A stretch of DNA of 64,000 nucleotides from Armatimonadota bacterium (GTDB lineage Bacteria > Armatimonadota > Fimbriimonadia > Fimbriimonadales > Fimbriimonadaceae): assembly GCA_020161505.1 (NCBI GenBank), contig JAIUNY010000001.1, positions 1-64,000 of the forward strand. The letters are read 5' to 3'. Below, piece by piece: positions 1-64,000 of the stretch. A program made the position numbers and the translations under genes. Positions within the stretch are counted from its first letter, which is position 1. Every line of letters starts with the position of its first letter. The notes beneath the pieces were generated by a model. It had not been told where the DNA came from. It ran no database searches and was given only the letters and a program-made list of their open reading frames with translations.

Positions 1-351
1 TTTCTGATCAGCCTCATCCTTCTCGGGCAGACCGAATTGATTCCGAAGATTAAGAAGGTTCCGGCTCTGGAGCAGCGCCTTGCGGTGCGTCACCAGATCA
101 AACCTCTGGACATTTTGGAGACGGGCGAACTGATTTTGCACCGACTCCGCGTGGCGGGCTATACGGGTGAACACAGTCCCTTCACTCCGGAAGCGATCCA
201 CCACGTTCACAAGCTTTCCGGCGGTGCTCCGCGGGTCGTGATTCAGTTGGCGGACAACGCGATGCTGATGGCGATGGCCCGGGGTGAGAAGTCGGTAGAC
301 GGATTCCTGATCCATGAGATCGCCGAGGAGTTCGGGGGAGCAGCGGCATGA
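1..351 (+). CDS. ExeA/MshM-like AAA ATPase, 3' part (cut by window edge)
   Basis: The frame is open from base 1, so this is the last 116 residues of a longer protein. It opens with a sensor-1-like strand (LILLGQTEL), followed by an arginine-rich segment (PALEQRLAVRHQIKPLD) and the winged C-terminal lid (HRLRVAGY, then FTPEAIHHVHKLSGGAPR). That order is typical of ExeA/MshM-type AAA ATPases, which accompany secretin and type IV pilus systems and bind peptidoglycan or energise secretin assembly. The Walker motifs would lie upstream of the window. The next gene overlaps its stop by 4 bases (ATGA), so it is the first visible member of the pil operon. Family call is firm; exact role is inferred from context. 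Confidence 0.8.
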   Translation, partial: FLISLILLGQTELIPKIKKVPALEQRLAVRHQIKPLDILETGELILHRLRVAGYTGEHSPFTPEAIHHVHKLSGGAPRVVIQLADNAMLMAMARGEKSVDGFLIHEIAEEFGGAAA

Positions 352-818
352 ATTTGGCCGACGCCCTGCGACGCGTGCAGTCTGACCCGGCGGCAGCCGC
401 CGCTTTGGGAACCACTCCGGCTCAGCCGAAAGCGGCTCCTCAACCTGCCCCGCAGTACGTCGCTCCCGAACCGCCCGCGCCTCCGCAGCTCACGCCCCAA
501 CCGAGCACAAGTCCGGCCCCGGAGCCAGCGAGCCCCTACGTGACCGGCGGCAATGTCGTCCGACTGGAACTCTTCCTTTCGGCCGAGCAGATGTCGGGTC
601 TCTTCAAGGCGATCATGGCCGGTCAGCACACGGTGATGACCGCTCGCGAAGCCGCGGCTTATCTGCGCGTGAGCAAAGAGACGTTGATGAAGTACGCCGA
701 GGAAGGCGAGATTCCGGGCATCGTGATTGATGGTCGGTGGCGCTTCCCAAAGGCAAACCTGGACGAATGGCTGTCGCTTCAGCGATACGCCCAAGAGGAG
801 GTAGAGGATGCAGCTTAA
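348..818 (+). CDS. Pro-rich protein with excisionase-type helix-turn-helix domain
   Basis: The 156-residue protein has a short helical N-terminus, a Pro/Ala-rich linker (about residues 25-65) and a MerR/excisionase-type DNA-binding domain (about 95-143: MTAREAAAYLRVSKETLMKY, ending in a wing with GRWRFPKANLDEWL). Start ATG overlaps the ATPase stop by 4 bases, and its own end overlaps pilM by 11 bases, so it is translationally coupled to the pilus genes. A soluble DNA-binding domain inside a pilMNOPQ operon is unusual; it could regulate the operon or be an adaptor that reuses the fold. Function is not known. Confidence 0.75.
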   Translation: MNLADALRRVQSDPAAAAALGTTPAQPKAAPQPAPQYVAPEPPAPPQLTPQPSTSPAPEPASPYVTGGNVVRLELFLSAEQMSGLFKAIMAGQHTVMTAREAAAYLRVSKETLMKYAEEGEIPGIVIDGRWRFPKANLDEWLSLQRYAQEEVEDAA

Positions 819-1896
819 CCCGTTTAAGAAACCGAGCTTTGTCGGAGTGGATATCGGGCACAAGACGATCACCCTGGTGCAGATCGACAAGGTCGGCAAC
901 TCGGGATGGAAGATCACACGTGCCGGAAGCGTTCCGACCCCCACCGACAGCATCAAGGACGGCGTTGTTGCCGAGCCGGATGTTGTCGGGATTGCCATTA
1001 AGCAAGGCCTGAAAGACCTGAAGATCTCTGCGGGAGCGGCGATTGTCGGTGTTTCGGGCGGCTCGGTCATTGTACGAACGGTTCGCGTTCCTCAGATGAA
1101 CGAGCTGATGCTCCGCAAGTCGATCAAGTACGAGGCGGGTCGCTATGTGCCGAGTTCGATTGAAGATAGCTTCATCGAGTTCGAGATCATGGGCGAGGCC
1201 CCGGACAACCAGATGGACGTGCTCATCGTGGCGGCTCCGCGCGAAATCGTGCTGAGTCGCGTTCAGGCGTTGGAGCGTGCGGGATTGGAAGTCGATGTGG
1301 TGGACGTGGAAGCGTTCGCGATGTATCGCAGCTTGGTCGAGTCGGACGAGACCTCGATTCTCCATCAGATGACGATGGCGATGGTGGATATCGGATCGAC
1401 GACGACCACGGTCAGTGTAGTGAGCAAGGGAACATTTGCGATGACGCGAACGATTCCTCAGGCAGGACAAACCTGGACAGATGCTCTGAAGGCGTACTTC
1501 AAGCTGACCGACGAGCAAGCGGAAACGGGCAAGGCGCAGCTGAACCTGGCACCCTTGACCACGGATCAAGTGCTGGATAACCAGCCTCTGCGCGTGCTTC
1601 AACCGCACGTCGATGATTTGATTCGTGAGATTCGACGCTCGCTGAACTACTTCCAGGCACAGCAGACCGAGAGTGGTCAGCAAAACCCGGTGACTCACCT
1701 GGTGGTCTCGGGTGGCGGTGCGAAGCTCGCCGGTCTGGGCGACTACCTCAGCCACAAGCTGGGGATTCAGGTGTTCTGCATCGGCGTTTTGGATAACCCG
1801 AAGTTCACCTACCTCGGCACAGAAGAAGTCGGCAACGGCATTGACCTCGCGGTGGCCAGCGGCCTCGCGATGCGCGCGTTTGCCAAGGCGGGATAA
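808..1896 (+). CDS. pilM: Type IV pilus assembly protein PilM
   Basis: The 362-residue actin-like ATPase of the inner-membrane pilus platform binds the cytoplasmic tail of PilN. The actin-fold motifs are visible in order: phosphate-1 loop VGVDIGHKTITLVQ near residue 11, a second phosphate loop MVDIGSTTTTVSVV near 191, and a Gly-rich adenosine loop VVSGGGAKLAGLGDYL near 299. Length is normal for the family. Start ATG lies 11 bases inside the preceding gene and follows GGAGGTAGAGG, a strong ribosome site. Followed after 11 bases by pilN. Confidence 0.95.
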   Translation: MQLNPFKKPSFVGVDIGHKTITLVQIDKVGNSGWKITRAGSVPTPTDSIKDGVVAEPDVVGIAIKQGLKDLKISAGAAIVGVSGGSVIVRTVRVPQMNELMLRKSIKYEAGRYVPSSIEDSFIEFEIMGEAPDNQMDVLIVAAPREIVLSRVQALERAGLEVDVVDVEAFAMYRSLVESDETSILHQMTMAMVDIGSTTTTVSVVSKGTFAMTRTIPQAGQTWTDALKAYFKLTDEQAETGKAQLNLAPLTTDQVLDNQPLRVLQPHVDDLIREIRRSLNYFQAQQTESGQQNPVTHLVVSGGGAKLAGLGDYLSHKLGIQVFCIGVLDNPKFTYLGTEEVGNGIDLAVASGLAMRAFAKAG

Positions 1897-1907
1897 AGGA
1901 GAAGACG

Positions 1908-2504
1908 ATGCCTACGATTAACTTAATCAAGGAGCAACGGCTCGAAGCGCGAGCAGTGCAGCGCAAGCTGCAAGTCGCGATGATGTCGACGATGGGCGTC
2001 GGCGCGTTGAGTCTGCTTGCGACCACCTTCTTCCTCTTCGATGCCACCCGCCTGAACCTTCAGGCTTCGGCATTGGAGCAGAAGAAAGCCGAGCTTGAGC
2101 CAGTTTTGGCCGAGCTCCAGGCGAACACCGATGAGATCGAGAAGCTGAAGCCGCGTCTGGAGACGCTGGAAAAGGCGACGAAGGAATCGGAACGCTGGGA
2201 GCGGGTGCTGACTCACCTCACTCTGAACACCCCGCAACAAACGTGGTTGAGCAGCGTGAAAGCGTTCAAGCAAGACGCAACGACCCCAATGGTCTTGACC
2301 TTTAACGGTGTGAGCCTGACGCAGGAGGCGGTCGGTGAGTTTCAACTTCGGTTGGAGCAAGCCGCTGATCTCGAGAATGCGACGCTCAAGTTCACCCAGC
2401 CCAAGTTCTCCGACAAAGGACGCCAGTTTGAGTTTGAAATCTCGGCGGACCTTGTGGGAACCAAGGAAGAAGAAGAGGTCGCCCAGGAGGTTCAAACCCC
2501 ATGA
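1908..2504 (+). CDS. pilN: Type IV pilus assembly protein PilN
   Basis: The 198-residue bitopic inner-membrane protein starts MPTINLIKEQR, the conserved cytoplasmic PilN peptide (INLL-type) that docks to PilM. One membrane segment follows (about residues 25-45), then a coiled coil rich in Glu/Lys/Leu (about 50-105) and a periplasmic ferredoxin-like domain. Preceded by AAGGAG at good spacing. The stop overlaps pilO by 4 bases. Sequence identity in this family is low; the call rests on order, topology and the N-terminal peptide. Confidence 0.9.
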   Translation: MPTINLIKEQRLEARAVQRKLQVAMMSTMGVGALSLLATTFFLFDATRLNLQASALEQKKAELEPVLAELQANTDEIEKLKPRLETLEKATKESERWERVLTHLTLNTPQQTWLSSVKAFKQDATTPMVLTFNGVSLTQEAVGEFQLRLEQAADLENATLKFTQPKFSDKGRQFEFEISADLVGTKEEEEVAQEVQTP

Positions 2505-3238
2505 AGAACAACGATTCCATGAAGTCGGTTCTGCTGATGGCCCTGGCGGTCATTTTGGTGGGCGGCGGCTTGGCTTACTGGCAGTACGGCAATCGGTCGG
2601 CTGCTCAGGCCAAGGTCGATCAGCTCACGGCAGAGCTCCCGGATGCTGAACAGGTTCAGAACGATCTCCAGACCTCTCAAACCGAGCTGGAGGACTATCG
2701 ACTTCGCCTGACTCACCTCGAAAAGAGCCTTCCGAATACGGCCTACGTGCCGACGCTCTTGAAGGAACTGGAAACGGTTGGTCAGGAGAACTACTTGCAG
2801 ATCACGGGTGTTCGTCCGGTGTTTGCTCAACCGGGAACGGAAGAGGATGACACGGACTCCAGCTACCAAAAGCTGCAGATCGACATCACGGGTCAGGGCA
2901 CTTACCGCTCTGTGATGGATGTGGTCGCGGCCCTGCGGGTCTTCCCGAAGATTCTGACCATTGAAACAGTGGCACTCCAACCTCGGCAAGATATGCAGTC
3001 GAAAGGTCGGGAGCTTGATACGACGATCCGGTTGACCGCTTTCATCTTCAAAGAGAAGCTGGATATCGGTGAGTTGCCTCAGGATCCCAATGCTGAGGGT
3101 GGAATGACGTCTCCGGACGGCACATCCACTCCGGGCGACACGGCGGCTCCGGCCCCGTCGACAACGGAGAGTGCCTCGGCGAAACCCAAAGCCCAGACGG
3201 CATCGCTGAACGGTAACCCCACGGGAGGTTCTTTGTGA
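2501..3238 (+). CDS. pilO: Type IV pilus assembly protein PilO
   Basis: The 245-residue protein has a short cytoplasmic start, one membrane segment (about residues 9-27), a coiled coil (about 35-85) and a periplasmic domain (TAYVPTLLKELETVGQ onward) typical of PilO, the partner of PilN in the alignment complex. The tail after about residue 190 is Ser/Thr/Pro/Ala-rich and probably disordered, which is longer than usual. Overlaps both neighbours by 4 bases, so expression is coupled. Confidence 0.9.
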   Translation: MKNNDSMKSVLLMALAVILVGGGLAYWQYGNRSAAQAKVDQLTAELPDAEQVQNDLQTSQTELEDYRLRLTHLEKSLPNTAYVPTLLKELETVGQENYLQITGVRPVFAQPGTEEDDTDSSYQKLQIDITGQGTYRSVMDVVAALRVFPKILTIETVALQPRQDMQSKGRELDTTIRLTAFIFKEKLDIGELPQDPNAEGGMTSPDGTSTPGDTAAPAPSTTESASAKPKAQTASLNGNPTGGSL

Positions 3239-3969
3239 ATCAAGACAAGAAGAAACTGGCGGTTCTCGGCGTGCTTGTGCTCGTCGTGCTTGGGATCGGT
3301 GCCTTTACGATGATGGGCGGCTCTCCGGCTCCGGCACCGGTTGAAGAAACGGTGGCGGCGGAAGATCCGAATGCCGCAGGTGATGGCACGGGCGAAGGCC
3401 TTTCGGAAGACGGCACGGCGCCAGAAATGGTTCCAGTGCTCGACCCCGTGACGGGCGAGCCGGTGATCGACCCGGAAACGGGCGAGCCGAAGATGGAGCC
3501 GAAGAAGGATCCGAACAATTTGCTGGCGATGGTCGAGCTGCCTCAGCGCGATCCGTTCGCTCCCCCGGCTGGTGCGGTGGTGGACAATGCTCCTCCGCCA
3601 ACCCCGGCTCCGGTTGAGCCCCCGAAACCTCGGAACGAGCCCGCTCGTCCCGCAGGGAATCCGGATGGCTATGCCCCGATGGCTCCCCCGGCGATGCCGG
3701 GCAGCCTGGCCGGCGGCCCGATTGGCGGGGGCGATTCTGCGCCTGCTCTGACTCCTCAAGTTCCGCGTTACCGCATCAAGGGCGTGGTGATTGGGGCAAG
3801 GCCGCTCGCGGTCTTCGAAGATTCTGACGGAAATCAAAAGCTGGTCGGCCTCGGCGGATCGGTGGATGGTGAAACTACGGTGACGGGCATTGAAAAAGGC
3901 CGCGTCACGGTCAAGACAAACGGCAAGGAGAAAGTCCTTGTTCTGGAAGAGGAAGCACGCAATGACTAA
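3235..3969 (+). CDS. pilP: PilP/GspC-like pilus assembly protein
   Basis: The 244-residue protein has one N-terminal membrane segment (about residues 6-26, no lipobox), a long acidic then proline-rich linker, the PilP-type motif LPQRDPFAPP near residue 102, and a C-terminal beta domain (about 177-244: YRIKGVVIGARPLAVFEDSDG...) resembling the PilP/GspC HR domain that touches the secretin. In other species PilP is a lipoprotein; here it is anchored by a membrane helix. It overlaps pilQ by 8 bases. Position between pilO and pilQ supports the call. Confidence 0.8.
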   Translation: MNQDKKKLAVLGVLVLVVLGIGAFTMMGGSPAPAPVEETVAAEDPNAAGDGTGEGLSEDGTAPEMVPVLDPVTGEPVIDPETGEPKMEPKKDPNNLLAMVELPQRDPFAPPAGAVVDNAPPPTPAPVEPPKPRNEPARPAGNPDGYAPMAPPAMPGSLAGGPIGGGDSAPALTPQVPRYRIKGVVIGARPLAVFEDSDGNQKLVGLGGSVDGETTVTGIEKGRVTVKTNGKEKVLVLEEEARND

Positions 3970-6811
3970 CACACTCAAATGGGGTCTGTTCCTGGGGATG
4001 GTCGGCACCGCCGCCTTCGCTCAAGCGGATTCCGCTATCCGATCGGTGACGCACAAGTCGCTTACCGACGGCCGACAAGAGGTCATCGTGCGGGGGGACA
4101 ACTTGGCAGCGCCCAAGGTCATCCGCGTGGTGAGCAAATCCTCATATATCCTTGAGTTCGATGCCAATTTGCGCACGGACCGCGGATCGGTTCAGGTGAA
4201 TCGATCGGGCGTTTCGACGGTGCAATACGGTTGGTATTCGGCGCGACCGCCCAAGGTTCGAGTGGCTCTGCGTCTCACGCAAGATATCACTCCCGAACTG
4301 GGCAAGCGGGGCAACGACTGGATCATCACGTTTGGCGTGGCGACTCCCGTGGCCACAAAGGCTCCTGCCCCTGCGGCGAAGCCTGTGGTGAAGCCGACGG
4401 CCCAGCCTCTTCCGTTGAAGACCGATGGCGCTCCTGCCCTCGCGTACACCAACGACGCGCTTCCGATTCCGGGCGAGCCCGGTTCGGCGGATGCTCGGGT
4501 GAAGATGGAGGAGATGAAGGGTCGCTCGCGATCCACTGCCGCTTCGGAAGGTCGATTCGACTCCTCGATCTGGGGCGATGCTCCGATGGCGTCCTCGACG
4601 ACTACGGTGCGCGAAGTCCAAAAGGTGAAGAGCGACAGCGTTCTGAGCCCGGTGCCGACGGCGACGACCAAGGTTGCCTCAAACACGGTCACGGCGACGC
4701 AAGAAGCCGCTCCGTCACCGGCTCCTACCGCCGCGGGCATGGCTCAAATGGTCAGCCTCGACTTTGTCGGAACCGACATCATTCAGATTCTCAAGGCGCT
4801 CTCGATTCAGTCGAACGTCAACATCGTGGCTTCTCCGGAAGTCAGCCCGGCGGATAAGCCGGTGAAGTTGACCGTGTCGCTGAACCGAGTGAGCCTCGAC
4901 GATGCTCTGAGCTACATCACGGCGATCTCTGGCCTCCGCTATGCTCGCGTCGGCAACACGTATATCGTGACCCCGGCGGCGAACTTCAGCGAAGCCATGC
5001 GATCGGTGATGGAGCGCACGGGCAACAAGTACGACACCCGCGTGGTCAATCTGATCAGCGGTCAAGCCGAGAAGATCCGCGAAGCCGCGCTCAAGGCGAT
5101 GGCTCCGGCTGGACGAAACGGCTACTACGAGATCATCATCCCGACCGCAGGCAGCCTGCCGGGCGTGAATGTGACTCCGAACGCGACGGGTCAATCGGCC
5201 GATGGCGGCGCGGCTCCTCAAGCAGCTCCGACTCCGGCCCCGGCTCAGCCTTCGGGACGCACCTACTACCTGATGATCGTGGGCGATGCCACGCGACTCA
5301 ACGAGGTGGAAACCTACATCCGCGATCTGGATCGCCAAATCAGCCAATCCGGCGCGCTCAACCGTGTCGATGATCTGGCGACGGTGGTGATTCCGGTTCA
5401 AAGCGGTGAAACGGGACGCATCCGCACGATGCTCGACCGACTGATTATTGAGCACCCGCGTGCTTCGGAATTCACGATCAACGAGAGCATTCTCGAAGGT
5501 GCCGCCAAGGGCGATGTCCAAACCATGACTCTGCTCATGATTGGCCCCAAGGATGAAGTGCGCCGACTCGAGAGCTTCGCCAAGGCTCTGGACAAGGAAC
5601 TCTGCGCCGTGATTGGCAAGAGCTACGAAGCTGACCTTGCTGGCCTGGAAAAGGTGTTCGAAGTCGTCGAGCTGATGTACGTCGAGCCGAGCCTCGTCGA
5701 GCTGGATCTCAAGACCCGATTCAAGGGTGTTCAATTCAGCCTGATGCCGGACGCGGTCACCCCGGGAATCACGGGCAAGACCTCCAGCAGCGAAAGCAAC
5801 ACGGGAGCCACTGGTGAAGGTGGCGGCGGCGAAGGAGCTGCTGGCGACGGCGGCCAAGAGCAAAGCGGTCAAAGCACCTCTGAGGAGCGAACGATCACCG
5901 GTCGCGAGCCGATGCGAATCGTGCTCCGTGGCACCAAAACTCAGATCGAAGAGGCTAAGCGCTACATCGCTCTCATCGACGTGGCTCCGAAGCAGATTGC
6001 TCTGGAACTGCGAGTGATGGAACTGACGAAGGAAGAAGCTCTTCGCATCGGCATCGACTGGAATGCGATCACGGGTGGTCGTCTCTCGCCGATCCGTGTG
6101 AACCAAGGCCTGGGTGATCAACCGGCAACGTCTGGCACGATCAGCGGTGGCTATGAGTTCGATCCGAACAACAGTGTCAACTTCCTGGCGACGCTGGACA
6201 AGCTCAACTCGGGCCGCAACTTGATTGCTCGCCCCAACGCCCTGGTCAGCGACGGCCGCGAGACGAACCTGTTCGTCGGCGACACCGTCCGCTACATCAA
6301 GACGATCCAGTCGACTCAGAACGGTACGACGGTTGAAACCGACGAGGTTCAGGTCGGCGTGACGTTCAACATCAAGGCCCGCGTGGGTGGCAATGGCCAA
6401 ATCGCGCTGAGCTTGGATCAGAACTTCAGCATCCTCACTGGCTTCACGCCGGTGCCGGGTGGTGGACAGCTCCCGCAAACCAGCGACCGTCTGACGAACA
6501 TGTTCGTGAACATGCAAAGCGGCGAGACGATGGCGATCGGTGGCTTGATCCTGGACCAAGACCGCAAGCGGTTCAATGGCATCCCGCTTCTGAAGGATCT
6601 GCCGATCATCGGCCAGCTCTTCAGCCGCACGGATAACCAACGTGTCCGCACCGAGATCGTGTTCTTCCTGACCGCGAATCTCGTGGATGCGACGAATCGC
6701 AGCAATGCCGCGAGCCCTGGAGCCGCAGCAACTCGTGTGCCGGATCCGCTGGGCGACTATCAGCGCGACCGCGCGCCGAAGGGCAAGAAGGACGACCGGG
6801 CTCTCCGGTAA
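3962..6811 (+). CDS. pilQ: Type IV pilus secretin PilQ
   Basis: The outer-membrane secretin through which the pilus exits; 949 residues. A Sec signal peptide (ending TAAFAQA) is followed by an AMIN domain (about residues 25-125), a Pro/Ala linker, an STN/N0 domain (about 260-340: SLDFVGTDIIQILKALS), two N1-type repeats with Gly/Ser-rich inserts, and the C-terminal secretin domain (about 680-920), which ends with the conserved gate/lip region SGETMAIGGLILDQDRKR and PIIGQLFSR. An upstream in-frame start at 3890 would add 24 residues, but ATG 3962 gives a clean signal peptide. Followed by a terminator. Confidence 0.95.
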   Translation: MTNTLKWGLFLGMVGTAAFAQADSAIRSVTHKSLTDGRQEVIVRGDNLAAPKVIRVVSKSSYILEFDANLRTDRGSVQVNRSGVSTVQYGWYSARPPKVRVALRLTQDITPELGKRGNDWIITFGVATPVATKAPAPAAKPVVKPTAQPLPLKTDGAPALAYTNDALPIPGEPGSADARVKMEEMKGRSRSTAASEGRFDSSIWGDAPMASSTTTVREVQKVKSDSVLSPVPTATTKVASNTVTATQEAAPSPAPTAAGMAQMVSLDFVGTDIIQILKALSIQSNVNIVASPEVSPADKPVKLTVSLNRVSLDDALSYITAISGLRYARVGNTYIVTPAANFSEAMRSVMERTGNKYDTRVVNLISGQAEKIREAALKAMAPAGRNGYYEIIIPTAGSLPGVNVTPNATGQSADGGAAPQAAPTPAPAQPSGRTYYLMIVGDATRLNEVETYIRDLDRQISQSGALNRVDDLATVVIPVQSGETGRIRTMLDRLIIEHPRASEFTINESILEGAAKGDVQTMTLLMIGPKDEVRRLESFAKALDKELCAVIGKSYEADLAGLEKVFEVVELMYVEPSLVELDLKTRFKGVQFSLMPDAVTPGITGKTSSSESNTGATGEGGGGEGAAGDGGQEQSGQSTSEERTITGREPMRIVLRGTKTQIEEAKRYIALIDVAPKQIALELRVMELTKEEALRIGIDWNAITGGRLSPIRVNQGLGDQPATSGTISGGYEFDPNNSVNFLATLDKLNSGRNLIARPNALVSDGRETNLFVGDTVRYIKTIQSTQNGTTVETDEVQVGVTFNIKARVGGNGQIALSLDQNFSILTGFTPVPGGGQLPQTSDRLTNMFVNMQSGETMAIGGLILDQDRKRFNGIPLLKDLPIIGQLFSRTDNQRVRTEIVFFLTANLVDATNRSNAASPGAAATRVPDPLGDYQRDRAPKGKKDDRALR

Positions 6812-6838
6812 GTGCATCTCCTTCCTCTTCCGAGGGAA

Positions 6839-6878
6839 CTGGCCCGCTTGAGAAATCAAGCGGGCCAGCGTTTTGTTT
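6839..6878 (+). terminator. Rho-independent terminator after pilQ
   Basis: A perfect 13-bp stem (CTGGCCCGCTTGA with its complement) and a GAAA tetraloop lie 28 bases after the pilQ stop and are followed by CGTTTTGTTT. It sits between convergent genes, so it may also stop transcripts from the minus-strand permease gene ending at 6890. Confidence 0.9.
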
Positions 6879-6889
6879 GAGGGGGCAGT

Positions 6890-7984
6890 TTACGAGCGAC
6901 CGAGCTGTTGTCCGGCTGACGTAAGGGTGACTCGCTGGTCGTTTTCCTTGAGGAGACCGCGTCGCGAGGCTTCCTCGACGACATCACGCGTCCATTGGGG
7001 AGTCCATCCGAGTTCGCGGATGAGGTGGCTGAGCAGTGATTCTTCGGCCTCTCGGCTCGTGTTCGCATGAAGGGAGAGGTGGATCACCAGGGCTTCGATC
7101 GCGTGGTTCAGCTTGGTGGTCCGTTGGGCTTGGGCTTGCCAGAGGACTCCTCGTCTGGGTGCGGTGAGACTTGCGCTGACGAAGGCGATCCCCAGTACCG
7201 TCGCGATGAGCCCACTGATGCTGACATCGAAGAGCACCGCGAGCGCGGTGCCCAGCACGCTTGATCCGACCCCCACTGCAGCGGAGAGCTTGAGCATCTG
7301 TGGATAGGAGTCGGTGTAGAGCCGGGCAATGGCCGCGGGTGCGACGAGAAGCGCCACCGCGAGCACCGCTCCGATGGCGGTGAAGGCGGCGACACTCGTG
7401 ATGCTCACAATCGCCATGAGGCTGAAATGGAGAAGATCGGGGTTGAACCCGGAAAGCTTGGCGAGCGAGGGATCAAACGTGGCAAGGCGGAGTTCTTTGC
7501 CGAGGATCCTGAGGAAGAGGGCGGTGAGGCCGAAGGCAACTCCGAGCAGCCAGATTGATTGCGGGCCAAGATTGAGATTCCCGATCCGCCACGCATCAAA
7601 CGGGGCGAGAGTGAGATCTCCAAACAGGACGGCGTCGGTGTCGAGGTGGATGTTTCCGTAGCTGGCGGAAATCCAGAGCACGCCCAGGGCGAACATGGTC
7701 GGGAAGACGAGGCCGATGGCGGCGTCCTGCTTGATGCCCCGGGATCGGGAGAGGGTCTCGACGGCGAGAACAGTAAGGAGCCCGGCGAGTACGGCTCCGA
7801 CAAACGCCGGGCCGAGAGAGGGGCCTCCGGCGAGCAGGAATCCGGCAACTAGCCCGGGCAGAACGCTGTGGCTGATCGCATCGGCGAGCATGGCAATGCG
7901 CCGCAGAACCAGGAAAACTCCCGCGAGTGCACACGTGAGCCCGGCGAGAGCCGCGATCAGGAAGACCAGGGTCAGTGGGCTCAA
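6890..7984 (-). CDS. Metal ABC transporter permease with C-terminal winged-helix domain
   Basis: The 364-residue protein is an ABC-3 family permease for Mn, Zn or Fe(II). Residues 1-275 form the membrane domain, with the usual features LADAISHSVLPGLV near 33 and a Gly/Ala-rich end. The last 80 or so residues are soluble and read like a winged helix-turn-helix: a leucine-rich helix, LGWTPQWTRDVVEEASRRGL, then VTLTSAGQQL. This resembles the DNA-binding half of DtxR/MntR repressors, which are known fusions in some ABC-3 permeases. Its start overlaps the second permease by 4 bases (ATGA type). Confidence 0.85.
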   Translation of the reverse strand: MSPLTLVFLIAALAGLTCALAGVFLVLRRIAMLADAISHSVLPGLVAGFLLAGGPSLGPAFVGAVLAGLLTVLAVETLSRSRGIKQDAAIGLVFPTMFALGVLWISASYGNIHLDTDAVLFGDLTLAPFDAWRIGNLNLGPQSIWLLGVAFGLTALFLRILGKELRLATFDPSLAKLSGFNPDLLHFSLMAIVSITSVAAFTAIGAVLAVALLVAPAAIARLYTDSYPQMLKLSAAVGVGSSVLGTALAVLFDVSISGLIATVLGIAFVSASLTAPRRGVLWQAQAQRTTKLNHAIEALVIHLSLHANTSREAEESLLSHLIRELGWTPQWTRDVVEEASRRGLLKENDQRVTLTSAGQQLGRS

Positions 7985-8865
7985 CTCGCGCCTCCGGACT
8001 GGGATTTTTTGGCTCGCAATCTCCTGGGAACCACTCCCAGAGCCGTGCCGAAGAGCACCGAGGTCACAGCGCCGAGGGCAAGGATCACAACGATCATTGG
8101 TCCGGTGGGTGTGTTATCTCGCTGGATGGAGAGGATGCTCCCCGCGAAGGCTCCGGCTCCCCCGACGAGAGCGGAGAGGGTGATCATGACGGAGAGTCTT
8201 TGCGTCCATTGCCGGGCGATCACGGCCGGGGCGACGATCAGGGCGGAGACGAGAATCACGCCGACGCTCGAGATGCTCAGAGCGATCACCAGGATCATGA
8301 GGCCGGTTTGGATGAGTTCCACCCTCTCTGGCTTGAGGCCGGAAATCCGAGCAAGGGTGGGGTCAAAGGTGAGGACTTTCAGGCTGGGGGTGAGCGCGAT
8401 GGTGCCGACTAGTGCCACCGATCCGAGGATCGTCATGAGGATGACTTGCTCTTGTGTGAGCCCGGCGACTTGCCCAAAAAGGTACTTGTCGAGTCCCGCT
8501 TGATTGGCGGTAGGGCTCTTTTGGACAATGCTGAGCAGAACCGCTCCGAGGCCGAAAAAGCTTGTGAGAGTGACGGCAAAGCAAGTGTTCAGATCGGTTG
8601 GTGTGCGCTTGCTCAGCCAGGTCGCGAGAGAGACAGCGGCGATGCCGGTGACGGCAGCACCGAGCATGAGGAGGGCCGGGTTTCGGGATTCGGTGAGGAG
8701 GAAAGCGAGGGCAACCCCGGGAAGCGTCGCGTGGGCGAGGAGGTCGCCTACGAGGCTCTGTCGGCGAAGCACCGCGAAGACCCCGAGGACGCCGCAGGAG
8801 ATCCCCAGAATGAGGGTTCCAAGGAGAATCGTTCGGGTGGTGTAGTCGGTGAGGAGGGTTACCAT
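7981..8865 (-). CDS. Metal ABC transporter permease (ABC-3 family)
   Basis: The 294-residue integral membrane protein has about eight hydrophobic segments and the ABC-3 hallmark LVGDLLAHATLPGVALAFL near residue 38. With the adjacent permease it would form a heterodimeric channel energised by the ATPase at 9554-10294. The 5' side is unusual: instead of abutting the ATPase gene it follows 688 bp of repeats, so it may need its own promoter or depend on read-through. Confidence 0.88.
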   Translation of the reverse strand: MVTLLTDYTTRTILLGTLILGISCGVLGVFAVLRRQSLVGDLLAHATLPGVALAFLLTESRNPALLMLGAAVTGIAAVSLATWLSKRTPTDLNTCFAVTLTSFFGLGAVLLSIVQKSPTANQAGLDKYLFGQVAGLTQEQVILMTILGSVALVGTIALTPSLKVLTFDPTLARISGLKPERVELIQTGLMILVIALSISSVGVILVSALIVAPAVIARQWTQRLSVMITLSALVGGAGAFAGSILSIQRDNTPTGPMIVVILALGAVTSVLFGTALGVVPRRLRAKKSQSGGAS

Positions 8866-8950
8866 GCGACCTCCCTCTTGGCTTGAGACTCGGCACCGGA
8901 TGTCTGTAGGGTCGGGAAGGGGTTTGCTCTGGATCTAAGTTGGGTGGTTT

Positions 8951-9465
8951 GCGGCCCCTCCCGGCCTTTGGCCACCCTCCCCGAGGCAAGCTCGGAGAGG
9001 GCGTCGATTGAGGGTTTGTCGTGGCCTTTTGGGGTTCGCCTTGAGCGAGGGGTCGGGATGGGTGATGCTTTGGACTCGGGTTGTGTAGTGTGCGGCCCCT
9101 CCCGGCCTTCGGCCACCCTCCCCGAGGCAAGCTCGGAGAGGGCGTCGATTGGGACTAGGTGGTTCCCGACCCTGAAGGGATCGGGGCACCTACTCTGGGG
9201 AAGCACTTCGGGCTGACCGAGGTGGGAGTTGGATGAACCAACCCTCAAATCTCGCCCTCCACCAACTCCCGTTGGGGGAGGGTGGCCGAAGGCCGGGTGG
9301 GGGCATTCCGAATCCTCGCAGAGGATTCGGGGGCCGCAGGCCCGTCCAAAGCGGGCGGTGTTCAGGCTCGACTGGTCTAACGCCCAGCCGAGTACGGTTT
9401 CCCCCTCCCGCCCCGTTGGGGCACCCTCCCCCAAGTCGGAGATTTTGGGGAGGGCGTCGATTGGG
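8951..9465. repeat. GC-rich repeat cluster (family A) in the 688-bp gap 8866-9553
   Basis: The gap holds no convincing gene. Two near-identical 60-bp copies (8951-9010 and 9092-9151, one visible mismatch) begin GCGGCCCCTCCCGG and end AGGGCGTCGATTG. Each contains two small palindromes, CCGGCCTTTGGCC-like and CGAGGCAAGCTCG. A part-copy lies inverted near 9272-9302, and a diverged copy near 9401-9465 keeps CACCCTCCCC and GGGGAGGGCGTCGATTGG. Every frame through it gives only Pro/Arg-rich nonsense. It looks like an accumulated dispersed repeat, split by family B copies. Confidence 0.8.
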
Positions 9466-9502
9466 AGTTGGGAGATCCCGACCCTGAAGGGATCGGGGCA
9501 CC
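9164..9502. repeat. Family B repeat, two copies (9164-9190, 9476-9502)
   Basis: Two identical 27-bp units starting TCCCGACCCTGAAGGGATC and ending GGGGCACC lie 312 bp apart, each just after a family A copy. The core CCGACCCTGAAGGGATCGG is itself an imperfect palindrome able to form a hairpin. The fixed A-then-B order suggests that a composite unit was duplicated. Confidence 0.75.
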
Positions 9503-9553
9503 CAGATGCTTTTGCCTCCCGACTCATGAGGGGAGAGGCGCAATCGCGGCGGG

Positions 9554-10294
9554 TCACAAATCCTTCTCCCGACGGGCGATGTGGGCGAGGGTGCCGCCGT
9601 AGGTGGCGCGAAGATGCTCCTCGACAAACACCTCTGCAACCGAGCCATGGGCGATCAAGCGGGTGTTGAGGAGCGTGACCTCGTCAAAAATCGTCGGCAC
9701 CGAATCGAGGTCGTGGTGGACGGCGATCACGGCCTTGCCCGCATCGCGGAGCGATCGAAACACCTCGATCATTTTCTGCTCGGTCACGGCATCCACCCCG
9801 GTGAAGGGTTCGTCGAGGATCGTGACGTCCGCGCCCTGAACCAGCGCGCGGGCCAGGAAGGTGCGCTGTTGCTGCCCCCCGCTGAGTTCGTTGATTTGGC
9901 GATGAGCGAGATCCGCCATCCCCACTTGCTCCAATGCCGCCATGGCTCGAGACCTCTCCCCAGCCCCGGGTCGGCGGAACCAGCCGAGTGACCCGTAGGT
10001 TCCCATGAGCGTGACATCGAGGACATCGGTGGGAAAATCCCAATCGACGGCACTGCGTTGAGGAACGTATGCGACCTTCCCACGAGCCTGATCCAGCGGT
10101 TGGCCGAGGAACAGTGCTGTGCCGGCCGCGACCGGGATTAAGCCCAAGGCAGCTTTCACCAACGTGCTCTTTCCCGCTCCGTTGGGCCCGACCACGGCCG
10201 TGAGCGAGCCCATTGACCAATCGAGGTCGATGTCCCAAAGGACGGGCTTTTCGGAGTAGGTGACGGTGAGATCGCGGATGCTGACGGCGGTCAT
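9554..10294 (-). CDS. Metal ABC transporter ATP-binding protein
   Basis: The 246-residue ATPase drives metal import. Walker A is GPNGAGKST near residue 37, the signature is LSGGQQQR near 138, Walker B is VTILDEPFTGVD near 157, and the switch His follows in VIAVHHDLDS. Best match by style is the MntB/ZnuC/TroB group. It overlaps the binding-protein gene upstream by 4 bases. Downstream, the operon is interrupted by the repeat block before the permeases. Confidence 0.92.
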   Translation of the reverse strand: MTAVSIRDLTVTYSEKPVLWDIDLDWSMGSLTAVVGPNGAGKSTLVKAALGLIPVAAGTALFLGQPLDQARGKVAYVPQRSAVDWDFPTDVLDVTLMGTYGSLGWFRRPGAGERSRAMAALEQVGMADLAHRQINELSGGQQQRTFLARALVQGADVTILDEPFTGVDAVTEQKMIEVFRSLRDAGKAVIAVHHDLDSVPTIFDEVTLLNTRLIAHGSVAEVFVEEHLRATYGGTLAHIARREKDL

Positions 10295-11196
10295 TTCAGG
10301 GCCTCGGTGAGAGTGCGGACGTTGTGGCGGATCATGCCTGCGACGGTGCCTTCGGGGGTTCCGGCGGCCCCGAGAGCATCGCTGTAGAGTTCGCCTCCGA
10401 CAACGACCTCATGGCCGCGCGCGCGGACGGCGCGTTGCAGAGCCTCGATCGTCGCGGGACTGACGCTTGTTTCTACAAAGATCGCTTTGATTTTTCGCTC
10501 GGCAATCAGATCGGCAAGATCGGTCATGGCTTTGGCTCCGGCTTCGGCGGTGGTGTTGATGCCTTGGATGGCGTGGACTTCGAGACCAAACGTGCGTCCG
10601 AAGTAGGCAAAAGCATCGTGGGCGGTGACGAGAATGCGGTGATCGGGCGGGATTTTGTCGATTTCGCTGCGAAGCTCGGCGGTGAGGCTCAGAAACTCGC
10701 CCTCGATCTGATTCGCTCGCGTGTGGAACAGATCCTTGGAGTCGGGGCGTTCTCGGGCGAGTCGGTCGGCGAGTGGTTGGATGGTTTTCGCCCAAACATC
10801 GGGGCTGTGCCAGATGTGGGGATCGAATTCATCTTCTTCCGCGATGAGGAGTTGGTCGGAGGGCACGGCGGCTCCGACAGCGAAGCTCTTCTCGGGAAGA
10901 TTTTCGAAGATGGATGCCATGCGGCCTTCGAGATGGAGTCCGTTGAAGAGGATCAAGTCGGCATCGTTGAGGCGGGCGATGTCGCGGGCGGTGGGTCGGT
11001 AAAGGTGGGGATCGACTCCCGGCCCCATCAGGGAGATGACTTCGACCTGTTCTCCTCCGAGGCTCCGAGCAAGATCGGCGATCATTCCGGTGGTGGCCAC
11101 GATCCGAAGCTTCTCTTCGCTCTTAAACGGGCTTGGCAGGCACCCGCAGAGCAGGAGCCCAATCAAAACCAGAGCGAGGAGGCGGAGTTGACGCAA
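10291..11196 (-). CDS. Metal ABC transporter substrate-binding lipoprotein (TroA/ZnuA family)
   Basis: The 301-residue lipoprotein has signal MRQLRLLALVLIGLLLCGC with lipobox LLCGC, so it is anchored by Cys 19. Cluster A-I motifs are in order: DPHLYRPTARD (first His), HIWHSPDV, HDAFAYFGRTFGLE and FVETSVSP, with GGELYSDALG near the end giving the last acidic ligand. There is no long His-rich loop, which argues for Mn or Fe as much as Zn. Start is TTG at 11196, the first possible start after an in-frame stop. Operators and a promoter lie just upstream. Confidence 0.88.
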   Translation of the reverse strand: MRQLRLLALVLIGLLLCGCLPSPFKSEEKLRIVATTGMIADLARSLGGEQVEVISLMGPGVDPHLYRPTARDIARLNDADLILFNGLHLEGRMASIFENLPEKSFAVGAAVPSDQLLIAEEDEFDPHIWHSPDVWAKTIQPLADRLARERPDSKDLFHTRANQIEGEFLSLTAELRSEIDKIPPDHRILVTAHDAFAYFGRTFGLEVHAIQGINTTAEAGAKAMTDLADLIAERKIKAIFVETSVSPATIEALQRAVRARGHEVVVGGELYSDALGAAGTPEGTVAGMIRHNVRTLTEALK

Positions 11197-11198
11197 AG

Positions 11199-11260
11199 TT
11201 ATCCAAGGCTACAAAAGTTAGCCAAGGCTAATTTTAGGCGTTCCCGACAAGCTGGAGCAA
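11199..11260 (-). promoter_or_regulatory. Promoter and tandem DtxR/MntR-like operator of the metal importer
   Basis: Reading the minus strand, -35 TTGCTC (11255-11260), an 18-nt spacer and -10 TAAAAT (11231-11236) precede TTAGCCTTGGCTAA (11218-11231), an inverted repeat with perfect 6-bp arms. A second, imperfect copy of the same pattern lies at 11199-11212, centred 19 bp further on. The palindrome covers the expected transcription start, as expected of a repressor site. TTAGCC/GGCTAA arms resemble DtxR/MntR-family boxes (TTAGG-CCTAA type) rather than Zur. No regulator gene is seen in the window. Confidence 0.6.
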
Positions 11261-11372
11261 GGGATGAAGGTCAAAAACTCGCGAAAAGTGGGTCAATCAA
11301 ACAAAAAATCGCCCTGACCCAAGCGGATCAGAGCGGTGGTTGGGCCCTGAGCGTGCTCAGAGCGGTTGAAAA

Positions 11373-11741
11373 TTAGTGGCCTTCGCCTTCCTTGTGGTCG
11401 TGGCCTTCGTGGGAATCGCCAGCAGCCTTGTCGCCGGTGGTAGCACCAGTAACGGCTTCGCCGGTCTTTGCCGCAGCGTCGCCCACAGCTTCGCCGGTCT
11501 TGGCAGCCGCATCGCCGACGGCTTCGCCAGTCTTCGCAGCAGCGTCGCCCACAGCTTCGCCCGTCTTTTCAGCAGCGTCGCCGACAGCAGCGCCTGCATC
11601 ATCAGCAGCACCCTTCACTGCGTCGGTGGTTGCAGCTGCGCCTTCTTCAGTCGCCGTAGCTGCTTCTTGGCAGCCAACGAGGGCGAACGAACCCATCAGG
11701 GCAGCCAGAGCCGCCAGAAGGAAGAACTTGTTGGTCTTCAT
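11373..11741 (-). CDS. Repeat lipoprotein with His-rich tail
   Basis: The 122-residue lipoprotein has signal MKTNKFFLLAALAALMGS and lipobox ALVGC near residue 24. The centre is four to five tandem 11-residue units of the form GDAAAKTGEAV, predicted to be amphipathic helix as in LEA and apolipoprotein-like proteins. The end is HEGHDHKEGEGH, with four His and several acidic residues, a likely metal-binding tail. The gene lies directly upstream of the metal importer on the same strand, with a 176-bp gap, suggesting a surface metal buffer. No family recognised; the metal role is inference. Confidence 0.75.
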   Translation of the reverse strand: MKTNKFFLLAALAALMGSFALVGCQEAATATEEGAAATTDAVKGAADDAGAAVGDAAEKTGEAVGDAAAKTGEAVGDAAAKTGEAVGDAAAKTGEAVTGATTGDKAAGDSHEGHDHKEGEGH

Positions 11742-11903
11742 AGTCTTTTCAGTAGTCTCCTGTGTCTATTCCGCAGGGGCCATCGCGAGCGACGTCCCTA
11801 AACGTCACCAGACGACCAAGACCGCACTTTGGATGCAGTCCCCTCCATTCTTCGGGTGTTTCAGCGGTTTCTCCACTTCATCGCCCTGAGGATTGAGCCT
11901 AAT

Positions 11904-11964
11904 CCCCTGCAACAAATGCGGTTCCTGGTTGGTGCCAGGATTTCCAATTATTTTGCTGCAGGGG
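11904..11964. repeat. Nested inverted repeat between two minus-strand genes
   Basis: Outer arms CCCCTGCAACAAAT and TTTTGCTGCAGGGG pair over about 12 bp with one mismatch. Inside lies a second hairpin, CCTGG (11924-11928) with CCAGG (11935-11939). It lies 10 bp past the stop of the outer-membrane protein gene, so it may be a terminator without a clear U-tract on that strand, or a small structured RNA. The rest of 11742-11974 shows nothing else certain. Confidence 0.45.
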
Positions 11965-11974
11965 TCAATTTTTC

Positions 11975-13081
11975 CTAGAATCGAAGGGCGTAGCCGAGTT
12001 GGCCAGCCGAATTTCCGCCAAGAGCGAGATTGAATCCACCCAGCCCGACGCCGAAGGTGAAGCCAGCGCGCGACTCATAGCCACCGCGCAGAGCCAGTCC
12101 TTTGGTGACGCTCCATTGGGCTCCGGCCCGGAATTCCTTGCCGCCCGCACCGTTGAACACATCCACCAAATCCGCGGCGACATGGAAGTTCTTGGGCGAG
12201 AGGTAGCCCACACCGAGGTTCACGGTTCGCTGATAAGGGCGAACCGTATCGGTGCCAGGGATTCCATTGGGCAAAGTACCCTGGAAGCTCGTCTTGGGTT
12301 CAAGCAGGTTCTCGACCGTGGCCCCGAAGAACAGGCCCTGCGTCTTGCTGGAGCTGGCGATGAATCCGAGGTCAAGGCCGAAACCTGATTCATCCAGCAC
12401 GTCGTTGCCACCCATTTCTGGGGCGAGGACGCCGTCGAGGTTGTTTTGGATCGTGTTGGTATCCGCGAATCGGTGGCTGTAATAGCTCCGCACGATCTTG
12501 GCTCGGACACCGACGGAGATATCGGCGCTTCCCGGGGTGTTGAATCGCTTTCCGTATCCGAATCCGACTTCGCCCTTACCCAGCCCGTAGGCGTCGAGCC
12601 GAGATCCAACAGGAACTGCTCCGGCTGCTCCGGCATCAACCCAGTTCTGGAGCGTGGCATTGGGAAGCCCGGAGACGATGGCATCCCCGCTGAAATCGAT
12701 GGCCAATCCGCTGAAGAACAGGCCAAGGCCGACCCCGGCACCAAACTCGATATCTTCATCGCCGAATTGGCGGGCAATGTCGGAGAGCTTTGAGGCATCG
12801 AGGCCGGAGTTGTTCGAGTCGCCAAACACGTCCTCCAGATCGCCAATACCGACGCCATCGAGTCGGAAGGAGAATCGAGGAAACTGGAATCGGAAGCCAC
12901 TGGGCGCGAGGCCATAGATGGCAGGGTTCACGCGACCTTGGTTGATCGTGTCACCGGGGAGAGCCAGGCCTGCTCGACCCATGCCTGCGTTGGGGCCTGA
13001 TCCGATGACCCAATCGGCGGAGGCAAGTGCGGCAGGGGCGACGACGAGCAGCGAGACTGCGATTCTAAGGGATTGATGCAT
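11975..13081 (-). CDS. Outer-membrane beta-barrel protein (PorV/TraF-like)
   Basis: The 368-residue protein has a Sec signal peptide (MHQSLRIAVSLLVVAPAALASA), then alternating aromatic/glycine strands and a C-terminal strand ending in YALRF, with terminal Phe as required for barrel insertion. The early segment GMGRAGLALPGDTINQGRVNPAIYGL resembles the plug/first-strand region of PorV, TraF-like and UPF0164 proteins. An in-frame ATG at 13093 would add four residues; the signal peptide favours 13081. Substrate unknown. It is divergent from the flavin gene at 13181. Confidence 0.75.
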   Translation of the reverse strand: MHQSLRIAVSLLVVAPAALASADWVIGSGPNAGMGRAGLALPGDTINQGRVNPAIYGLAPSGFRFQFPRFSFRLDGVGIGDLEDVFGDSNNSGLDASKLSDIARQFGDEDIEFGAGVGLGLFFSGLAIDFSGDAIVSGLPNATLQNWVDAGAAGAVPVGSRLDAYGLGKGEVGFGYGKRFNTPGSADISVGVRAKIVRSYYSHRFADTNTIQNNLDGVLAPEMGGNDVLDESGFGLDLGFIASSSKTQGLFFGATVENLLEPKTSFQGTLPNGIPGTDTVRPYQRTVNLGVGYLSPKNFHVAADLVDVFNGAGGKEFRAGAQWSVTKGLALRGGYESRAGFTFGVGLGGFNLALGGNSAGQLGYALRF

Positions 13082-13180
13082 AAGTATCGACATTTTTACC
13101 AGGATCGCCCTTGGTAGGTTGCATGCGTGGTTGAACCTCTCCCGTCTTCGGGCAAGCTGTCCAGGTAAAACTAGGGACGC

Positions 13181-14440
13181 ATGCAAAAGCCTGTCGTGAT
13201 TGTTGGCGCCGGGGTGTCCGGCCTTGTCTGTGCTCGTCGATTGCACCAGGCGGGGATTCCGGTTCTGTTGATCGAGGCCTCCGGAGAGCTCGGGGGGCGA
13301 ATTCAGACAGATGAGGTTGACGGCTTCCGACTGGATCGCGGCTTCCAGGTGTTCTTTAGCGCCTATCCCAACGCGCGATTGGAATTGAACTACGACAAGC
13401 TGAGCCTGAAGAAATTTGAGCCTGGCTGTTTGGTGTGGGATGGCAAGCAGCAGCGCGAGGTTCACAAGGAGAACATTCTCCAAACCGTGTTTAGTAAATG
13501 GGTTCCGATTCCCGACTTGCTGAGATTCAACCAACTCACTCTTGATCTCGCGAAGATGTCGGTGAACGAGATTTGGGAGATGGAAGACATGTCGATCCGT
13601 GACTTTTTGGGATCGCGCAACGTGAGCAAGGAAGCGATTGACCGGTTCATCGAGCCCTTCTTTGGTGGGGTTTTCCTCGATCGATCGCTGGAGGGATCGT
13701 GCCGACCGTTCGCCTACTATTGGAAGATGATGAATCAGGGGGACACGACGGTTCCCGCGCTTGGCATGGGCGAGATCACCAAGCAGATCGCAGCGGAACT
13801 CCCTGCGGAAATTGTTCGCCTTCATACCAGGGTGACAGGGCTCGTGAAGAAGGATGAGATCGTGAGTGGTGTCGTCCTGGCGAGCGGCGAAAAGATTGAT
13901 GCCGCTCAAGTGGTTCTTGCGACTGAGGCCAGCGTCGCCCGCGAGCTCTCCGGCGTGCCGATTTCGGTAGAGATGCGAAGCTGCACCACGGTTCACTTTT
14001 CGGCGGGGTCAAAACCGGTGATGGAGCCGATCCTGCTCGTCAACGGCCTGGGCCGAGGTGAAATCAATCATGTGGCCTGTGTGACCGCGAGTTCCAAGGC
14101 GCTTGCTCCGGCGGGGCGGCACCTCATCTCGGCGACCAAGCTTGGGATTCCTCGAACTGATGATGTCACTTTTGCCAAGTCGGTGCGATACGAATTGGAG
14201 GCGTGGTTCCCTAAAAGCGACGTGTCGGGCTGGATACCTCTGAAAGTCGATCGGATCGAGCACGCCCAGCTCGCCCAGCCGGTTGGATTTATGGAGAATC
14301 GTCCGCCGATGAACCCTTGCGAGGGATTGATGTTAGCGGGCGAATATGTGACCTTCGTGGGAATTGATGGCGCGATCAAGAGCGGGCAGGATGCGGCCAT
14401 TGCCGTGATTCAACGCGTGAAGGAGCCTGTAACCCAGTGA
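13181..14440 (+). CDS. FAD-dependent amine oxidase/phytoene desaturase-like protein
   Basis: The 419-residue flavoprotein opens with the dinucleotide-binding motif VVIVGAGVSGLVCARRL, then the GG motif GGRIQTDEVDGFRLDRGFQVF, diagnostic of the protoporphyrinogen-oxidase/amine-oxidase superfamily. The C-terminus has the second FAD motif, GLMLAGEYVTFVGIDGAIKSG. Substrate cannot be told; relatives oxidise amines or desaturate carotenoids. It overlaps the next gene by 4 bases, and that gene is another small flavin oxidase. Confidence 0.85.
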   Translation: MQKPVVIVGAGVSGLVCARRLHQAGIPVLLIEASGELGGRIQTDEVDGFRLDRGFQVFFSAYPNARLELNYDKLSLKKFEPGCLVWDGKQQREVHKENILQTVFSKWVPIPDLLRFNQLTLDLAKMSVNEIWEMEDMSIRDFLGSRNVSKEAIDRFIEPFFGGVFLDRSLEGSCRPFAYYWKMMNQGDTTVPALGMGEITKQIAAELPAEIVRLHTRVTGLVKKDEIVSGVVLASGEKIDAAQVVLATEASVARELSGVPISVEMRSCTTVHFSAGSKPVMEPILLVNGLGRGEINHVACVTASSKALAPAGRHLISATKLGIPRTDDVTFAKSVRYELEAWFPKSDVSGWIPLKVDRIEHAQLAQPVGFMENRPPMNPCEGLMLAGEYVTFVGIDGAIKSGQDAAIAVIQRVKEPVTQ

Positions 14441-15429
14441 GAGTCGGGATTGTCGGGGCGGGCGTGGCGGGTCTGGCAGCAGCCAGAACGCTTCGTTCGC
14501 ATGGCATTCCCACGGTTGTTTTTGAAAAATCCCGCGGACTCGGTGGGCGTGCGGCAACGCGCCGAATGGGCGACTACGTGGTGGATCATGGCGCGACAAT
14601 TGTGTCTCCCCACGGCGGCGAACTCGGTCGGGTGATGCAAGAGGAGCTGGACACCACCGACTTGATTGCGATTGATCGGCCGATTTACGTTCATAGTCAG
14701 GGTCGGGTGACACCGGTTGATCCCGAGCATGGCAAGATCGAGCGATATTGCTACCGTCACGGGATGAACACTCTCGGTAAATTGTTGGCGGATGGTCTCG
14801 ATGTTCGGCTGGAAACTCGAATTGAACGCCTCGAAACCCCACCGGATGGTGGATTTGGTCTGGCTGGCGAATTCTTTGATGCAGTGATCCTCACACCTCC
14901 TCTTCCTCAGATCGAGGTGATGCTGGCGGGAACCAAGCATGCTCGCACGTTTGAAGGGGCTCACTACCGCCAGTGCATCAGCTTTCTGCTTGGATTTGCT
15001 CATCCGTTCGAGGCGAAGTATCACGCGCTTCTCGATCCCGACCAGTCAGAGCCTCTCACTTGGTTGAGCATCGAGACTTTGAAGGTTCCTGGTTGCTTCC
15101 GCGCACCGGAGGGGCATACGGCGGTGGTGGCTCAGATGGGGGCTCGATACAGTCGCTACAGCATGGAAAAGTCGGATGAGGAACTTCTCGCCGAGACCAA
15201 GCCGGATATCGCCCGGATCATGGGGAAAGACTTTGCCGAGCCTGCCGTGGCCCAAGTGATGCGCTGGAAGTTCAGCCATGTTTCAAACACTTTGGGCTAC
15301 GAAGCGGTGAATCGCCCGGGGTCGAGGCTCCTGATTGCAGGGGATGGCCTGATCGGGGCGCGACTTCATCAGGCTTACGACACGGGTGTTCGCGCAGCCA
15401 ACCAACTGGTGGAGGAGCGAGCAAAGTGA
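14437..15429 (+). CDS. Renalase-like FAD-dependent oxidoreductase
   Basis: The 330-residue protein starts at once with the FAD motif VGIVGAGVAGLAAARTLRS, followed by FEKSRGLGGRAATRR and DHGATIV, the pattern of the renalase group (oxidases of isomeric dihydronicotinamides). The C-terminus carries LLIAGDGLIGARLHQAYDTG. Length suits renalase-type proteins. It is coupled by 4-bp overlaps to the flavin oxidase before it and the secreted protein after it. Confidence 0.82.
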   Translation: MRVGIVGAGVAGLAAARTLRSHGIPTVVFEKSRGLGGRAATRRMGDYVVDHGATIVSPHGGELGRVMQEELDTTDLIAIDRPIYVHSQGRVTPVDPEHGKIERYCYRHGMNTLGKLLADGLDVRLETRIERLETPPDGGFGLAGEFFDAVILTPPLPQIEVMLAGTKHARTFEGAHYRQCISFLLGFAHPFEAKYHALLDPDQSEPLTWLSIETLKVPGCFRAPEGHTAVVAQMGARYSRYSMEKSDEELLAETKPDIARIMGKDFAEPAVAQVMRWKFSHVSNTLGYEAVNRPGSRLLIAGDGLIGARLHQAYDTGVRAANQLVEERAK

Positions 15430-16067
15430 AGCGACTCATCGCGTGTGGTTTCTTTCTTGGTTGGGCAGGGTTGGCCCTTGCCGGCGAAGCGGTGCTTGAC
15501 GTCGTTACCCAGAGCATGAAGGGGAAGGCGACAATGGTCAACAAGCTCCTCCCAGATGACTCGAAGTATGTGCGCCTTGGCCTGATTCTCAAGAATGAGA
15601 GCGGCGAATCGGTGAGTGTGCTGCAAGAATCAACTTACGACAAACGCGGTCGTCCGGTGCGGCACTTGCAAGTGACGAACCTGCAAGCGAACAACACACG
15701 CCAGTCGGTGGTGGTGACCTTTGACAAGGAAGGAGCGAAGGTCAAGATCGACAACGCGGGGAAGATCGCCAACGAATCAGTGCCCTATCCGGAAGGAAAG
15801 AAGATCGAGGCCACGCCGGAGTTCTGGCTGATTCGGGATAAGGTGAGCGCCGGAGGGGCCAGCACCTACTGGCGATTCGACCTGAACCAGCTGAAGTGGG
15901 TGGAAACCACGACAACCTATCGCGGCAAGCGGACAATCACAATTGGAGGCAAGCCGATTGAGGCGCATTTGGTGACTTTCGGGGAATCACGCGCCTACTT
16001 GGACGATTCGGGGGATCCTTGGAAGATTGAGTCGGCGGGCGGATCGATGACCCGCGAGGTGAAGTAA
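15426..16067 (+). CDS. Secreted protein of unknown function
   Basis: The 213-residue protein has a clear signal peptide (MKRLIACGFFLGWAGLALAG) and a mature part of mostly beta character, with KLLPDDSKYVRLGLILKNE near residue 40. I do not recognise a family. Starts 4 bases inside the renalase-like gene and ends immediately before the dapB ATG, so it is in the same transcript. Its link to the flavoproteins or dapB is not evident. Confidence 0.7.
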   Translation: MKRLIACGFFLGWAGLALAGEAVLDVVTQSMKGKATMVNKLLPDDSKYVRLGLILKNESGESVSVLQESTYDKRGRPVRHLQVTNLQANNTRQSVVVTFDKEGAKVKIDNAGKIANESVPYPEGKKIEATPEFWLIRDKVSAGGASTYWRFDLNQLKWVETTTTYRGKRTITIGGKPIEAHLVTFGESRAYLDDSGDPWKIESAGGSMTREVK

Positions 16068-16871
16068 ATGAGTGCAATTCGTGTAGTGATCAGTGGCGCG
16101 GTGGGGCGCATGGGTCAGTCGGTGGTTCGGGCTGTCAGTTCGGCGGGCGACATGGAACTCGTTGGTGCGTATGACCGATCGAGTGACTATGCCTCGACGG
16201 GGGCCTTACTCGGGGCTGGCGTGACGGATGTGCCCATCACCAACAAACTCGGGGCACTGCTGGACGAAGTCGAGGCGGATGTGCTCGTTGATTTCACCCA
16301 CCTGAGCGGCGCGGCGGATCATGCCCTGAGTGCCATGAAGCGCAAAGTGGCCCCGATCATCGGCACCAGCGGTCTCGGACGCGAAGATGTGCGTGCGATT
16401 CAGATGGGCACGGAAGACTTCCATACCCCGGCACTGATCGCGCCTAACTTTGCGATCGGTGCGGTCTTGCTCACACGGTTCGCCGAGATGTCGGCGAAGT
16501 ATTTCCCGGCTGCCGAGGTGATCGAACTTCACCATGCCGGGAAGCTCGATTCTCCAAGCGGAACGGCAAGCCACACGGCTGAATTGATCGCCGCGGCACG
16601 GACAAGCGAACCGGAACTGCCTCGCCAAGCGGTGGAGAAGGTCGCGGGCGCGCGGGGCGGCAAGGTGAAGAATGTTCCGGTGCACTCCGTGCGGCTGCCC
16701 GGATTTGTCGCCTCACAGGAGGTGATTTTCGGCGGAGCCGGTGAGCGCCTGACGCTCCGGCACGATTCATTGGATCGTGAGAGCTTTATGCCGGGCGTGC
16801 TTCTTGCGATTCGAGAAGTGCGTGGACTGACCGGGTTGACCGTGGGACTGGAGCACTTACTGCTGCGCTGA
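16068..16871 (+). CDS. dapB: 4-hydroxy-tetrahydrodipicolinate reductase DapB
   Basis: DapB reduces 4-hydroxy-tetrahydrodipicolinate with NAD(P)H in the lysine/diaminopimelate pathway. The 267 residues have the N-terminal GAVGRMGQ cofactor loop (normally GxxGxMG), then DFTHLSGAADH, GTSGL, and the catalytic/substrate motif ELHHAGKLDSPSGTA near residue 160, with the His-His pair, Lys and SGT. Start ATG directly follows the previous stop (TAAATG). Length is standard. Confidence 0.95.
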   Translation: MSAIRVVISGAVGRMGQSVVRAVSSAGDMELVGAYDRSSDYASTGALLGAGVTDVPITNKLGALLDEVEADVLVDFTHLSGAADHALSAMKRKVAPIIGTSGLGREDVRAIQMGTEDFHTPALIAPNFAIGAVLLTRFAEMSAKYFPAAEVIELHHAGKLDSPSGTASHTAELIAAARTSEPELPRQAVEKVAGARGGKVKNVPVHSVRLPGFVASQEVIFGGAGERLTLRHDSLDRESFMPGVLLAIREVRGLTGLTVGLEHLLLR

Positions 16872-16881
16872 GCCCTGGAGA

Positions 16882-17478
16882 TCAGAAATCAGCGGCCCGG
16901 CGCTTGGCTTCTTCGAGGGTCGGACAGTCGAGAGCTTTGCGCATCCCATCGGTAGCTCCGTCGTCATCGACCGGGGTAAGTTCGAACACCATTTTGTCGC
17001 CGGGCTTGTGGTTGGCAGGATCCTTTTGCCGGTACTGCGTGCCGAATCGTTGATTCTCTCCCAGGGAGACGAGCAGCCGATCCCAGCTTGCCGCGCTTAA
17101 CCATTTGGCGGATCGATTGCCCATGCTGGCGCCGATCCAGGCCAGTTCGTGGGCGAGCTTGTAGCCTTGCTTGTCCATCGAGTGTTGGAAAACCATCGCG
17201 GCGTGAAAGTAGTCCTGTCCGGTGACAACTTCTCCGCGCGCAAGCATGGCCTTCAGTTCATCTTGGCGTTGCTGATCGCGGGCCGAAACTTTCTCCCAAT
17301 CCAAATTCTCAATCGGCCCTTGTCGATCTGCTTGATCTTGCTTGTAGATTTCGGCGAGGCGCGCGTTATCAACCGCGACCTCCGTCGGCGGACGATCTTG
17401 CCCGGAGTTCCGACCGGCACTGAAGGCCACGGGCGCAAGGACAAGCGCGAGAGTCAGCGGCGAAAGGCTTAACTTCAT
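16882..17478 (-). CDS. Secreted DUF6624-like protein
   Basis: The 198-residue protein has a short signal peptide (MKLSLSPLTLALVLAPVAFSAG) and a helical domain whose motifs YFHAAMVFQHS, LAHELAWIGASMGNRSAKWL, AASWDRLL and RFGTQY match the DUF6624 pattern as I know it. Function is unknown. It ends 11 bp from convergent dapB and begins 6 nt after a TATCCT box, so it probably has its own leaderless transcript rather than reading on from ppc. Confidence 0.7.
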   Translation of the reverse strand: MKLSLSPLTLALVLAPVAFSAGRNSGQDRPPTEVAVDNARLAEIYKQDQADRQGPIENLDWEKVSARDQQRQDELKAMLARGEVVTGQDYFHAAMVFQHSMDKQGYKLAHELAWIGASMGNRSAKWLSAASWDRLLVSLGENQRFGTQYRQKDPANHKPGDKMVFELTPVDDDGATDGMRKALDCPTLEEAKRRAADF

Positions 17479-17484
17479 GCCATG

Positions 17485-17490
17485 AGGATA
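17485..17490 (-). promoter_or_regulatory. -10 box TATCCT, leaderless promoter
   Basis: TATCCT (in GTATCCT) ends 6 nt before the ATG of the DUF6624-like gene, so transcription would start at or next to the start codon. No Shine-Dalgarno sequence is present. Confidence 0.6.
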
Positions 17491-17516
17491 CGGTCAGGGC
17501 CCGCGCCGGAGTTTCC

Positions 17517-20255
17517 CTATCCCGTGCTTTGCATCGCAGCAGCAAGCCCTGCGATGGTCTGGAGAATGGCCTGCCTCGAATCAACTTCTCCCTGTCGGTG
17601 CTGCCGAATGAGGCTGACCTGAAGCATGTTGAGGCAAAGGGTGAGAGGATTCCGGAACTCCACCGTTCGCCTGACCGTGGTGGCACCGCTCATCAAGTCT
17701 TGCTTTTCGAGGATGAGGAGAAGCAGCTCGCGGGTTCGCTGATATTCGGCTTCAATCGTGCTATGAAACTCCTGTCTGATCGTGGGGTTTTGAACTAGAT
17801 CCTTGTAGAGGGTGGCGGTTTCCAGGTTTGTTCGTGTGAGTTCAAGTTCCGCGTTCTCGATGACAGTGGCGAAGAAGGGCCAGTCATTCACCATCTGGCG
17901 GAGAAGCTGGATTCCATCGGGATTCGAATCGAGGAATGTCTGGAGGCCCGAGCCGAAACCAAACCATCCGGGAACCACGTACCTCGATTGAACCCAGGCG
18001 AAGTTCCAAGGGATCGCGCGCAGGGCGTCGAGGCTATTGAGAGCTCGTCCCGGCCTCATTACCGGGCGGCTTGCGATGTGGAGCTGGCTGATGAACTCGA
18101 TGGGCGTGGCACTCTTGTAGAAGTCGAGGAACCCCGGGTTCTCGTGGACGAAAGCCCGATACGTGCGCTCACTCTCTTGGGCAATCACTTCCACCGTTTG
18201 AAGGAAAAGTTCGCGCTGAGGATGCGCCGTTTCGCTTGGGCGGGAGGCCGCGAGGGCAGCGGAGATGATCTGCTCCAGATGGCGGTGGGCGATGGGACGC
18301 AGGGTGTAGCGGAAGGAGATGACTTCGCCCTGCTCGGTGAACCGCAGATCTCCTCGGAAGCTGCCTCGGGGCTGACTTGCAATGGCTCGATTGGCCCGAC
18401 CCCCTCCGCGCCCGACGGTGCCTCCTCGTCCGTGGAAAAAACGCAGGTGTACGCCGTGCCGATTCGCCACTTCGGTCAATCGGATCTGTGCCTTGTGGAG
18501 AGCCCAGTTCGCCGCGAAGTAACCTCCATCTTTACTGCTGTCGCTGTAGCCCAGCATGACCTCTTGGGTGTTCAACCGACTGGTGAGAATCTGTCGGTAG
18601 AGGGGATGAGAGAAGAGCTGGTCAAGGAGTTCTTCGCCGCGATCGAGGTCTTCGATGGTCTCAAGCAATGGGACAAAGTCGAGGCTGGAGATGAGCTGAT
18701 CCTGCTCGTGGCGCAAAAGGCCCGCGTCTTTTGCGAGAATGGCGACCTCCAGCAGATCGCTGACTCCGTGGGTCATGGAGACGATACTGCAAGGAATGAT
18801 CTCTGGGCCGTAGAGGCGGTGAGCACGTCGGATAACTCGGTAGACATCACGAACCTTCTCGCACTCCTCCGTTCCGCGCCACAGATACTCGACCATTGGT
18901 CGCTTGTTGGCGAGTTCAGACCAGAGCAGCTCACACTTCTGATTCTCTGGTGCATCAATATAGGCGCTTGGTCGATCGATGCTGCCTGATGCAGCCATAA
19001 GCTCACCGATTGGTTGAAGATGCTCGTCGCTGTGTTGTCGGATATCGAGGGCGACTGACCCATTCTGGAACGCCCGGAGCTGGCGCAGGAGTCGTGGGAA
19101 AAGCCCAGTATGGAGACTCCGCTCGGCCCCGATGGCACTCATCGCCTCGGCGAGGAGATTCAGTCGCTCGTGCAGATCCGTCACGCTGATGGAGCCCTGG
19201 AGGTACTCCAATCTCACGGCGGCAAAGCCGAGCGCCAGGGGCATTGACGTTTCTCCAGGCCGGGCTTCGGGCAGAACCTCGGACTCTCTCCACTCTTCGA
19301 TGAGCTGCCACAGTTGGTGATCCTTGGGCAAAGCGGCTCCGTCTTGGGTCATTTGTTCGCTCAGCCGACGCAAGAGTTCAGCGGCATTTTTTTGGAACAC
19401 GGCTGCGTGTTTGGCGAGTGTTTCCTCGGTGAGAGACGCGGAAACGTTCGGGTTACCATCCCGGTCGCCTCCTACCCAAGAGCGGTACTGAACCACTTGG
19501 TGGAGGTCTGGGCTTGGTTCGCCTGGGTAAGTGGATTCCCAGGCCTTTTCGATATCTCGATGAATCCATGAGACGACTCGGAAGATGGTTCGCTCGAAAA
19601 AGTAGAGGGCGTGGTCGACTTCATCGGCGACGGTCATCGCTGTGGGCTCGAGTTCTGCCGTCTGCCAGAGCACACTGAGATCTCGAACGAGGTCATCTTC
19701 GACCATGTGGTGGGAATCAAGAGGTCGAGTAAGGTCAATGTCAAAGGAAGTTTGGTTCGCCGCCACAAGGCCACGGCCGATGCTCTCGATTTTGTCCAGA
19801 ACGGGTCGGCGTCGGGCTTCGGTGGGGTGGGCCGTGAGGGTGGGAATCACGCTCAGCCGCTCAATCGCCCCTCGCGTTTGGTCGGCCGTCCAGCCTTCTT
19901 GCTTCAGGCGCGTCATGGTCACTCTGATGGACTCGGGCCGGTTGGGGCGTGCGCGGTTGAGCCGGATGATCTCTTTTTGCTCCGCCAGGTTGATAAGCTG
20001 GAAGAGAATCGTGAAAGCGCGAGCGACATTCCTCGCGACCGACGGGTTCGCCAGTTCCGGCAGAGCCTGAATCGGGTCTTGCGTGGGTTGAGATTGTGCG
20101 AGAGCGAAGAGGTTTCGGCAGGTGGAGACGAGAGCCTCGCCTTCGTGTTGCGAGACCACTCGCCCGAGAAGTTCGTCCAGGGTGGTCAGGTCACGCGACA
20201 GTTCCGGCGTGAGCCCGAACTTCTCCGGCTCAATTCCCAACAGCCCTCTGGTCAT
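17517..20255 (-). CDS. ppc: Phosphoenolpyruvate carboxylase
   Basis: Converts PEP and bicarbonate to oxaloacetate, refilling the TCA cycle. The 912 residues include TLTAHPTEARRRPVL near 137 (catalytic His), GYSDSSKDGGYFAANWAL near 573, and FHGRGGTVGRGGGRANRAI followed by GDLRFTEQGEVISFRY near 610-650. The C-terminus AAAMQSTG follows the family rule of ending in a small-Thr-Gly type tail. Size is normal. Start ATG is 6 nt after TAACCT. Confidence 0.97.
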   Translation of the reverse strand: MTRGLLGIEPEKFGLTPELSRDLTTLDELLGRVVSQHEGEALVSTCRNLFALAQSQPTQDPIQALPELANPSVARNVARAFTILFQLINLAEQKEIIRLNRARPNRPESIRVTMTRLKQEGWTADQTRGAIERLSVIPTLTAHPTEARRRPVLDKIESIGRGLVAANQTSFDIDLTRPLDSHHMVEDDLVRDLSVLWQTAELEPTAMTVADEVDHALYFFERTIFRVVSWIHRDIEKAWESTYPGEPSPDLHQVVQYRSWVGGDRDGNPNVSASLTEETLAKHAAVFQKNAAELLRRLSEQMTQDGAALPKDHQLWQLIEEWRESEVLPEARPGETSMPLALGFAAVRLEYLQGSISVTDLHERLNLLAEAMSAIGAERSLHTGLFPRLLRQLRAFQNGSVALDIRQHSDEHLQPIGELMAASGSIDRPSAYIDAPENQKCELLWSELANKRPMVEYLWRGTEECEKVRDVYRVIRRAHRLYGPEIIPCSIVSMTHGVSDLLEVAILAKDAGLLRHEQDQLISSLDFVPLLETIEDLDRGEELLDQLFSHPLYRQILTSRLNTQEVMLGYSDSSKDGGYFAANWALHKAQIRLTEVANRHGVHLRFFHGRGGTVGRGGGRANRAIASQPRGSFRGDLRFTEQGEVISFRYTLRPIAHRHLEQIISAALAASRPSETAHPQRELFLQTVEVIAQESERTYRAFVHENPGFLDFYKSATPIEFISQLHIASRPVMRPGRALNSLDALRAIPWNFAWVQSRYVVPGWFGFGSGLQTFLDSNPDGIQLLRQMVNDWPFFATVIENAELELTRTNLETATLYKDLVQNPTIRQEFHSTIEAEYQRTRELLLLILEKQDLMSGATTVRRTVEFRNPLTLCLNMLQVSLIRQHRQGEVDSRQAILQTIAGLAAAMQSTG

Positions 20256-20261
20256 GGAGGA

Positions 20262-20267
20262 AGGTTA
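20262..20267 (-). promoter_or_regulatory. -10 box TAACCT, leaderless promoter of ppc
   Basis: TAACCT (in GGTAACCT) ends exactly 6 nt upstream of the ppc ATG. The intervening TCCTCC is the reverse of a ribosome site, so initiation would be leaderless. Confidence 0.55.
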
Positions 20268-20310
20268 CCGGAGGTTGTTGGCTGGGAGTAATACTGGGAA
20301 CCAATTTGGG

Positions 20311-20333
20311 TAGACTTTAGTCTGTAACTGGAG
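20311..20333 (+). promoter_or_regulatory. Palindrome and -10 box before the methyltransferase gene
   Basis: AGACT and AGTCT arms (20312-20316, 20319-20323) flank TT, overlapping a possible -10 TAGACT (20311-20316). GGAG at 20330-20333 is a good ribosome site for ATG 20339. The GACT/AGTC arms recall the control boxes of restriction-modification operons, but the spacer is 2 rather than 3 bp and no controller gene is present. Confidence 0.4.
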
Positions 20334-20338
20334 CGAAA

Positions 20339-21262
20339 ATGTTTGTTGCGGAGTTTTGCGCGGGTGCCGGCGGACAGGCCATCGGATTGTCTGAAGCAGG
20401 GTTTAGGCATGCCGGCCTGATCGAGCTTGACAAAGATGCAGCAGCCACACTCTCGCGAAATTTTGGCGACGCACTCGTTACATGCGGGGATATGCGCGAA
20501 GTGCCAGTGGTTAGCTTTAAGGGAGTAGACATGATCGCCGCTGGGCTCCCCTGCCCGCCGTTTTCGGTTGCGGGGCAGCAGCTTGGCCCAGATGATGAAC
20601 GCGACCTTTTTCCGGCAGCTTTGAGGATCATTCAAGCCAGTCGCCCGAGGGCGGTGATGATCGAGAATGTTCGAGGATTTTTGGATTCCCGATTCGATTC
20701 GTATCGAGGGAAGCTCTTTCGTGAACTCGTGACAATGGGATACTCGGTCTCGGTAAGACTGTATGACGCTCGCGAGTTTGAAGTACCCCAAACAAGAAAG
20801 CGGGTGATGATCGTAGCTATCCGAGAGCAGGACGCGCACCGATTCCATTGGCCAGAGCCTATCCTCGTCCGTCAGATTTCGGTCGGGGAGTCAATTGGTG
20901 ATTTGATGGCATCAAGAGGATGGGAGGGTGCAAGCGCGTGGGCGCAGCTTGCATGCGAGGTTGCACCGACTATCGTCGGTGGCTCAAAGAAACATGGCGG
21001 GCCAGATTTAGGCCCTACGAGAGCACGCGCAAAGTGGCTCGAGCTGGGAGTCGATGGACGCGGCATCGCCAATGAACCACCTGGGCCTGGGTTCTCAGGT
21101 ACGCCAAGGCTAACTGTTCCAATGGTTGCCAGGCTCCAGGGCTTTCCTGACCACTGGGAGTTTTTCGGGAGAAAAACGAGTCAGTATCGACAGGTTGGAA
21201 ATGCTTGTCCACCACCCTTAGCGAGGGAGATCGCAACGGCGATCAGGGCTGCGATCGCATGA
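20339..21262 (+). CDS. DNA (cytosine-5)-methyltransferase of a type II R-M system
   Basis: The 307-residue enzyme has the ordered C5-methyltransferase motifs: I FCAGAGGQAIGLSEAGF (SAM binding), IV GLPCPPFSVAG with catalytic Cys, VI MIENVRGF, VIII QTRKRVMIV, and X YRQVGNACPPPLA. The target-recognition region between VIII and X is short (about 100 residues), so a short recognition site is likely; it cannot be read from sequence. The nuclease gene follows with an ATGA overlap. This protects host DNA from the HNH nuclease. Confidence 0.95.
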   Translation: MFVAEFCAGAGGQAIGLSEAGFRHAGLIELDKDAAATLSRNFGDALVTCGDMREVPVVSFKGVDMIAAGLPCPPFSVAGQQLGPDDERDLFPAALRIIQASRPRAVMIENVRGFLDSRFDSYRGKLFRELVTMGYSVSVRLYDAREFEVPQTRKRVMIVAIREQDAHRFHWPEPILVRQISVGESIGDLMASRGWEGASAWAQLACEVAPTIVGGSKKHGGPDLGPTRARAKWLELGVDGRGIANEPPGPGFSGTPRLTVPMVARLQGFPDHWEFFGRKTSQYRQVGNACPPPLAREIATAIRAAIA

Positions 21263-21828
21263 AAAAGGATAGCGAAGGATCCAAGGCCAAGCTCAGGCGT
21301 CATTTTTTAGCCAATATCGGGCGCGTTCTGTCGAGCGAGGAGCTTCGCGAGGTTGCGAAGATTTCCGAATGGGCACGTCGAGTGCGTGAACTCCGTCAAC
21401 TGGAGGGATTCGAGATTCTGACGGATAAGGATCGGGCCGACCTGAAACCTGGCGAATACTTGTTGCTGAACCCTAAGCCTCGACCCGTTTTTGAGAGCAG
21501 CATCTCCAAGGAAACACGTGCCTTCGTCTTGGACCGGAACGGATTCACTTGCCAGATGTGTGGCGCAGCGGCTGGAGATCCGCATCCGAGTGACGCAAGT
21601 CGGAAGGTTCGCCTCCACCTCGGCCATGTCATCGACCGATCAAAAGGCGGAAGTGATGACGCTTCGAACCTGAGGGCTCTCTGTTCTGTCTGCAACGAAG
21701 GTGCTGCGAATATCACTCTCATGAGGCCTGATCGGGTCACCTTGCTCGCTCAGATTCGTAGAGCGACCAGGGCCGATCAGATCGCAGTGTATGAATGGCT
21801 CCGTGAGAAATTCTCATCCGCAGAATAG
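21259..21828 (+). CDS. HNH restriction endonuclease
   Basis: The 189-residue protein has a helical N-terminal domain (about residues 10-75: FLANIGRVLSSEELREVA, then EWARRVRELR), seen fused to several HNH restriction enzymes, followed by an HNH zinc domain: CQMCG near 98, HLGHVIDRSKGGSDD near 125 with catalytic His, NLRALCSVCNEG near 142. Four Cys in two CxxC pairs would bind structural zinc. Start ATG 21259 overlaps the methyltransferase stop; an earlier in-frame ATG at 21205 lies inside that gene. Pairing with the methyltransferase indicates a type II system. Confidence 0.88.
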   Translation: MKKDSEGSKAKLRRHFLANIGRVLSSEELREVAKISEWARRVRELRQLEGFEILTDKDRADLKPGEYLLLNPKPRPVFESSISKETRAFVLDRNGFTCQMCGAAAGDPHPSDASRKVRLHLGHVIDRSKGGSDDASNLRALCSVCNEGAANITLMRPDRVTLLAQIRRATRADQIAVYEWLREKFSSAE

Positions 21829-21892
21829 GCCATTCTTCACAAAGTTGTGCAGATTGTCCCACCCGACTGCCGAGACCGGGCTGTGTAACCCG

Positions 21893-21898
21893 TAGAAT
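21893..21898 (+). promoter_or_regulatory. -10 box TAGAAT of sufCD
   Basis: TAGAAT (in CGTAGAAT) ends 11 nt before the sufC ATG, leaving a 5' leader of only a few bases. No -35 sequence is evident. Confidence 0.5.
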
Positions 21899-21909
21899 AG
21901 GGCGACATC

Positions 21910-22677
21910 ATGCTTGAGATTAGGAACCTGCACGCCTCCGTTTCCGAAGAGGGCAAAGAAATTCTGAAGGGAATTGACCTCACGATCCGCCCGGGCGAAG
22001 TCCACGCGATCATGGGCCCGAACGGTTCGGGCAAGAGCACTCTCGCCAACATCATCGCGGGCCGAGACAGCTATGAGATCACCGACGGAACCATCACCTA
22101 CCTGGGCGAAGACCTCGCCGAGATGGAGCCGGAAGAGCGTGCTCACAAGGGCGTCTTCCTTGCGTTCCAGTATCCCGTGGAGATTCCTGGTGTCAGCAAC
22201 ACCTACTTCCTCCGCGCCGCCGTCAACGCCAAGCGCGTGGCCAATGGCGAAGCAGAAATCGATGCTCTGAACTTCATGAAGTTCATCCGAGAAAAGGTCA
22301 AGCTCTTGGGCCTCAAGGACGATTTGCTGCAACGAAGCGTGAACGAAGGCTTCAGCGGCGGCGAGAAGAAGCGCAACGAAATCTTCCAAATGGCGGTTCT
22401 GGAGCCGAGCCTCTGCGTGATGGACGAAACTGACTCCGGGCTCGACATCGACGCCCTTAAGACGGTGGCCGACGGCGTAAACGCCTTGCGATCTCCAGAG
22501 CGCGCGTTCGTTGTGGTGACCCACTATCAACGGTTGCTCAACTACATCGTGCCCGACTTCGTGCACATCCTGAAGGATGGCAAGATCGTGAAGAGCGGCG
22601 ATAAGAGCCTCGCTTTGGAACTGGAAGACAAGGGCTATGGCTGGTTGGAAGAGGAGCTGGCGACGAGCGCCAACTAA
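21910..22677 (+). CDS. sufC: Fe-S cluster assembly ATPase SufC
   Basis: The 255-residue ABC-type ATPase of the SUF system has Walker A GPNGSGKST near residue 35, signature FSGGEKKRNE near 148, Walker B CVMDETDSGLDID near 170, and VVVTHYQRLL, with the H-loop His followed by the YQRLL typical of SufC. It forms a complex with SufB and SufD to build clusters. sufD follows after 4 bp, but no sufB is in the window. Confidence 0.96.
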   Translation: MLEIRNLHASVSEEGKEILKGIDLTIRPGEVHAIMGPNGSGKSTLANIIAGRDSYEITDGTITYLGEDLAEMEPEERAHKGVFLAFQYPVEIPGVSNTYFLRAAVNAKRVANGEAEIDALNFMKFIREKVKLLGLKDDLLQRSVNEGFSGGEKKRNEIFQMAVLEPSLCVMDETDSGLDIDALKTVADGVNALRSPERAFVVVTHYQRLLNYIVPDFVHILKDGKIVKSGDKSLALELEDKGYGWLEEELATSAN

Positions 22678-22681
22678 GTCC

Positions 22682-23977
22682 ATGAGTGCCGTTTTGACTT
22701 ACGAAGCCCTGCTCAGCGCGGCAATTGCCGTGGCTGAATCTCGGCTGAGCCAAGGACCGGAGTGGCTGACTGCGCTCCGCACGAGGGCTTTGGCGATCCA
22801 CAAGGATCTCGGAATCCCCACGCCAAAGCACGAAGAGTGGAAATACACCCCGCTCCGAACAGTGGCGAACACGAACTGGCAACCCGCCGAGGGCGGCCCG
22901 GCTCTGTTCGAGCGAGAGTTCCGCGCCTACACCGACTCAAAGATCAAAATCGTGCTTGTCAACGGACGGCTCGATCGCAATCTGAGCGACATCCCGGCGA
23001 CCCCTGGTCTGACCGCGATGAGCCTGTTCGATGCGATCGGCAGCGAACCCACGATCAGTGAGTTCCTGGGTCAGGTGGCGAGCGTGGAGGAGCACACTTT
23101 TGCAGCTCTGAACACGGCCCTTTTCGAGGATGGCCTCTACCTCCACCTCAAGAAAGGCGCGATGGTCGAGCCCGTGATTGAGATTCTTCACATCACCAGT
23201 GGTGCAGGCCAAGTGATTGCCCCGCGCATCCTGGTGGTGGCGGAAGAAGGCTCTGTTGCGCAAATTCTTGAGCAGTACGTCAGTGCGGAAGAAGCCGCGA
23301 ATCTCACGATTCCGGTGACCGAAGTGGTGACGCACAAGCACGCAAACATTGAGCATGTGCGCCTGCAGGATGAGTCCACGGAGAACTTCCACATTGCGCT
23401 TTGGGAGACTCGCCAGACCGGTGAGAGCGAATATCGAAGCTACAACGTGGCGTTCGGTGCCGCCATCGGAAGGTTGGATCAGAACATCATGCTCGACGGT
23501 CGCCACATCACCACTCGTTTGGATGGTGTGGTGGTGGCTCGAGGCGAGCAGATTCTGGACAACCACACGAAGCTCGATCACGCGATGCCGGACTGTAACA
23601 GCTTCGAGATTTATAAGCAGATTATCGATGATAAGGCGAGCGTGGTCTTCAATGGCAAGATTTTCGTCCACCAAGATGCACAGAAGACCGATGCGAAGCA
23701 GACCAACCAGGCTCTGCTCCTCTCGCCGAATGCGACGATCAACAGCAAGCCTCAGCTGGAAATCTTTGCGGACGACGTGAAGTGCACCCACGGAGCCACG
23801 GTTGGTCAGATCGAACCGACCTTCCTTTTCTACATGCGCTCGCGTGGTATCCCGAAGGCAGAAGCCGAAGCGATTCTGGTTTATGCCTTCGCGGCGGAAG
23901 TTCTTGAACTCATCTCAAACGATGATTTGAAGAAGAATCTGGAAGCGCGGTTGTTCGAGAAGCTCGGTTTGAGCTAG
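22682..23977 (+). CDS. sufD: Fe-S cluster assembly protein SufD
   Basis: The 431-residue scaffold partner of SufC and SufB has an N-terminal helical region with PTPKHEEWKYTPLR near 40, typical of SufD, and a C-terminal beta-helix with the family motifs DHAMPDCNSFEIYK, FNGKIFVHQDAQKTDAKQTN, and EIFADDVKCTHGATVG (conserved His). ATG 22682 is chosen because it follows sufC closely and gives the usual N-terminus. A strong terminator follows. Confidence 0.93.
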   Translation: MSAVLTYEALLSAAIAVAESRLSQGPEWLTALRTRALAIHKDLGIPTPKHEEWKYTPLRTVANTNWQPAEGGPALFEREFRAYTDSKIKIVLVNGRLDRNLSDIPATPGLTAMSLFDAIGSEPTISEFLGQVASVEEHTFAALNTALFEDGLYLHLKKGAMVEPVIEILHITSGAGQVIAPRILVVAEEGSVAQILEQYVSAEEAANLTIPVTEVVTHKHANIEHVRLQDESTENFHIALWETRQTGESEYRSYNVAFGAAIGRLDQNIMLDGRHITTRLDGVVVARGEQILDNHTKLDHAMPDCNSFEIYKQIIDDKASVVFNGKIFVHQDAQKTDAKQTNQALLLSPNATINSKPQLEIFADDVKCTHGATVGQIEPTFLFYMRSRGIPKAEAEAILVYAFAAEVLELISNDDLKKNLEARLFEKLGLS

Positions 23978-24002
23978 TCGGGCACGGTCGTTCGTTCACT
24001 CA

Positions 24003-24036
24003 GCGGGGGCTCTGGAGACAGAGCCCCCGCTTCCTT
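24003..24036 (+). terminator. Rho-independent terminator after sufD
   Basis: A 12-bp perfect stem (GCGGGGGCTCTG) with a GAGA tetraloop is followed by TTCCTT; 25 bases after the sufD stop. The U-tract is short. Confidence 0.8.
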
Positions 24037-24117
24037 CACTCGCTGAGCGACAGGCCGAAACCCGCGATCGTGAGCCAAGGCCAGACCGGACGCACCCGAT
24101 GCCCAGGCAAGATCGGA

Positions 24118-24123
24118 TATTCT
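24118..24123 (+). promoter_or_regulatory. -10 box TATTCT, leaderless promoter
   Basis: TATTCT ends 6 nt before ATG 24130, and there is no ribosome site. This spacing helped choose the start of the next gene. Confidence 0.5.
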
Positions 24124-24129
24124 CCAGGC

Positions 24130-24594
24130 ATGGTCGTCTCGGATGAAGTCTTCAAGTTGGCGCCGGACCTCTTCGATGAATTCCCGCTGAACTCGGTGAT
24201 GCACGACCTGGTGGTTCGCCGACCGGTGCGGTCGATTTCCGAGAAGGTGGCGCTGGCGGTCTGCAACCTCAAAGTGGCGAAGAATCCTCACTTGGCCGCA
24301 GGATTCTGGCTCTATGCGGATGATCTTGAGGCAAGCCACACCATCAGCCAAGTATTGACGAGCGCGAGTGGGAGCTATCTGCATGGAATCATGCACCGGC
24401 GAGAAGGGGACTTCATGAATGCCCGGTACTGGTTCCGCCAGGCGCGAAATCACCCGCTCACTCAAAGCGGAGAACTCAATCCAGAAGACATTGTGCGGAT
24501 GGCGGAGGAGGGCGATGTACGAGGCGTGGCGGCTCAGCAACGGGAGTGGGACGCCCTGATGAGCTACTGCCTGGCCCATCCCGACGGGGACTAA
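24130..24594 (+). CDS. Conserved protein of unknown function (HGIMHRREGDF family)
   Basis: The 154-residue cytosolic protein has no signal or membrane segment. The striking block LYADDLEASHTISQV followed by GSYLHGIMHRREGDFMNARY and WFRQARNHP is a conserved signature I associate with an uncharacterised family found in bacteria and plants. His and Arg/Glu in HGIMHRRE could be functional. An in-frame start 60 bases upstream is possible, but the -10 box spacing favours 24130. Lies alone between two terminator/promoter regions. Confidence 0.72.
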   Translation: MVVSDEVFKLAPDLFDEFPLNSVMHDLVVRRPVRSISEKVALAVCNLKVAKNPHLAAGFWLYADDLEASHTISQVLTSASGSYLHGIMHRREGDFMNARYWFRQARNHPLTQSGELNPEDIVRMAEEGDVRGVAAQQREWDALMSYCLAHPDGD

Positions 24595-24611
24595 CCCAGA
24601 CCGAATAAAAG

Positions 24612-24634
24612 ATATTGCAATAGAATTGCAATAT
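24612..24634 (+). promoter_or_regulatory. Zur-like palindromic operator over the start codon
   Basis: Perfect 10-bp arms ATATTGCAAT (24612-24621) and ATTGCAATAT (24625-24634) flank AGA. The right arm overlaps the ATG (24633) of the COG0523 gene. TAGAAT (24621-24626) inside it serves as a -10 box exactly 6 nt before the ATG. A Fur-family (Zur) repressor bound here would block a leaderless promoter. The Zur assignment is inferred from the known zinc control of COG0523 genes. Confidence 0.6.
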
Positions 24635-25853
24635 GTCATCCGATCCGCGTCTTCCCGTCACTGTCCTCTCCGGATTCTTGGGTGCGGGGAAAACCACGGT
24701 GTTGAATCACATTCTCAACAACCGTGAGGGGCGGCGCGTGGCGGTGATTGTCAACGACATGAGCGAGGTTAACATCGACAAGGAGTTGATCGCTCAGGGC
24801 GGCTCGAACCTGAGTCGAACCGAGGAGAAACTGGTTGAACTGACGAATGGTTGCATCTGCTGCACTCTTCGGGATGATCTGCTCCAAGAGGTTTCGCGCC
24901 TTGCCCGGGAAGATCGGTTTGACTACCTGCTGATTGAGTCCACCGGGATCAGCGAGCCTCTCCCGGTCGCCATGACCTTCACGTTCGAGGACGAAACTGG
25001 CGCGAGCCTCGGCAAGGTCGCGCGACTAGACACGATGGTCACGGTGGTGGATGCGTTCAACTTTCTGCGCGAAACCGGTCAAGCCGACTACATTCGCGAT
25101 CGAGGAGAGTCGCTCGGCGAGGAGGATGATCGCACCGTCGCCGACCTGCTGATCGACCAGATCGAATTTGCCGACGTCATTCTGCTCAACAAGTGCGATC
25201 TCGCTTCGGACGCCGAGCTGATTGGTCTGGAAGCGCTCATCCGAAAGTTGAACCAGGGTGCCGAAATCGTAAGGGTCGAGCACGGAAAGGTTCCGCTCGA
25301 CAAGGTTTTGAATAGCGGACGGTTTGACATCGAAACGTCTCAGCAATCGGCGGGATGGCTGCGCGAGCTGAACAACGTCCACGTCCCGGAAACGGAGGAG
25401 TACGGCATCAGCAGCTTTGTTTACCGCGCGCGGAAGCCGTTCCACCCGGCGAGGATTCACGCCACACTTCACAACCAGTGGCCCGGCGTGATCCGCAGTA
25501 AGGGGTTCCTCTGGATCGCTCCGTGGAATCGATTTTGCTTCGGCTGGTCGCTCGCGGGAGGGTCGTGTCGATATGAGGTGGCAGGAACTTGGTGGGCATC
25601 CGCGCCGGAGGAGCACTGGCCGCCAGATGCGGAGTCTCAAGAGGCGATTCGAGCTCAATTTGAGGGGGCATTTGGAGATCGCCGACAGGAGATCGTCATC
25701 ATCGGGATCGGCTTGGATCACGAAAAACTGACGTCCATGCTCGATCAGGCCTTGCTCACCGATGAAGAATTCGCCCTCGATCCGAGAGCTTGGAAGGAGT
25801 TCGAGAACCCGTTTCCGAGCATCGAGAGTATGATCGGCGTCCCTGCTGGCTAG
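24633..25853 (+). CDS. CobW/COG0523 family GTP-dependent zinc chaperone
   Basis: The 406-residue G3E GTPase has Walker [10 protein letters not shown] near residue 14, the CXCC metal motif GCICC near 74 (preceded by LVELTN), Walker [10 protein letters not shown], and NKCD near 190 for guanine specificity. The C-terminal CobW domain spans about 250-400. The group delivers Zn to proteins during zinc shortage or serves cobalamin/nitrile-hydratase maturation; the Zur-like operator favours zinc. No cobalamin genes are near. Confidence 0.9.
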
Positions 25854-25965
25854 AAGTCCGCGATCGCCCGCCGCCCGGCCCAAGGCCAATCCCCCGAGCC
25901 CCGAGAGCGCCATCCGTCGGAGCCGAACAAGCAACGGGTCTCTCCCGCCCCGGGCGGCGGGCCGA

Positions 25966-26292
25966 TTAGAGCATCCGGCGCTTGGTGGGTTTCTTGGCCA
26001 CCCGAATCGCCTGCGAGAGCAGCAGCTCGAGTTGCTCGATGGAAACAGCATCCTGCCGGACGAGCACATACGGCCACGTCTCGAAATGGGGAACCTTGTA
26101 GACGACTTCTGGCTGGTCACTGAGCCATGTGTCATGGTCTTCCCAGTCCAAACGAATGGAGAATGCCCCGGGCACACGGTCGGGAGAGAGGATGTGACGT
26201 TCGTTGAAGAACAGGGCTGGCTCACTGTAGTGGGTGCCGAGTTCGCACCCGAGTGAAACGGCCCGAGCAATCACTTCATCCGTCGAGACCAT
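25966..26292 (-). CDS. MmcQ/YjbR family protein
   Basis: The 108-residue protein fits the YjbR fold: an N-terminal helix with a conserved Glu, the segment EVVYKVPHFETWPYVLVRQDAVSIEQL near residue 62, and an ending rich in Lys/Arg. The group has a double-stranded-DNA-binding-like fold, but no clear activity is known. Start ATG 26292 is 6 nt past TAGATT. Confidence 0.82.
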   Translation of the reverse strand: MVSTDEVIARAVSLGCELGTHYSEPALFFNERHILSPDRVPGAFSIRLDWEDHDTWLSDQPEVVYKVPHFETWPYVLVRQDAVSIEQLELLLSQAIRVAKKPTKRRML

Positions 26293-26298
26293 TTCGCC

Positions 26299-26304
26299 AA
26301 TCTA
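26299..26304 (-). promoter_or_regulatory. -10 box TAGATT, leaderless promoter of the yjbR-like gene
   Basis: TAGATT (in GGTAGATT) ends 6 nt before the ATG; the six bases between hold no ribosome site. Confidence 0.5.
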
Positions 26305-26319
26305 CCAAAGATACAAAGC

Positions 26320-26500
26320 GGACGATCAAGCATCGTCCACTAAAGAGGGGCCGCGATTCTCCCGATACATCTACTGGAGCGAAGCACCGGGCGCAACGAC
26401 GTCCACCACACATCAAGCTTCGCCTTCAGCATCCAGGGAAACACAGAAGCTGAAAGAGGGTATGGGCGCTTCGCACGCACGCGGGGCGCCAATTTTTTTT
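26320..26500 (+). terminator. Gap 26293-26634: hairpin and terminator-like element
   Basis: The 342-bp gap before rplY has no gene. It contains a small hairpin GGACGAT/ATCGTCC (26320-26338) and, at 26464-26500, a GGCGC/GCGCC stem around CG-rich loops followed directly by eight T. The latter would end plus-strand transcripts, perhaps those reading on from the COG0523 gene. Confidence 0.5.
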
Positions 26501-26572
26501 CCTCGTCCCTGACGTGATGACCTTCTGGCCCAACGAAGCTTCTCAGGTCCCGACGGCTTGAGGCTACGAAGG

Positions 26573-26578
26573 TATCCT
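26573..26578 (+). promoter_or_regulatory. -10 box TATCCT of rplY
   Basis: GGTATCCT lies 56 nt before the rplY ATG. The leader of about 50 nt has a CCGG/CCGG mini-hairpin and TGGAG 10 nt before the start codon. The same box precedes the tRNA-Leu and RNase P RNA genes in this window. Confidence 0.55.
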
Positions 26579-26634
26579 TCTGAGTCCGGTGCCGCCGGTG
26601 TTTTAAGGTTGCCAGGCTCCTGGAGTGTTGACCA

Positions 26635-27243
26635 ATGGCCACGTTGCAAGTCGAATCACGAGAAAAGTCCTCTTCCGCTGTCGCTCGGCGTCTTCGCCGA
26701 GAGGGCTCATTGCCCATGGCCCTGATCAGCAAGAAGGAGGGCACCAAGACCATCGTCGCCGAGCGCACGTCGGTTCGCGAAGTGCTGTCCACTCTGACCG
26801 GGATTGCAATCTTCGATATGAAGATTGATGCCGACGCTCCGACCAAGGTCATCATGAAGGATGTCCAGCGCGACCCGGTGTCCCGCGAAGTCATCCACCT
26901 CACGGTGATGGAAATCACCGATGAAGATGTGGTGAAGGTCAACATCCCCGTCGTGGTGGAAGGAACGCCGAAGGCAGTGACCAAGCGCGCCGCGACCCTC
27001 ATGGTGCCGATGAACGAAGTTTCGATCCAAGCCAAGGTGAAGGATCTCCCGGAGAGCGTTCTCGTGGACGTGAGCAAGATGAAGCAAAACGACAAGATTG
27101 TTGTCAGCGATCTGCGCGCGTACGAAGGCGTAACCTTCCTGAACTCCCCGAACACCGTTCTCGCGGCAACGAAGCAACTTCGCGGCATGGTCGACTTCGT
27201 GGATGAAGAAGACGCTCCGGCGGAAGAAGCAGTTGCTGAGTAA
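26635..27243 (+). CDS. rplY: 50S ribosomal protein bL25 (Ctc-type, long form)
   Basis: Binds 5S rRNA in the large subunit. The 202 residues comprise the N-terminal 5S-binding domain (ESREKSSSAVARRLRREGSLPMALI, about residues 7-90) and the C-terminal Ctc domain with VVEGTPKAVTKRAATLMVPMNEV near 102-125, plus an acidic tail DEEDAPAEEAVAE. This is the long TL5/Ctc form, not the short E. coli form. Stands alone, with its own promoter and terminator; the usual partner pth is not in the window. Confidence 0.92.
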   Translation: MATLQVESREKSSSAVARRLRREGSLPMALISKKEGTKTIVAERTSVREVLSTLTGIAIFDMKIDADAPTKVIMKDVQRDPVSREVIHLTVMEITDEDVVKVNIPVVVEGTPKAVTKRAATLMVPMNEVSIQAKVKDLPESVLVDVSKMKQNDKIVVSDLRAYEGVTFLNSPNTVLAATKQLRGMVDFVDEEDAPAEEAVAE

Positions 27244-27265
27244 TTTCTGCCTCCGAACGGCATTC

Positions 27266-27305
27266 AAAACTCCCTTAGTTCTGGTGAACTGAGGGAGTTT
27301 TTTCT
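27266..27305 (+). terminator. Bidirectional terminator between rplY and rlmI
   Basis: A 13-bp stem (ACTCCCTTAGTTC with one G-U pair) and TGGT loop is followed by TTTTTT. The A-rich left flank gives a U-run on the other strand as well, so it can end both convergent genes. Confidence 0.92.
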
Positions 27306-27313
27306 TGTCCTCG

Positions 27314-28489
27314 TTAGACTTTTCGAAGCCAGAGCCCTTTGAGGTACAGAGCCTCTGGGAAGCTGATCGGAGCGGGATGATCGACATCCTGGAGAGTGAT
27401 GTCGTCGAGCAGCAGCACGCACCCGCGATCCCCCGCTGCGAGGCGGCATGTCTCCAGGGTTTCCGTGACCCCCATCTGGTACGAGCAGGTGCAGACGAGG
27501 AGCGATCCCCCTGGCTTGAGGTGAGGCAGAGCATGGTAGACCAGCTTCCAGACCGCCCATTTCAGGGAGTCGCGTGTCTCTTTTGTCTTCGAGATTGCGG
27601 GCGGGTCGAGGATGATCCAGTCGAACGGCTCGGAGTCCTCGGGCAGAGCTTCGAGGTACTCGAAGGCGTTTGCCTCCAGGGTGTCCATGGTGAGAGTGTT
27701 CAGCCGAGCGTTCTGGGTTGCAGTTTCGAGTGCGAGAGGCAGAATATCGACCGCCAAAACCTGAGCCCCCGCCGCCGCCGCATGGAGGGCGAAACCTCCG
27801 GTGTAGCTGAAGCAATCGAGCAAACGGTCTCCCCTTTTCACTTTGTCGCGGAGTCGAGCTCGGGCAAGCCGCTGGTCGCAGTAATGCCCCGTTTTCAGTC
27901 CCTCGCGGATCGGCGCGATGAAGTGCAGCCCGTTCTCCACGATTTGCGCGGAATCGGGAGGATTTCCGTGCAGAGCCTCCACGCGGGAATCCAGCCCTTC
28001 CTCCGCTCGGCCCGCCATGTCGCTCTTTTCAAGAAGCGAGGTCAAGCCAAAGACGTCGACCATCGGCGCGATCCAGTGCTCGCGGAGCTTCTCCATCCCC
28101 AAGCTCCGCACCTGCACCACGCCGTGACCATCAAAGATATCGAGAATCAGCCCGGGAACGAAGTCTGCCTCCGAGTAGAGCGCGCGAATGCCGGTGTGTC
28201 CGGCGGCACGCAAACCCTCTCGTCGCGACCAGGCTTCGGTGAAGCGTCGGCGGAAGAATTCAGCATCAATCTCTTCTTTCTCTCGGGTGAGAACGCGGAC
28301 GGGGAAACGGGCCTGGCTGTTGTAGGTGGCGATGCCAAGCGGGTCATTGTCGACGCTGAGGAGCGTGACCAAACCTCCATCTTCGACATCGGCAACTTGT
28401 CGAATCTCCCCCTTTTGAACCCAAGGATAGGCGTTCCGGATCTTCTTTTCTCTCCCAGGTTTCAGCCACACCTTGCCACGTTTCGCCAT
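27314..28489 (-). CDS. rlmI: 23S rRNA cytosine methyltransferase, RlmI-like
   Basis: The 391-residue protein has an N-terminal PUA domain (about residues 1-75: VWLKPGREKKIRNAYPWVQKG), the RlmI/RlmK middle domain, and a SAM-dependent Rossmann fold: GLKTGHYCDQR near 210, LLDCFSYTGGFALHAA near 233 (motif I), LDPPAISKTK near 300 (motif IV), and CTCSYQM near 342 (motif VI, with Cys). It is likely to modify C1962 of 23S rRNA. Start ATG follows TATCCT by 9 nt. Confidence 0.9.
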   Translation of the reverse strand: MAKRGKVWLKPGREKKIRNAYPWVQKGEIRQVADVEDGGLVTLLSVDNDPLGIATYNSQARFPVRVLTREKEEIDAEFFRRRFTEAWSRREGLRAAGHTGIRALYSEADFVPGLILDIFDGHGVVQVRSLGMEKLREHWIAPMVDVFGLTSLLEKSDMAGRAEEGLDSRVEALHGNPPDSAQIVENGLHFIAPIREGLKTGHYCDQRLARARLRDKVKRGDRLLDCFSYTGGFALHAAAAGAQVLAVDILPLALETATQNARLNTLTMDTLEANAFEYLEALPEDSEPFDWIILDPPAISKTKETRDSLKWAVWKLVYHALPHLKPGGSLLVCTCSYQMGVTETLETCRLAAGDRGCVLLLDDITLQDVDHPAPISFPEALYLKGLWLRKV

Positions 28490-28498
28490 CAGGGTGAG

Positions 28499-28504
28499 AG
28501 GATA
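28499..28504 (-). promoter_or_regulatory. -10 box TATCCT of rlmI
   Basis: AGTATCCT ends 9 nt before the rlmI ATG, predicting a leader of zero to three bases. Confidence 0.5.
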
Positions 28505-28541
28505 CTGGAGATCGCCTCGTTCCAGCCCGCCGTGGCCCCGG

Positions 28542-28547
28542 TAGACT
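28542..28547 (+). promoter_or_regulatory. -10 box TAGACT, leaderless promoter
   Basis: GGTAGACT ends 6 nt before GTG 28554; no ribosome site is present. It supports the GTG start of the following gene. Confidence 0.5.
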
Positions 28548-28553
28548 CTTGGC

Positions 28554-29069
28554 GTGGTGGGTTATCGGGAGAAGTCTGAGCGGATTGCGGCCTTGGTCAG
28601 CGCTGACCCCGACATTGACGACCTGCCGCTGTGGCAAGAGTTGTGGCAGGAATACGCCGACCACCTTGATTCCCTCGCAGGCTTTTTCGGCCCCAGCCTG
28701 CTCGAACTCGCTCGTTTCTCGGTCGACGATGGCTTTCCAACCTCTCTTAACCTGCACGAGGGCGTGCTTGAATTGCAACTTTGCGTTGGAGATCTCCAGC
28801 GGGGATACTTCGACCTCGAACTTCGATACCTCGGGGTGGAGATTTCGCCCGACGTAGATCAGGCGCTTCGTGACTGGCTGCTTCAGCGGGAAGACGCCAA
28901 TTGCCACCTCTTCGACCGAACCGAACATGGAGCAATCCGGTATGAGCTGCTCTACCATGCACATCCTGGCTCGATTGTGATTCTCGCCCAAGGCATAGAG
29001 TGGACGTTGCTGCCCCGTGGTGAGCGTGAACCCCGGAAGAGAGGAGTAGCGGGCGCGGAGGGCGGTTAG
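28554..29069 (+). CDS. Hypothetical cytosolic protein
   Basis: The 171-residue acidic protein, rich in Leu/Glu/Asp, has no signal or membrane segment. Blocks such as GYFDLELRYLGVEISPDVDQ suggest an alpha/beta fold. I do not recognise a family. Start GTG 28554 (a second GTG follows directly) is set by the -10 box spacing. The gene after it has its own ribosome site 35 bp downstream. Confidence 0.6.
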   Translation: MVGYREKSERIAALVSADPDIDDLPLWQELWQEYADHLDSLAGFFGPSLLELARFSVDDGFPTSLNLHEGVLELQLCVGDLQRGYFDLELRYLGVEISPDVDQALRDWLLQREDANCHLFDRTEHGAIRYELLYHAHPGSIVILAQGIEWTLLPRGEREPRKRGVAGAEGG

Positions 29070-29103
29070 GTACCCTCGAATCTCTGAACAAGGAGAGACC
29101 TAG

Positions 29104-29682
29104 ATGGATCTGATCGAGTGCCCGAACTGTCTTCAGCGAATTCCTGGCCACTTTGCCGTGTGCCAATTCTGCAACCAGCCGATCCCCGCAAACCTGCGAA
29201 AGGCGGTGCCGAAAGCAAGCATGTTCCAGGATGATGTTGACCACCAAGCGGGGAGTGGGTTCAGCGACGAAGTCGTCTGGCGTGTCTACAACGGCATGGC
29301 GATCTTCTGGATGGTGACCGCGCTTTGGGGAATCTTGGACGTGTTGGTCATTCGCCCCGGCATGGCGGGCCGGGGAATTCCGATTGACGTCTTCAGCGTG
29401 CTCGGTGCGATGATCTTCCTTTTCCGGATCGTCGTCGCGGTGGGTCTCCTTCAACGCTGGGAGTGGGCGAGAAAAGTTGGCACGTGGATCAGCCTGATTG
29501 GGATCATTGTCGGGCTACGGAACACATTGTTGAGCACGGTCACGATCCTCGCTTTCGGACCACTCGGGGTTCTGATCGTTCTCATAGCCTTGGTTGATCT
29601 CGCCTTGAGCGCGGCGATCTTCTGGGCGATTGGCGAGACGGATCGGATCATGGCGCGAGATCGGATGAACTACCGCCGCTAG
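29104..29682 (+). CDS. Membrane protein with N-terminal zinc ribbon
   Basis: The 192-residue protein has two CxxC-type knuckles (CPNC at residue 6, CQFC near 20) forming a zinc ribbon, a soluble spacer to about 55, then four hydrophobic segments (about 63-85, 94-115, 125-150, 152-175). Preceded by AAGGAGAGACC, a good ribosome site, unlike the leaderless neighbours. Function unknown. Its stop overlaps the convergent purK stop by 4 bases. Confidence 0.75.
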   Translation: MDLIECPNCLQRIPGHFAVCQFCNQPIPANLRKAVPKASMFQDDVDHQAGSGFSDEVVWRVYNGMAIFWMVTALWGILDVLVIRPGMAGRGIPIDVFSVLGAMIFLFRIVVAVGLLQRWEWARKVGTWISLIGIIVGLRNTLLSTVTILAFGPLGVLIVLIALVDLALSAAIFWAIGETDRIMARDRMNYRR

Positions 29683-30800
29683 TCTTGCAGAGCCCAGCCG
29701 GCGAGGAAAGCTTCTCGCGCAGCGATGGCTTTGGCCCGGCTGTCCGATCCTGCAACATTGAGGTGCCCCATCTTGCGGCCCGGGCGAGACTCCGCCTTGC
29801 CGTACCAATGGACTCTGGCTTCCGGAACCTCGTGCACGGCGGCTGAGAGCCCGGTCAGAAAATTCCCCGCTTCCTCGACGCCCAGGATGTTGGCCATTGT
29901 GCACTCGCCACCTTCTGGCTCGATCGTGGGCAGGTGGAGAGCGAGCCGAACATGCTGCTCAAACTGGCTAACGCCGCCCCAATCCAGGGTGTAATGCCCC
30001 GTGTTATGAGGGCGCGGGGCGATCTCATTGATCTGAAATGACCCGTCGGTGAGTTCAAACAGCTCGACCCCAAACAGCCCGCGTCCGCCTACTGCCTCGA
30101 CAGCGCTGAGGGCCACCGCGCTGGCATCAACGCCACTCGGAAACACGAGATCGCAGACGTGATTGACCTGGATCGTCTCCATGGTGGGGAAGAATCCGGT
30201 GCCCTTCTCGGATCGATAAACCATCACCGCAAGCTCGCGGACAAACGGGACGAAGCTCTCAGCCATCCAGCCGCCCTGGCTCCAGAGAGCGCGGTGCGAT
30301 TCAAACTCCTCGGTCGTTCTAGCGTAGCGCGTGCCCTTGCCGTCGTATCCCCCAAATCGCGATTTGAGCACGCAGGGAAGTCCAATTTCTCGCAGAGCGC
30401 CGTCGGGATGGGCCGGATCAATCGCGACGGCTCGTGGACTTGGGGCTCCGTAGGAATGGTAGGCCTCGCGCTGGAGAAGCTTGTCTTGGATCGTGGCCAG
30501 GGTGTCGATTCCCGGGGTGAGCCGAACCTCGGCAAATCCGGCTAAACCACATGCTTCACGAATCACTTCGGCGGGTATGAACTCGTTCTCAAGGGTGGCG
30601 AAGTCGCACTGGGAAAGCAGCGATGCCACCGCCGCCGGGTCGCTGAGTGACCCGATGAGCGCCGGAGCGATTTCGCTGGCAGGAGTGGCGTCACCCGGAT
30701 CAAGGCTGAGACACTTGAGCCCCATCCTCTGCGCGGCCATGATCGACATCCGGGCGAGCTGCCCTCCGCCGAGGAATCCGAGGTCAAATCGCTGGCTCAT
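29679..30800 (-). CDS. purK: 5-(carboxyamino)imidazole ribonucleotide synthase PurK
   Basis: ATP-dependent carboxylation of AIR in purine synthesis. The 373 residues begin with the PurK N-domain LGFLGGGQLARMSIMAAQRMG, followed by an ATP-grasp core with LKSRFGGYDGKGT near 140 and FEINEIAPRPHNTGHYTLDWGG-like text near 260, including the conserved NEIAPRPHNTGH. No purE is visible nearby. Its start lies 17 bp inside the formiminotransferase gene, so the two are co-transcribed. Confidence 0.95.
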   Translation of the reverse strand: MSQRFDLGFLGGGQLARMSIMAAQRMGLKCLSLDPGDATPASEIAPALIGSLSDPAAVASLLSQCDFATLENEFIPAEVIREACGLAGFAEVRLTPGIDTLATIQDKLLQREAYHSYGAPSPRAVAIDPAHPDGALREIGLPCVLKSRFGGYDGKGTRYARTTEEFESHRALWSQGGWMAESFVPFVRELAVMVYRSEKGTGFFPTMETIQVNHVCDLVFPSGVDASAVALSAVEAVGGRGLFGVELFELTDGSFQINEIAPRPHNTGHYTLDWGGVSQFEQHVRLALHLPTIEPEGGECTMANILGVEEAGNFLTGLSAAVHEVPEARVHWYGKAESRPGRKMGHLNVAGSDSRAKAIAAREAFLAGWALQD

Positions 30801-31668
30801 ATCCCTCCATTTTCACGATCTGAGCTGCACGGGGATAGACCAGGGAGGACTCACGGGCGAGAGATTCGGGAATCACGCCAATGAGCTCGGTGTAGCCACC
30901 CTCCAAACCTCGCGCCCCTGCCGATTCAAGAATGAAAGCAACCACGGGATTAATCTTGCTCGCGAAGGGCTGGGTGAGGTTTAGACTCACCTGTACGAGG
31001 CCCTGATCGGCCAGCGAGAGCCCGAGCGATCGAACGCCCTCGAACCCTGGCTCTCCTGCCCGGCGGCGCGACCGAATCTCGGCGGCGATCCGCTCAGCGG
31101 CTTCGAGGTTTTCCGAAGGGAAATTCACATTGAGGGCGACCAAGAAATCGCGCCATCCCCAAACGGTAGCTCCGAGGTACGGATGAGCCTGGTTTGGCCC
31201 GAAATCAGGAGTGATCTCTTGCCCCACCAGTGCTCCGAATCCTCCCTTGCGGAGCTCCGGCAAGGATGCCTTCGATCCCGCGCTGGCTGAGTGCTCGTAG
31301 AGGAAAACGGGAATCTCAAACTCCTCCGCAAAAGCCTGGGCGGATTCGATAATCCACTCACCAAAGTGCGGCGAAACCGGGGCAAGGGGAATCCAGGGAC
31401 ACACATCGAGCCCACCGATGCGAGGATGCACCCCGACATGTCGATGCAAATTGATCGCGGGGAGCCAGACCCGGGCCAGCTCAAAAAGGGTCACCAGAAC
31501 CTCTGAGGCATCGCCCGAGAATGCCGTGACGGTTCGATTGTGGTCAAGGTCGGCCTCGGCGAAATGAACCGTGACATCCGCCGATTCCAGCAGATCGAGG
31601 CCCTGGTGAAGGACAGACCTCTCCCGTCCGAGCGACCAGTTCGGAACCGTAAGGACGGGAGTTTCCAT
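30784..31668 (-). CDS. ftcD: Glutamate formiminotransferase-like protein
   Basis: The 294-residue protein contains the two alpha/beta formiminotransferase subdomains without the cyclodeaminase part. Signature segments are VHFAEADLDHNRTVTAF, HRHVGVHPRIGGLDVCPWIP with the catalytic His, and LVQVSLNLTQP. The family moves a formimino (or formyl) group between glutamate and tetrahydrofolate. No histidine-degradation genes are near; coupling to purK suggests one-carbon supply for purines instead, which is inference. Confidence 0.88.
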   Translation of the reverse strand: METPVLTVPNWSLGRERSVLHQGLDLLESADVTVHFAEADLDHNRTVTAFSGDASEVLVTLFELARVWLPAINLHRHVGVHPRIGGLDVCPWIPLAPVSPHFGEWIIESAQAFAEEFEIPVFLYEHSASAGSKASLPELRKGGFGALVGQEITPDFGPNQAHPYLGATVWGWRDFLVALNVNFPSENLEAAERIAAEIRSRRRAGEPGFEGVRSLGLSLADQGLVQVSLNLTQPFASKINPVVAFILESAGARGLEGGYTELIGVIPESLARESSLVYPRAAQIVKMEGYEPAI

Positions 31669-31681
31669 CAGGGAAATGACT

Positions 31682-32446
31682 CTAGAGCGCAGCGATGTTG
31701 TAGCCGGAATCGATGAAGATCACTTGACCGGTGACGCCTTTGCTCAGATCGCTGCACAGATAAACCGCTGAAGTCCCGCATTCGTCTTGACCAAAGGGAC
31801 GCTTCAGCGGGGAGACTTCCTCGACATGCTTGATCTTCTCGTGGAGGCCAGAGACCCCCCGGGCGGAAATCGTGTTGATCGGTCCCGGGCTGAGGGTGTT
31901 GACGCGGATACCGCGCACTCCGAGATCGGCCGCCAGATAGCGCACGGAGCTTTCCAGGGCCGCCTTCGCGACTCCCATCACGTTGTAGTGCAGCGCGGCA
32001 CGAACCGAACCCAGGAAGCTGAGGGTGACGACGCTGGCATCATCCGAGAAAATATCTTCGAACGCCTTGCAGCACGACACCAAGCTGTAAGCACTGATAT
32101 CCACGGCGGTGAGGTAGCCGTTTCGGCTCGTGTCGATGAATCGACCTTGCAAATCCTCGCGCGGGGCGAATGCGGCACTGTGGACGAAGAAATCGATCTG
32201 TCCGAAGCGTGCCTTGAGTTCTTCCGCCACGCGCTCCAGATCGCCTTCCTTGGTGAAGTCGACGACCACGGTGCTGAGTCGATCCCGACCTTCGAGGAGC
32301 TTTTCGACTTTGCCCAGCATTTCGTCGTTGAGTGCACCGACGGCGACCTCGGCTCCGTGAGCATGGAGGGCTTCAACAATCCCCCAACCAATGCTGTTTT
32401 TGTTCGTGACGTTGAGCACCACGCCCTTCTTGCCCTGCAACAACAT
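31682..32446 (-). CDS. fabI: Enoyl-[acyl-carrier-protein] reductase FabI
   Basis: Last step of each fatty-acid elongation round, NADH-dependent. The 254-residue SDR has the FabI-type cofactor segment VTNKNSIGWGIVEAL, SAAFAPREDLQGRF, and the active site YNVMGVAKAALE (Tyr-x6-Lys). The upstream SFLG has Phe where E. coli FabI has Tyr 146, as in InhA. C-terminal GQVIFIDSGYNI fits. Start ATG is 7 nt from TACTCT. Located 13 bp before the formiminotransferase gene. Confidence 0.95.
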   Translation of the reverse strand: MLLQGKKGVVLNVTNKNSIGWGIVEALHAHGAEVAVGALNDEMLGKVEKLLEGRDRLSTVVVDFTKEGDLERVAEELKARFGQIDFFVHSAAFAPREDLQGRFIDTSRNGYLTAVDISAYSLVSCCKAFEDIFSDDASVVTLSFLGSVRAALHYNVMGVAKAALESSVRYLAADLGVRGIRVNTLSPGPINTISARGVSGLHEKIKHVEEVSPLKRPFGQDECGTSAVYLCSDLSKGVTGQVIFIDSGYNIAAL

Positions 32447-32453
32447 GCCCGCG

Positions 32454-32459
32454 AGAGTA
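32454..32459 (-). promoter_or_regulatory. -10 box TACTCT, leaderless promoter of fabI-ftcD-purK
   Basis: GGTACTCT ends 7 nt before the fabI ATG. It would drive the three-gene minus-strand unit. Confidence 0.5.
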
Positions 32460-32548
32460 CCTGCTCCGGCAAAGGCTGTTGGGAATCCTACAGACTTGAC
32501 CGCCCTCAGCGGCCCAGACCGTCACCGAGGATCGCCGGGAATCCTGCG

Positions 32549-32554
32549 TAGAAT
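32549..32554 (+). promoter_or_regulatory. -10 box TAGAAT of the ubiD-family gene
   Basis: CGTAGAAT ends 11 nt before ATG 32566, as in front of sufC; the predicted leader is a few bases long and has no ribosome site. Confidence 0.5.
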
Positions 32555-32565
32555 CAGTCAAACCC

Positions 32566-34110
32566 ATGGCCTACCGCGATTTCCAGCACTTCCTTGATGT
32601 CCTGCAGTCGAAGGGCGAGCTCAAGACAATCACCGAGCCAATCAGCCCGTACTTGGAGATCACGGAGGTGGCGGATCGGGTGATGAAAGCAGGCGGTCCG
32701 GCCTTGCTCTTCAAGAATCCGGTTGGCCCCTTGCCAAGGCTCGGAACCCCGAATCCGATGAGCGCGGTGATGAACCATGCGAGCATCGACCCGATGGCTC
32801 GTCCGCAGGGAAGCCATGCCTTTGCCTATCCCGTCGCGATCAACACGATGGGGAGCAGGAAGCGGATGTCGATGGCTCTGAGTTGCGATGACTTTGAAGA
32901 ACACGCCGAGCGAATCGCCGGGCTGCTCAAGCCAGAAATCCCGAAAGGCCCGAAGGAAGCCCTCGCCCAGCTTCCGAAGCTTCTGGAACTCAAGGAAGCT
33001 CCGCCCAAGAGCGTGAAGGGTCAAGCACTCTGCCAGGAGATCGTGATGAAGGGCGATGAGATCGACCTCACCAAGCTCCCGATTCTCACTTGCTGGCCCG
33101 AGGATGGCGGCCCGTTTGTGACCTTGCCTCTCGTCTTCACTCACGACCCGAACACGGGCAAGCGCAATGTGGGCATGTACCGGGTGCAGCTGCATGACAA
33201 GAGAACCTGTGGGATGCACTGGCAGATGCACAAAACCGGCATGCGTCACATGGAAGACGCTGGTGCGCAGCGCAAGAACATCGAAGTAGCGGTGTGCCTG
33301 GGCGGAGATCCGGTGTACAGCTTTGGTGCGATTAGCCCTCTGCCTCCGGGGATTGACGAGCTTTTGTTCTGTGGATTCCTGCGCCGTCAGCGCGTCGAAA
33401 CCGTGAAGTGCAAGACGGTTGACGTCACGGTCCCGGCAGATTGTGAGATCGTGATCGAAGGCTACATCGACCCCAGCGAGCGCCGTCTTGAAGGCCCGTT
33501 CGGAGATCACACCGGTTACTACTCGCTCGCCGGCGACTTCCCGGTACTTCACGTGACGTGCGTCACGATGCGAGATAAGGCGGTCTACCCCGCGACCATC
33601 GTGGGCCAGCCGCCGATGGAAGATGGTTGGATGGGCAAAGCGGTCGAGCGGATTTTCCTCCCCATGATCCAGCTCACCGTGCCAGAGATTGTGGACATGA
33701 ATCTCCCCGTCGAGGCGACGTTCCACAATGTGGCGTTCGTGAAGATCAAGAAGAAGTATCCGGGGCACGCTTACAAGGTGATGAACGCGATTTGGGGACT
33801 GGGCGGGCTGGCTTTCACCAAGTTCGTCTATGTGTTCGATGAGGATTGCGATGTGCAGGATTTCGGCGAGGTTCTGTTCCGAATCGGCGCGAACTGCGAC
33901 CCTGGTCGCGACGTGCTCCATTCGCGGGGTCCGGTGGATCAGCTGGATCATGCGAGCATGGCCGAAGGGTTCGGAGGCAAGATCGGTTTCGACTGCACCC
34001 ACAAGTGGCCAGGCGAGAACGGGTTCAACCGCGACTACCCGAAGCTCATCACGATGGCGGATGACGTGAAGCAGAAGATCGATGCTCTATGGCCTAAATT
34101 GGGGCTCTGA
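32566..34110 (+). CDS. ubiD: UbiD-family prenylated-FMN decarboxylase
   Basis: The 514-residue protein begins MAYRDFQHFLDVLQSKGEL and holds the UbiD signature IDPSERRLEGPFGDHTGYYS near residue 307, including the catalytic Glu/Arg region, then HVTCVTMRDKAVYPATIVGQPPMED. UbiD enzymes decarboxylate aromatic or unsaturated acids using prenylated FMN made by UbiX (not in window). Substrate could be 4-hydroxy-3-polyprenylbenzoate or a menaquinone intermediate; an Armatimonadota host would favour menaquinone, but this is inference. Confidence 0.9.
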   Translation: MAYRDFQHFLDVLQSKGELKTITEPISPYLEITEVADRVMKAGGPALLFKNPVGPLPRLGTPNPMSAVMNHASIDPMARPQGSHAFAYPVAINTMGSRKRMSMALSCDDFEEHAERIAGLLKPEIPKGPKEALAQLPKLLELKEAPPKSVKGQALCQEIVMKGDEIDLTKLPILTCWPEDGGPFVTLPLVFTHDPNTGKRNVGMYRVQLHDKRTCGMHWQMHKTGMRHMEDAGAQRKNIEVAVCLGGDPVYSFGAISPLPPGIDELLFCGFLRRQRVETVKCKTVDVTVPADCEIVIEGYIDPSERRLEGPFGDHTGYYSLAGDFPVLHVTCVTMRDKAVYPATIVGQPPMEDGWMGKAVERIFLPMIQLTVPEIVDMNLPVEATFHNVAFVKIKKKYPGHAYKVMNAIWGLGGLAFTKFVYVFDEDCDVQDFGEVLFRIGANCDPGRDVLHSRGPVDQLDHASMAEGFGGKIGFDCTHKWPGENGFNRDYPKLITMADDVKQKIDALWPKLGL

Positions 34111-34195
34111 AGACGGATTTTCGGCACCGTATTCTTAACAGGTCTGTATCGAATCACCCCGCACGTGGCGCGGTTTCGGTTAAGATAGTCGTTGT

Positions 34196-34221
34196 TCGGG
34201 CAATGTGAGCCCGTGCTTTTT
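34196..34221 (+). terminator. Hairpin with T-run upstream of the PEP-CTERM gene
   Basis: CGGGC and GCCCG arms around AATGTGA, followed by TGCTTTTT. It may end ubiD transcripts, or act as an attenuator since it lies 15 bp before the next start codon and after a possible -10 (TTAAGAT near 34180). Confidence 0.55.
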
Positions 34222-34235
34222 CGGAGATGTTTCAT

Positions 34236-35150
34236 ATGAAGAGAACGCTTTTTGCGCTGCTTGCCGTCGCGGTTGCGCCTGCAGCTTTTGCCCAATACAT
34301 CTTGGCTGTCGATTCTGGGGTGGATCGAATCGTCAAGCTCGATGCCCAAACTGGTGCGGTCGTTGACGACTTTTTCATTGTTGATGCGAACGATGCGAAC
34401 ACCTATAACTGGACAACACCGAAGGATATCGACGTTGTCGGCAACGAACTCTGGGTGACCGATCAGGTTGCTGATCAGGTCACTCGATTTGACCATTCGG
34501 GCAACTATCTTGGTCGAATCAACACCGGACTCGACAATATCAAGGGTGCAACCGTCGTCGGCAACGAGTATTGGGTCACCAATGCTGGCACCGCCAACGG
34601 CGCTCCGGGAGACTCAGTCGTGCGGTTTGACCTTTCTGGCAACAACCTCGGCTCGTTCTCGACCGTGGGCAGCCTCTTCGACCTGATGGTGGTCGGCAAC
34701 GAAGTCCTGGCGACAAACATCACGAACTTCGACATCGAGCGGTATAGCCTCACTGGTACCTTGCTGGGTGCCTTCCACGCCTCTGACGGCACCACGGGCA
34801 TCGACTTCGGGCAGCAGATGACGACGGTCGGAAGCAACGTCTGGGCCGCCGGGTTCTCTCTCCCCGCTGGCCTGTATGGCTACAACGCTGCTGGCGTTCA
34901 GACGAACTACTACGATGTCGGACTGGCTCTGCGCGGCCTGACTCGCCTTGGAAACGGGCTGATGCTCTCGACGGGCGGAACTCGACTGCTGACCATTGAC
35001 CCGACGACCGGCGCGACGGTGGACATCGTGAATGCAACGGGTCGCAGCTTCCAATATCTGACCCCCTTCACCCCGGTTCCGGAACCGGCGACGATGACGG
35101 TGCTGGCCCTGGCGGCATTCCTGAAGCGACGCAAGAAGAACAAGGCGTAA
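34236..35150 (+). CDS. PEP-CTERM sorting-domain protein with repeated beta-propeller motifs
   Basis: The 304-residue exported protein has signal peptide MKRTLFALLAVAVAPAAFAQ. The mature region repeats a VVGNE motif followed by a WVTD/WVTN-type strand, about every 42 residues (IDVVGNELWVTDQ, ATVVGNEYWVTN, LMVVGNEVLATN, MTTVGSNVWAAG), as in NHL-like beta-propellers. It ends VPEPATMTVLALAAFLKRRKKNKA, a PEP-CTERM sorting tail. ATG 34236 is chosen over 34227 because GGAG at 34223 is correctly spaced only for it. Confidence 0.85.
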   Translation: MKRTLFALLAVAVAPAAFAQYILAVDSGVDRIVKLDAQTGAVVDDFFIVDANDANTYNWTTPKDIDVVGNELWVTDQVADQVTRFDHSGNYLGRINTGLDNIKGATVVGNEYWVTNAGTANGAPGDSVVRFDLSGNNLGSFSTVGSLFDLMVVGNEVLATNITNFDIERYSLTGTLLGAFHASDGTTGIDFGQQMTTVGSNVWAAGFSLPAGLYGYNAAGVQTNYYDVGLALRGLTRLGNGLMLSTGGTRLLTIDPTTGATVDIVNATGRSFQYLTPFTPVPEPATMTVLALAAFLKRRKKNKA

Positions 35151-35173
35151 GAGCTTTTCCTGAGCGCAATCGA

Positions 35174-35209
35174 AAGGGCCGGTGGATAGAAATCCACCGG
35201 CCCTTGTTT
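35174..35209 (+). terminator. Bidirectional terminator, PEP-CTERM gene / DUF5916 gene
   Basis: A 14-bp perfect stem AAGGGCCGGTGGAT and AGAA loop followed by GTTTGTC; the opposite side gives CTTTCG. Sits between convergent genes. Confidence 0.85.
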
Positions 35210-35228
35210 GTCTTACGTGGCCCGTGCC

Positions 35229-37205
35229 CTACTTCGCCCAGACGAGTTTGAGAGCCACCCGGTTTCGCTGCGACTGCGCGCTCGGATCGCCGACGATCAG
35301 GAAGTACTCCAACCCCCGGCCGCCCGACTTGCGGTAGCTGACGTACCAGTTGTCCTTCCCAGCTGTGCTGACCCAACGCGCGGCGACGCTTTGCTCGGCA
35401 TCAATCTCATAGCCGAGGGTAACACGGGTTTGCTCGGTCAGGCCACGGAATCTTTGCGAGGCAAAGCTCGCCGCGAGATCAAGCCCCTTGGCCAGGCGGT
35501 AGCTCCCGCTGAGCGAGTAGTACGTGCTGGGGTCTCCGTCACGGTGATCCTGCTGGGTACCCACATAGACCTGGTTGTAAGGGTGCGACTCGTTGAAACC
35601 AAGCCAAACTCCGACACCCCCCGATTCCTCGGATTCAAATCGATCGGCAAACGTTCCGAGGCGCACACTCATGTCGTTGCGGAAGACGATGGTGCCTCCT
35701 CCGCTCGTACTCTTTTGGAAGTGAGATCGGTCGAACTTCTCAAAGTTCTCGCTGTAGAAGTCGGCAAGAATTCGTCGGATGGGCCCGCTTCGGAGTTCTC
35801 GGCCGTACTCCAGGTAGAGATAGCCTCCGCGCCGATTGTTGAACCCGATCAGCCCGAGCGGCACGGTAAAGGTTGGTTGGATGGCGATCCCTTTGGCGAT
35901 GGCGAAAAAGTTGGGCACGGAGTAGCCCACGCCGAACGAGGCGGCGGTGCCAGGACTCCCATTGGTTTCGCTGTTCGCAAAGTCGTATTCCAGACCAAAG
36001 TTCGATCCGTAGTGCTGTCCGCTCACCCCCATCAGGGTGCTTCGCGTGCCGGGGTGAGATCGGTGCGTGGCATAGCCAATGGAGAAGCTGCGCGGCTTGA
36101 AGTTGTGCCGAAACACCGCAACCGCATCACCCTGGTTACCATCTTCGATCGTGGAGAGGAAGCCAATTTGGTTCTTTTTGTCAAGGTCTCCGAAGTACTT
36201 GACCCCTTGATCAAAGTCTCGGATGCGCTGGGTGTAAAACAGGTTTCCAATCGAGAAGCCGTTGCTCATCCGGAAATATCCGGCACCCTCGGTAAAGAAG
36301 GGTCGGGTCTCACCGATGAACCGCTCGCTGCGCGTGAACCCAATTCCCGCGACCGCGCTTTCGATGTTCTGAAAATCCGGGTTGAAACTTGCGACGGCGG
36401 TCATCGTGTCGGTGGGCTTGATCCGGAGATCAAGTCCAGCGCGGACTTCGAACTCCTTCGCTCGATCCTCGTCGTAGTCCGGAGACACGTAGCCCAGCAT
36501 CTGCAACTGAGGCTTCACGGTGTTCTTGGGGAGGGGTGTGCCGTCGAGGTACCCCTGGTTCTCCTCGAGTTCTTGCACGCCAAGGGGCGACCAAAAGCTC
36601 ACAATTTGATCGCGCGCTTGTACGCGGGCAAGGTTGAAGAGGACGGTGTGCTTACCCTCGCCCGGGGTCTGCATCATGCTCCACGGAATGAAGATCTCGG
36701 CCTGCCAGCCCTGGTCGGTTCGTTTGGCGGCGGCGAGCCATTCCCCGCGCCACTCGCGTTTCCCGGCCCGGCCTCCCGCGATTCGCGCGGACTTGACTCC
36801 GGCTGCGTTCACGTTGAAGATGCTCGTGGTGTTGTTGCTCCGACGATTCATCGGATCGAGAAGGACGGCGACATGGTCTTCGACTCCGAACTGCTGATCC
36901 TCTCGCGTCGAGGTTGCAAGAATCGTCTCCGGCTTTGAATCGAGGCATATAAAGGCGAGATAGATTCCTTCATCCGTGACACCGACTTTCGTGCGTGTTT
37001 GTTCCTTCACCGGCTGGTTCGTCACTTTGTCGATAAAGGTGTGTGCTTCGGGGGCATCTTTCCAGGCTTCATCCGAGAGCTCGCCATCAATCACCGGGGG
37101 TTGGACGAACGGATGAGCTGCGAGCCTCCGTCCACCTGATACGCTCTCCTGCGCGTGGCCAAAACAGGCCAATGCAACAATAAACAGGGCGGTCAGGCGT
37201 CTCAT
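35229..37205 (-). CDS. CBM9-like / DUF5916 outer-membrane protein
   Basis: The 658-residue exported protein has signal MRRLTALFIVALACFGHAQ, a CBM9-like domain (about residues 30-215: PPVIDGELSDEAWKDAPE, VGVTDEGIYLAFICLDSKP, EIFIPWSMM) and a DUF5916-type beta barrel (about 230-658) with SFNPDFQNIESAVAGI and FIGETRPFFTEGAGYF, and a C-terminal strand ending LKLVWAK. Proteins of this group are often near peptidase or TonB genes; the role is not known. Start ATG is 6 nt from TAGAAG. Confidence 0.85.
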   Translation of the reverse strand: MRRLTALFIVALACFGHAQESVSGGRRLAAHPFVQPPVIDGELSDEAWKDAPEAHTFIDKVTNQPVKEQTRTKVGVTDEGIYLAFICLDSKPETILATSTREDQQFGVEDHVAVLLDPMNRRSNNTTSIFNVNAAGVKSARIAGGRAGKREWRGEWLAAAKRTDQGWQAEIFIPWSMMQTPGEGKHTVLFNLARVQARDQIVSFWSPLGVQELEENQGYLDGTPLPKNTVKPQLQMLGYVSPDYDEDRAKEFEVRAGLDLRIKPTDTMTAVASFNPDFQNIESAVAGIGFTRSERFIGETRPFFTEGAGYFRMSNGFSIGNLFYTQRIRDFDQGVKYFGDLDKKNQIGFLSTIEDGNQGDAVAVFRHNFKPRSFSIGYATHRSHPGTRSTLMGVSGQHYGSNFGLEYDFANSETNGSPGTAASFGVGYSVPNFFAIAKGIAIQPTFTVPLGLIGFNNRRGGYLYLEYGRELRSGPIRRILADFYSENFEKFDRSHFQKSTSGGGTIVFRNDMSVRLGTFADRFESEESGGVGVWLGFNESHPYNQVYVGTQQDHRDGDPSTYYSLSGSYRLAKGLDLAASFASQRFRGLTEQTRVTLGYEIDAEQSVAARWVSTAGKDNWYVSYRKSGGRGLEYFLIVGDPSAQSQRNRVALKLVWAK

Positions 37206-37211
37206 CTGGGG

Positions 37212-37217
37212 CTTCTA
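37212..37217 (-). promoter_or_regulatory. -10-like box TAGAAG, leaderless start
   Basis: CGTAGAAG ends 6 nt before the ATG of the DUF5916 gene, the same spacing as at the TANNNT sites though the last base is G. Confidence 0.4.
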
Positions 37218-37387
37218 CGAAGCCGCGGGGCGTCGTGGTTCCTTAACATGCCCTGGGGGAAAGGGGGAAATCATCAAAAAACCTCGCACCCCTTCTGGGA
37301 CCTGGGCAGGTAGAATGCACAGAGGGTTCTGCCCTGGTTTTGATTGCGAGCTTGCTTTGAGCCTGCGATCGTTGAGGACTGATTATT

Positions 37388-37720
37388 ATGGTGTACCGGC
37401 CAATTCGCTACGAGCAGATGATGAAGGCCGCCGAAGGCATGGATGTGCGGGCACGCCGCATGTTCGACGGCATGGCCATCTACTCCGGGGAAAAGATGTT
37501 CGCCCTTCTGATTGGCGAAGACATCGGGCTCAAGCTCTCCCCTGACGACTGCCGCGAGGCTCTGGGCATGGAAGGCGCCGAGCTCTTCCGCGCCAACCCG
37601 AACGGCGAACCGATGAAGGATTACGTGAGGCTGCCGGGAACCATTCTCGACAACTTCGATTCGTTTGCAGGTTGGGTACGGCGCAGCGCGGACTACGCGA
37701 CAAGCCACTCCGTACACTAA
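37388..37720 (+). CDS. TfoX N-terminal domain protein
   Basis: The 110-residue protein matches the TfoX_N pattern: RRMFDGMAIYSGEKMFALLIGEDIGLKLS near residue 23, then a short acidic part and YVRLPGTILDNFDSFAGWVRRS. In gamma-proteobacteria TfoX controls competence, but stand-alone N-domains like this have no proven role. GAGG lies 9 nt before the ATG. The 182 bp before it hold no gene. Confidence 0.8.
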   Translation: MVYRPIRYEQMMKAAEGMDVRARRMFDGMAIYSGEKMFALLIGEDIGLKLSPDDCREALGMEGAELFRANPNGEPMKDYVRLPGTILDNFDSFAGWVRRSADYATSHSVH

Positions 37721-37787
37721 ACTGTCGCAACGACCCGATGAGGGTGCGTGGTTCACCGTCGCACTGCTGCCTCTCATCTACACGACG

Positions 37788-37820
37788 AACGGGGTCTGGA
37801 TTCCAGACCCCGTTTCTTTT
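37788..37820 (+). terminator. Rho-independent terminator before pfkA
   Basis: A 12-bp perfect stem AACGGGGTCTGG with a 3-nt loop is followed by TCTTTT; 12 bases further on pfkA begins. It ends the TfoX-like transcript. Confidence 0.88.
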
Positions 37821-37831
37821 GAGGAAGAAGC

Positions 37832-38794
37832 GTGAAGAAGATTGGAGTGATCACGAGCGGCGGCGATGCCCCGGGGATGAACGCGGCGGTGCGCGGCGTG
37901 GTGCGAGCGGCGCTGGCGAGAGAAGTTCAAGTCGTCGGATTCCTGCACGGTTACCGCGGAATCATCTCCGAGGAGATTGTGGATCTGCAATCCCCTTCGG
38001 TAGGAGGCATCATCAGTCAGGGCGGCACGATGCTCCGAACCGCCCGAAGCCCGGAATTCCGGGAGAAAGCTGGGCGCGAACAAGCGGTTCAGGTCTTACG
38101 TGAGAACGAAGTTGACGGTTTGGTTGTCATCGGCGGAGATGGCTCCTTGACAGGTGCAAGGGCCTTGCACGAAGAGTTCGACTATCCCGTGATGGGAGTT
38201 CCTGGTTCCATCGATAACGACATCGCAGGGACGGACTTTTCAATCGGGTTCGACACCGCCGTCAATACCGCACTCGAAGCCATCGACAAAATTCGCGACA
38301 CCGCATACTCCCATGAACGCGTTTTCGTGGTGGAAGTGATGGGCCGCGCGAATGGATTCATCGCCCTCGAGGTGGCTCTTAGCGGAGGCGCCGAAGCGGT
38401 TTTGATTCCTGAAATTCCGTTCTCGCTCCTCGAGATTTGCGACAATCTGCGGAAGGCGCGTAGCCGAGGCAAGCGGAGTTCGGTGATCGTCGTTGCTGAG
38501 GGCGCGGCACGGGCAAGAGACGTGAAGGATTTCGTCCAAAAGAACACGGGCTTTGAAGCGCGCGAATCTGTCTTGGGGCACATGCAAAGGGGCGGCTCGC
38601 CCACATCGTTCGACCGAGTGCTCGCTCTGCGACTCGGTGCTATTGCCGCGAACCGGCTTATCAGCGGATTTCGCGGCGAAATGGTCGGGGTTGATGGCGG
38701 CAAGCTGGTTCATCATCCGCTCAGCTACGTTCTCTCCACTGAGCGGAACATCGACCCCGATAAGCTTCTGCTCGTCGAGGTCATGGCCCAATGA
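37832..38794 (+). CDS. pfkA: ATP-dependent 6-phosphofructokinase PfkA
   Basis: Phosphorylates fructose 6-phosphate in glycolysis. The 320 residues include ITSGGDAPGMNAAVRG near 7 (ATP), VVIGGDGSLTGA near 95 (the Gly in GGDGS marks the ATP-using type), GVPGSIDNDIAGTDFSIGFDTA near 120 (catalytic Asp) and VVEVMGRANG near 160. Size matches the short bacterial enzyme. Start is GTG 37832 after GAGGAAGAAG. It overlaps the next kinase gene by 4 bases. Confidence 0.96.
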   Translation: MKKIGVITSGGDAPGMNAAVRGVVRAALAREVQVVGFLHGYRGIISEEIVDLQSPSVGGIISQGGTMLRTARSPEFREKAGREQAVQVLRENEVDGLVVIGGDGSLTGARALHEEFDYPVMGVPGSIDNDIAGTDFSIGFDTAVNTALEAIDKIRDTAYSHERVFVVEVMGRANGFIALEVALSGGAEAVLIPEIPFSLLEICDNLRKARSRGKRSSVIVVAEGAARARDVKDFVQKNTGFEARESVLGHMQRGGSPTSFDRVLALRLGAIAANRLISGFRGEMVGVDGGKLVHHPLSYVLSTERNIDPDKLLLVEVMAQ

Positions 38795-39747
38795 TCCTCA
38801 GCGTTACGCTGAACCCAGCGGTTGACCACATTGTGTTTGTCGATGGGCTGAAACCTCACGACACGAACCGCGTGAAAGTGATGCAGACCGACGCGGGTGG
38901 CAAAGGGATCAATCTCAGCCGGATTGCCGTGGAGCTGGGCGCGAAAAGTCTCGCCACCGGACTGCTCGGTGGCGGGCCGGGAGCGTTTGTGCGGCACGTT
39001 TTGGATCGCGAAAACGTCCCCCATCAGTTCATCGAAACCGCAGGCGAAACCCGAACGAACATGAACGTCGAATCGGGTGATGGCCCTCCGACCACGTTCA
39101 ATGCCAAGGGGCCAATGATCCAGCCAGAGGAGTGGCTGGCCTTCCTGGCCCTCCATGCCGATCTCTGCATCGGTGCGGATTGGGTCGCCTGCGGAGGATC
39201 GCTTCCACCGGGAGTTCCGACGGATGCCTTTCGGTCGCTTGGTCAGATTGCCCGGGCGAACAAGGCCAAGTTTCTTCTCGACGCTGATGGAGAGCCGATG
39301 CTCCTCGGAATGGAGTCAGGGCCTGATCTGATCAAGCCGAATCGCAAGGAAGCCGAGCGGCTCCTGGGTCATCCGCTGGAGGGGGAGGATGCTCTGCGAT
39401 CAGCTTGTGAGGAGCTCAACGAAAAGCAGAGAGCGGCAGGATCCCCGAACCCGATCACTATCATTTCTCTCGGTAAAGAGGGCGCAGTCATGCTGGCGGA
39501 AAGCGAGCTCTTCGTCGGAAGGTCGCCGGTCGTCGAAGCTCAGTCCACCATTGGCTCTGGCGATTCTCTTTTAGGTGGGTTCCTTGCCGGGCTTCAGTCT
39601 GCGCAGAGCTACGCCACGAGTCTGAAGCAAGGCCTGGCGAGCGGAGCTGCCACAGCCGTCACCGACGGCACCCACATTGGCAAGAAAGAAGTGATCCTGA
39701 AACTCCTGGGTGAAGCCTCTGTCGAACGTCTCGGTGCCGAGGGCTAA
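38791..39747 (+). CDS. pfkB: PfkB-family sugar-phosphate kinase (FruK / 6-phosphofructokinase II type)
   Basis: The 318-residue ribokinase-fold enzyme starts MILSVTLNPAVDHIVFVDGL with TDAGGKGINLSRIAVELG, the pattern of hexose-phosphate kinases such as 1-phosphofructokinase and Pfk-2. The C-terminal catalytic motif TIGSGDSLLGGFLAGL contains the Asp base (usually GAGDS). Direct coupling to pfkA is unusual, as the two are rarely adjacent, and suggests both act on fructose phosphates. Exact substrate uncertain. Confidence 0.88.
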   Translation: MILSVTLNPAVDHIVFVDGLKPHDTNRVKVMQTDAGGKGINLSRIAVELGAKSLATGLLGGGPGAFVRHVLDRENVPHQFIETAGETRTNMNVESGDGPPTTFNAKGPMIQPEEWLAFLALHADLCIGADWVACGGSLPPGVPTDAFRSLGQIARANKAKFLLDADGEPMLLGMESGPDLIKPNRKEAERLLGHPLEGEDALRSACEELNEKQRAAGSPNPITIISLGKEGAVMLAESELFVGRSPVVEAQSTIGSGDSLLGGFLAGLQSAQSYATSLKQGLASGAATAVTDGTHIGKKEVILKLLGEASVERLGAEG

Positions 39748-39755
39748 TCGCCTGG

Positions 39756-39761
39756 TATCCT
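39756..39761 (+). promoter_or_regulatory. -10 box TATCCT of tRNA-Leu
   Basis: TGGTATCCT, an extended -10, ends 12 nt before the first tRNA base. It is identical to the box in front of the RNase P RNA at 61056. Confidence 0.6.
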
Positions 39762-39773
39762 ATCATTCCTCCT

Positions 39774-39859
39774 GCCGGGATGGCGGAATGGTAGACGCGG
39801 CGGTCTCAAACACCGTTGGGCTAAAACTCGTGTGGGTTCGAGTCCCACTCCCGGCACCA
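39774..39859 (+). tRNA. tRNA-Leu (anticodon CAA)
   Basis: 86 bases: acceptor GCCGGGA pairs with TCCCGGC, D-arm TGGCGGAATGGTAGAC, anticodon stem GCGGT/ACCGT with loop CTCAAAC (anticodon CAA, reads UUG), a long class II variable arm, T-arm GTGGGTTCGAGTCCCAC, discriminator A and an encoded CCA end. Class II arm plus A73 confirm leucine. Confidence 0.97.
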
Positions 39860-39927
39860 CTTTTTTCCGTGTTCCCTCAGAAACCTTGGACTTTTCTGCA
39901 CGTCCAACAAGGGTAGTGAGGATCATG

Positions 39928-40725
39928 ATGAAATCCCTTTTTGTGGGCGTATGCGCGCTTTTAAGCGTTGGGGCGATGGCTCAACTCGGCTCGGGCGGAC
40001 TCAACACAAACGGCTTCCAGTCGCCTTATCCGGTGATTCGGTACACCACGGTGGCCCAAGGCGTGAACAGCCGAATTGGAAACGCGGAAGCGGTTGCGTT
40101 GCAAAGCTACGAGGCCTGGGCGGCGTACTTCAGCAAAATGGCGGGCGATACGCGACCAGGACAGACCCCCGTTCCCCGTTTAGCCGACTTCAACACCCAC
40201 GACCTGGTAGTGATCCACACCGGGAGCAAGCCGACCGCAGGTTTCGGAGTGTATGTCTCGATGATCCGCCAGGAGCGCGCGATGAAGGTCACGGTGGACT
40301 TCGTCGATACGCGCCCGCCGCAAGGCGTGATGCTTGCCCAGATGCTGACCAACCCTTATGTGGTGGTTGCGGTCGAGAAGCAGAAGGTTGAGTATGAGTA
40401 TCGTCGGACTGTCGGGATTACCCAAGTGATCCAAGGCGGCGGAGGCGGCGGTTGCTCGTGCGGTTGTCCCCACTGCTGCGGTGGACGGAGCAGTGGATTT
40501 GGGCAGGGTGGCGGAAACGTCGTCCAGGGCCAGCCGGGAGAGACCGTGCGCTCTGGCACCAGCACGATCACGTTTGGCAAGGGCGGAGGATCGCAGCAAG
40601 CCTCGATGGAACTCTTCCCGCCTCTCCCCCAGAACCGGAGTCTCCGGCAAACCACCGGCCCGCTCACTCAGAGTGGCGGAAATCGTGGGGAACTCTTCCC
40701 TCCGCTCGGCAACGGACGCGGATAA
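39928..40725 (+). CDS. Secreted PrcB-domain-like protein with Cys/Gly-rich insert
   Basis: The 265-residue protein has signal peptide MKSLFVGVCALLSVGAMAQ. Residues about 45-160 resemble the PrcB C-terminal (protease-complex) domain: WAAYFSKM near the start, DLVVIHTGSKPTAGFGVYVSMI, VTVDFVDTRPPQGVMLAQMLTNPYVVV. A Gly-rich stretch with CSCGCPHCC near 178 follows, then a disordered tail with the repeat MELFPPLP / GELFPPLG. ATG 39928 is preferred to the adjacent 39925 by spacing from GAGG. Follows the tRNA by 68 bp. Confidence 0.75.
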   Translation: MKSLFVGVCALLSVGAMAQLGSGGLNTNGFQSPYPVIRYTTVAQGVNSRIGNAEAVALQSYEAWAAYFSKMAGDTRPGQTPVPRLADFNTHDLVVIHTGSKPTAGFGVYVSMIRQERAMKVTVDFVDTRPPQGVMLAQMLTNPYVVVAVEKQKVEYEYRRTVGITQVIQGGGGGGCSCGCPHCCGGRSSGFGQGGGNVVQGQPGETVRSGTSTITFGKGGGSQQASMELFPPLPQNRSLRQTTGPLTQSGGNRGELFPPLGNGRG

Positions 40726-40735
40726 GGATTCAGCT

Positions 40736-40764
40736 GGGCCGCCTATTTCTTGGCGGCCCTTTTC
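40736..40764 (+). terminator. Terminator after the PrcB-like gene
   Basis: GGGCCGCC and GGCGGCCC arms with an 8-nt loop are followed by TTTTC. It lies 10 bp past the stop and overlaps the last codons of the convergent gene. Confidence 0.85.
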
Positions 40765-42524
40765 ATTTCATCCTGGATCATCTTTTCGAGACTCGGTGGA
40801 ATCGAGTCGATGGTGGCCTGATAGTCGGCACCCAGGGTCGCGGGAATGATCGAGTCGAGTGCAACGAATCTCTCGCCGTTGACAATCAAACACATCTCAA
40901 ACGCGACAAAATTCCGGTAGCTGAGGATGCCCTCGAAGAGAGGGTCGGGGGCGGATCGATCCATTCTATGGGCGGCGATGCCCTTCGCAAACTCCTGAAG
41001 CGAGGGATGCATGAACAAGATCCCCCTGATCGTGTTCATGGGTTGAAGGTAGGTGAAGGTTTTGGGCCTCCACGTGATGGAGAGCGTCGCGCCTCGCGGG
41101 ATGCCGTTCGGAAAAGACTTCTGCGTGAAGTCGGGAGCCCACCATCCAACATCGACTGGGTGATGCTCTTTGGTTTGGGCAAGGGGAAACGTGTAGCGTC
41201 TCAGTCGTGTATGGTTGAGCCAATGCTCGACCAGTCCACGCTGCGCCTCGCGCTGATCGAGAGAAATCGTGATCGTACGATCTCGAAGCAGCCTGACTCG
41301 CTCGCGTGATGAGAGCGTGGCAAAGAGTTGTGCTGGTCGGATATCCAGGGCCGGATCCCAGATGGACTCGAGCAGCGCTGAATGGAGGACGAATGCAGTT
41401 CGCTCCATTACGGGCGCAGGTAGATCCGAGAGTGCTTCGAAGTAGGTTTGGAGCGGCAGCTCCTTCCCGGGCTTGAAGAGCTTTCGGATCGCGCGCGGTG
41501 AGGCGAGTTGCTGCCACTGATCCGAAGAGTATTCAGGCCGACAGAGAACCCAGTCATCCTTGACCTGCCAATACAACCGTGTCCAGTTGGCGAGATGCCA
41601 AGCCGCTTCCAAGTTGCTCGGCCGGTCTCTGAAGCCAGTTTCGTAGGTTGGTCGGTAAGGCGTGAGCCACGCAAAAGCCGACCTCCCCGAATGAAGCAGG
41701 CTCCGCAGAACCTCAGCAGAATGCAGTGTGAGGAGGAGATCGGCGTTCTCGGAGCCAGCGACCGTTTGGTCAAAGCGGTCAAGGATTGCATTCGCCCGGT
41801 AGGTGAATTGGAACCATCTTTCAGCCTGCGTGGTTCGGAATTCGTCGCGAGAGATTTCCCCCCCTCGCTCATAGACGTCGATCCTTCCAGGTTCGAATTC
41901 TCTCTCCACGATGAGCTCGCCATCTTCTATCCGAGCTTCAGCAAACGATCCATCTGTCGCCGCGATGAGCCTTCCTTCGCCGTTGAACTCTCGGAGGTTG
42001 AAGAGTCGCCGAGCCTGTCCGTTCCCGTCGATCACGAAGAGGGCCGTCTCGCCAGGCCTGATTGTCGCCAGTTTTTCAGCTCCAATTTCACGAGCGAGTT
42101 TCCACGGCGACCTCATTTGCAGCGCCGTCGGATCCGGCTTGGGAAGATTCGACTCGAGTTCAAGCTGCTCAAGATTCCGGTCGATCTTCTCTTGAATTCT
42201 GCCAATCAACAGGGGATTTCTCTCCGGGTATCGCCACGAAGCGAGGGTTTCGGAGCTGAGAAGAGTGAAACCGCGCTCATCTTCCGTCCACCTGGCTCCC
42301 GTGACCTCCGTGAACGCGTGCAAGAACTCGGAGAGGCTTTTCTCGGGAAGGTGGACAAAGACGATTTCATCTTTCCAGCGAGCCGGGATGCGTAGCCTCA
42401 CCCCGTGCGACTGGTGGATTTGCTCAACGAGCTCGCCGAACGAGCCGTGGTAGGCGTCAATCTTCAGAAGAGGATCGCTCGGCGTGGCGAGCGCGATCGT
42501 TGCGGCCAGTGCAGAGAGTATCAC
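40743..42524 (-). CDS. Large secreted protein with STN-like N-terminal domain (paralogue 2)
   Basis: The 593-residue protein has a short signal-like start (MILSALAATIALATPSDP) and, at about residues 25-85, a domain with the STN pattern: SFGELVEQIHQSHGVRLRIP, DEIVFVHLPEKSLSEFLHAF, TGARWTEDERGFTLLS. The remainder is mostly helical/beta with many Trp and Arg, and has no family I know. It shares architecture with the gene 10 bp upstream on the same strand. STN domains occur in secretins and TonB receptors, but no barrel follows here. Confidence 0.65.
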   Translation of the reverse strand: MILSALAATIALATPSDPLLKIDAYHGSFGELVEQIHQSHGVRLRIPARWKDEIVFVHLPEKSLSEFLHAFTEVTGARWTEDERGFTLLSSETLASWRYPERNPLLIGRIQEKIDRNLEQLELESNLPKPDPTALQMRSPWKLAREIGAEKLATIRPGETALFVIDGNGQARRLFNLREFNGEGRLIAATDGSFAEARIEDGELIVEREFEPGRIDVYERGGEISRDEFRTTQAERWFQFTYRANAILDRFDQTVAGSENADLLLTLHSAEVLRSLLHSGRSAFAWLTPYRPTYETGFRDRPSNLEAAWHLANWTRLYWQVKDDWVLCRPEYSSDQWQQLASPRAIRKLFKPGKELPLQTYFEALSDLPAPVMERTAFVLHSALLESIWDPALDIRPAQLFATLSSRERVRLLRDRTITISLDQREAQRGLVEHWLNHTRLRRYTFPLAQTKEHHPVDVGWWAPDFTQKSFPNGIPRGATLSITWRPKTFTYLQPMNTIRGILFMHPSLQEFAKGIAAHRMDRSAPDPLFEGILSYRNFVAFEMCLIVNGERFVALDSIIPATLGADYQATIDSIPPSLEKMIQDEMKRAAKK

Positions 42525-42534
42525 TCTGGTCCCC

Positions 42535-44556
42535 CTAAAACCCTCCCAGGTATCGAACGTAGTCGAGCGTTTTGTCTCGGAATTTCTTCATGTAGCTCTG
42601 CACGATCTTCTCGTGGGCTTCGGGCAGGTTATTGCTGGTGCCCTGGAAGTCCTCGCCGACCAGTCCAGGAACCACGAATGCGGCTTGGGCAAGCCCCTTT
42701 TCCGGCAGCTCGAACAGCACGTGCATCATGTTGCTCGGTCGGGAGACCATGGTTTGCCCACGGAGCGGATCGGGGGTGGTCACCCCTATCTCTAAGGCGT
42801 AGCGATAAGCGGCAATCGACCTCAGAAACTGCTCGGCAGAGTTGCCGAACCAGGATTGACCCCCACCCTGCGACGCCAAGACATAGTTGGTGTACTCCCC
42901 GAGTTTTATTCGAATTTTGGTTGTTGACGGAATTCCATCGGGGAACGCAAATCCCGGCTCGCCTGGTTGTCCGCCGCGACTAGAGCGACTGCGGATCGGA
43001 GGTTGGATTTCCTCGGGATCCTCTGGCATGTCCTGAATGCCAAGATCAGAATAGTAGAACGTCCGCTCCAGAATTCGGCGAAGTTCCGGATTAGTACTCC
43101 CGAATCCCACTAGGATCTCTCCGTTCAGACTGATCTCCGTGCGTTGGGGGGCACTGAGCGCTCCATAGAGCCGCACGGCCCGCAGATCAGTGGATGCAAA
43201 CTTGGTTTCGCCGAGGAACGAGGCGTGGGTGTTCACGAAGCGCTGCTGCAAACTGTAGGGCACCTGCAGGATGGCATCGGCGTAGGTGGAGAACGGGATT
43301 TTCATTCGCGCTTCTCCCTCCTTTGGTCGAATCGAGAGCAGGGTCTTGAGCGGCCCGCGCGGGAGGGGAACCGTTCGCAGGGGGAATGAATCGCCGGGAA
43401 CCGCGACCATCCATCCGTTCCGTTCTCGGAGGCGGAGCTTGTGGGGAAGCGTGATTTGCCAGGCTTTGGCAAGCGTTTTGGGGAACCAATCAGGGCTACT
43501 CCTCCATGTTTCCACCGCCGGATCGCCAAGCAGGGCAACGACAGGTTTTTGGAATTGGGCCTGCGCGGCCCGATAGATTTCGACCTGCGGTTTTGTGAGC
43601 CAATCGCCCTCTGGTTGGCCCAACGCCTCAATCCACTTGGGTTCCAGAGGTCGTTGAAGCCTGATGGTCTTGATGATTTCGAGGCTCTCGGGCGAGAAGG
43701 AAAATTCTGTCTCGAACCCCGCTGGTGGAGTGTTATTGGGCCAGCCCGTGGTGCCATCGTTGAGCTGGATTCCTTGGGATGAGGAGAAACTTGTGCTCGA
43801 TCGCCCATCGGTGATGGGCCTGAGCCACACTTGGATTGCATCATTGCTGCTCTCAACCGTCACATAGGCAGTCGTAGCCTCTTTCACGGAATCGAGATCA
43901 GAGTTTTGAGCGCGGGGCAGGGCAGCGGTAAGATCGCGGGTGATCCGCTCGACGCTCCCCGGAAGTTTGAACTGGTGCCGGGTTGGCTGGGGCGCGAACG
44001 TCCACTTTTCTCCGGGTGGAATCCGGGCAATGGTCTCGGATCCAATGAGTCGGGCGGCTGCATTATTGGCGCGCGTCCAGATGTAACCATCGAGGCTTTG
44101 CCCCATTCGTCCGCCGCCGGGAAGATCTTCGTAAATCATCCCCTCTTCATTGGGTTTGGGGAGTTTATCGTTGGCCAGATAGGCGGGGAGCTTGGCGAGA
44201 GCTTCTTCGATCAGCGCTTTCCGTCTCGCGAGGCTGGCGGGTTCATCCCATCGATTCGGCAGGGCGACGCGGGTGAGCCTCACCCCTTCAACGACCCGCT
44301 CCCAGTTGGCGTCTGTGGCGTAAGCGATCTGATCGAGGATCGCGCGGGGTGTTTGATTAGGGGCATGAAGGTAGACGATCTCAGTTTGAAGGCTACTCGT
44401 GAGAATGAGTTTGGTGTCGACAATCTTCCCGATTTCCTCCACAAGCGCGGGCAAGGCGATGTGCCGATGCTCCATCGTGATCGGGATATCCCATGGGGAC
44501 GGTGACTCTTGGCGAGTCGTGAGCAGAGACGCAGCAACCAATAATGTGAGCGACAT
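42535..44556 (-). CDS. Large secreted protein with STN-like N-terminal domain (paralogue 1)
   Basis: The 673-residue protein has signal MSLTLLVAASLLTTRQE and STN-like region about residues 30-95: ALPALVEEIGKIVDTKLILT, EIVYLHAPNQTPRAILDQIA, TDANWERVVEGVRLTR. This aligns block for block with the next gene, so the two arose by tandem duplication and then diverged. The body includes a Pro-rich insert PEDPEEIQPPIRSRSSRGG near 535. Function unknown; location likely periplasm or outer surface. Confidence 0.65.
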   Translation of the reverse strand: MSLTLLVAASLLTTRQESPSPWDIPITMEHRHIALPALVEEIGKIVDTKLILTSSLQTEIVYLHAPNQTPRAILDQIAYATDANWERVVEGVRLTRVALPNRWDEPASLARRKALIEEALAKLPAYLANDKLPKPNEEGMIYEDLPGGGRMGQSLDGYIWTRANNAAARLIGSETIARIPPGEKWTFAPQPTRHQFKLPGSVERITRDLTAALPRAQNSDLDSVKEATTAYVTVESSNDAIQVWLRPITDGRSSTSFSSSQGIQLNDGTTGWPNNTPPAGFETEFSFSPESLEIIKTIRLQRPLEPKWIEALGQPEGDWLTKPQVEIYRAAQAQFQKPVVALLGDPAVETWRSSPDWFPKTLAKAWQITLPHKLRLRERNGWMVAVPGDSFPLRTVPLPRGPLKTLLSIRPKEGEARMKIPFSTYADAILQVPYSLQQRFVNTHASFLGETKFASTDLRAVRLYGALSAPQRTEISLNGEILVGFGSTNPELRRILERTFYYSDLGIQDMPEDPEEIQPPIRSRSSRGGQPGEPGFAFPDGIPSTTKIRIKLGEYTNYVLASQGGGQSWFGNSAEQFLRSIAAYRYALEIGVTTPDPLRGQTMVSRPSNMMHVLFELPEKGLAQAAFVVPGLVGEDFQGTSNNLPEAHEKIVQSYMKKFRDKTLDYVRYLGGF

Positions 44557-44674
44557 AGAAACCCCTAGCTACTATGGAGTCTGACGCTTCGGCTCCGTGC
44601 CGCGCTACGGCGATTTGCGAGGATTCCCGGGCGGCTTGACCGAGGCAGGTAACCTCACACCACGAGAACGGATC

Positions 44675-47320
44675 ATGAACAGCTTTGGCACCAAAACCAC
44701 AACGACGTTCGCCGGGCAAGAGCTGACTTTCTTCAGCCTGACCAAGCTCTCTGAGCAGGGTTACGACCTCGCCCGACTCCCCTACGCGCACAAGATTCTG
44801 CTGGAGAACCTGCTCCGCTTGGAAGATGGCGTGAACGTGCGCAAAGCGGATATCGAAGGGATGCTGAATTGGGACGCCAAGGCCGAACCCTCCAAGGAGA
44901 TCAGCTTCACTCCGGCCCGAGTTCTCCTGCAAGACTTTACGGGCGTGCCGTGCGTGGTCGACCTCGCCTCGATGCGCGATGCGATGGCCGAACTCGGCGG
45001 AGATCCGGAAAAGATCAATCCGCTTCAGCCGGTTGAGCTGGTTATCGACCACTCAGTCCAAATTGATAGCTACGGCTCCGATGCCTCGCTGCAGATCAAC
45101 TTGGATCTGGAATTTGAGCGGAACAACGAGCGTTACGAGTTTCTCAAATGGGGTCAGAGCGCGCTGAAAAACTTTAAGGTGGTTCCGCCGAACACGGGCA
45201 TTTGCCACCAGGTGAACCTGGAGTACCTTGCTCGAGTGGTGATGAAGGAGAATGGCGCGGCCTACCTCGACACGCTGGTGGGCACCGACAGCCACACCAC
45301 CATGATTAATGGACTGGGCGTTCTCGGATGGGGCGTGGGCGGAATTGAGGCAGAAGCCGCGATGCTGGGTCAACCCGTTTCGATGCTGATCCCGCAAGTT
45401 GTGGGCTTCAAGCTCACGGGCAAGCTCCGCGAGGGCGCGACCGCGACCGACCTGGTTTTGACCGTCACGGAAATGCTCCGCAAGCATGGCGTGGTCGGCA
45501 AATTCGTTGAATTTTTCGGGCCTGGAATCAGCAACATGCCCCTCGCTGATCGGGCGACCATCGCGAACATGGCCCCGGAATATGGCGCAACCTGCGGCCT
45601 CTTCCCGGTTGACGAGGAGACTCTGCGGTACTTGACGGTCAGCGGCCGCCCGCAAGAGCGGATCGATTTGGTTCGCGAATATTACAAGGCGCAAGGCCTG
45701 TTCCACACTCCGGAGACGCCGGAAGCGACTTACTCCGCCACGCTGGAACTCGACCTCGCGAGCGTTGAGCCCAGCGTTGCTGGCCCGAAGCGACCTCAGG
45801 ATCGAGCTCTTCTTGGCAAAGCGAAGGACAGCTTCCTCGCCGTTTTCCCGAAAAACGGCAAGTCGCCGGAGCCGGCGGGAACCGCTCTCCAAGATGGCGC
45901 GGTGGTGATCGCCGCCATCACGAGCTGCACCAACACGAGCAACCCCAGCGTGATGGTGGCGGCGGGCCTGGTCGCCCGCAAAGCCCACGCGCTTGGCTTG
46001 GCTCCCAAGCCTTGGGTGAAAACCTCTCTCGCTCCTGGCTCGCGCGTGGTCACGCGGTACCTGGAATCGGCGGGACTACTTGATGACCTGAATGCGGTCG
46101 GGTTCAACGTGGTTGGATATGGCTGCACCACTTGTATTGGCAACAGCGGCCCGCTCCCCGATGAGGTCGCCGCCGTGGTGCGTGAGCAAGACCTGGCCGT
46201 GGTCAGCGTACTCAGCGGAAACCGCAACTTCGAAGGCCGCGTGAACCAGGACGTGAAGGCGAACTATCTGATGTCGCCCCCGCTCGTCGTGGCCTACAGC
46301 TTCGCCGGATCCATCGAAATTGATCTCACGACCGAAGCCCTTGGCACGGGCAAAGACGGCCAACCGGTCTATCTCAAGGACATCTGGCCGACTCAGCAAG
46401 AAATTGCGGATGCGGTCGAAAAGAACATCACCCGAGAAATGTTTAGCAAGAGCTACGCGGGCGTGTTCGATGGGGACGAGAAGTGGCAGTCCATCGAAGT
46501 CACGGGCGGCCAACGGTACGAGTGGGACAAGGATTCCACCTATGTTAAGCAAGCCCCGTTCTTCGCAGGAATGCCGAAGGAAGCTCCGACGGAGGTTTCT
46601 GACCTGAACGGTCTAAAATGCCTTGCGATGCTCGGCGACTCGGTCACCACCGACCACATCTCTCCGGCAGGATCAATCAAGGCCACTTCTCCGGCGGGTG
46701 AATATCTGATTCATCGCGGCGTGCGACCTCACCTCTTCAACAGCTACGGCGCACGTCGTGGTCACGACGAGGTCATGGTGCGCGGCACCTTTGCCAACAT
46801 TCGGCTGCGCAATCAGCTGGCGCCTGGCACGGAGGGTGGGTTCACAACCAATTTCTTGAACGGCGAAGTCACTTCGATCTTCGAGGCGTCGATGGCCTAT
46901 CAGAATGCGGGCATCGGACTCGTGGTGATTGCGGGCAAGGAGTACGGAACAGGATCCAGCCGCGACTGGGCGGCAAAGGGAACCAGGCTTCTGGGCGTCA
47001 AGGCGGTCATTGCGGAGAGTTTCGAACGCATTCACCGCTCCAATCTGATCGGGATGGGAATTGTGCCTCTGCAGTTCAAGGACGGCGAGAATTCTGCTTC
47101 TTTGGGACTGACTGGTCAAGAAGAGTTCAGCCTGATCGGCTTGAAGGATGGAATTGCGAGCGGATTCTCAAGCGGCAAGGTTCTCCAGGTTCGCGCCACG
47201 ACTGAGGCGGGCGACGTCAAAACTTTCGACGTTAGGTGTCGGATCGACACGCCTACCGAAGCCGAGTACTACCGCCATGGCGGTGTGCTTCAGTACGTTC
47301 TTCGTAGTCTGCTGAACTAG
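44675..47320 (+). CDS. acnA: Aconitate hydratase AcnA
   Basis: Isomerises citrate to isocitrate in the TCA cycle. The 881 residues show the [4Fe-4S] ligands: [12 protein letters not shown] near 422 (first Cys) and [13 protein letters not shown] near 485 (two Cys), the substrate segment [21 protein letters not shown] near 206, and the swivelling C-domain with [16 protein letters not shown]. Start ATG 44675 (MNSFGTK) matches the family N-terminus; an in-frame start 78 bp upstream is unlikely. GAGAACGG precedes it. Confidence 0.96.
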
Positions 47321-47359
47321 ATCTTGCCATGAAGAATCAATTCGCGGGCGGAGGAGGAG

Positions 47360-48091
47360 ATGCTTGATCGACTCCCCGCTCGCGGAACTCTTTTGAACAC
47401 CCTCACCGTCGTCGTGGGTTCGCTCATCGGGCTCGCGGCGGGCGGGGCTATTCCTGCGAATTGGGAGAAAACCGCGATCACCGGCATTGGATTGGCGACG
47501 CTGGGCATCGGTATTTCGATGTTTCTGAAGTCAAAAAATCCGCTGATCATTGTCATGGCGATGGTTTTCGGTGGCTTGCTGGGTGAGCTGCTCGGGATTT
47601 CTCCCGGTTTAGATCATCTCGCCGAGTTTGCGCGGAGTGCGCTAGGTGCTGGCAGCGACTTCAATGCCGGACTCGTGACCGCCTCTGTTCTGTTCTGCAT
47701 CGGCCCGATGACCCTGCTCGGATGCTTGGAAGACGGTCTCGAGCGCAAAATAGAACTGCTCGGTCTTAAATCGCTTCTCGATGGAGTGGCCTCGGTTTTT
47801 CTCGCTGCAACTTTGGGAATCGGTGTGCTGTTCTCTGCGGTGGTCGTTCTTGTGTTTCAAGGTGCCCTGACGGCGCTCGCATCGCCCCTCCGGGGTTTAC
47901 GAGAGAAGCCGGAATTGCTTGCCGAAACCACCGCAACGGGCGGACTGATCATGATGGCGATTGGTTGCGGTTTGACGGGAATTCATGACTTTGCCAGCGA
48001 AGTGTTCCTCCCGAGCCTGGCCATGGCTCCGCTTTTGACTCTGCTCTGGCAGAAAATTGAGACTCGCACAAGCCCGAAACCATCCGAATAG
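47360..48091 (+). CDS. DUF554 family membrane protein
   Basis: The 243-residue integral membrane protein has six to seven hydrophobic segments. The start GTLLNTLTVVVGSLIGLAAGG and the middle ITASVLFCIGPMTLLGCLEDG-type block (VTASVLFCIGPMTLLG here) are DUF554 hallmarks. Suspected transporter, no substrate known. A strong GGAGGAGGAG precedes the ATG. Probably read with acnA (39 bp gap). Confidence 0.88.
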   Translation: MLDRLPARGTLLNTLTVVVGSLIGLAAGGAIPANWEKTAITGIGLATLGIGISMFLKSKNPLIIVMAMVFGGLLGELLGISPGLDHLAEFARSALGAGSDFNAGLVTASVLFCIGPMTLLGCLEDGLERKIELLGLKSLLDGVASVFLAATLGIGVLFSAVVVLVFQGALTALASPLRGLREKPELLAETTATGGLIMMAIGCGLTGIHDFASEVFLPSLAMAPLLTLLWQKIETRTSPKPSE

Positions 48092-48095
48092 CGCG

Positions 48096-48101
48096 TAAAA
48101 T
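48096..48101 (+). promoter_or_regulatory. -10 box TAAAAT, leaderless promoter of the S9 peptidase gene
   Basis: CGTAAAAT ends 7 nt before ATG 48109. An ATG at 48100 overlaps this box and would not be in the message. Confidence 0.5.
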
Positions 48102-48108
48102 GCGCCCC

Positions 48109-50202
48109 ATGTTTGACCGATTCTCGCGGCTTCTGGCGGCAGTCCTCCTCAGCAGTGGGGTTGCCGCATGCTGGGGACAAGATCGCTGGGCGTCAATGCC
48201 TGGCTTTGAAAACTACCGAAACGCTCAGTCCGAGGCTCGCAAGGGGCGTCCCGCCACATTCTCGGGCCGCTGGCTGAATGACGATCAGTTCGAGTACACG
48301 GACGCCAAGGGATCGCGCAAGGTCTTTGACTTTCGCACAATGGAGGTTGTGTCGGTCAATTGGCCCAGCGTGGCGCTGGATCCTCTCCCCGTGCCTCAGA
48401 GCCCGGCGCGGGGTCGTCAGTTCGCCCGGGTCGTAGCCCCAGGGGGGAAGGTTGCGGCAGAGACAAGCGGCGGAAACGTGTTGCTCATCGAAGGAGAGAA
48501 GCGGACGCCGATCACGACGGACGGCGGAGTAGACCGAAAAGTCAAATATGGATCAGCCAGCTGGGTGTACGGTGAGGAGCTGGAGCAAAGAGACGCGATG
48601 GGGTTCTCTCCCGACGGGAGCAAACTGTGGTTTTATCGGTTCGACGAACGCGAGGTTCCGATTTATCACCTGGCAACCAGCCAGTCGGAAACCTACACGG
48701 ATCTCGAGACCGAGGCGTATCCCAAGCCTGGATTCCCGAATCCGGAAGTTGACTTAATGGTCTATAACGTCGCAACCAAGAAAACCACTAAGATTCAAGT
48801 CCGTCCTGGAGCATTCAACGAGGGGATTGGGCACTACGTTTACGGGATCACGTGGCGTGCGGACAGCTCGGAACTGATGTTCCACCGCATGAACCGCAAG
48901 CAAAATCATCGCGAGCTCTGCGCGGCAGATCCCGCATCCGGCGCCGTTCGAGTAATTGATTCTGAGAAGGCCGAGACCGGCTGGGTGGAATACGGGCCAC
49001 TGGCCGACTTCTCAGAGCAGTCGAACCGCACGGAGGCTGGCCCTCCCCCGATGCGGGATCGGATGCTGATCATGACGGAGGCCAGCGGGTTCTACAATCT
49101 CGATTGGCTCGATACCCGGGCGGGCAAGCGATCAGCCGTCACACGCTTGAGGCAGGATGTGCTCCGTGTGTTACGCCGTGATGCTCAGCAGGGTCTGATC
49201 TGGGTTCTCGCGGGCGGCGAGGGGGAGCCGTATCGACAGCAAGTCTGGAGGGTGAGGGATGACGGGACAGATGCCAAAAGACTGACCGATCCAGAAACAC
49301 ATCACACCGTGAACTTGAGTCCTGATGGCAGCAAGTTGATGGATGTTGCTCAACACGGCGACCATCCACCGATGCTTCGAGCTCTCGATGGGAACGGGAA
49401 GCTGCTGGCGGTTCTAGAGCAGGAAACTCATCGCTCGACGATGCCCGCCGCGAAGTGGATGAAGACGAAATCGACGGATGGATCGGTCGATCTTTATTTC
49501 CGCGTAAGCTACCCGCTCGGATTTGAGGCGTCCAAGAAGTACCCGGTCCTCTTCGATGTCTACGGAGGGCCGCTGCCCCACCTGTGGGGTTCTCCGGCTG
49601 AAACTTACAGCTTGAGCGACGTACTCGCATCGGCCGGGTTCCTTGTGATTGATGTCTATCCTCGTGGCGGGACGGGACGTGGGCGCGCTTTCCGACAAGC
49701 AATCTACGAGAAGCTTGGCATCATTGAGATCGACGACATCGCCGCGATCGCCCGGGCGGTTGGCGCTCTCCCGTACGCTGAGAAGTCGAAGTTTGGCATC
49801 CACGGCACCTCCTACGGCGGATACGCGAGTGCGATGGCACTGTTGCGCTATCCAGACCTCTTCCACGCCGCGAGCGCTTCCTCAATGGTCAGCGACTGGC
49901 GGAACTACGACACCACCTACACGGAGCGCTACATGGGCCTCCTTCCCGAGAATCGGGAAGCTTACGAAGCGGGCAGCACGATGAACTACGCCAATCAGCT
50001 AAAGGGATGGCTGATGCTCTACTACGGCACCTCTGATGACAACACCCACCCGAGCAACACCCTTCAACTTGCTCGGGCTCTTCAGCGAGCGGGGAAGTCG
50101 TTTGAGCTTCAGGCCGGAGTGGATCAGGGCCACAGCGGGCTCAACCAATCACGAATGATGGAGTTCTTTATTGAACGATTGATCCTAAATCCGGACCGTT
50201 AA
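48109..50202 (+). CDS. S9 family (dipeptidyl-peptidase IV-like) serine peptidase
   Basis: The 697-residue exported peptidase has signal MFDRFSRLLAAVLLSSGVAAC with a possible lipobox VAAC. An N-terminal beta-propeller (DPP IV type, about residues 60-400) precedes the alpha/beta hydrolase: nucleophile GTSYGGYASAMAL (Ser near 573), Asp in YGTSDDNTHPSN, His in GVDQGHSGLN. Likely releases dipeptides from periplasmic peptides. Stop overlaps the convergent photolyase-like gene by 4 bases. Confidence 0.9.
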   Translation: MFDRFSRLLAAVLLSSGVAACWGQDRWASMPGFENYRNAQSEARKGRPATFSGRWLNDDQFEYTDAKGSRKVFDFRTMEVVSVNWPSVALDPLPVPQSPARGRQFARVVAPGGKVAAETSGGNVLLIEGEKRTPITTDGGVDRKVKYGSASWVYGEELEQRDAMGFSPDGSKLWFYRFDEREVPIYHLATSQSETYTDLETEAYPKPGFPNPEVDLMVYNVATKKTTKIQVRPGAFNEGIGHYVYGITWRADSSELMFHRMNRKQNHRELCAADPASGAVRVIDSEKAETGWVEYGPLADFSEQSNRTEAGPPPMRDRMLIMTEASGFYNLDWLDTRAGKRSAVTRLRQDVLRVLRRDAQQGLIWVLAGGEGEPYRQQVWRVRDDGTDAKRLTDPETHHTVNLSPDGSKLMDVAQHGDHPPMLRALDGNGKLLAVLEQETHRSTMPAAKWMKTKSTDGSVDLYFRVSYPLGFEASKKYPVLFDVYGGPLPHLWGSPAETYSLSDVLASAGFLVIDVYPRGGTGRGRAFRQAIYEKLGIIEIDDIAAIARAVGALPYAEKSKFGIHGTSYGGYASAMALLRYPDLFHAASASSMVSDWRNYDTTYTERYMGLLPENREAYEAGSTMNYANQLKGWLMLYYGTSDDNTHPSNTLQLARALQRAGKSFELQAGVDQGHSGLNQSRMMEFFIERLILNPDR

Positions 50203-51671
50203 GCTGTTGTGACCGATTCGATCCAATTTTCGGCGGTCTTGAAAAGTCGTTGACGCCTTTCGGACGGCATTTTATTGAGTTGACGAACCATCATCGACAT
50301 CCGATGGTTTTTGATCCATCGGTCTTGATGCCGATCAATGAAGCGCCAGTAGAGACCATCCCAGATGTCGCACCAGGGGCCGGGCGGGAAGTCGGTCATT
50401 TTTCGGAGGTAAGCCGAGCCGCTGACATACGGCTTGGTCGCGAAGAATCCACCGTCCGCAAACTGGCTCATGCCGAAAACGTTTGGGCGCATCACCCAGT
50501 CAGCGGAGTCGATGAACATCTCCATGAACCAGTTGTAGCTCTCTTCAGGGTGAACATCGGCCATGAGCATGGCGGATCCCGCGATCATCAGGCGTTCAAT
50601 ATGGTGGCACCAGGCGTGGTCGCTCGCCCTTCGGATCACGGTGTCGAGTGGCGGAAGGCCAGTTGTGCCTTCGTACCAGGCTGAGGTCAGCCGTCGCTGG
50701 TTTCCGAGTGAGTTCTGACCCGCAAGACCGGTCGATCTATATTCAAGATCGATGAAGTAAATGAATTCCCGCCAACCGATCACTTGCCGCAGAAAGCCCT
50801 CCTTGGATTCAATCGGAGCTTCGACGGACATCAGTTCCGCGACGACCTGCCGGGGGGTCATCAGCCCACAGTTGAGAAGTGGGCTGAGAAGGCTGTGCCA
50901 GAGGAGGCGGTGATCTTTGCTCACCGCGTCTTCGTACGGCCCGAACAATTCGAGTCGGTGGTGGAGGAAGTGAGTCAAAGCCTCCCGCGCATCGGGATAG
51001 GTGACTGGCCAGTCAAATAGTTCCAAGTTCCCGGGGTGATCGGCGAAGTGTTGAGCGACCAGGGCGAGCACTTCCTGGGTGACCGAATCAGGAGAATATC
51101 GAGGCACCCAGGGAACGATGACACCCTTGGGGAGAGACTTTCGGTTTTCCGTATCGAAGCTCCATCGCCCACCGTCGGGCTCTCCAAGATTGTTCACCAG
51201 TAGGCCGAGCCTCCGACGCTGCTCCACGTAGAAATCGCCCATCAAAAGTCGTTTGCGCCCGTGCCGGTACTGATCCCAATCAGACTGACTAGTCAAGAAA
51301 CCTTGAGTGGGAAGCATATCGACCTCAACCCCCCTGAGCGCGGCCTGAAGAGCGGGAAGAAGGAAGGCATCGTGCGGCTGATGAAGCCAGAGTCGGGACA
51401 CGCCACGGCGCTCACATTCCTTCGCGACAGCTTGAGCGAAGGATCCGCCAACGCCTGGTTCGAGCTCCTGATAAATAACCTCCCGGCCTTGCTCGGTGAG
51501 CCATGCCGCGTGGTGCCTCATCGCGCTGAGAAAGAACGCGATCTTCTGCTTGTGGTGTTTAGTGCGGGTGCAGAGTTCCCGATCTTCGCGTATGAGGATG
51601 GGAACACCGGCGGGAAGATCACTCAGATCCGAAAAGAGCTGATCACCCAACCGCAGAATGAGGTCGGCCAC
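50199..51671 (-). CDS. Cryptochrome/photolyase family protein (FeS-BCP-like, cluster ligands missing)
   Basis: The 490-residue flavoprotein of the deoxyribodipyrimidine photolyase-related group is likely to repair or sense UV photoproducts. An N-terminal Rossmann domain (LILRLGDQLF onward, DPRP type) is followed by the FAD helical domain: QVIGWREFIYFIDLEY, HAWCHHIERLMIAG, ESYNWFMEMFIDSADWVM, FGMSQFADGGFFATKPY. FeS-containing relatives carry three Cys between the last motif and the LYWRF segment; here only one Cys (GPWC) is left, so the 4Fe-4S cluster is probably absent. Confidence 0.88.
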   Translation of the reverse strand: MADLILRLGDQLFSDLSDLPAGVPILIREDRELCTRTKHHKQKIAFFLSAMRHHAAWLTEQGREVIYQELEPGVGGSFAQAVAKECERRGVSRLWLHQPHDAFLLPALQAALRGVEVDMLPTQGFLTSQSDWDQYRHGRKRLLMGDFYVEQRRRLGLLVNNLGEPDGGRWSFDTENRKSLPKGVIVPWVPRYSPDSVTQEVLALVAQHFADHPGNLELFDWPVTYPDAREALTHFLHHRLELFGPYEDAVSKDHRLLWHSLLSPLLNCGLMTPRQVVAELMSVEAPIESKEGFLRQVIGWREFIYFIDLEYRSTGLAGQNSLGNQRRLTSAWYEGTTGLPPLDTVIRRASDHAWCHHIERLMIAGSAMLMADVHPEESYNWFMEMFIDSADWVMRPNVFGMSQFADGGFFATKPYVSGSAYLRKMTDFPPGPWCDIWDGLYWRFIDRHQDRWIKNHRMSMMVRQLNKMPSERRQRLFKTAENWIESVTTA

Positions 51672-51709
51672 AATGCCTCTACGGATGCCGAGAGGCCGGA
51701 GCAGCGCGG

Positions 51710-52960
51710 CTAGGAATCAAGGCCAAGAATTGAGGCGCGCAGCCGAATGAGGGCATAAGAGACCGAACGATTCTGAATGGTCGATCGATTGCCGACGAGC
51801 CTGAATAAATCGCAGCGAACCCCCGATTCTCCGGCTACGGCAATGTAGACGGTCCCGCTCTTCTTGATTCCACCCGCTTCTTCAACTGGCACTACGCCCG
51901 CGACTCCCGTGACCCCGATTCCAAAGCTCGATCCAAAGCGGGAACGCACCCCGAGGGCAAGTGCTTCGGCGGTCTCGCGACTGACCGTGCCATGCTGGTC
52001 AATCACGATGGGATCGACCCCCGCATCGCGCACCTTGCTCTCTGCAGAATAGCAAACGATGCCTCCAAGCAGAGCATTCGAGGCTCCATCCACACCCGTG
52101 ATCCGTCCGGAGAGCAGTCCTCCGGTGCAAGACTCCGCCAATGCGAGGGTTTCGCCACGCTTGACGAGCTCGGCGACGATCCACTGCTCAAGCGACTCTT
52201 CACCTTCCGCATAGAGGGCGGGGCCGATTCGAGACCGAATGATCTCCACCACGGGATTCAACCGCGAATCAGCCTCTTCATCGGATCGTGCGCGCGTGGT
52301 CACCCGCAAGTGAACCTCGCCGATCTTGGCATAGGGCGCCACGGTCACTTCTTCGCCATTTAGCAGGTCTGCCAGCTGCTCAGCGAGCGCGGCTTCTCCG
52401 ATTCCGACTACTCGCAGGGTGCGAGAGACCAGCTGCGTGCCGTCCCCCAGGGCGAGTAGTTTCTGCGTCACGGGGCCCTCGACCATCGGAACGAACTCAT
52501 TTCGCGGTCCTGGCAGGGCGATCACGACCTTTCCGCTCCGAGACGCGTAGAGCCCGGGGGCGGTGCCATTCGGGTTCGGCAATGGTTCGGCGCAGGTGGG
52601 CCGTAAAGCTTGGCGGAATTGGCTTTCCACCATGGCGACGCCTCGTTTTCCGTAGACCGACCTCAAGTGCTCCACCACGGCTTCGTCGGTGACGAGTTCA
52701 TCATCCAGAGCGTCCGCGATGGCGTCGCGGGTGAGGTCGTCGGCAGTGGGGCCAAGCCCTCCGATCGTGAAGACAATGTCCGCCCGCCCGAGAGCAAGCC
52801 GAAGAGCTTCCTCCATCCGGGCGAGATTGTCGCCGACGGTCTGTCGATGCGTATGGTCAATTCCGAGCTTCGCGAGATGCTGCCCCAGCTCCGCCGCATT
52901 GGTGTCGGTGATCTGTCCGAGTAAGAGCTCCGTTCCAATCGAGATGACCTCAGCACGCAT
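51710..52960 (-). CDS. cinA: CinA-like competence/damage-inducible protein
   Basis: The 416 residues comprise an N-terminal MoCF-like domain (AEVISIGTELLLGQITDTNA, then FTIGGLGPTADDLTRDAIADAL) acting on ADP-ribose or related pyrophosphates, and a C-terminal nicotinamide-nucleotide amidase domain (LALAESCTGGLLSGRITGV with catalytic Ser, GVTGVAG). The usual PGGG loop after GVTGVAG is replaced by a longer VVPVEEAGGIKKSG. Lies 38 bp upstream of the photolyase-like gene on the same strand, a plausible DNA-damage/NAD pair. Confidence 0.93.
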   Translation of the reverse strand: MRAEVISIGTELLLGQITDTNAAELGQHLAKLGIDHTHRQTVGDNLARMEEALRLALGRADIVFTIGGLGPTADDLTRDAIADALDDELVTDEAVVEHLRSVYGKRGVAMVESQFRQALRPTCAEPLPNPNGTAPGLYASRSGKVVIALPGPRNEFVPMVEGPVTQKLLALGDGTQLVSRTLRVVGIGEAALAEQLADLLNGEEVTVAPYAKIGEVHLRVTTRARSDEEADSRLNPVVEIIRSRIGPALYAEGEESLEQWIVAELVKRGETLALAESCTGGLLSGRITGVDGASNALLGGIVCYSAESKVRDAGVDPIVIDQHGTVSRETAEALALGVRSRFGSSFGIGVTGVAGVVPVEEAGGIKKSGTVYIAVAGESGVRCDLFRLVGNRSTIQNRSVSYALIRLRASILGLDS

Positions 52961-53002
52961 GGTTCATTTTCGCTGATCTGTGGCCTGGAGGATGGGCTCA
53001 AG

Positions 53003-53036
53003 TAAAAAAGAACGACTGATCCATAAGAATCAGTCG
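53003..53036 (-). terminator. Terminator of the rpmH-rnpA-yidD-yidC-jag operon
   Basis: On the minus strand, CGACTGAT and ATCAGTCG arms with an 8-nt loop are followed by TTCTTTTTT, 30 bp past the jag stop. Confidence 0.88.
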
Positions 53037-53065
53037 CTCGGTAAAGTTTGGAATCCGGATGGGAT

Positions 53066-53899
53066 TCAGGCGCTCGGTGCAATAACCACACGGCGATTCG
53101 GCTCTTCGCCTTCGCTGTAGGTCGTCACACCTTCAAGGTCGACGATGGCTTGGTGGATGACCCGGCGCTCAAATGCAGGGAGCGCATCGAGAACGGCTTC
53201 TTCGCCTCGTGCCCGAACCTCTTGCGCGAGCTTCAGGGCCATATCGGTCAGGGTTTGAGCGCGTCGCTCTCGATAGCTGTCGCCTTCCAGAACGACTCGG
53301 ACGCCATTCGTGATCTGGCGCGCCGTGATGACGTTGAGGAGGTACTGGAGGGCGTTCAGCACCTCGCCACGCTTGCCGATGAGGAAGCTGACATCCTTGC
53401 CTTCGATATCAATGTGGATGTACCGACCGTTGAGCTTGGTGATATGCGCAGTCGCTCGAAGCTCCGCCGTCTCCATGAGGCCGTTCAGGATCGAAATCAG
53501 CTGATCCGCTTGCTCTTGCGTGGCATCAACCTGCTCGCGCTCTTCGCCTTCGCTTTCGGACTTGGCTGGTCGCTCCGTTCGCTCGCGCTTCGCTGGCTTT
53601 TCTGCCGGGGCTTCTTCCGCCGGAGCAGCTTCTGCTTCGACTTCAGCCTTTTCCTTTCCGCGCGGCTTCCTGGCTGGCTTTTCGGCGGCGGGTTCGGTCG
53701 ATTTCTTAGCGGGCTTTTCCTTGGCCGGAGCGGCCGATTTGGCGGAGGCGCGAACGGTCAGCTTGCCCGGCTTACCAAAGAGACCTTTGGTTTCGTCGAG
53801 CACTTCGAGTTCAACGGCAGAGGCGTCCACACCGAGTTGGCTCGCGGCTTTCTCGCGGGCTTCGTCCAGACTGGTCGCAACGAGTTCGATCGTATCCAT
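53066..53899 (-). CDS. jag: Jag/KhpB RNA-binding protein (Jag-N, KH, R3H)
   Basis: The 277-residue RNA-binding protein is usually encoded with yidC. Jag-N domain (about 1-50: DTIELVATSLDEAREKAASQLG), a long Lys/Pro/Ala/Glu linker (about 55-125), KH domain (about 130-205: HIDIEGKDVSFLIGKRGEVLNALQYLLN with the GKRG loop) and R3H domain (about 210-277: ALPAFERRVIHQAI). ATG 53899 is chosen over an upstream GTG because AGGA lies 7 nt before it and the Jag-N motif starts there. Confidence 0.93.
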   Translation of the reverse strand: MDTIELVATSLDEAREKAASQLGVDASAVELEVLDETKGLFGKPGKLTVRASAKSAAPAKEKPAKKSTEPAAEKPARKPRGKEKAEVEAEAAPAEEAPAEKPAKRERTERPAKSESEGEEREQVDATQEQADQLISILNGLMETAELRATAHITKLNGRYIHIDIEGKDVSFLIGKRGEVLNALQYLLNVITARQITNGVRVVLEGDSYRERRAQTLTDMALKLAQEVRARGEEAVLDALPAFERRVIHQAIVDLEGVTTYSEGEEPNRRVVIAPSA

Positions 53900-53929
53900 A
53901 AACTTTCCTAGTGAGGCCACGTTGACCCC

Positions 53930-55333
53930 TTAGCGTTTCTTTTTCTTCTTGGCCTTGTTTGCCTTAGGTGTCCCTGTTTTACCAAAGAAATCTGGGCTCA
54001 CGTGACCATTCGACGAACCGGTCGATCCTTCCGTATCGATCACGAGGCCGCCCTTTGTGGTCTGCACTTTCTTGAGCTCTGGGGGCGGGAGTCGGTAGTT
54101 GTACAGACTCTGCGCCGTCGAGAGCACGTTCGTGAAGATCCAGTAGAGGACAAACGCGGACGGCAGCGTGTAGAAGAACATGAAGACGGAAGCAAAGAGA
54201 GCAATGCTCACGCCCATGATGCGCTGCTGTTTCGCGTTCGAGGGATCGCTGATCGGCATCAGGAGGGTCGAGATGACCATCGAAACTGTGTAGATGGCGA
54301 TGAGGATGTAGTCTCGCTCGCCGAGGTTCGGTCCAATGGGGATACCGAGGAAAGTGGTCGCCCCAGGGTTCACCCAAAGGAAGGTGCCCTTGGTGAACTC
54401 GAACTTGTAGTGGTGCATCGACTGGAAGACCGCCAAGAAGAGCGGCATCTGGATGAGCGCCGGGAAGCAGCCCGCCATCGGGTTGATGCCGTACTCTTTG
54501 TAGAGCCCCATGGTCTCCGCTTGGAACGCGGCGGGGTCGCTGACTTGTCCAGTCTTTTTGTCTTTGTACTTCTCTTGAATCTCCTTGACTCGAGGCTGCA
54601 GCACCTGCATTTCTCGCCCAAAGAAGATCTGCTTTTGGGTCAGGGGCCATACAACGGCCCGGACAACGACCGCAAGCAACAAGGCGGCAAACCAGTAGCT
54701 AAAGCCTGGCACGGCGCCAGTTGCTTGCACCAGAACATCAATGAGTTGATATCCAGGGATCACCAGGAACACCGGCTCGGCCTTGGCCAGCGGACTCAGA
54801 TCCCGAACCAGTTCATCGTAAACCGTTTTGGCCACGCGTTCCGTCGCGATCAGCTCTCCGTGGGGCACCACAGCGACGCTTGTCGATTTCCACTTCGGAT
54901 CAAGGTGGTAGCTTTCAAATTTGGGTTTCAGGAGCTGGTAGGCCTTATCGAGCTTGCGGTATCCCCAGTCTTCGCCCACTTTGCCCTTTTTGAACGCCTC
55001 GTGGTAGTAGAGGCCGCTCTTGTGCATCGTGTCTGCCACCAGCAGGGTGCCGCGCAGCTCATCCGCGATAATCTCGGCCTGAGGTCGATTGGCGGCTTTG
55101 CCTTCTTCTGAAACCTTCCGGAGGTAGACCGGGAGCAGCCGTTGGGCGGAGACATCCTTGAGATCACCGCTGAGCTTGGTCATCTCGGCGAGCACGTCGC
55201 TGGCTTTGCGCGTGTCCTGCTTGCCCTGATTCGGGCCCATGATGAGCATGACGCCCAGATACACCGTGGCCACGATGAGCAGCATCGTCATAAAGTTGCT
55301 GCGCGGCGGCTGTCCGGATGGCTGATTTTTCAT
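53930..55333 (-). CDS. yidC: Membrane protein insertase YidC
   Basis: The 467 residues have an N-terminal membrane anchor (about 14-31), a periplasmic region to about 210 that is shorter and unlike the E. coli P1 domain, then the conserved five-helix core: a cytoplasmic coiled-coil loop (MQVLQPRVKEIQEKYKDKK), NPMAGCFPALIQMPLFLAVFQSM, and FFYTLPSAFVLYWIFTNVLS. The Lys-rich tail ending KKKKKR would contact ribosomes. Folds and inserts membrane proteins with or without Sec. Confidence 0.93.
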   Translation of the reverse strand: MKNQPSGQPPRSNFMTMLLIVATVYLGVMLIMGPNQGKQDTRKASDVLAEMTKLSGDLKDVSAQRLLPVYLRKVSEEGKAANRPQAEIIADELRGTLLVADTMHKSGLYYHEAFKKGKVGEDWGYRKLDKAYQLLKPKFESYHLDPKWKSTSVAVVPHGELIATERVAKTVYDELVRDLSPLAKAEPVFLVIPGYQLIDVLVQATGAVPGFSYWFAALLLAVVVRAVVWPLTQKQIFFGREMQVLQPRVKEIQEKYKDKKTGQVSDPAAFQAETMGLYKEYGINPMAGCFPALIQMPLFLAVFQSMHHYKFEFTKGTFLWVNPGATTFLGIPIGPNLGERDYILIAIYTVSMVISTLLMPISDPSNAKQQRIMGVSIALFASVFMFFYTLPSAFVLYWIFTNVLSTAQSLYNYRLPPPELKKVQTTKGGLVIDTEGSTGSSNGHVSPDFFGKTGTPKANKAKKKKKR

Positions 55334-55371
55334 GTTGAAACTGTGTTTGCCTTGGCTACCCGAGGCTTGAT

Positions 55372-55581
55372 CTAAGGTACGGGGTCATGCCCTCCGGGGT
55401 TGAAGGGATGGCACCTTCCGATGCGCTTGAGTCCCATCCAGCTCCCTTTGAGAAGGCCGTACTTCTCGACCGCTTCCAGCGTGTATTGGCTGCAGGAGGG
55501 CGTGAAGCGGCATGTTGGCGGAACCCACTTTGTTGTTCGCTGATAGAGTCGGATTAGGAAGACGCCGAGCTTTCGTCCCAT
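55372..55581 (-). CDS. yidD: Membrane protein insertion efficiency factor YidD
   Basis: The 69-residue protein starts [18 protein letters not shown] and has the diagnostic [14 protein letters not shown], plus [17 protein letters not shown] at the end. Start ATG lies 28 bp inside rnpA, whose last codons it overlaps in another frame. Standard length and place in the rnpA-yidD-yidC order. Confidence 0.95.
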
Positions 55582-55895
55582 CGCTTTTCCAGCTTCTGGA
55601 TCAGGGTGTTCACTTCGTCCTGCAACTCTTGGTGCGATGCTTCGGCGACGGAAGTTTTGGCGATCACGACCCAATCCTTCCCGCTTGTGCAGTCCGGGAG
55701 GAGCCGGAAGAGTTCACGAACTCGACGCTTCTGCCGATTCCGCTTGGGGCGAGTGCCAAGAGCCTTGGCGGTTCCAATGCCGACCAATCCTTCGCCAGGG
55801 AGGACGTGGAGGCGGAGATACTTGCCTGACTCACGTTTTCCGTTGGCGAAGATTTCATCGAATCGTTGCTTCCCGGGGCCTTTTAGGCGGCCAAT
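55554..55895 (-). CDS. rnpA: Ribonuclease P protein component, probable ATT start
   Basis: The 113-residue basic protein partners the RNase P RNA at 61066. It has the RnpA signature [18 protein letters not shown] (RNR motif) near residue 48. The first ordinary start in frame (TTG 55787) would delete the conserved N-terminal helix. Reading upstream, the frame continues [20 protein letters not shown] as in other RnpA, back to ATT at 55895, preceded by GAGG with 9-nt spacing. No ATG, GTG, TTG or CTG occurs in frame between the upstream stop and that point. It overlaps rpmH by 13 bp and yidD by 28 bp. Confidence 0.85.
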
Positions 55896-56017
55896 CGGTG
55901 TCGACCTCGGTCTCGGCGTCGCTTCAGGACGTTTCGTCCGTCGGTCGTGCGCATGCGGATGCGGAAGCCGTGCGTCTTGCTGCGCTTTCGGTTGTTGGGC
56001 TGGAACGTGCGTTTCAT
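55883..56017 (-). CDS. rpmH: 50S ribosomal protein bL34
   Basis: The 44-residue protein reads [19 protein letters not shown], then [20 protein letters not shown], ending RLAA; unmistakable bL34. It is too short for many ORF searches. First gene of the rpmH-rnpA-yidD-yidC-jag unit. The rnpA frame stays open through its whole length. Confidence 0.97.
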
Positions 56018-56034
56018 CGCCTAAGGTCCTTGAT

Positions 56035-56077
56035 AAAAATGGAGGCTCGGAAAGTCGTTTCCGAGCACAAGACTATA
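56035..56077 (-). promoter_or_regulatory. rpmH promoter -10 and 5' leader hairpin
   Basis: On the minus strand TATAGT (56072-56077) is a -10 box; a few bases later comes a perfect 9-bp hairpin, GCTCGGAAA/TTTCCGAGC with loop CGAC (56045-56066), then CTCCATTTTTA. The hairpin could cap the rpmH message as an attenuator, or end the upstream csaA transcript. Confidence 0.5.
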
Positions 56078-56153
56078 CCTGCTTAGGTTCATTTTTCTCT
56101 GGGCCAGCGGGTCAGGTCCCAGACGAGAGTCCTCTGGACGGCGGCCTGAAGAA

Positions 56154-56489
56154 TCAGAACAGCTTGGCCCCGTTGGGAACCAGGCGCTCCGGCTGGGCGA
56201 GAACGACATCGCCATTTTCATCAGGGAACCCCGTGACCAGGCACTCGCTTCGAACAGGGCCGATCTGCTTGGCCGGAAAGTTGACGACAGCAACGACCTG
56301 CTTGCCCACCAGACTCTCCGGCGTGTAGTGCACCGTGATTTGCGCGGAGGAGGTTTTCACTCCCAGGTCTCCGAAATCCACCCAGAGTTTGAAGGCGGGT
56401 TTTCTAGCTTCCGGAAACGGCTCGGCTCGTACGATCGTTCCGACCCTGAGTTCTACCTTCGCAAAGTCGTCCCAAATGATTTCCGTCAC
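56154..56489 (-). CDS. csaA: CsaA-type tRNA-binding/export chaperone protein
   Basis: The 111-residue OB-fold protein matches Csa[33 protein letters not shown] at the start, [32 protein letters not shown] in the middle and the end [17 protein letters not shown]. Related to the tRNA-binding domain of MetRS; reported to bind preproteins or tRNA. Start is GTG 56489, 5 nt after TAGAAT. Confidence 0.93.
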
Positions 56490-56494
56490 GCCTC

Positions 56495-56500
56495 ATTCTA
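56495..56500 (-). promoter_or_regulatory. -10 box TAGAAT, leaderless promoter of csaA
   Basis: CTAGAAT ends 5 nt before the GTG start codon, so the message would begin at or just after the start of the codon. Confidence 0.45.
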
Positions 56501-56562
56501 GTCGCGGATCGAGTCCCATACATGAGCCTGACAAGCCGCACACTCGGTAAGCTCAAGCCAAG

Positions 56563-58056
56563 ATGTCATCACCGATTGATCAACTCAAGGAGCGACTTTA
56601 CGAAGTCAACGCTCTGAACGCCGCTAGTGCTCTGATGGATTGGGATCAGCAGTGCTACATGCCTCGTGGCGCCGCAGAAGCTCGAGCCGAGCAGGGAGCC
56701 GTGCTCAGCAAGATGGCTCACGAAATCTTTGTGAGCGACGAGACGCAGGCCATTTTGGAAAAGGCTGGATCAGAAGTGGATCCGGCGAGCGAAGAAGGTG
56801 CGCTCGTCCGCGTGGTCAAACGCGACATGGATCAGCGCACGAAGCTCCCGGTCGAACTGGTCACCGAACTCTCTCGGCATGGCGCGATCGGCCACGAAGT
56901 CTGGGTGGAAGCCCGCGCGGAGAGCGACTATTCGAAGTTCCAACCGATTCTTGAGAAAACCGTTGACCTCACGCGACAGGTCGCCGATTGCCTTGGCTAC
57001 ACCGATCACCCGTATGATCCTGTGACCGATCAGTTCGAGGAAGGCGCGACCAAGAAGTATTGGGAAGACATGTTCGATACCATTCGTCAGCCTCTGGTGG
57101 ATCTGGTTGCCGAGATCAAAGCCAGTCCGGATCAGCCCGACGACAGCTTCCTCACCGGTTCCTTCCAGGAGGCGGATCAACGCGCATTCAGCATGAGACT
57201 GCTCGAAGCGATCGGGTTTGACCTCACCCGCGGGCGACTCGACACCGCGCCGCACCCGTTCTGCACCAATTTCAGCGTGAACGATGTCCGGCTCACCACT
57301 CGCTTCAAGGACTATCTCCCGAGCGCGATCTTCGGAACCTTGCACGAAGCAGGTCACGGAATGTACGAACAAAACTCCCCGCAGGGCTGGGATCGCACGC
57401 CGTTGGCAGGCGGCGTCAGCCTGGGCTGGCACGAGAGTCAGTCTCGAACCTGGGAGAACCTCATTGGCCGAAGCAAGGCCTTCTGGCAGTTCTTCTATGC
57501 CGACTTGCAGAAGACCTTCCCTGGTCTGGCGAACAAGGATCTTGAGACTTTTTACCGAGCAGTCAATAAATCCGAACCTTCGCTGATCCGCGTCGAAGCG
57601 GATGAAGTTACCTACAACCTGCACATCATGGTTCGATTCGAGATGGAAACCGGCATGCTCGATGGCTCGATCCCGGTGAAGGATGTTCCCGCCGTCTGGA
57701 ATCAGAAGTACGAAGAGTATCTGGGAATCACTCCTCCGGACGATGCACGCGGATGCCTTCAAGATGTCCACTGGAGCGGAGGCTTGCTCGGTTACTTCCC
57801 CACATACAGCATGGGGAACATCCTGAGCTATCAGGTGTGGAATGCGATGGCTCAAGATCTCGGCGATCTCCACGAAATGATGTCGGCGGGGAACTTCCAG
57901 CCAATTCTGGACTGGTTGGTCGCGAAGGTGTACTCGCAAGGGAACCGTCATCTCCCTCAAGATCTGATCCGGCAGGTGTGTGGCACGGGACTTGATGCGA
58001 CCCCCTACATCACGGCCATCCGCGAAAAGTATCGCGAGATCTATCGTCTGAACTAG
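56563..58056 (+). CDS. M32 family carboxypeptidase (Taq type)
   Basis: The 497-residue cytosolic zinc carboxypeptidase has the M32 motif HEAGHGMYEQN near residue 264 (HExxH plus third ligand Glu about 30 residues on, in WHESQSRTWEN), the N-terminal coiled region, and LHIMVRFEMETGMLDGSIPVKDVP near 357. Trims C-terminal residues from short peptides. Lacks a signal peptide. TAAGCT ends 9 nt before the ATG. Confidence 0.95.
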   Translation: MSSPIDQLKERLYEVNALNAASALMDWDQQCYMPRGAAEARAEQGAVLSKMAHEIFVSDETQAILEKAGSEVDPASEEGALVRVVKRDMDQRTKLPVELVTELSRHGAIGHEVWVEARAESDYSKFQPILEKTVDLTRQVADCLGYTDHPYDPVTDQFEEGATKKYWEDMFDTIRQPLVDLVAEIKASPDQPDDSFLTGSFQEADQRAFSMRLLEAIGFDLTRGRLDTAPHPFCTNFSVNDVRLTTRFKDYLPSAIFGTLHEAGHGMYEQNSPQGWDRTPLAGGVSLGWHESQSRTWENLIGRSKAFWQFFYADLQKTFPGLANKDLETFYRAVNKSEPSLIRVEADEVTYNLHIMVRFEMETGMLDGSIPVKDVPAVWNQKYEEYLGITPPDDARGCLQDVHWSGGLLGYFPTYSMGNILSYQVWNAMAQDLGDLHEMMSAGNFQPILDWLVAKVYSQGNRHLPQDLIRQVCGTGLDATPYITAIREKYREIYRLN

Positions 58057-58061
58057 TGGAT

Positions 58062-58101
58062 CGTTCTCCTCCGGGGAGCCTTGGCACCCCGGAGGAGAAC
58101 G
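58062..58101 (+). repeat. Perfect 15-bp inverted repeat without U-tract
   Basis: CGTTCTCCTCCGGGG (58062-58076) and its exact complement (58087-58101) flank a 10-nt loop. It starts 6 bp after the carboxypeptidase stop and ends 13 bp before the next ATG. There is no T-run, so it is not a normal terminator; the 3' arm contains GGAGGAG, a second ribosome-site-like sequence. Confidence 0.7.
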
Positions 58102-58114
58102 ACTGAGGAACCCC

Positions 58115-58645
58115 ATGACCCCCTTTCGCCCAAGTCAGCTCGCCAAACTCGGACTTTGTGGCGGATTGTTTGTCCTGGCCGGGGCGACTTTCGCGCAGGA
58201 GTCGACAATCGCAACGACGGTGGATCGATTCACCATCGAGTTCCCGAGTGTCGCGAGGCAAGAGAAAAAGCAGACTCCTTGGGGCGGGACGCAGTTAACC
58301 TCCTCGGTCTTTAGTTGCGTGAAGGATACGGCCCTCTATCAAGTGACGACCACGGCTCTGCCGCGTGAAGTTCTACAGAACCGGTCTTCGTCGGAGATCC
58401 TGAGCGCGGCGCGCGATGGCACGCAGACGATGCAGCGACTGCGTGTCGAAGCGGAGCAGGAGCTGTTGATCGACGGCTATCCCGCGCGGCGCTTCATGGT
58501 TCAGGTTCCAGATGGCCCGCTGATTGTTCATCTCTTGGTTCTGGCAGAGGGATCGCTGTACCATGTCCTCGCCGTCCTCCCGCGCGAGAGCGTGCTGGAA
58601 GGGGTGAGTTTCGTACGTTCTTTCCGGGCTCGGGCTCGGCAATGA
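58115..58645 (+). CDS. Secreted protein of unknown function
   Basis: The 176-residue protein has a signal peptide (about residues 1-29, ending ATFAQ). The mature part begins TTVDRFTIEFPSVARQEK and holds LLIDGYPARRFMVQVPDG near 128, like short lipid-binding or stress-type periplasmic domains, but no family is certain. TGAGGA precedes the ATG by 5 nt. Confidence 0.65.
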   Translation: MTPFRPSQLAKLGLCGGLFVLAGATFAQESTIATTVDRFTIEFPSVARQEKKQTPWGGTQLTSSVFSCVKDTALYQVTTTALPREVLQNRSSSEILSAARDGTQTMQRLRVEAEQELLIDGYPARRFMVQVPDGPLIVHLLVLAEGSLYHVLAVLPRESVLEGVSFVRSFRARARQ

Positions 58646-58647
58646 AA

Positions 58648-58703
58648 AATGGCCCTTCCGATTGAATCGGAAGGGCCATTCAGAATCCATCTGGATTCTT
58701 CTT
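58648..58703. terminator. Pair of back-to-back terminators
   Basis: First hairpin: 15-bp stem AATGGCCCTTCCGAT with TGA loop (58648-58680); on the minus strand it is followed by TTTTTCATT and ends the lipoprotein gene. Second hairpin: AGAATCC/GGATTCT (58682-58699), followed by TCTTACTT on the plus strand, ends the secreted protein gene. Confidence 0.8.
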
Positions 58704-58923
58704 ACTTGTCTTCGGTCTTGCCCTCGGCAGACTCTTCGCCGCCACCGCCGCCCCGCTTTTGCAGGATGGCGTTTTCGGCATCTTCTTTCGTGTATTCCTT
58801 GTTCGGGCTGTATTCCGCACCTTGCTTGTTCGGCGGTGGTGGCGGATCGGCGCATCCGGAAAGGACTCCGCCCAGGCTAGCCAAGGCGACAACGGCGAGA
58901 AGGAGTTTGATCGATCGCATCAT
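58702..58923 (-). CDS. Small lipoprotein
   Basis: The 73-residue lipoprotein has signal MMRSIKLLLAVVALASLGGV, lipobox LSGC, then a Pro-rich CADPPPPPNKQG, a short helix KEYTKEDAENAILQK and an acidic Gly-rich tail. Only about 49 residues after processing. It lies 5 bp downstream of the pseudopilin-like gene and probably shares its transcript. Second ATG at 58920 is equally possible. Confidence 0.65.
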   Translation of the reverse strand: MMRSIKLLLAVVALASLGGVLSGCADPPPPPNKQGAEYSPNKEYTKEDAENAILQKRGGGGGEESAEGKTEDK

Positions 58924-58928
58924 TGTGT

Positions 58929-59936
58929 TTAGGGGAAGCACAGGGCGTTGTTGCCGGTGGTTCCGAGTTGGTAGTTGAAGGTCGAGTCGGGACGGAAGAA
59001 GCTCATGTAGTGAGCACCACCAGCCGCCGAAACGCATCGAGCAGGAGCGTTGACCGCACCACCGGCAATCGTACAAGCTCCGCTTTGCGGCGTGCGAGTG
59101 TAGGTGTAGCCCGGCATCGACTTGTTGTTGGACGTGTTCGTGCCTTCTCGCGGCTGCTTGTAGAACTTCGCGCTGGAGTCGGCCATGCCATAGATCGTGC
59201 CTTCGCCGAAGACCCAGGTGGTGTCATTCGCGCAATCGAAGGTGAATTCGTACGTGTCGTACCGGGTTGCCGTAGCGCCGCCTTGCGGGTGACCGCCCGG
59301 ATTGAACCGGCAAACCGGAGCCGGAGACGCTGCGCTTCCGACGACGTTGCACCGCATGTACATCGGGGTGTAGCCAAATCCTCGATAGGCTTCCTTCCCG
59401 TTGCCCCACATCACGAGCGGGAGCTGAGAGACCGATGCGACGGCGGTGGCATTGTAGGCATTGAGGAGCCCGTTCGGCGAAATCGATGTGACCGGGAGTC
59501 CTGCAGGAGCCGATGCGTAGTTGAACCAGCTCTCGTTCACGCGCTGCGAACCAAGGGTGAAGAGCTCATAGTTCTTCATGTAGGGTTGCATAGAGTTGTG
59601 GAAAGCCACGCTATCCGCTTCACGGAAAGCTGCGTTGACACCCCAGCCCGCCGGAACCGAGTGGAGTCGGTAGCTGGGCGAAGACCAGAAGCTGTGCAGG
59701 TAGGTGCCAGTCACCGGGTCGATGGAGTGCATCAGGGGGAAGGTGTCGTCGTTGTCGGCCAGATAGATCTGGACGGCGGTGCCGACTTGCTTCGTGTTGC
59801 TGATGGCTTGAGTCTTCTTCGCGGCTTCCTTTGCCTGAGCAAAGACCGGGAAGAGGATGGCGGCCAGAATCGCGATGATCGCGATAACAACCAAGAGTTC
59901 GATAAGTGTGAAAGCTCTGAGAGTGCGCTGAGTCAA
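58929..59936 (-). CDS. Pseudopilin-like protein (prepilin N-terminus, DUF1559-type)
   Basis: The 335-residue protein starts (TTG) [20 protein letters not shown] and continues with an Ala/Ile-rich helix ending in [12 protein letters not shown], a class III prepilin signal cut before Phe 9 by the prepilin peptidase. [21 protein letters not shown] near 47 is the standard pseudopilin continuation in Planctomycetes/Armatimonadota. It is a large secreted globular domain with four or more Cys. GGAGGG lies 7 nt before the TTG, and a hairpin precedes it. It could use the PilMNOPQ machinery at 1-6.8 kb. Confidence 0.88.
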
Positions 59937-59947
59937 GGGTTACCCTC

Positions 59948-59980
59948 CTTGGGCGTAGCCGCCCAAGATAAGGGATTATA
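59948..59980 (-). promoter_or_regulatory. Promoter and leader hairpin of the pseudopilin-like gene
   Basis: On the minus strand TATAAT (59975-59980) is followed, near the expected transcript start, by CTTGGGCG/CGCCCAAG with a 4-nt loop (59948-59967). The stem ends within a base or two of the ribosome site GGAGGG, so it may tune translation or stabilise the message. Confidence 0.55.
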
Positions 59981-60067
59981 CAGAAGGATCCTGGGATTTG
60001 TTCCTGGAATAACGATAAAAGTTTCGATAGAGTTTCGTTCTGCGCAGATACAGTTGCGCCGATTCGC

Positions 60068-61006
60068 CTATTTCCACTGGCTGACGTAGGTGAGACAGCA
60101 TGCCCGCACGCGGGCTCGGATCCGGTTGATGAAAGTGGCACGCTCGGTGACGCTCACGACTCCACGGGCATCTAGAACGTTGAAGATATGGCTGCACTTG
60201 AGCGCCAGATCGAGGGCGGGATACACCAAGGCTTCCTGGAACGGCGGCTTGGTTCCTTCGGGGAGTCGTTCCGCTGGTTCGGTGCTCGTGAGCACCTGGG
60301 TCGAGGGATCGAAGAAGACAGGAGTTTCGATCACGCGCTTGGACTCCGCTTCGTAGAGATCGAAGAGCTTATAGAGCAGATCGGTGTCCGCGACCTCGAA
60401 GTTGTAGATGTTGTTCTGCATCTCCGCATCGAACTCCGCCTGTCGATAGGTCATCGTCTCGCTCCACATCAGGCCATCCCAAAAAGAGTTCTGACCATTG
60501 AGCATCAAACAGAGCCGCTCGGGGCCGTAGGTGATTTCAGCGCAAACCGGGTCGCACTCAATGCCTCCCATTTGCTGGAAAAAGGTGAACTGGGTGATCT
60601 CCGTGCCGTTCAGCCAGACTTCCCAGCCGACTCCGCTCGCGCCCGCTGCTTGGCTCTCCCAGTCGTCTTCGACGAGGCGGATGTCGTTCTTGCTGGTGTC
60701 GAATCCCAGGGCATCGAGGGATCCCATGTAAAGATCCACGATGTTCGCCGGGCTCGGCTTCATGATCACTTGGTACTGGAAGTAGCGCTGACTCCGCTGC
60801 GGATTGCGGGTGTAGCGGCCATCAGCGGGGCGGCGGCTAGCCTGAACGTAGGCGACGTTCCAGGGATCGGGACCGAGGCTCCGCAAGGTCGTCGCGGGGT
60901 GCATGGTTCCGGCACCGACTTCGACATCGTAACTTTCCAGGATGGCGCACCCTTGGGCGGCCCAATAGGTGTCAAGTCGTCGGATCAGCTCCTGGAAGGT
61001 CATCAT
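60068..61006 (-). CDS. glyQ: Glycyl-tRNA synthetase alpha subunit
   Basis: The 312-residue catalytic subunit of the heterotetrameric GlyRS has motifs YWAAQGCAILESYDVEVGAGTMHP near 14, RRPADGRYTRNPQRSQRYFQYQ near 58 (motif 2) and QQMGGIECDPVCAEITYGPERL near 143. Charges tRNA-Gly with the beta subunit GlyS, whose gene is not adjacent: the next gene on this strand is the pseudopilin-like one. TAGAAT lies 12 nt before the ATG. Confidence 0.96.
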   Translation of the reverse strand: MMTFQELIRRLDTYWAAQGCAILESYDVEVGAGTMHPATTLRSLGPDPWNVAYVQASRRPADGRYTRNPQRSQRYFQYQVIMKPSPANIVDLYMGSLDALGFDTSKNDIRLVEDDWESQAAGASGVGWEVWLNGTEITQFTFFQQMGGIECDPVCAEITYGPERLCLMLNGQNSFWDGLMWSETMTYRQAEFDAEMQNNIYNFEVADTDLLYKLFDLYEAESKRVIETPVFFDPSTQVLTSTEPAERLPEGTKPPFQEALVYPALDLALKCSHIFNVLDARGVVSVTERATFINRIRARVRACCLTYVSQWK

Positions 61007-61055
61007 GGCGCGGGCCTTATTCTACTTCGGGAGGGAGGAGCGGTCGAGGGGCTGG

Positions 61056-61061
61056 TATCCT
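61056..61061 (+). promoter_or_regulatory. -10 box TATCCT of rnpB
   Basis: CTGGTATCCT, an extended -10, ends about 5 nt before the base of the RNase P RNA helix P1. Same box as tRNA-Leu at 39756. Confidence 0.6.
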
Positions 61062-61065
61062 GCCG

Positions 61066-61391
<326 letters not shown>

Positions 61392-61416
61392 GTAACCCCC
61401 AAGGCAGAACTCAGCG

Positions 61417-61422
61417 TATCCT
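61417..61422 (+). promoter_or_regulatory. -10 box TATCCT, leaderless promoter
   Basis: CGTATCCT ends 6 nt before ATG 61429. It lies 26 bp after the RNase P RNA, so the two may also be partly co-transcribed. Confidence 0.5.
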
Positions 61423-61428
61423 TGGGTG

Positions 61429-62124
61429 ATGAGGCGGAGTCAGGCAAGTTTTGATCTCAAGTGGGTGGCGTTGCTCTCGATCTTGGTGCTCGTGTTCACG
61501 GGTCTGTGGGTGCAGAGCCAGCAAGCGAGTGCTTCCGCGGGACGGAAAGTTCAGGGGCTCGACTATATGCGCCGATTTGGAAAGGCCCTGTCGCTCTACT
61601 CAGAGCAGCATGAGATCGCCATCGTCACCAACTTCGCGGGGATTCCAACCGCGCACTTCACATCGGAGGGGGTGGATTTGCGATATCCGCTCGACAAAAC
61701 GAAGATTGGTTAGGGAAATGTCTTGCGCGAGGGGATGAAGATCAATGAATCAGGAGCGCAACGGTACCCGGATGTCCGTCCACGAGAGGAAAGCATGATC
61801 GATCTCGAATCGATTGTCGGCGTGCCCACCAGCAGATTCCTTGGTCACACCAGACCGAATGCGCAACTCCGGAACGCCATCAAGTGGGGTGAACCAGTGG
61901 CCATTCTCCCAGATGACTGCCGCTGGAACTACCAAGTAGGAGATCGTTTCGCGACGTTCTGTATGGGAGGCTTTGTCCGTCTGGCTCCGGACTTATCGGT
62001 GAAGCGTGCCGTCGCGCATGGCAAGATTGTTGATCGGGGAGTGATCGTCAATCTTCGTCACCCTTACTTTGAAGGCAACCGGGAGCAGTGGTTACGCGAT
62101 GGAGCCCCAATCGACAAACCCTAA
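61429..62124 (+). pseudogene. Pilin-like membrane protein gene broken by TAG
   Basis: Reading through TAG at 61711-61713 the frame gives 231 positions, against 230 in the intact paralogue at 62099. Shared order: one membrane helix (about 12-30), a segment like MRRFGKALSLYSEQHE, the block G-stop-GN-LRE, then ESMIDLESIVG, VAILPDDCRW and FCMGGFVRLAPDLSVK. The stop falls exactly where the paralogue has Trp 107 (TGG), so a single G-to-A change explains it. The rest of the frame is intact, implying a recent loss (or suppression). Confidence 0.8.
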
Positions 62125-62791
62125 TTTGCCCAAACCCAACAGATGGTCGTGGGGTTGGCGCGAGGTCGCGGTGGCGATCATCTGTGTGATTTTGGTGGGG
62201 CTGGCCCTCGATTCAATCCTGATGCACACGCGCCCGCGTGGATCTGCTCGGGCACAGAAGGGTTTCGTCTACCTGAAGAATCTGGGGCAAGCCCTGTCGA
62301 TTTACTCAGAGTCCAATGACGGTGTTCCCGTGATTGATCTGGCGAAAGTGCCCGATTCGGCGTTCGACAGGGAAGATTTCCACCTTCGTTTCTTCCACGA
62401 TGATTCGCCGCATGGCTGGGGGAACAAGTTCCGCGAGTGGCAACATCGACGGAATGCGAATACTTATCCTCCGCCTCGCCAACGGGTCGAGAGTGTGATC
62501 GATCTGGTGACGATCACGGGGCGTCCCACTGCGACGAAGGAGAGCCAGGCCCTGGTGACGAAGCAGGTTTTGGAGCAAGGGGTGATGGCCATCCTCCCGG
62601 CGGACTGTCGATGGCAGGAGGGCGACGCACCCAAAATCGGTCGCTTCTGCTCCGGACCCTATGTCTCATTGAGTTTCGACCTGAGCATTCGCAAGAAAGG
62701 GAACCGCGCCATCCGAGTCGACCGGGGGTACTGGAAAAACACCTTCTATCCCGAGTGGCAAGGCGATCCTCTTAAGTGGCTGGAAGATTGA
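62099..62791 (+). CDS. Membrane-anchored pilin-like protein (intact paralogue)
   Basis: The 230-residue protein has one membrane helix (about residues 19-38: VAVAIICVILVGLALDSIL), then a periplasmic domain with GFVYLKNLGQALSIYSESNDG, which resembles the post-helix region of DUF1559 pseudopilins (NLKQIG...Y...NDG), but without a prepilin cleavage site. Later MAILPADCRWQEGD and FCSGPYVSLSFDLSIRK match the broken copy. Starts 26 bp inside the end of the broken gene. Function unknown. Confidence 0.7.
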   Translation: MEPQSTNPNLPKPNRWSWGWREVAVAIICVILVGLALDSILMHTRPRGSARAQKGFVYLKNLGQALSIYSESNDGVPVIDLAKVPDSAFDREDFHLRFFHDDSPHGWGNKFREWQHRRNANTYPPPRQRVESVIDLVTITGRPTATKESQALVTKQVLEQGVMAILPADCRWQEGDAPKIGRFCSGPYVSLSFDLSIRKKGNRAIRVDRGYWKNTFYPEWQGDPLKWLED

Positions 62792-62803
62792 CCCCAATCC
62801 CGG

Positions 62804-62809
62804 TATCCT
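62804..62809 (+). promoter_or_regulatory. -10 box TATCCT of selD
   Basis: CGGTATCCT ends 9 nt before the selD ATG at 62819, predicting a leader of at most a few bases. It supports this start over the internal TTG at 62879. Confidence 0.55.
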
Positions 62810-62818
62810 GAATCCTCC

Positions 62819-63814
62819 ATGCGACTGACGCATCTTGTAGCCTGCGCTGGTTGAGCGAGCAAGCTGGGGCCCACCCAGTTGGCGGAGGTTCTCCGCCGTT
62901 TGCCCGTGCAATCGCACCCAGACCTCCTCGTCGGCTTTTCCAGCGGTGACGACGCGGGGGTTTTTCGCCTGCCCGACGGGTCGGTGTTGGTGCAGACCAT
63001 GGACTTCTTCACCCCGATTGTCGATGACCCCTATGCGTACGGGCAGATCGCGGCGGCGAATGCTCTGAGCGATGTCTATGCAATGGGCGGGCACCCTCTC
63101 ACGGTGATGAACATCGCGTGCTTCGACCCGACTGCCGCTCCCCCTGAGGTCTGGGCGAACGTGCTCCTCGGCATGGCTGACAAGACCGCCGAAGCGGGAG
63201 CGGTGATTGTCGGCGGGCACAGCGTTGAGGACAAGGAGCCGAAATTCGGCATGAGCGTGACCGGCCTGGTCAAGCCGGATCAGGTTCTCACCAATGCGAC
63301 GGCAAAACCAGGGCAGAAGCTGGCTCTCTCGAAGCCGCTCGGCACGGGAATCGTGACGACCGCCGCCAAGTTCGACAAATGCTCAGAAGCTGAACTCGGC
63401 GCAGCGATCTCAGGCATGACCACTCTCAACAAATTGGCGATGGAGGCTGCCCACTCGGTGGGAGCCACCTGCGCCACCGATGTCACAGGATTTGGCCTCG
63501 TTGGACACCTGGGGAACATCACCCGAGAGAGCGGGGTGCGCGGCGTGATCGACCTCTCTCGTCTCCCGGTTCTCCCGGGTGTCGAGAGGATGGTTGCCGA
63601 CGGATGTCTGACCGGGGGCGCGGGGAAGAACCAACTCGCCCTGGGAGAACGCCTCCTGATTCCGACCGAGGCTCCGTACTGGCTGGTGCAAGTGGCGCTG
63701 GACCCACAATCGAGCGGAGGCTTGCTGATCGCTTGCGAGAGCGTTCCCGATGGGTTTGTCGAAATCGGATGGATCGAGACGGGCAACGGGGAAGTTGAGC
63801 TTCGCACAACTTGA
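62819..63814 (+). CDS. selD: Selenide, water dikinase SelD, selenocysteine-containing
   Basis: Makes selenophosphate from selenide and ATP for selenocysteine and selenouridine synthesis. 331 residues if the in-frame TGA at 62852-62854 (residue 12) is read as Sec: MRLTHLVACAG, then U, then ASKLGPTQLAEVL. That is the position of the catalytic Cys/Sec in the GAG-C-x-C-K loop of other SelD; the second Cys is Ser here. Further motifs: DDAGVFRLPDG, QTMDFFTPIVDDPYAYGQIA, ALSDVYAMGG, GGHSVEDKEPKFG, CATDVTGFGLVGHLG. Calling it from TTG 62879 would lose the active site. Confidence 0.92.
62852..62880 (+). promoter_or_regulatory. Sec codon and candidate bSECIS hairpin
   Basis: After the TGA, bases 62862-62868 (AGCTGGG) pair with 62874-62880 (CCCAGTT), 7 bp including one G-U, with loop GCCCA starting 15 nt after the TGA. 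Position and size suit a bacterial SECIS element read by SelB; the loop sequence differs from E. coli fdhF. Confidence 0.6.
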
Positions 63815-63847
63815 GCACCTAGAATCCACCCAAAGGGAGCAGGTCGC

Positions 63848-63874
63848 GACCTCTTCCATGGCATAGAAGAGGTC
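63848..63874 (+). other. Hairpin in the leader of the last gene
   Basis: Perfect 9-bp arms GACCTCTTC and GAAGAGGTC with a 9-nt loop; a TAGAAT box lies about 20 bp upstream. Could be a selD terminator without U-tract or a leader structure. Not matched to a known riboswitch. Confidence 0.4.
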
Positions 63875-63920
63875 ACCGAAGGCGAAGGCACATGCCCAAG
63901 TCAGTGAGTGAAGGAGCCGA

Positions 63921-64000
63921 ATGGCGAGTGAAGGAACGGAGACTCAGCTCGCGTTCCGCGACTTCGGCGTGAAGCTTGTCCCGCAACCGCACGATCGCTC
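63921..64000 (+). CDS. Start of an unidentified gene (cut by window edge)
   Basis: ATG 63921 follows GAAGGAG at close spacing and the frame is open for 26 codons to the window end (MASEGTETQLAFRDFGVKL, continuing). Too short to assign. A competing ATG at 63892 runs into a stop within 26 codons. Confidence 0.5.
   Translation, partial: MASEGTETQLAFRDFGVKLVPQPHDR

Follow-up and report, generated by a model that had tools for sequence, protein, structure and literature searches.

A metal ABC permease of an Armatimonadota bacterium with a half-length DtxR/MntR-type tail that was probably kept as an accessory domain of the transporter

The window, meaning the whole stretch of 64,000 nucleotides that was analyzed, carries a metal transport operon on the minus strand, with genes in the order binding protein (11196-10291), ATPase (10294-9554), permease 1 (8865-7981) and permease 2 (7984-6890). 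The first gene encodes a metal-binding substrate-binding protein of the ZnuA family (ZnuA, E 9.4e-73 in Pfam), the second an ABC ATPase (ABC_tran, E 5.8e-28 in Pfam). Permease 1 is an ABC-3 protein without a tail, as read from its open reading frame and Pfam. Permease 2 has 364 aa and, in the reading of the open reading frame, a TTG start that overlaps the permease 1 stop; its ABC-3 membrane domain (PF00950, aa 7-273, E 3.6e-48 in Pfam) is followed by a C-terminal tail. With ABC-3 permease, ZnuA-type binding protein and ATPase in one operon, the product is best explained, judging from these domain assignments, as a manganese/iron/zinc-type ABC importer. Assignment to a single metal was attempted and dropped. 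All NCBIfam models of Mn and Zn importers scored below cut-off and disagreed with each other, the ATPase being closest to Mn and Mn/Fe importer ATPases, whereas the binding protein and permease 2 scored highest with zinc Azt models. Manganese is suggested mainly by the MntR repressor described below. The ATPase and permease 1 genes are separated by a segment of about 650 bases (8900-9545) that consists of repeats and inverted repeats and whose pieces have 71 matches in the genome, self included; in G004, G001 and other relatives the two genes abut or overlap. Just upstream of the operon and on the same strand, a small lipoprotein-like gene (11373-11741) with Ala/Gly-rich repeats and a His-rich end was read from the sequence as possibly metal-binding.

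The tail of permease 2 comprises aa 276-364 (89 residues; 6893..7159, minus strand). An earlier note on this DNA had placed it at 6890-7210, an interval that contains the tail plus the last part of the membrane domain, and had likened the final 80 or so residues to the half of a DtxR/MntR repressor that binds DNA. Pfam gave no significant match on the tail. Structure prediction (AlphaFold2, single sequence, mean pLDDT 74) yielded the order helix-helix-helix-strand-strand-helix, a winged helix as the note had expected. When a profile of 15 tails was compared with PDB sequences, 17 of the 18 matches at E<=10 belonged to the DtxR/IdeR family; these were mostly variants of few proteins and individually weak (E 0.26-1.1), and they were in register across the helix-turn-helix and the wing. 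Profile-profile comparison by hhalign connected the 15 short tails with six longer DtxR tails on permeases of G066, G093 and G136 (96.3% over 91 columns) and the latter with stand-alone DtxR/MntR proteins (99.1%). The direct comparison of short tails and stand-alone proteins gave 85-90%, and 200 column-shuffled controls of the two comparisons that involve the short tails reached 2.5% at most. The chain from short to long tails and from long tails to stand-alone repressors thus points to a DtxR-family repressor reduced to its first half. In structure comparison the top chain for the tail model was E. coli MntR (2h09; Z 9.4, rmsd 3.0, 80 residues aligned), other winged helices lay within 1 Z of it, and Foldseek returned nothing at E<=0.001; hence, the family assignment stands on the sequence profiles. 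Together, profiles and model confirm the likeness seen in the earlier note, and the tail is assigned as a predicted winged helix of DtxR/MntR descent.

The metal-binding and dimerization domain of such repressors (PF02742) was searched for in the tail and had no match (E<=1), the winged helix being the last part of the protein. The same Pfam search detected PF02742 in the long-tailed relatives. No two-domain MntR or DtxR match was obtained for the tail at the Pfam and NCBIfam cut-offs. The long-tailed permeases (G066, G093, G136 and G214; loci L109, L106, L108 and L107) share the linker and the winged helix with permease 2, but differ in having a tail on each permease of the pair and in that all five proteins scanned (from G066, G093 and G136) contain PF02742; PF01325 was not found by Pfam in the same five. 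A stand-alone DtxR gene was seen at or near the long-tailed operon in G066 and G136. An ancestor with such a longer tail may have lost the metal-binding and dimerization domain. A model of the whole permease 2 (AlphaFold2, three sequences) had a mean pLDDT of 44 and was left unused. As to orientation, basic stretches mark the cytoplasmic side of membrane proteins (the positive-inside rule), and in each of 23 tails Lys/Arg account for 3-7, and Asp/Glu for 0-2, of the first 20 alignment columns past the membrane domain. The tail would therefore lie in the cytoplasm.

The fusion recurs in relatives, where the earlier note had suggested looking for it. Permease matches were found in 19 of 61 genomes (its own and 60 relatives) and in 47 of 201 genomes of the phylum, part of them running through to the end of the tail. 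The tail profile detected 30 of 291 phylum genomes, 24 with permease tails and six (G077, G102, G111, G128, G135 and G148) with another protein, to which we return below. Outside the phylum, tails of similar length occur, again on the downstream permease, in three plasmid operons of Deinococcus (D. deserti and D. peraridilitoris) and on a plasmid of Paracoccus aestuarii. A metal-dependent regulator gene is annotated beside two of the three Deinococcus operons, with no regulator annotated near the third. A scan of genome contigs with the single protein brought up one locus, from Domibacillus, in which the permease has no tail of this kind.

Within the phylum, six residues of the tail are invariant: L299, H302, H306, E315, H320 and W327, which would form a face of helices 1-2 and the following turn (7004..7090, minus strand). 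The resulting motif, L-x2-H-x3-H...E-x4-H...W, was present in 23/23 tails from six families, although identity to the tail in the window is only 26-40% (alignment of 15). Eight of the 23 played no part in first spotting the motif; the 23 are not independent of each other, G010/G261 being identical and G005/G006 nearly so, and a 24th tail (G163) was omitted since its match is divided by a stop. The equivalents of the recognition helix (6962..7000, minus strand; model helix 54-66, aa 329-341) and of the wing (6923..6952, minus strand; model strands 70-73 and 76-79, aa 345-354) are poorly conserved. For the 18 genomes that encode both a tail and MntR, the mean pairwise identity of helices 1-2 was 0.51 in the tail vs 0.60 in MntR, while the values were 0.25 vs 0.62 for the recognition helix and 0.28 vs 0.56 for the wing. 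By this measure of pairwise identity, the tail has no conserved DNA-reading recognition helix. The LT..G end of the wing is lost in the tails of G004, G005 and G006. Some recognition helices are still basic (net charge +2 or +3 in 7/23 tails), and charge does not cleanly separate tails from MntR.

Substitution rates show the same distribution. Between G005 and G006, dN of the tail was 0.000 in helices 1-2 vs 0.116 in recognition helix plus wing, and between G263 and G264 the values were 0.055 vs 0.671; G010/G261 had no change in either part. In G021/G272, G000/G001 and G000/G004 divergence of both parts is high, if lower in helices 1-2, and dS is near or beyond saturation, as in all pairs except the two closest. 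In these two, dN/dS of the tail was 0.11 and 0.02. In each of the five pairs that allowed both to be calculated, the membrane part had a lower dN/dS than the tail. The tail is thus kept by purifying selection, which is strongest on helices 1-2 with the face formed by H302, H306, E315, H320 and W327. We considered whether the tail is a decaying remnant without function. The second DtxR domain is gone and the recognition helix and wing are weakly constrained; in G008 (L101:5845-6896) permease 2 and tail lie in different reading frames, which may reflect a frameshift, an assembly error or decay, and the G163 match is split as mentioned. Against this, the tail frame is open in 22 of the 24 genomes (in G171 and G238 the remaining gene is cut by a contig end), and low dN/dS as well as six residues invariant in six families make loss of function very improbable.

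Another explanation, that of a membrane-tethered repressor sensing its own transport substrate, had been put forward as a possibility in the earlier note, together with the observation that no stand-alone regulator is near. For the window this observation is correct, PF01325 having no match in the 64 kb. It fails for the genome (3.14 Mb, 99.94% complete), in which a stand-alone, two-domain MntR of 145 aa is encoded at C6:243055-243489, on the same contig and 232 kb from permease 2; it (L001) scored 189.9 bits against an NCBIfam equivalog cut-off of 153. A separate MntR gene, which the note itself had named, jointly with missing DNA-contact residues, as an argument against its proposal, therefore exists. 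The MntR query matched 20 of the 24 tail-bearing genomes, distantly in G191 (38%) and G171 (31%). Among tail-bearing genomes of at least 90% completeness and at most 5% contamination a match was present in 18/18, two of them distant. The four genomes without a match are 80-87% complete; another PF01325 match at E<=1e-4 was found in G076 and G163, and none in G192 and G196. In 3 of 14 short-tail regions (G032, G021 and G046) MntR is encoded next to the binding-protein gene, in the opposite orientation, and in G171 a distant DtxR-like gene is located directly upstream of the binding-protein gene.

The DtxR-like operator that the earlier note saw at the operon proved to be a real MntR-type site. 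Just upstream of the binding-protein gene, 11199..11231 holds two copies 19 bp apart. In the 3.14-Mb genome, TTAGCCWWGGCTAA is matched exactly at one place, by the copy TTAGCCAAGGCTAA at 11218-11231; the neighboring copy at 11199-11212 is imperfect, with 2 mismatches. We called an operator sharp if a site close to where the binding-protein gene starts had 9 or all 10 of the fixed bases. Of 21 tail-bearing operons in which this gene start is readable, 13 had such an operator, the window included; in the stretches used from G076, G163 and G238 the start is unreadable. A scan of the remainder of these loci gave an expectation of 0.012 per region, and such a site turned up in 0.4-0.5% of shuffled regions. 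Since the operator is present and MntR genes stand beside the operon in relatives, the stand-alone MntR would most likely be the repressor acting at 11199-11231.

How far the operator tells which protein reads it was judged from its distribution. Sharp operators occurred in 13 of 17 operons with a tail and a close MntR (12/16 without the window, from which the consensus was derived) and in none of four with a tail and no or only a distant MntR (Fisher p 0.012, uncorrected for descent). They were also absent from all six operons of family members with MntR but no permease-2 tail (0/6 vs 13/17, Fisher p 0.002), one of which, in G206, has an MntR match with two stops. At the lower threshold of 8 of 10 bases, sites were found in 4/6 of the tail-less operons, as also in 9% of shuffled regions, and the contrast was no longer clear (15/17 vs 4/6, Fisher p 0.27). 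The six were drawn from eight tail-less operons, with G045 excluded because the stretch has no binding-protein gene, and G051, in which the MntR match is 35% and one 8-of-10 site lies at -144. In three of the six (L180, L110 and L111 from G009, G024 and G036) it is permease 1, and not permease 2, that is extended at the C-terminus; the extension is winged-helix-like by eye in G024 and G036. The attempt to prove from the operator that it is read by MntR rather than by the tail consequently succeeded only in part, the 0/6 in tail-less MntR operons counting against it. These counts leave tail, operator strength and descent entangled. As sharp operators co-occur with the tail, the latter may retain some DNA contact and a role at the operator.

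For a tail that represses its operon while tethered to the membrane, or after release by proteolysis, there is a precedent in YtgCR of Chlamydia trachomatis, in which the permease YtgC is fused to the DtxR-like repressor YtgR; in PMC5599777 and PMC7755916, YtgR is described as repressing after cleavage from YtgC, and in PMC5599777 as keeping the metal-coordinating DtxR residues. Permease 2 shares this architecture, an ABC permease with a C-terminal DtxR-family extension in a metal importer operon, and the DtxR-type operator and its co-occurrence with the tail among MntR-bearing genomes (13/17 vs 0/6) speak in the same direction. The tail, in contrast, is a winged helix alone and lacks the metal-binding and dimerization domain; its recognition helix and wing drift where those of MntR do not, and a separate MntR gene is present. 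G004, G005 and G006 have kept a perfect palindromic operator, TTAACC-GGTTAA, despite the lost wing signature, and tail-bearing operons without a close MntR have no sharp operator (0/4). Because two defining features of YtgCR, PF02742 and a conserved recognition helix, are missing, we do not class the tail with YtgCR, and we regard the tethered or released repressor as unlikely.

Sequence-specific DNA binding was, by the drift of the recognition helix and wing, presumably lost by the tail. We therefore favor, as the somewhat more probable reading, that the transporter has retained a former repressor half in the cytosol as an accessory or regulatory domain, while the operon is repressed by the stand-alone MntR. 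The cytoplasmic winged helix would have ceased to act as a sequence-specific repressor, for which the conservation data provide support short of proof, and its invariant face would act on the transporter itself. This could happen in two ways. The His/Glu face could bind the imported metal and damp transport at high cytosolic metal, the tail being a built-in sensor for post-translational feedback on import. Invariance of H-x3-H, E and H in 23/23 divergent tails, the minimum of amino-acid change around the motif and the fusion to a metal importer are in accord with this. The motif is short of universal, though, as the three Deinococcus tails lack H-x3-H and that of Paracoccus aestuarii keeps H, H and E with T at the H320 position, and the invariant residues may be structural or touch the ATPase. 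Metal binding is possibly a property of the motif, a guess from residue type, and the sensor remains a tentative reading. Alternatively, the face could dock onto the ATPase, stabilize the complex or protect it from proteolysis, with no metal sensing. FeoC is a winged-helix protein and a partner of the iron transporter FeoB. An interaction of the two is reported in the titles of published studies; the likeness to the tail is one of analogy, FeoC being a separate gene and FeoB another transporter class. The conserved W327 and leucines fit a docking or stability domain, which by itself leaves the invariance of the histidines and the glutamate unexplained, and we hold it to be possible with some reservation. 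Still within the favored reading of an accessory domain, it may be speculated that a captured DNA-binding domain became the importer's own metal sensor, its recognition helix released, a His-His-Glu-His site arisen on the inner helices, the transporter now shut by the domain directly and MntR left with the old task; we consider this sequence of events possible, though less likely than not.

Relative to stand-alone MntR/DtxR proteins, with which it shares the descent of its winged helix, the tail is part of a permease and lacks both the second domain and a conserved recognition helix. Permease-DtxR fusions occur in 11 phyla according to the review PMC5599777, which cites Thompson et al. 2012, and these may include proteins like permease 2. 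In a literature search of titles and abstract beginnings, covering few subscription papers, no permease with a winged-helix-only tail was named. The tail differs from the fusions described by its half length, its drifted DNA-reading part and its invariant face. Starting from Chlamydia, such fusions have been read as sources of repressors. The present case suggests that a fused repressor half can persist after its role in DNA binding has ended, retained for a task at the transporter, and, if the His/Glu face binds metal, it would represent a feedback device for ABC metal importers.

The other protein detected by the tail profile has a different architecture. In G111 (L140:1432-2466) it belongs to the DtxR family and starts with a hydrophobic stretch resembling a single membrane anchor, after which Pfam, applied to the L140 protein, found a winged helix, Fe_dep_repr_C and two FeoA domains; the proteins of G077, G102, G128, G135 and G148 are similar. 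The next frame at L140 is feoB-like by eye. Twin FeoA domains are likewise described for P. gingivalis MntR in PMC4805248. The L140-type protein is thus a candidate for a truly membrane-tethered repressor.
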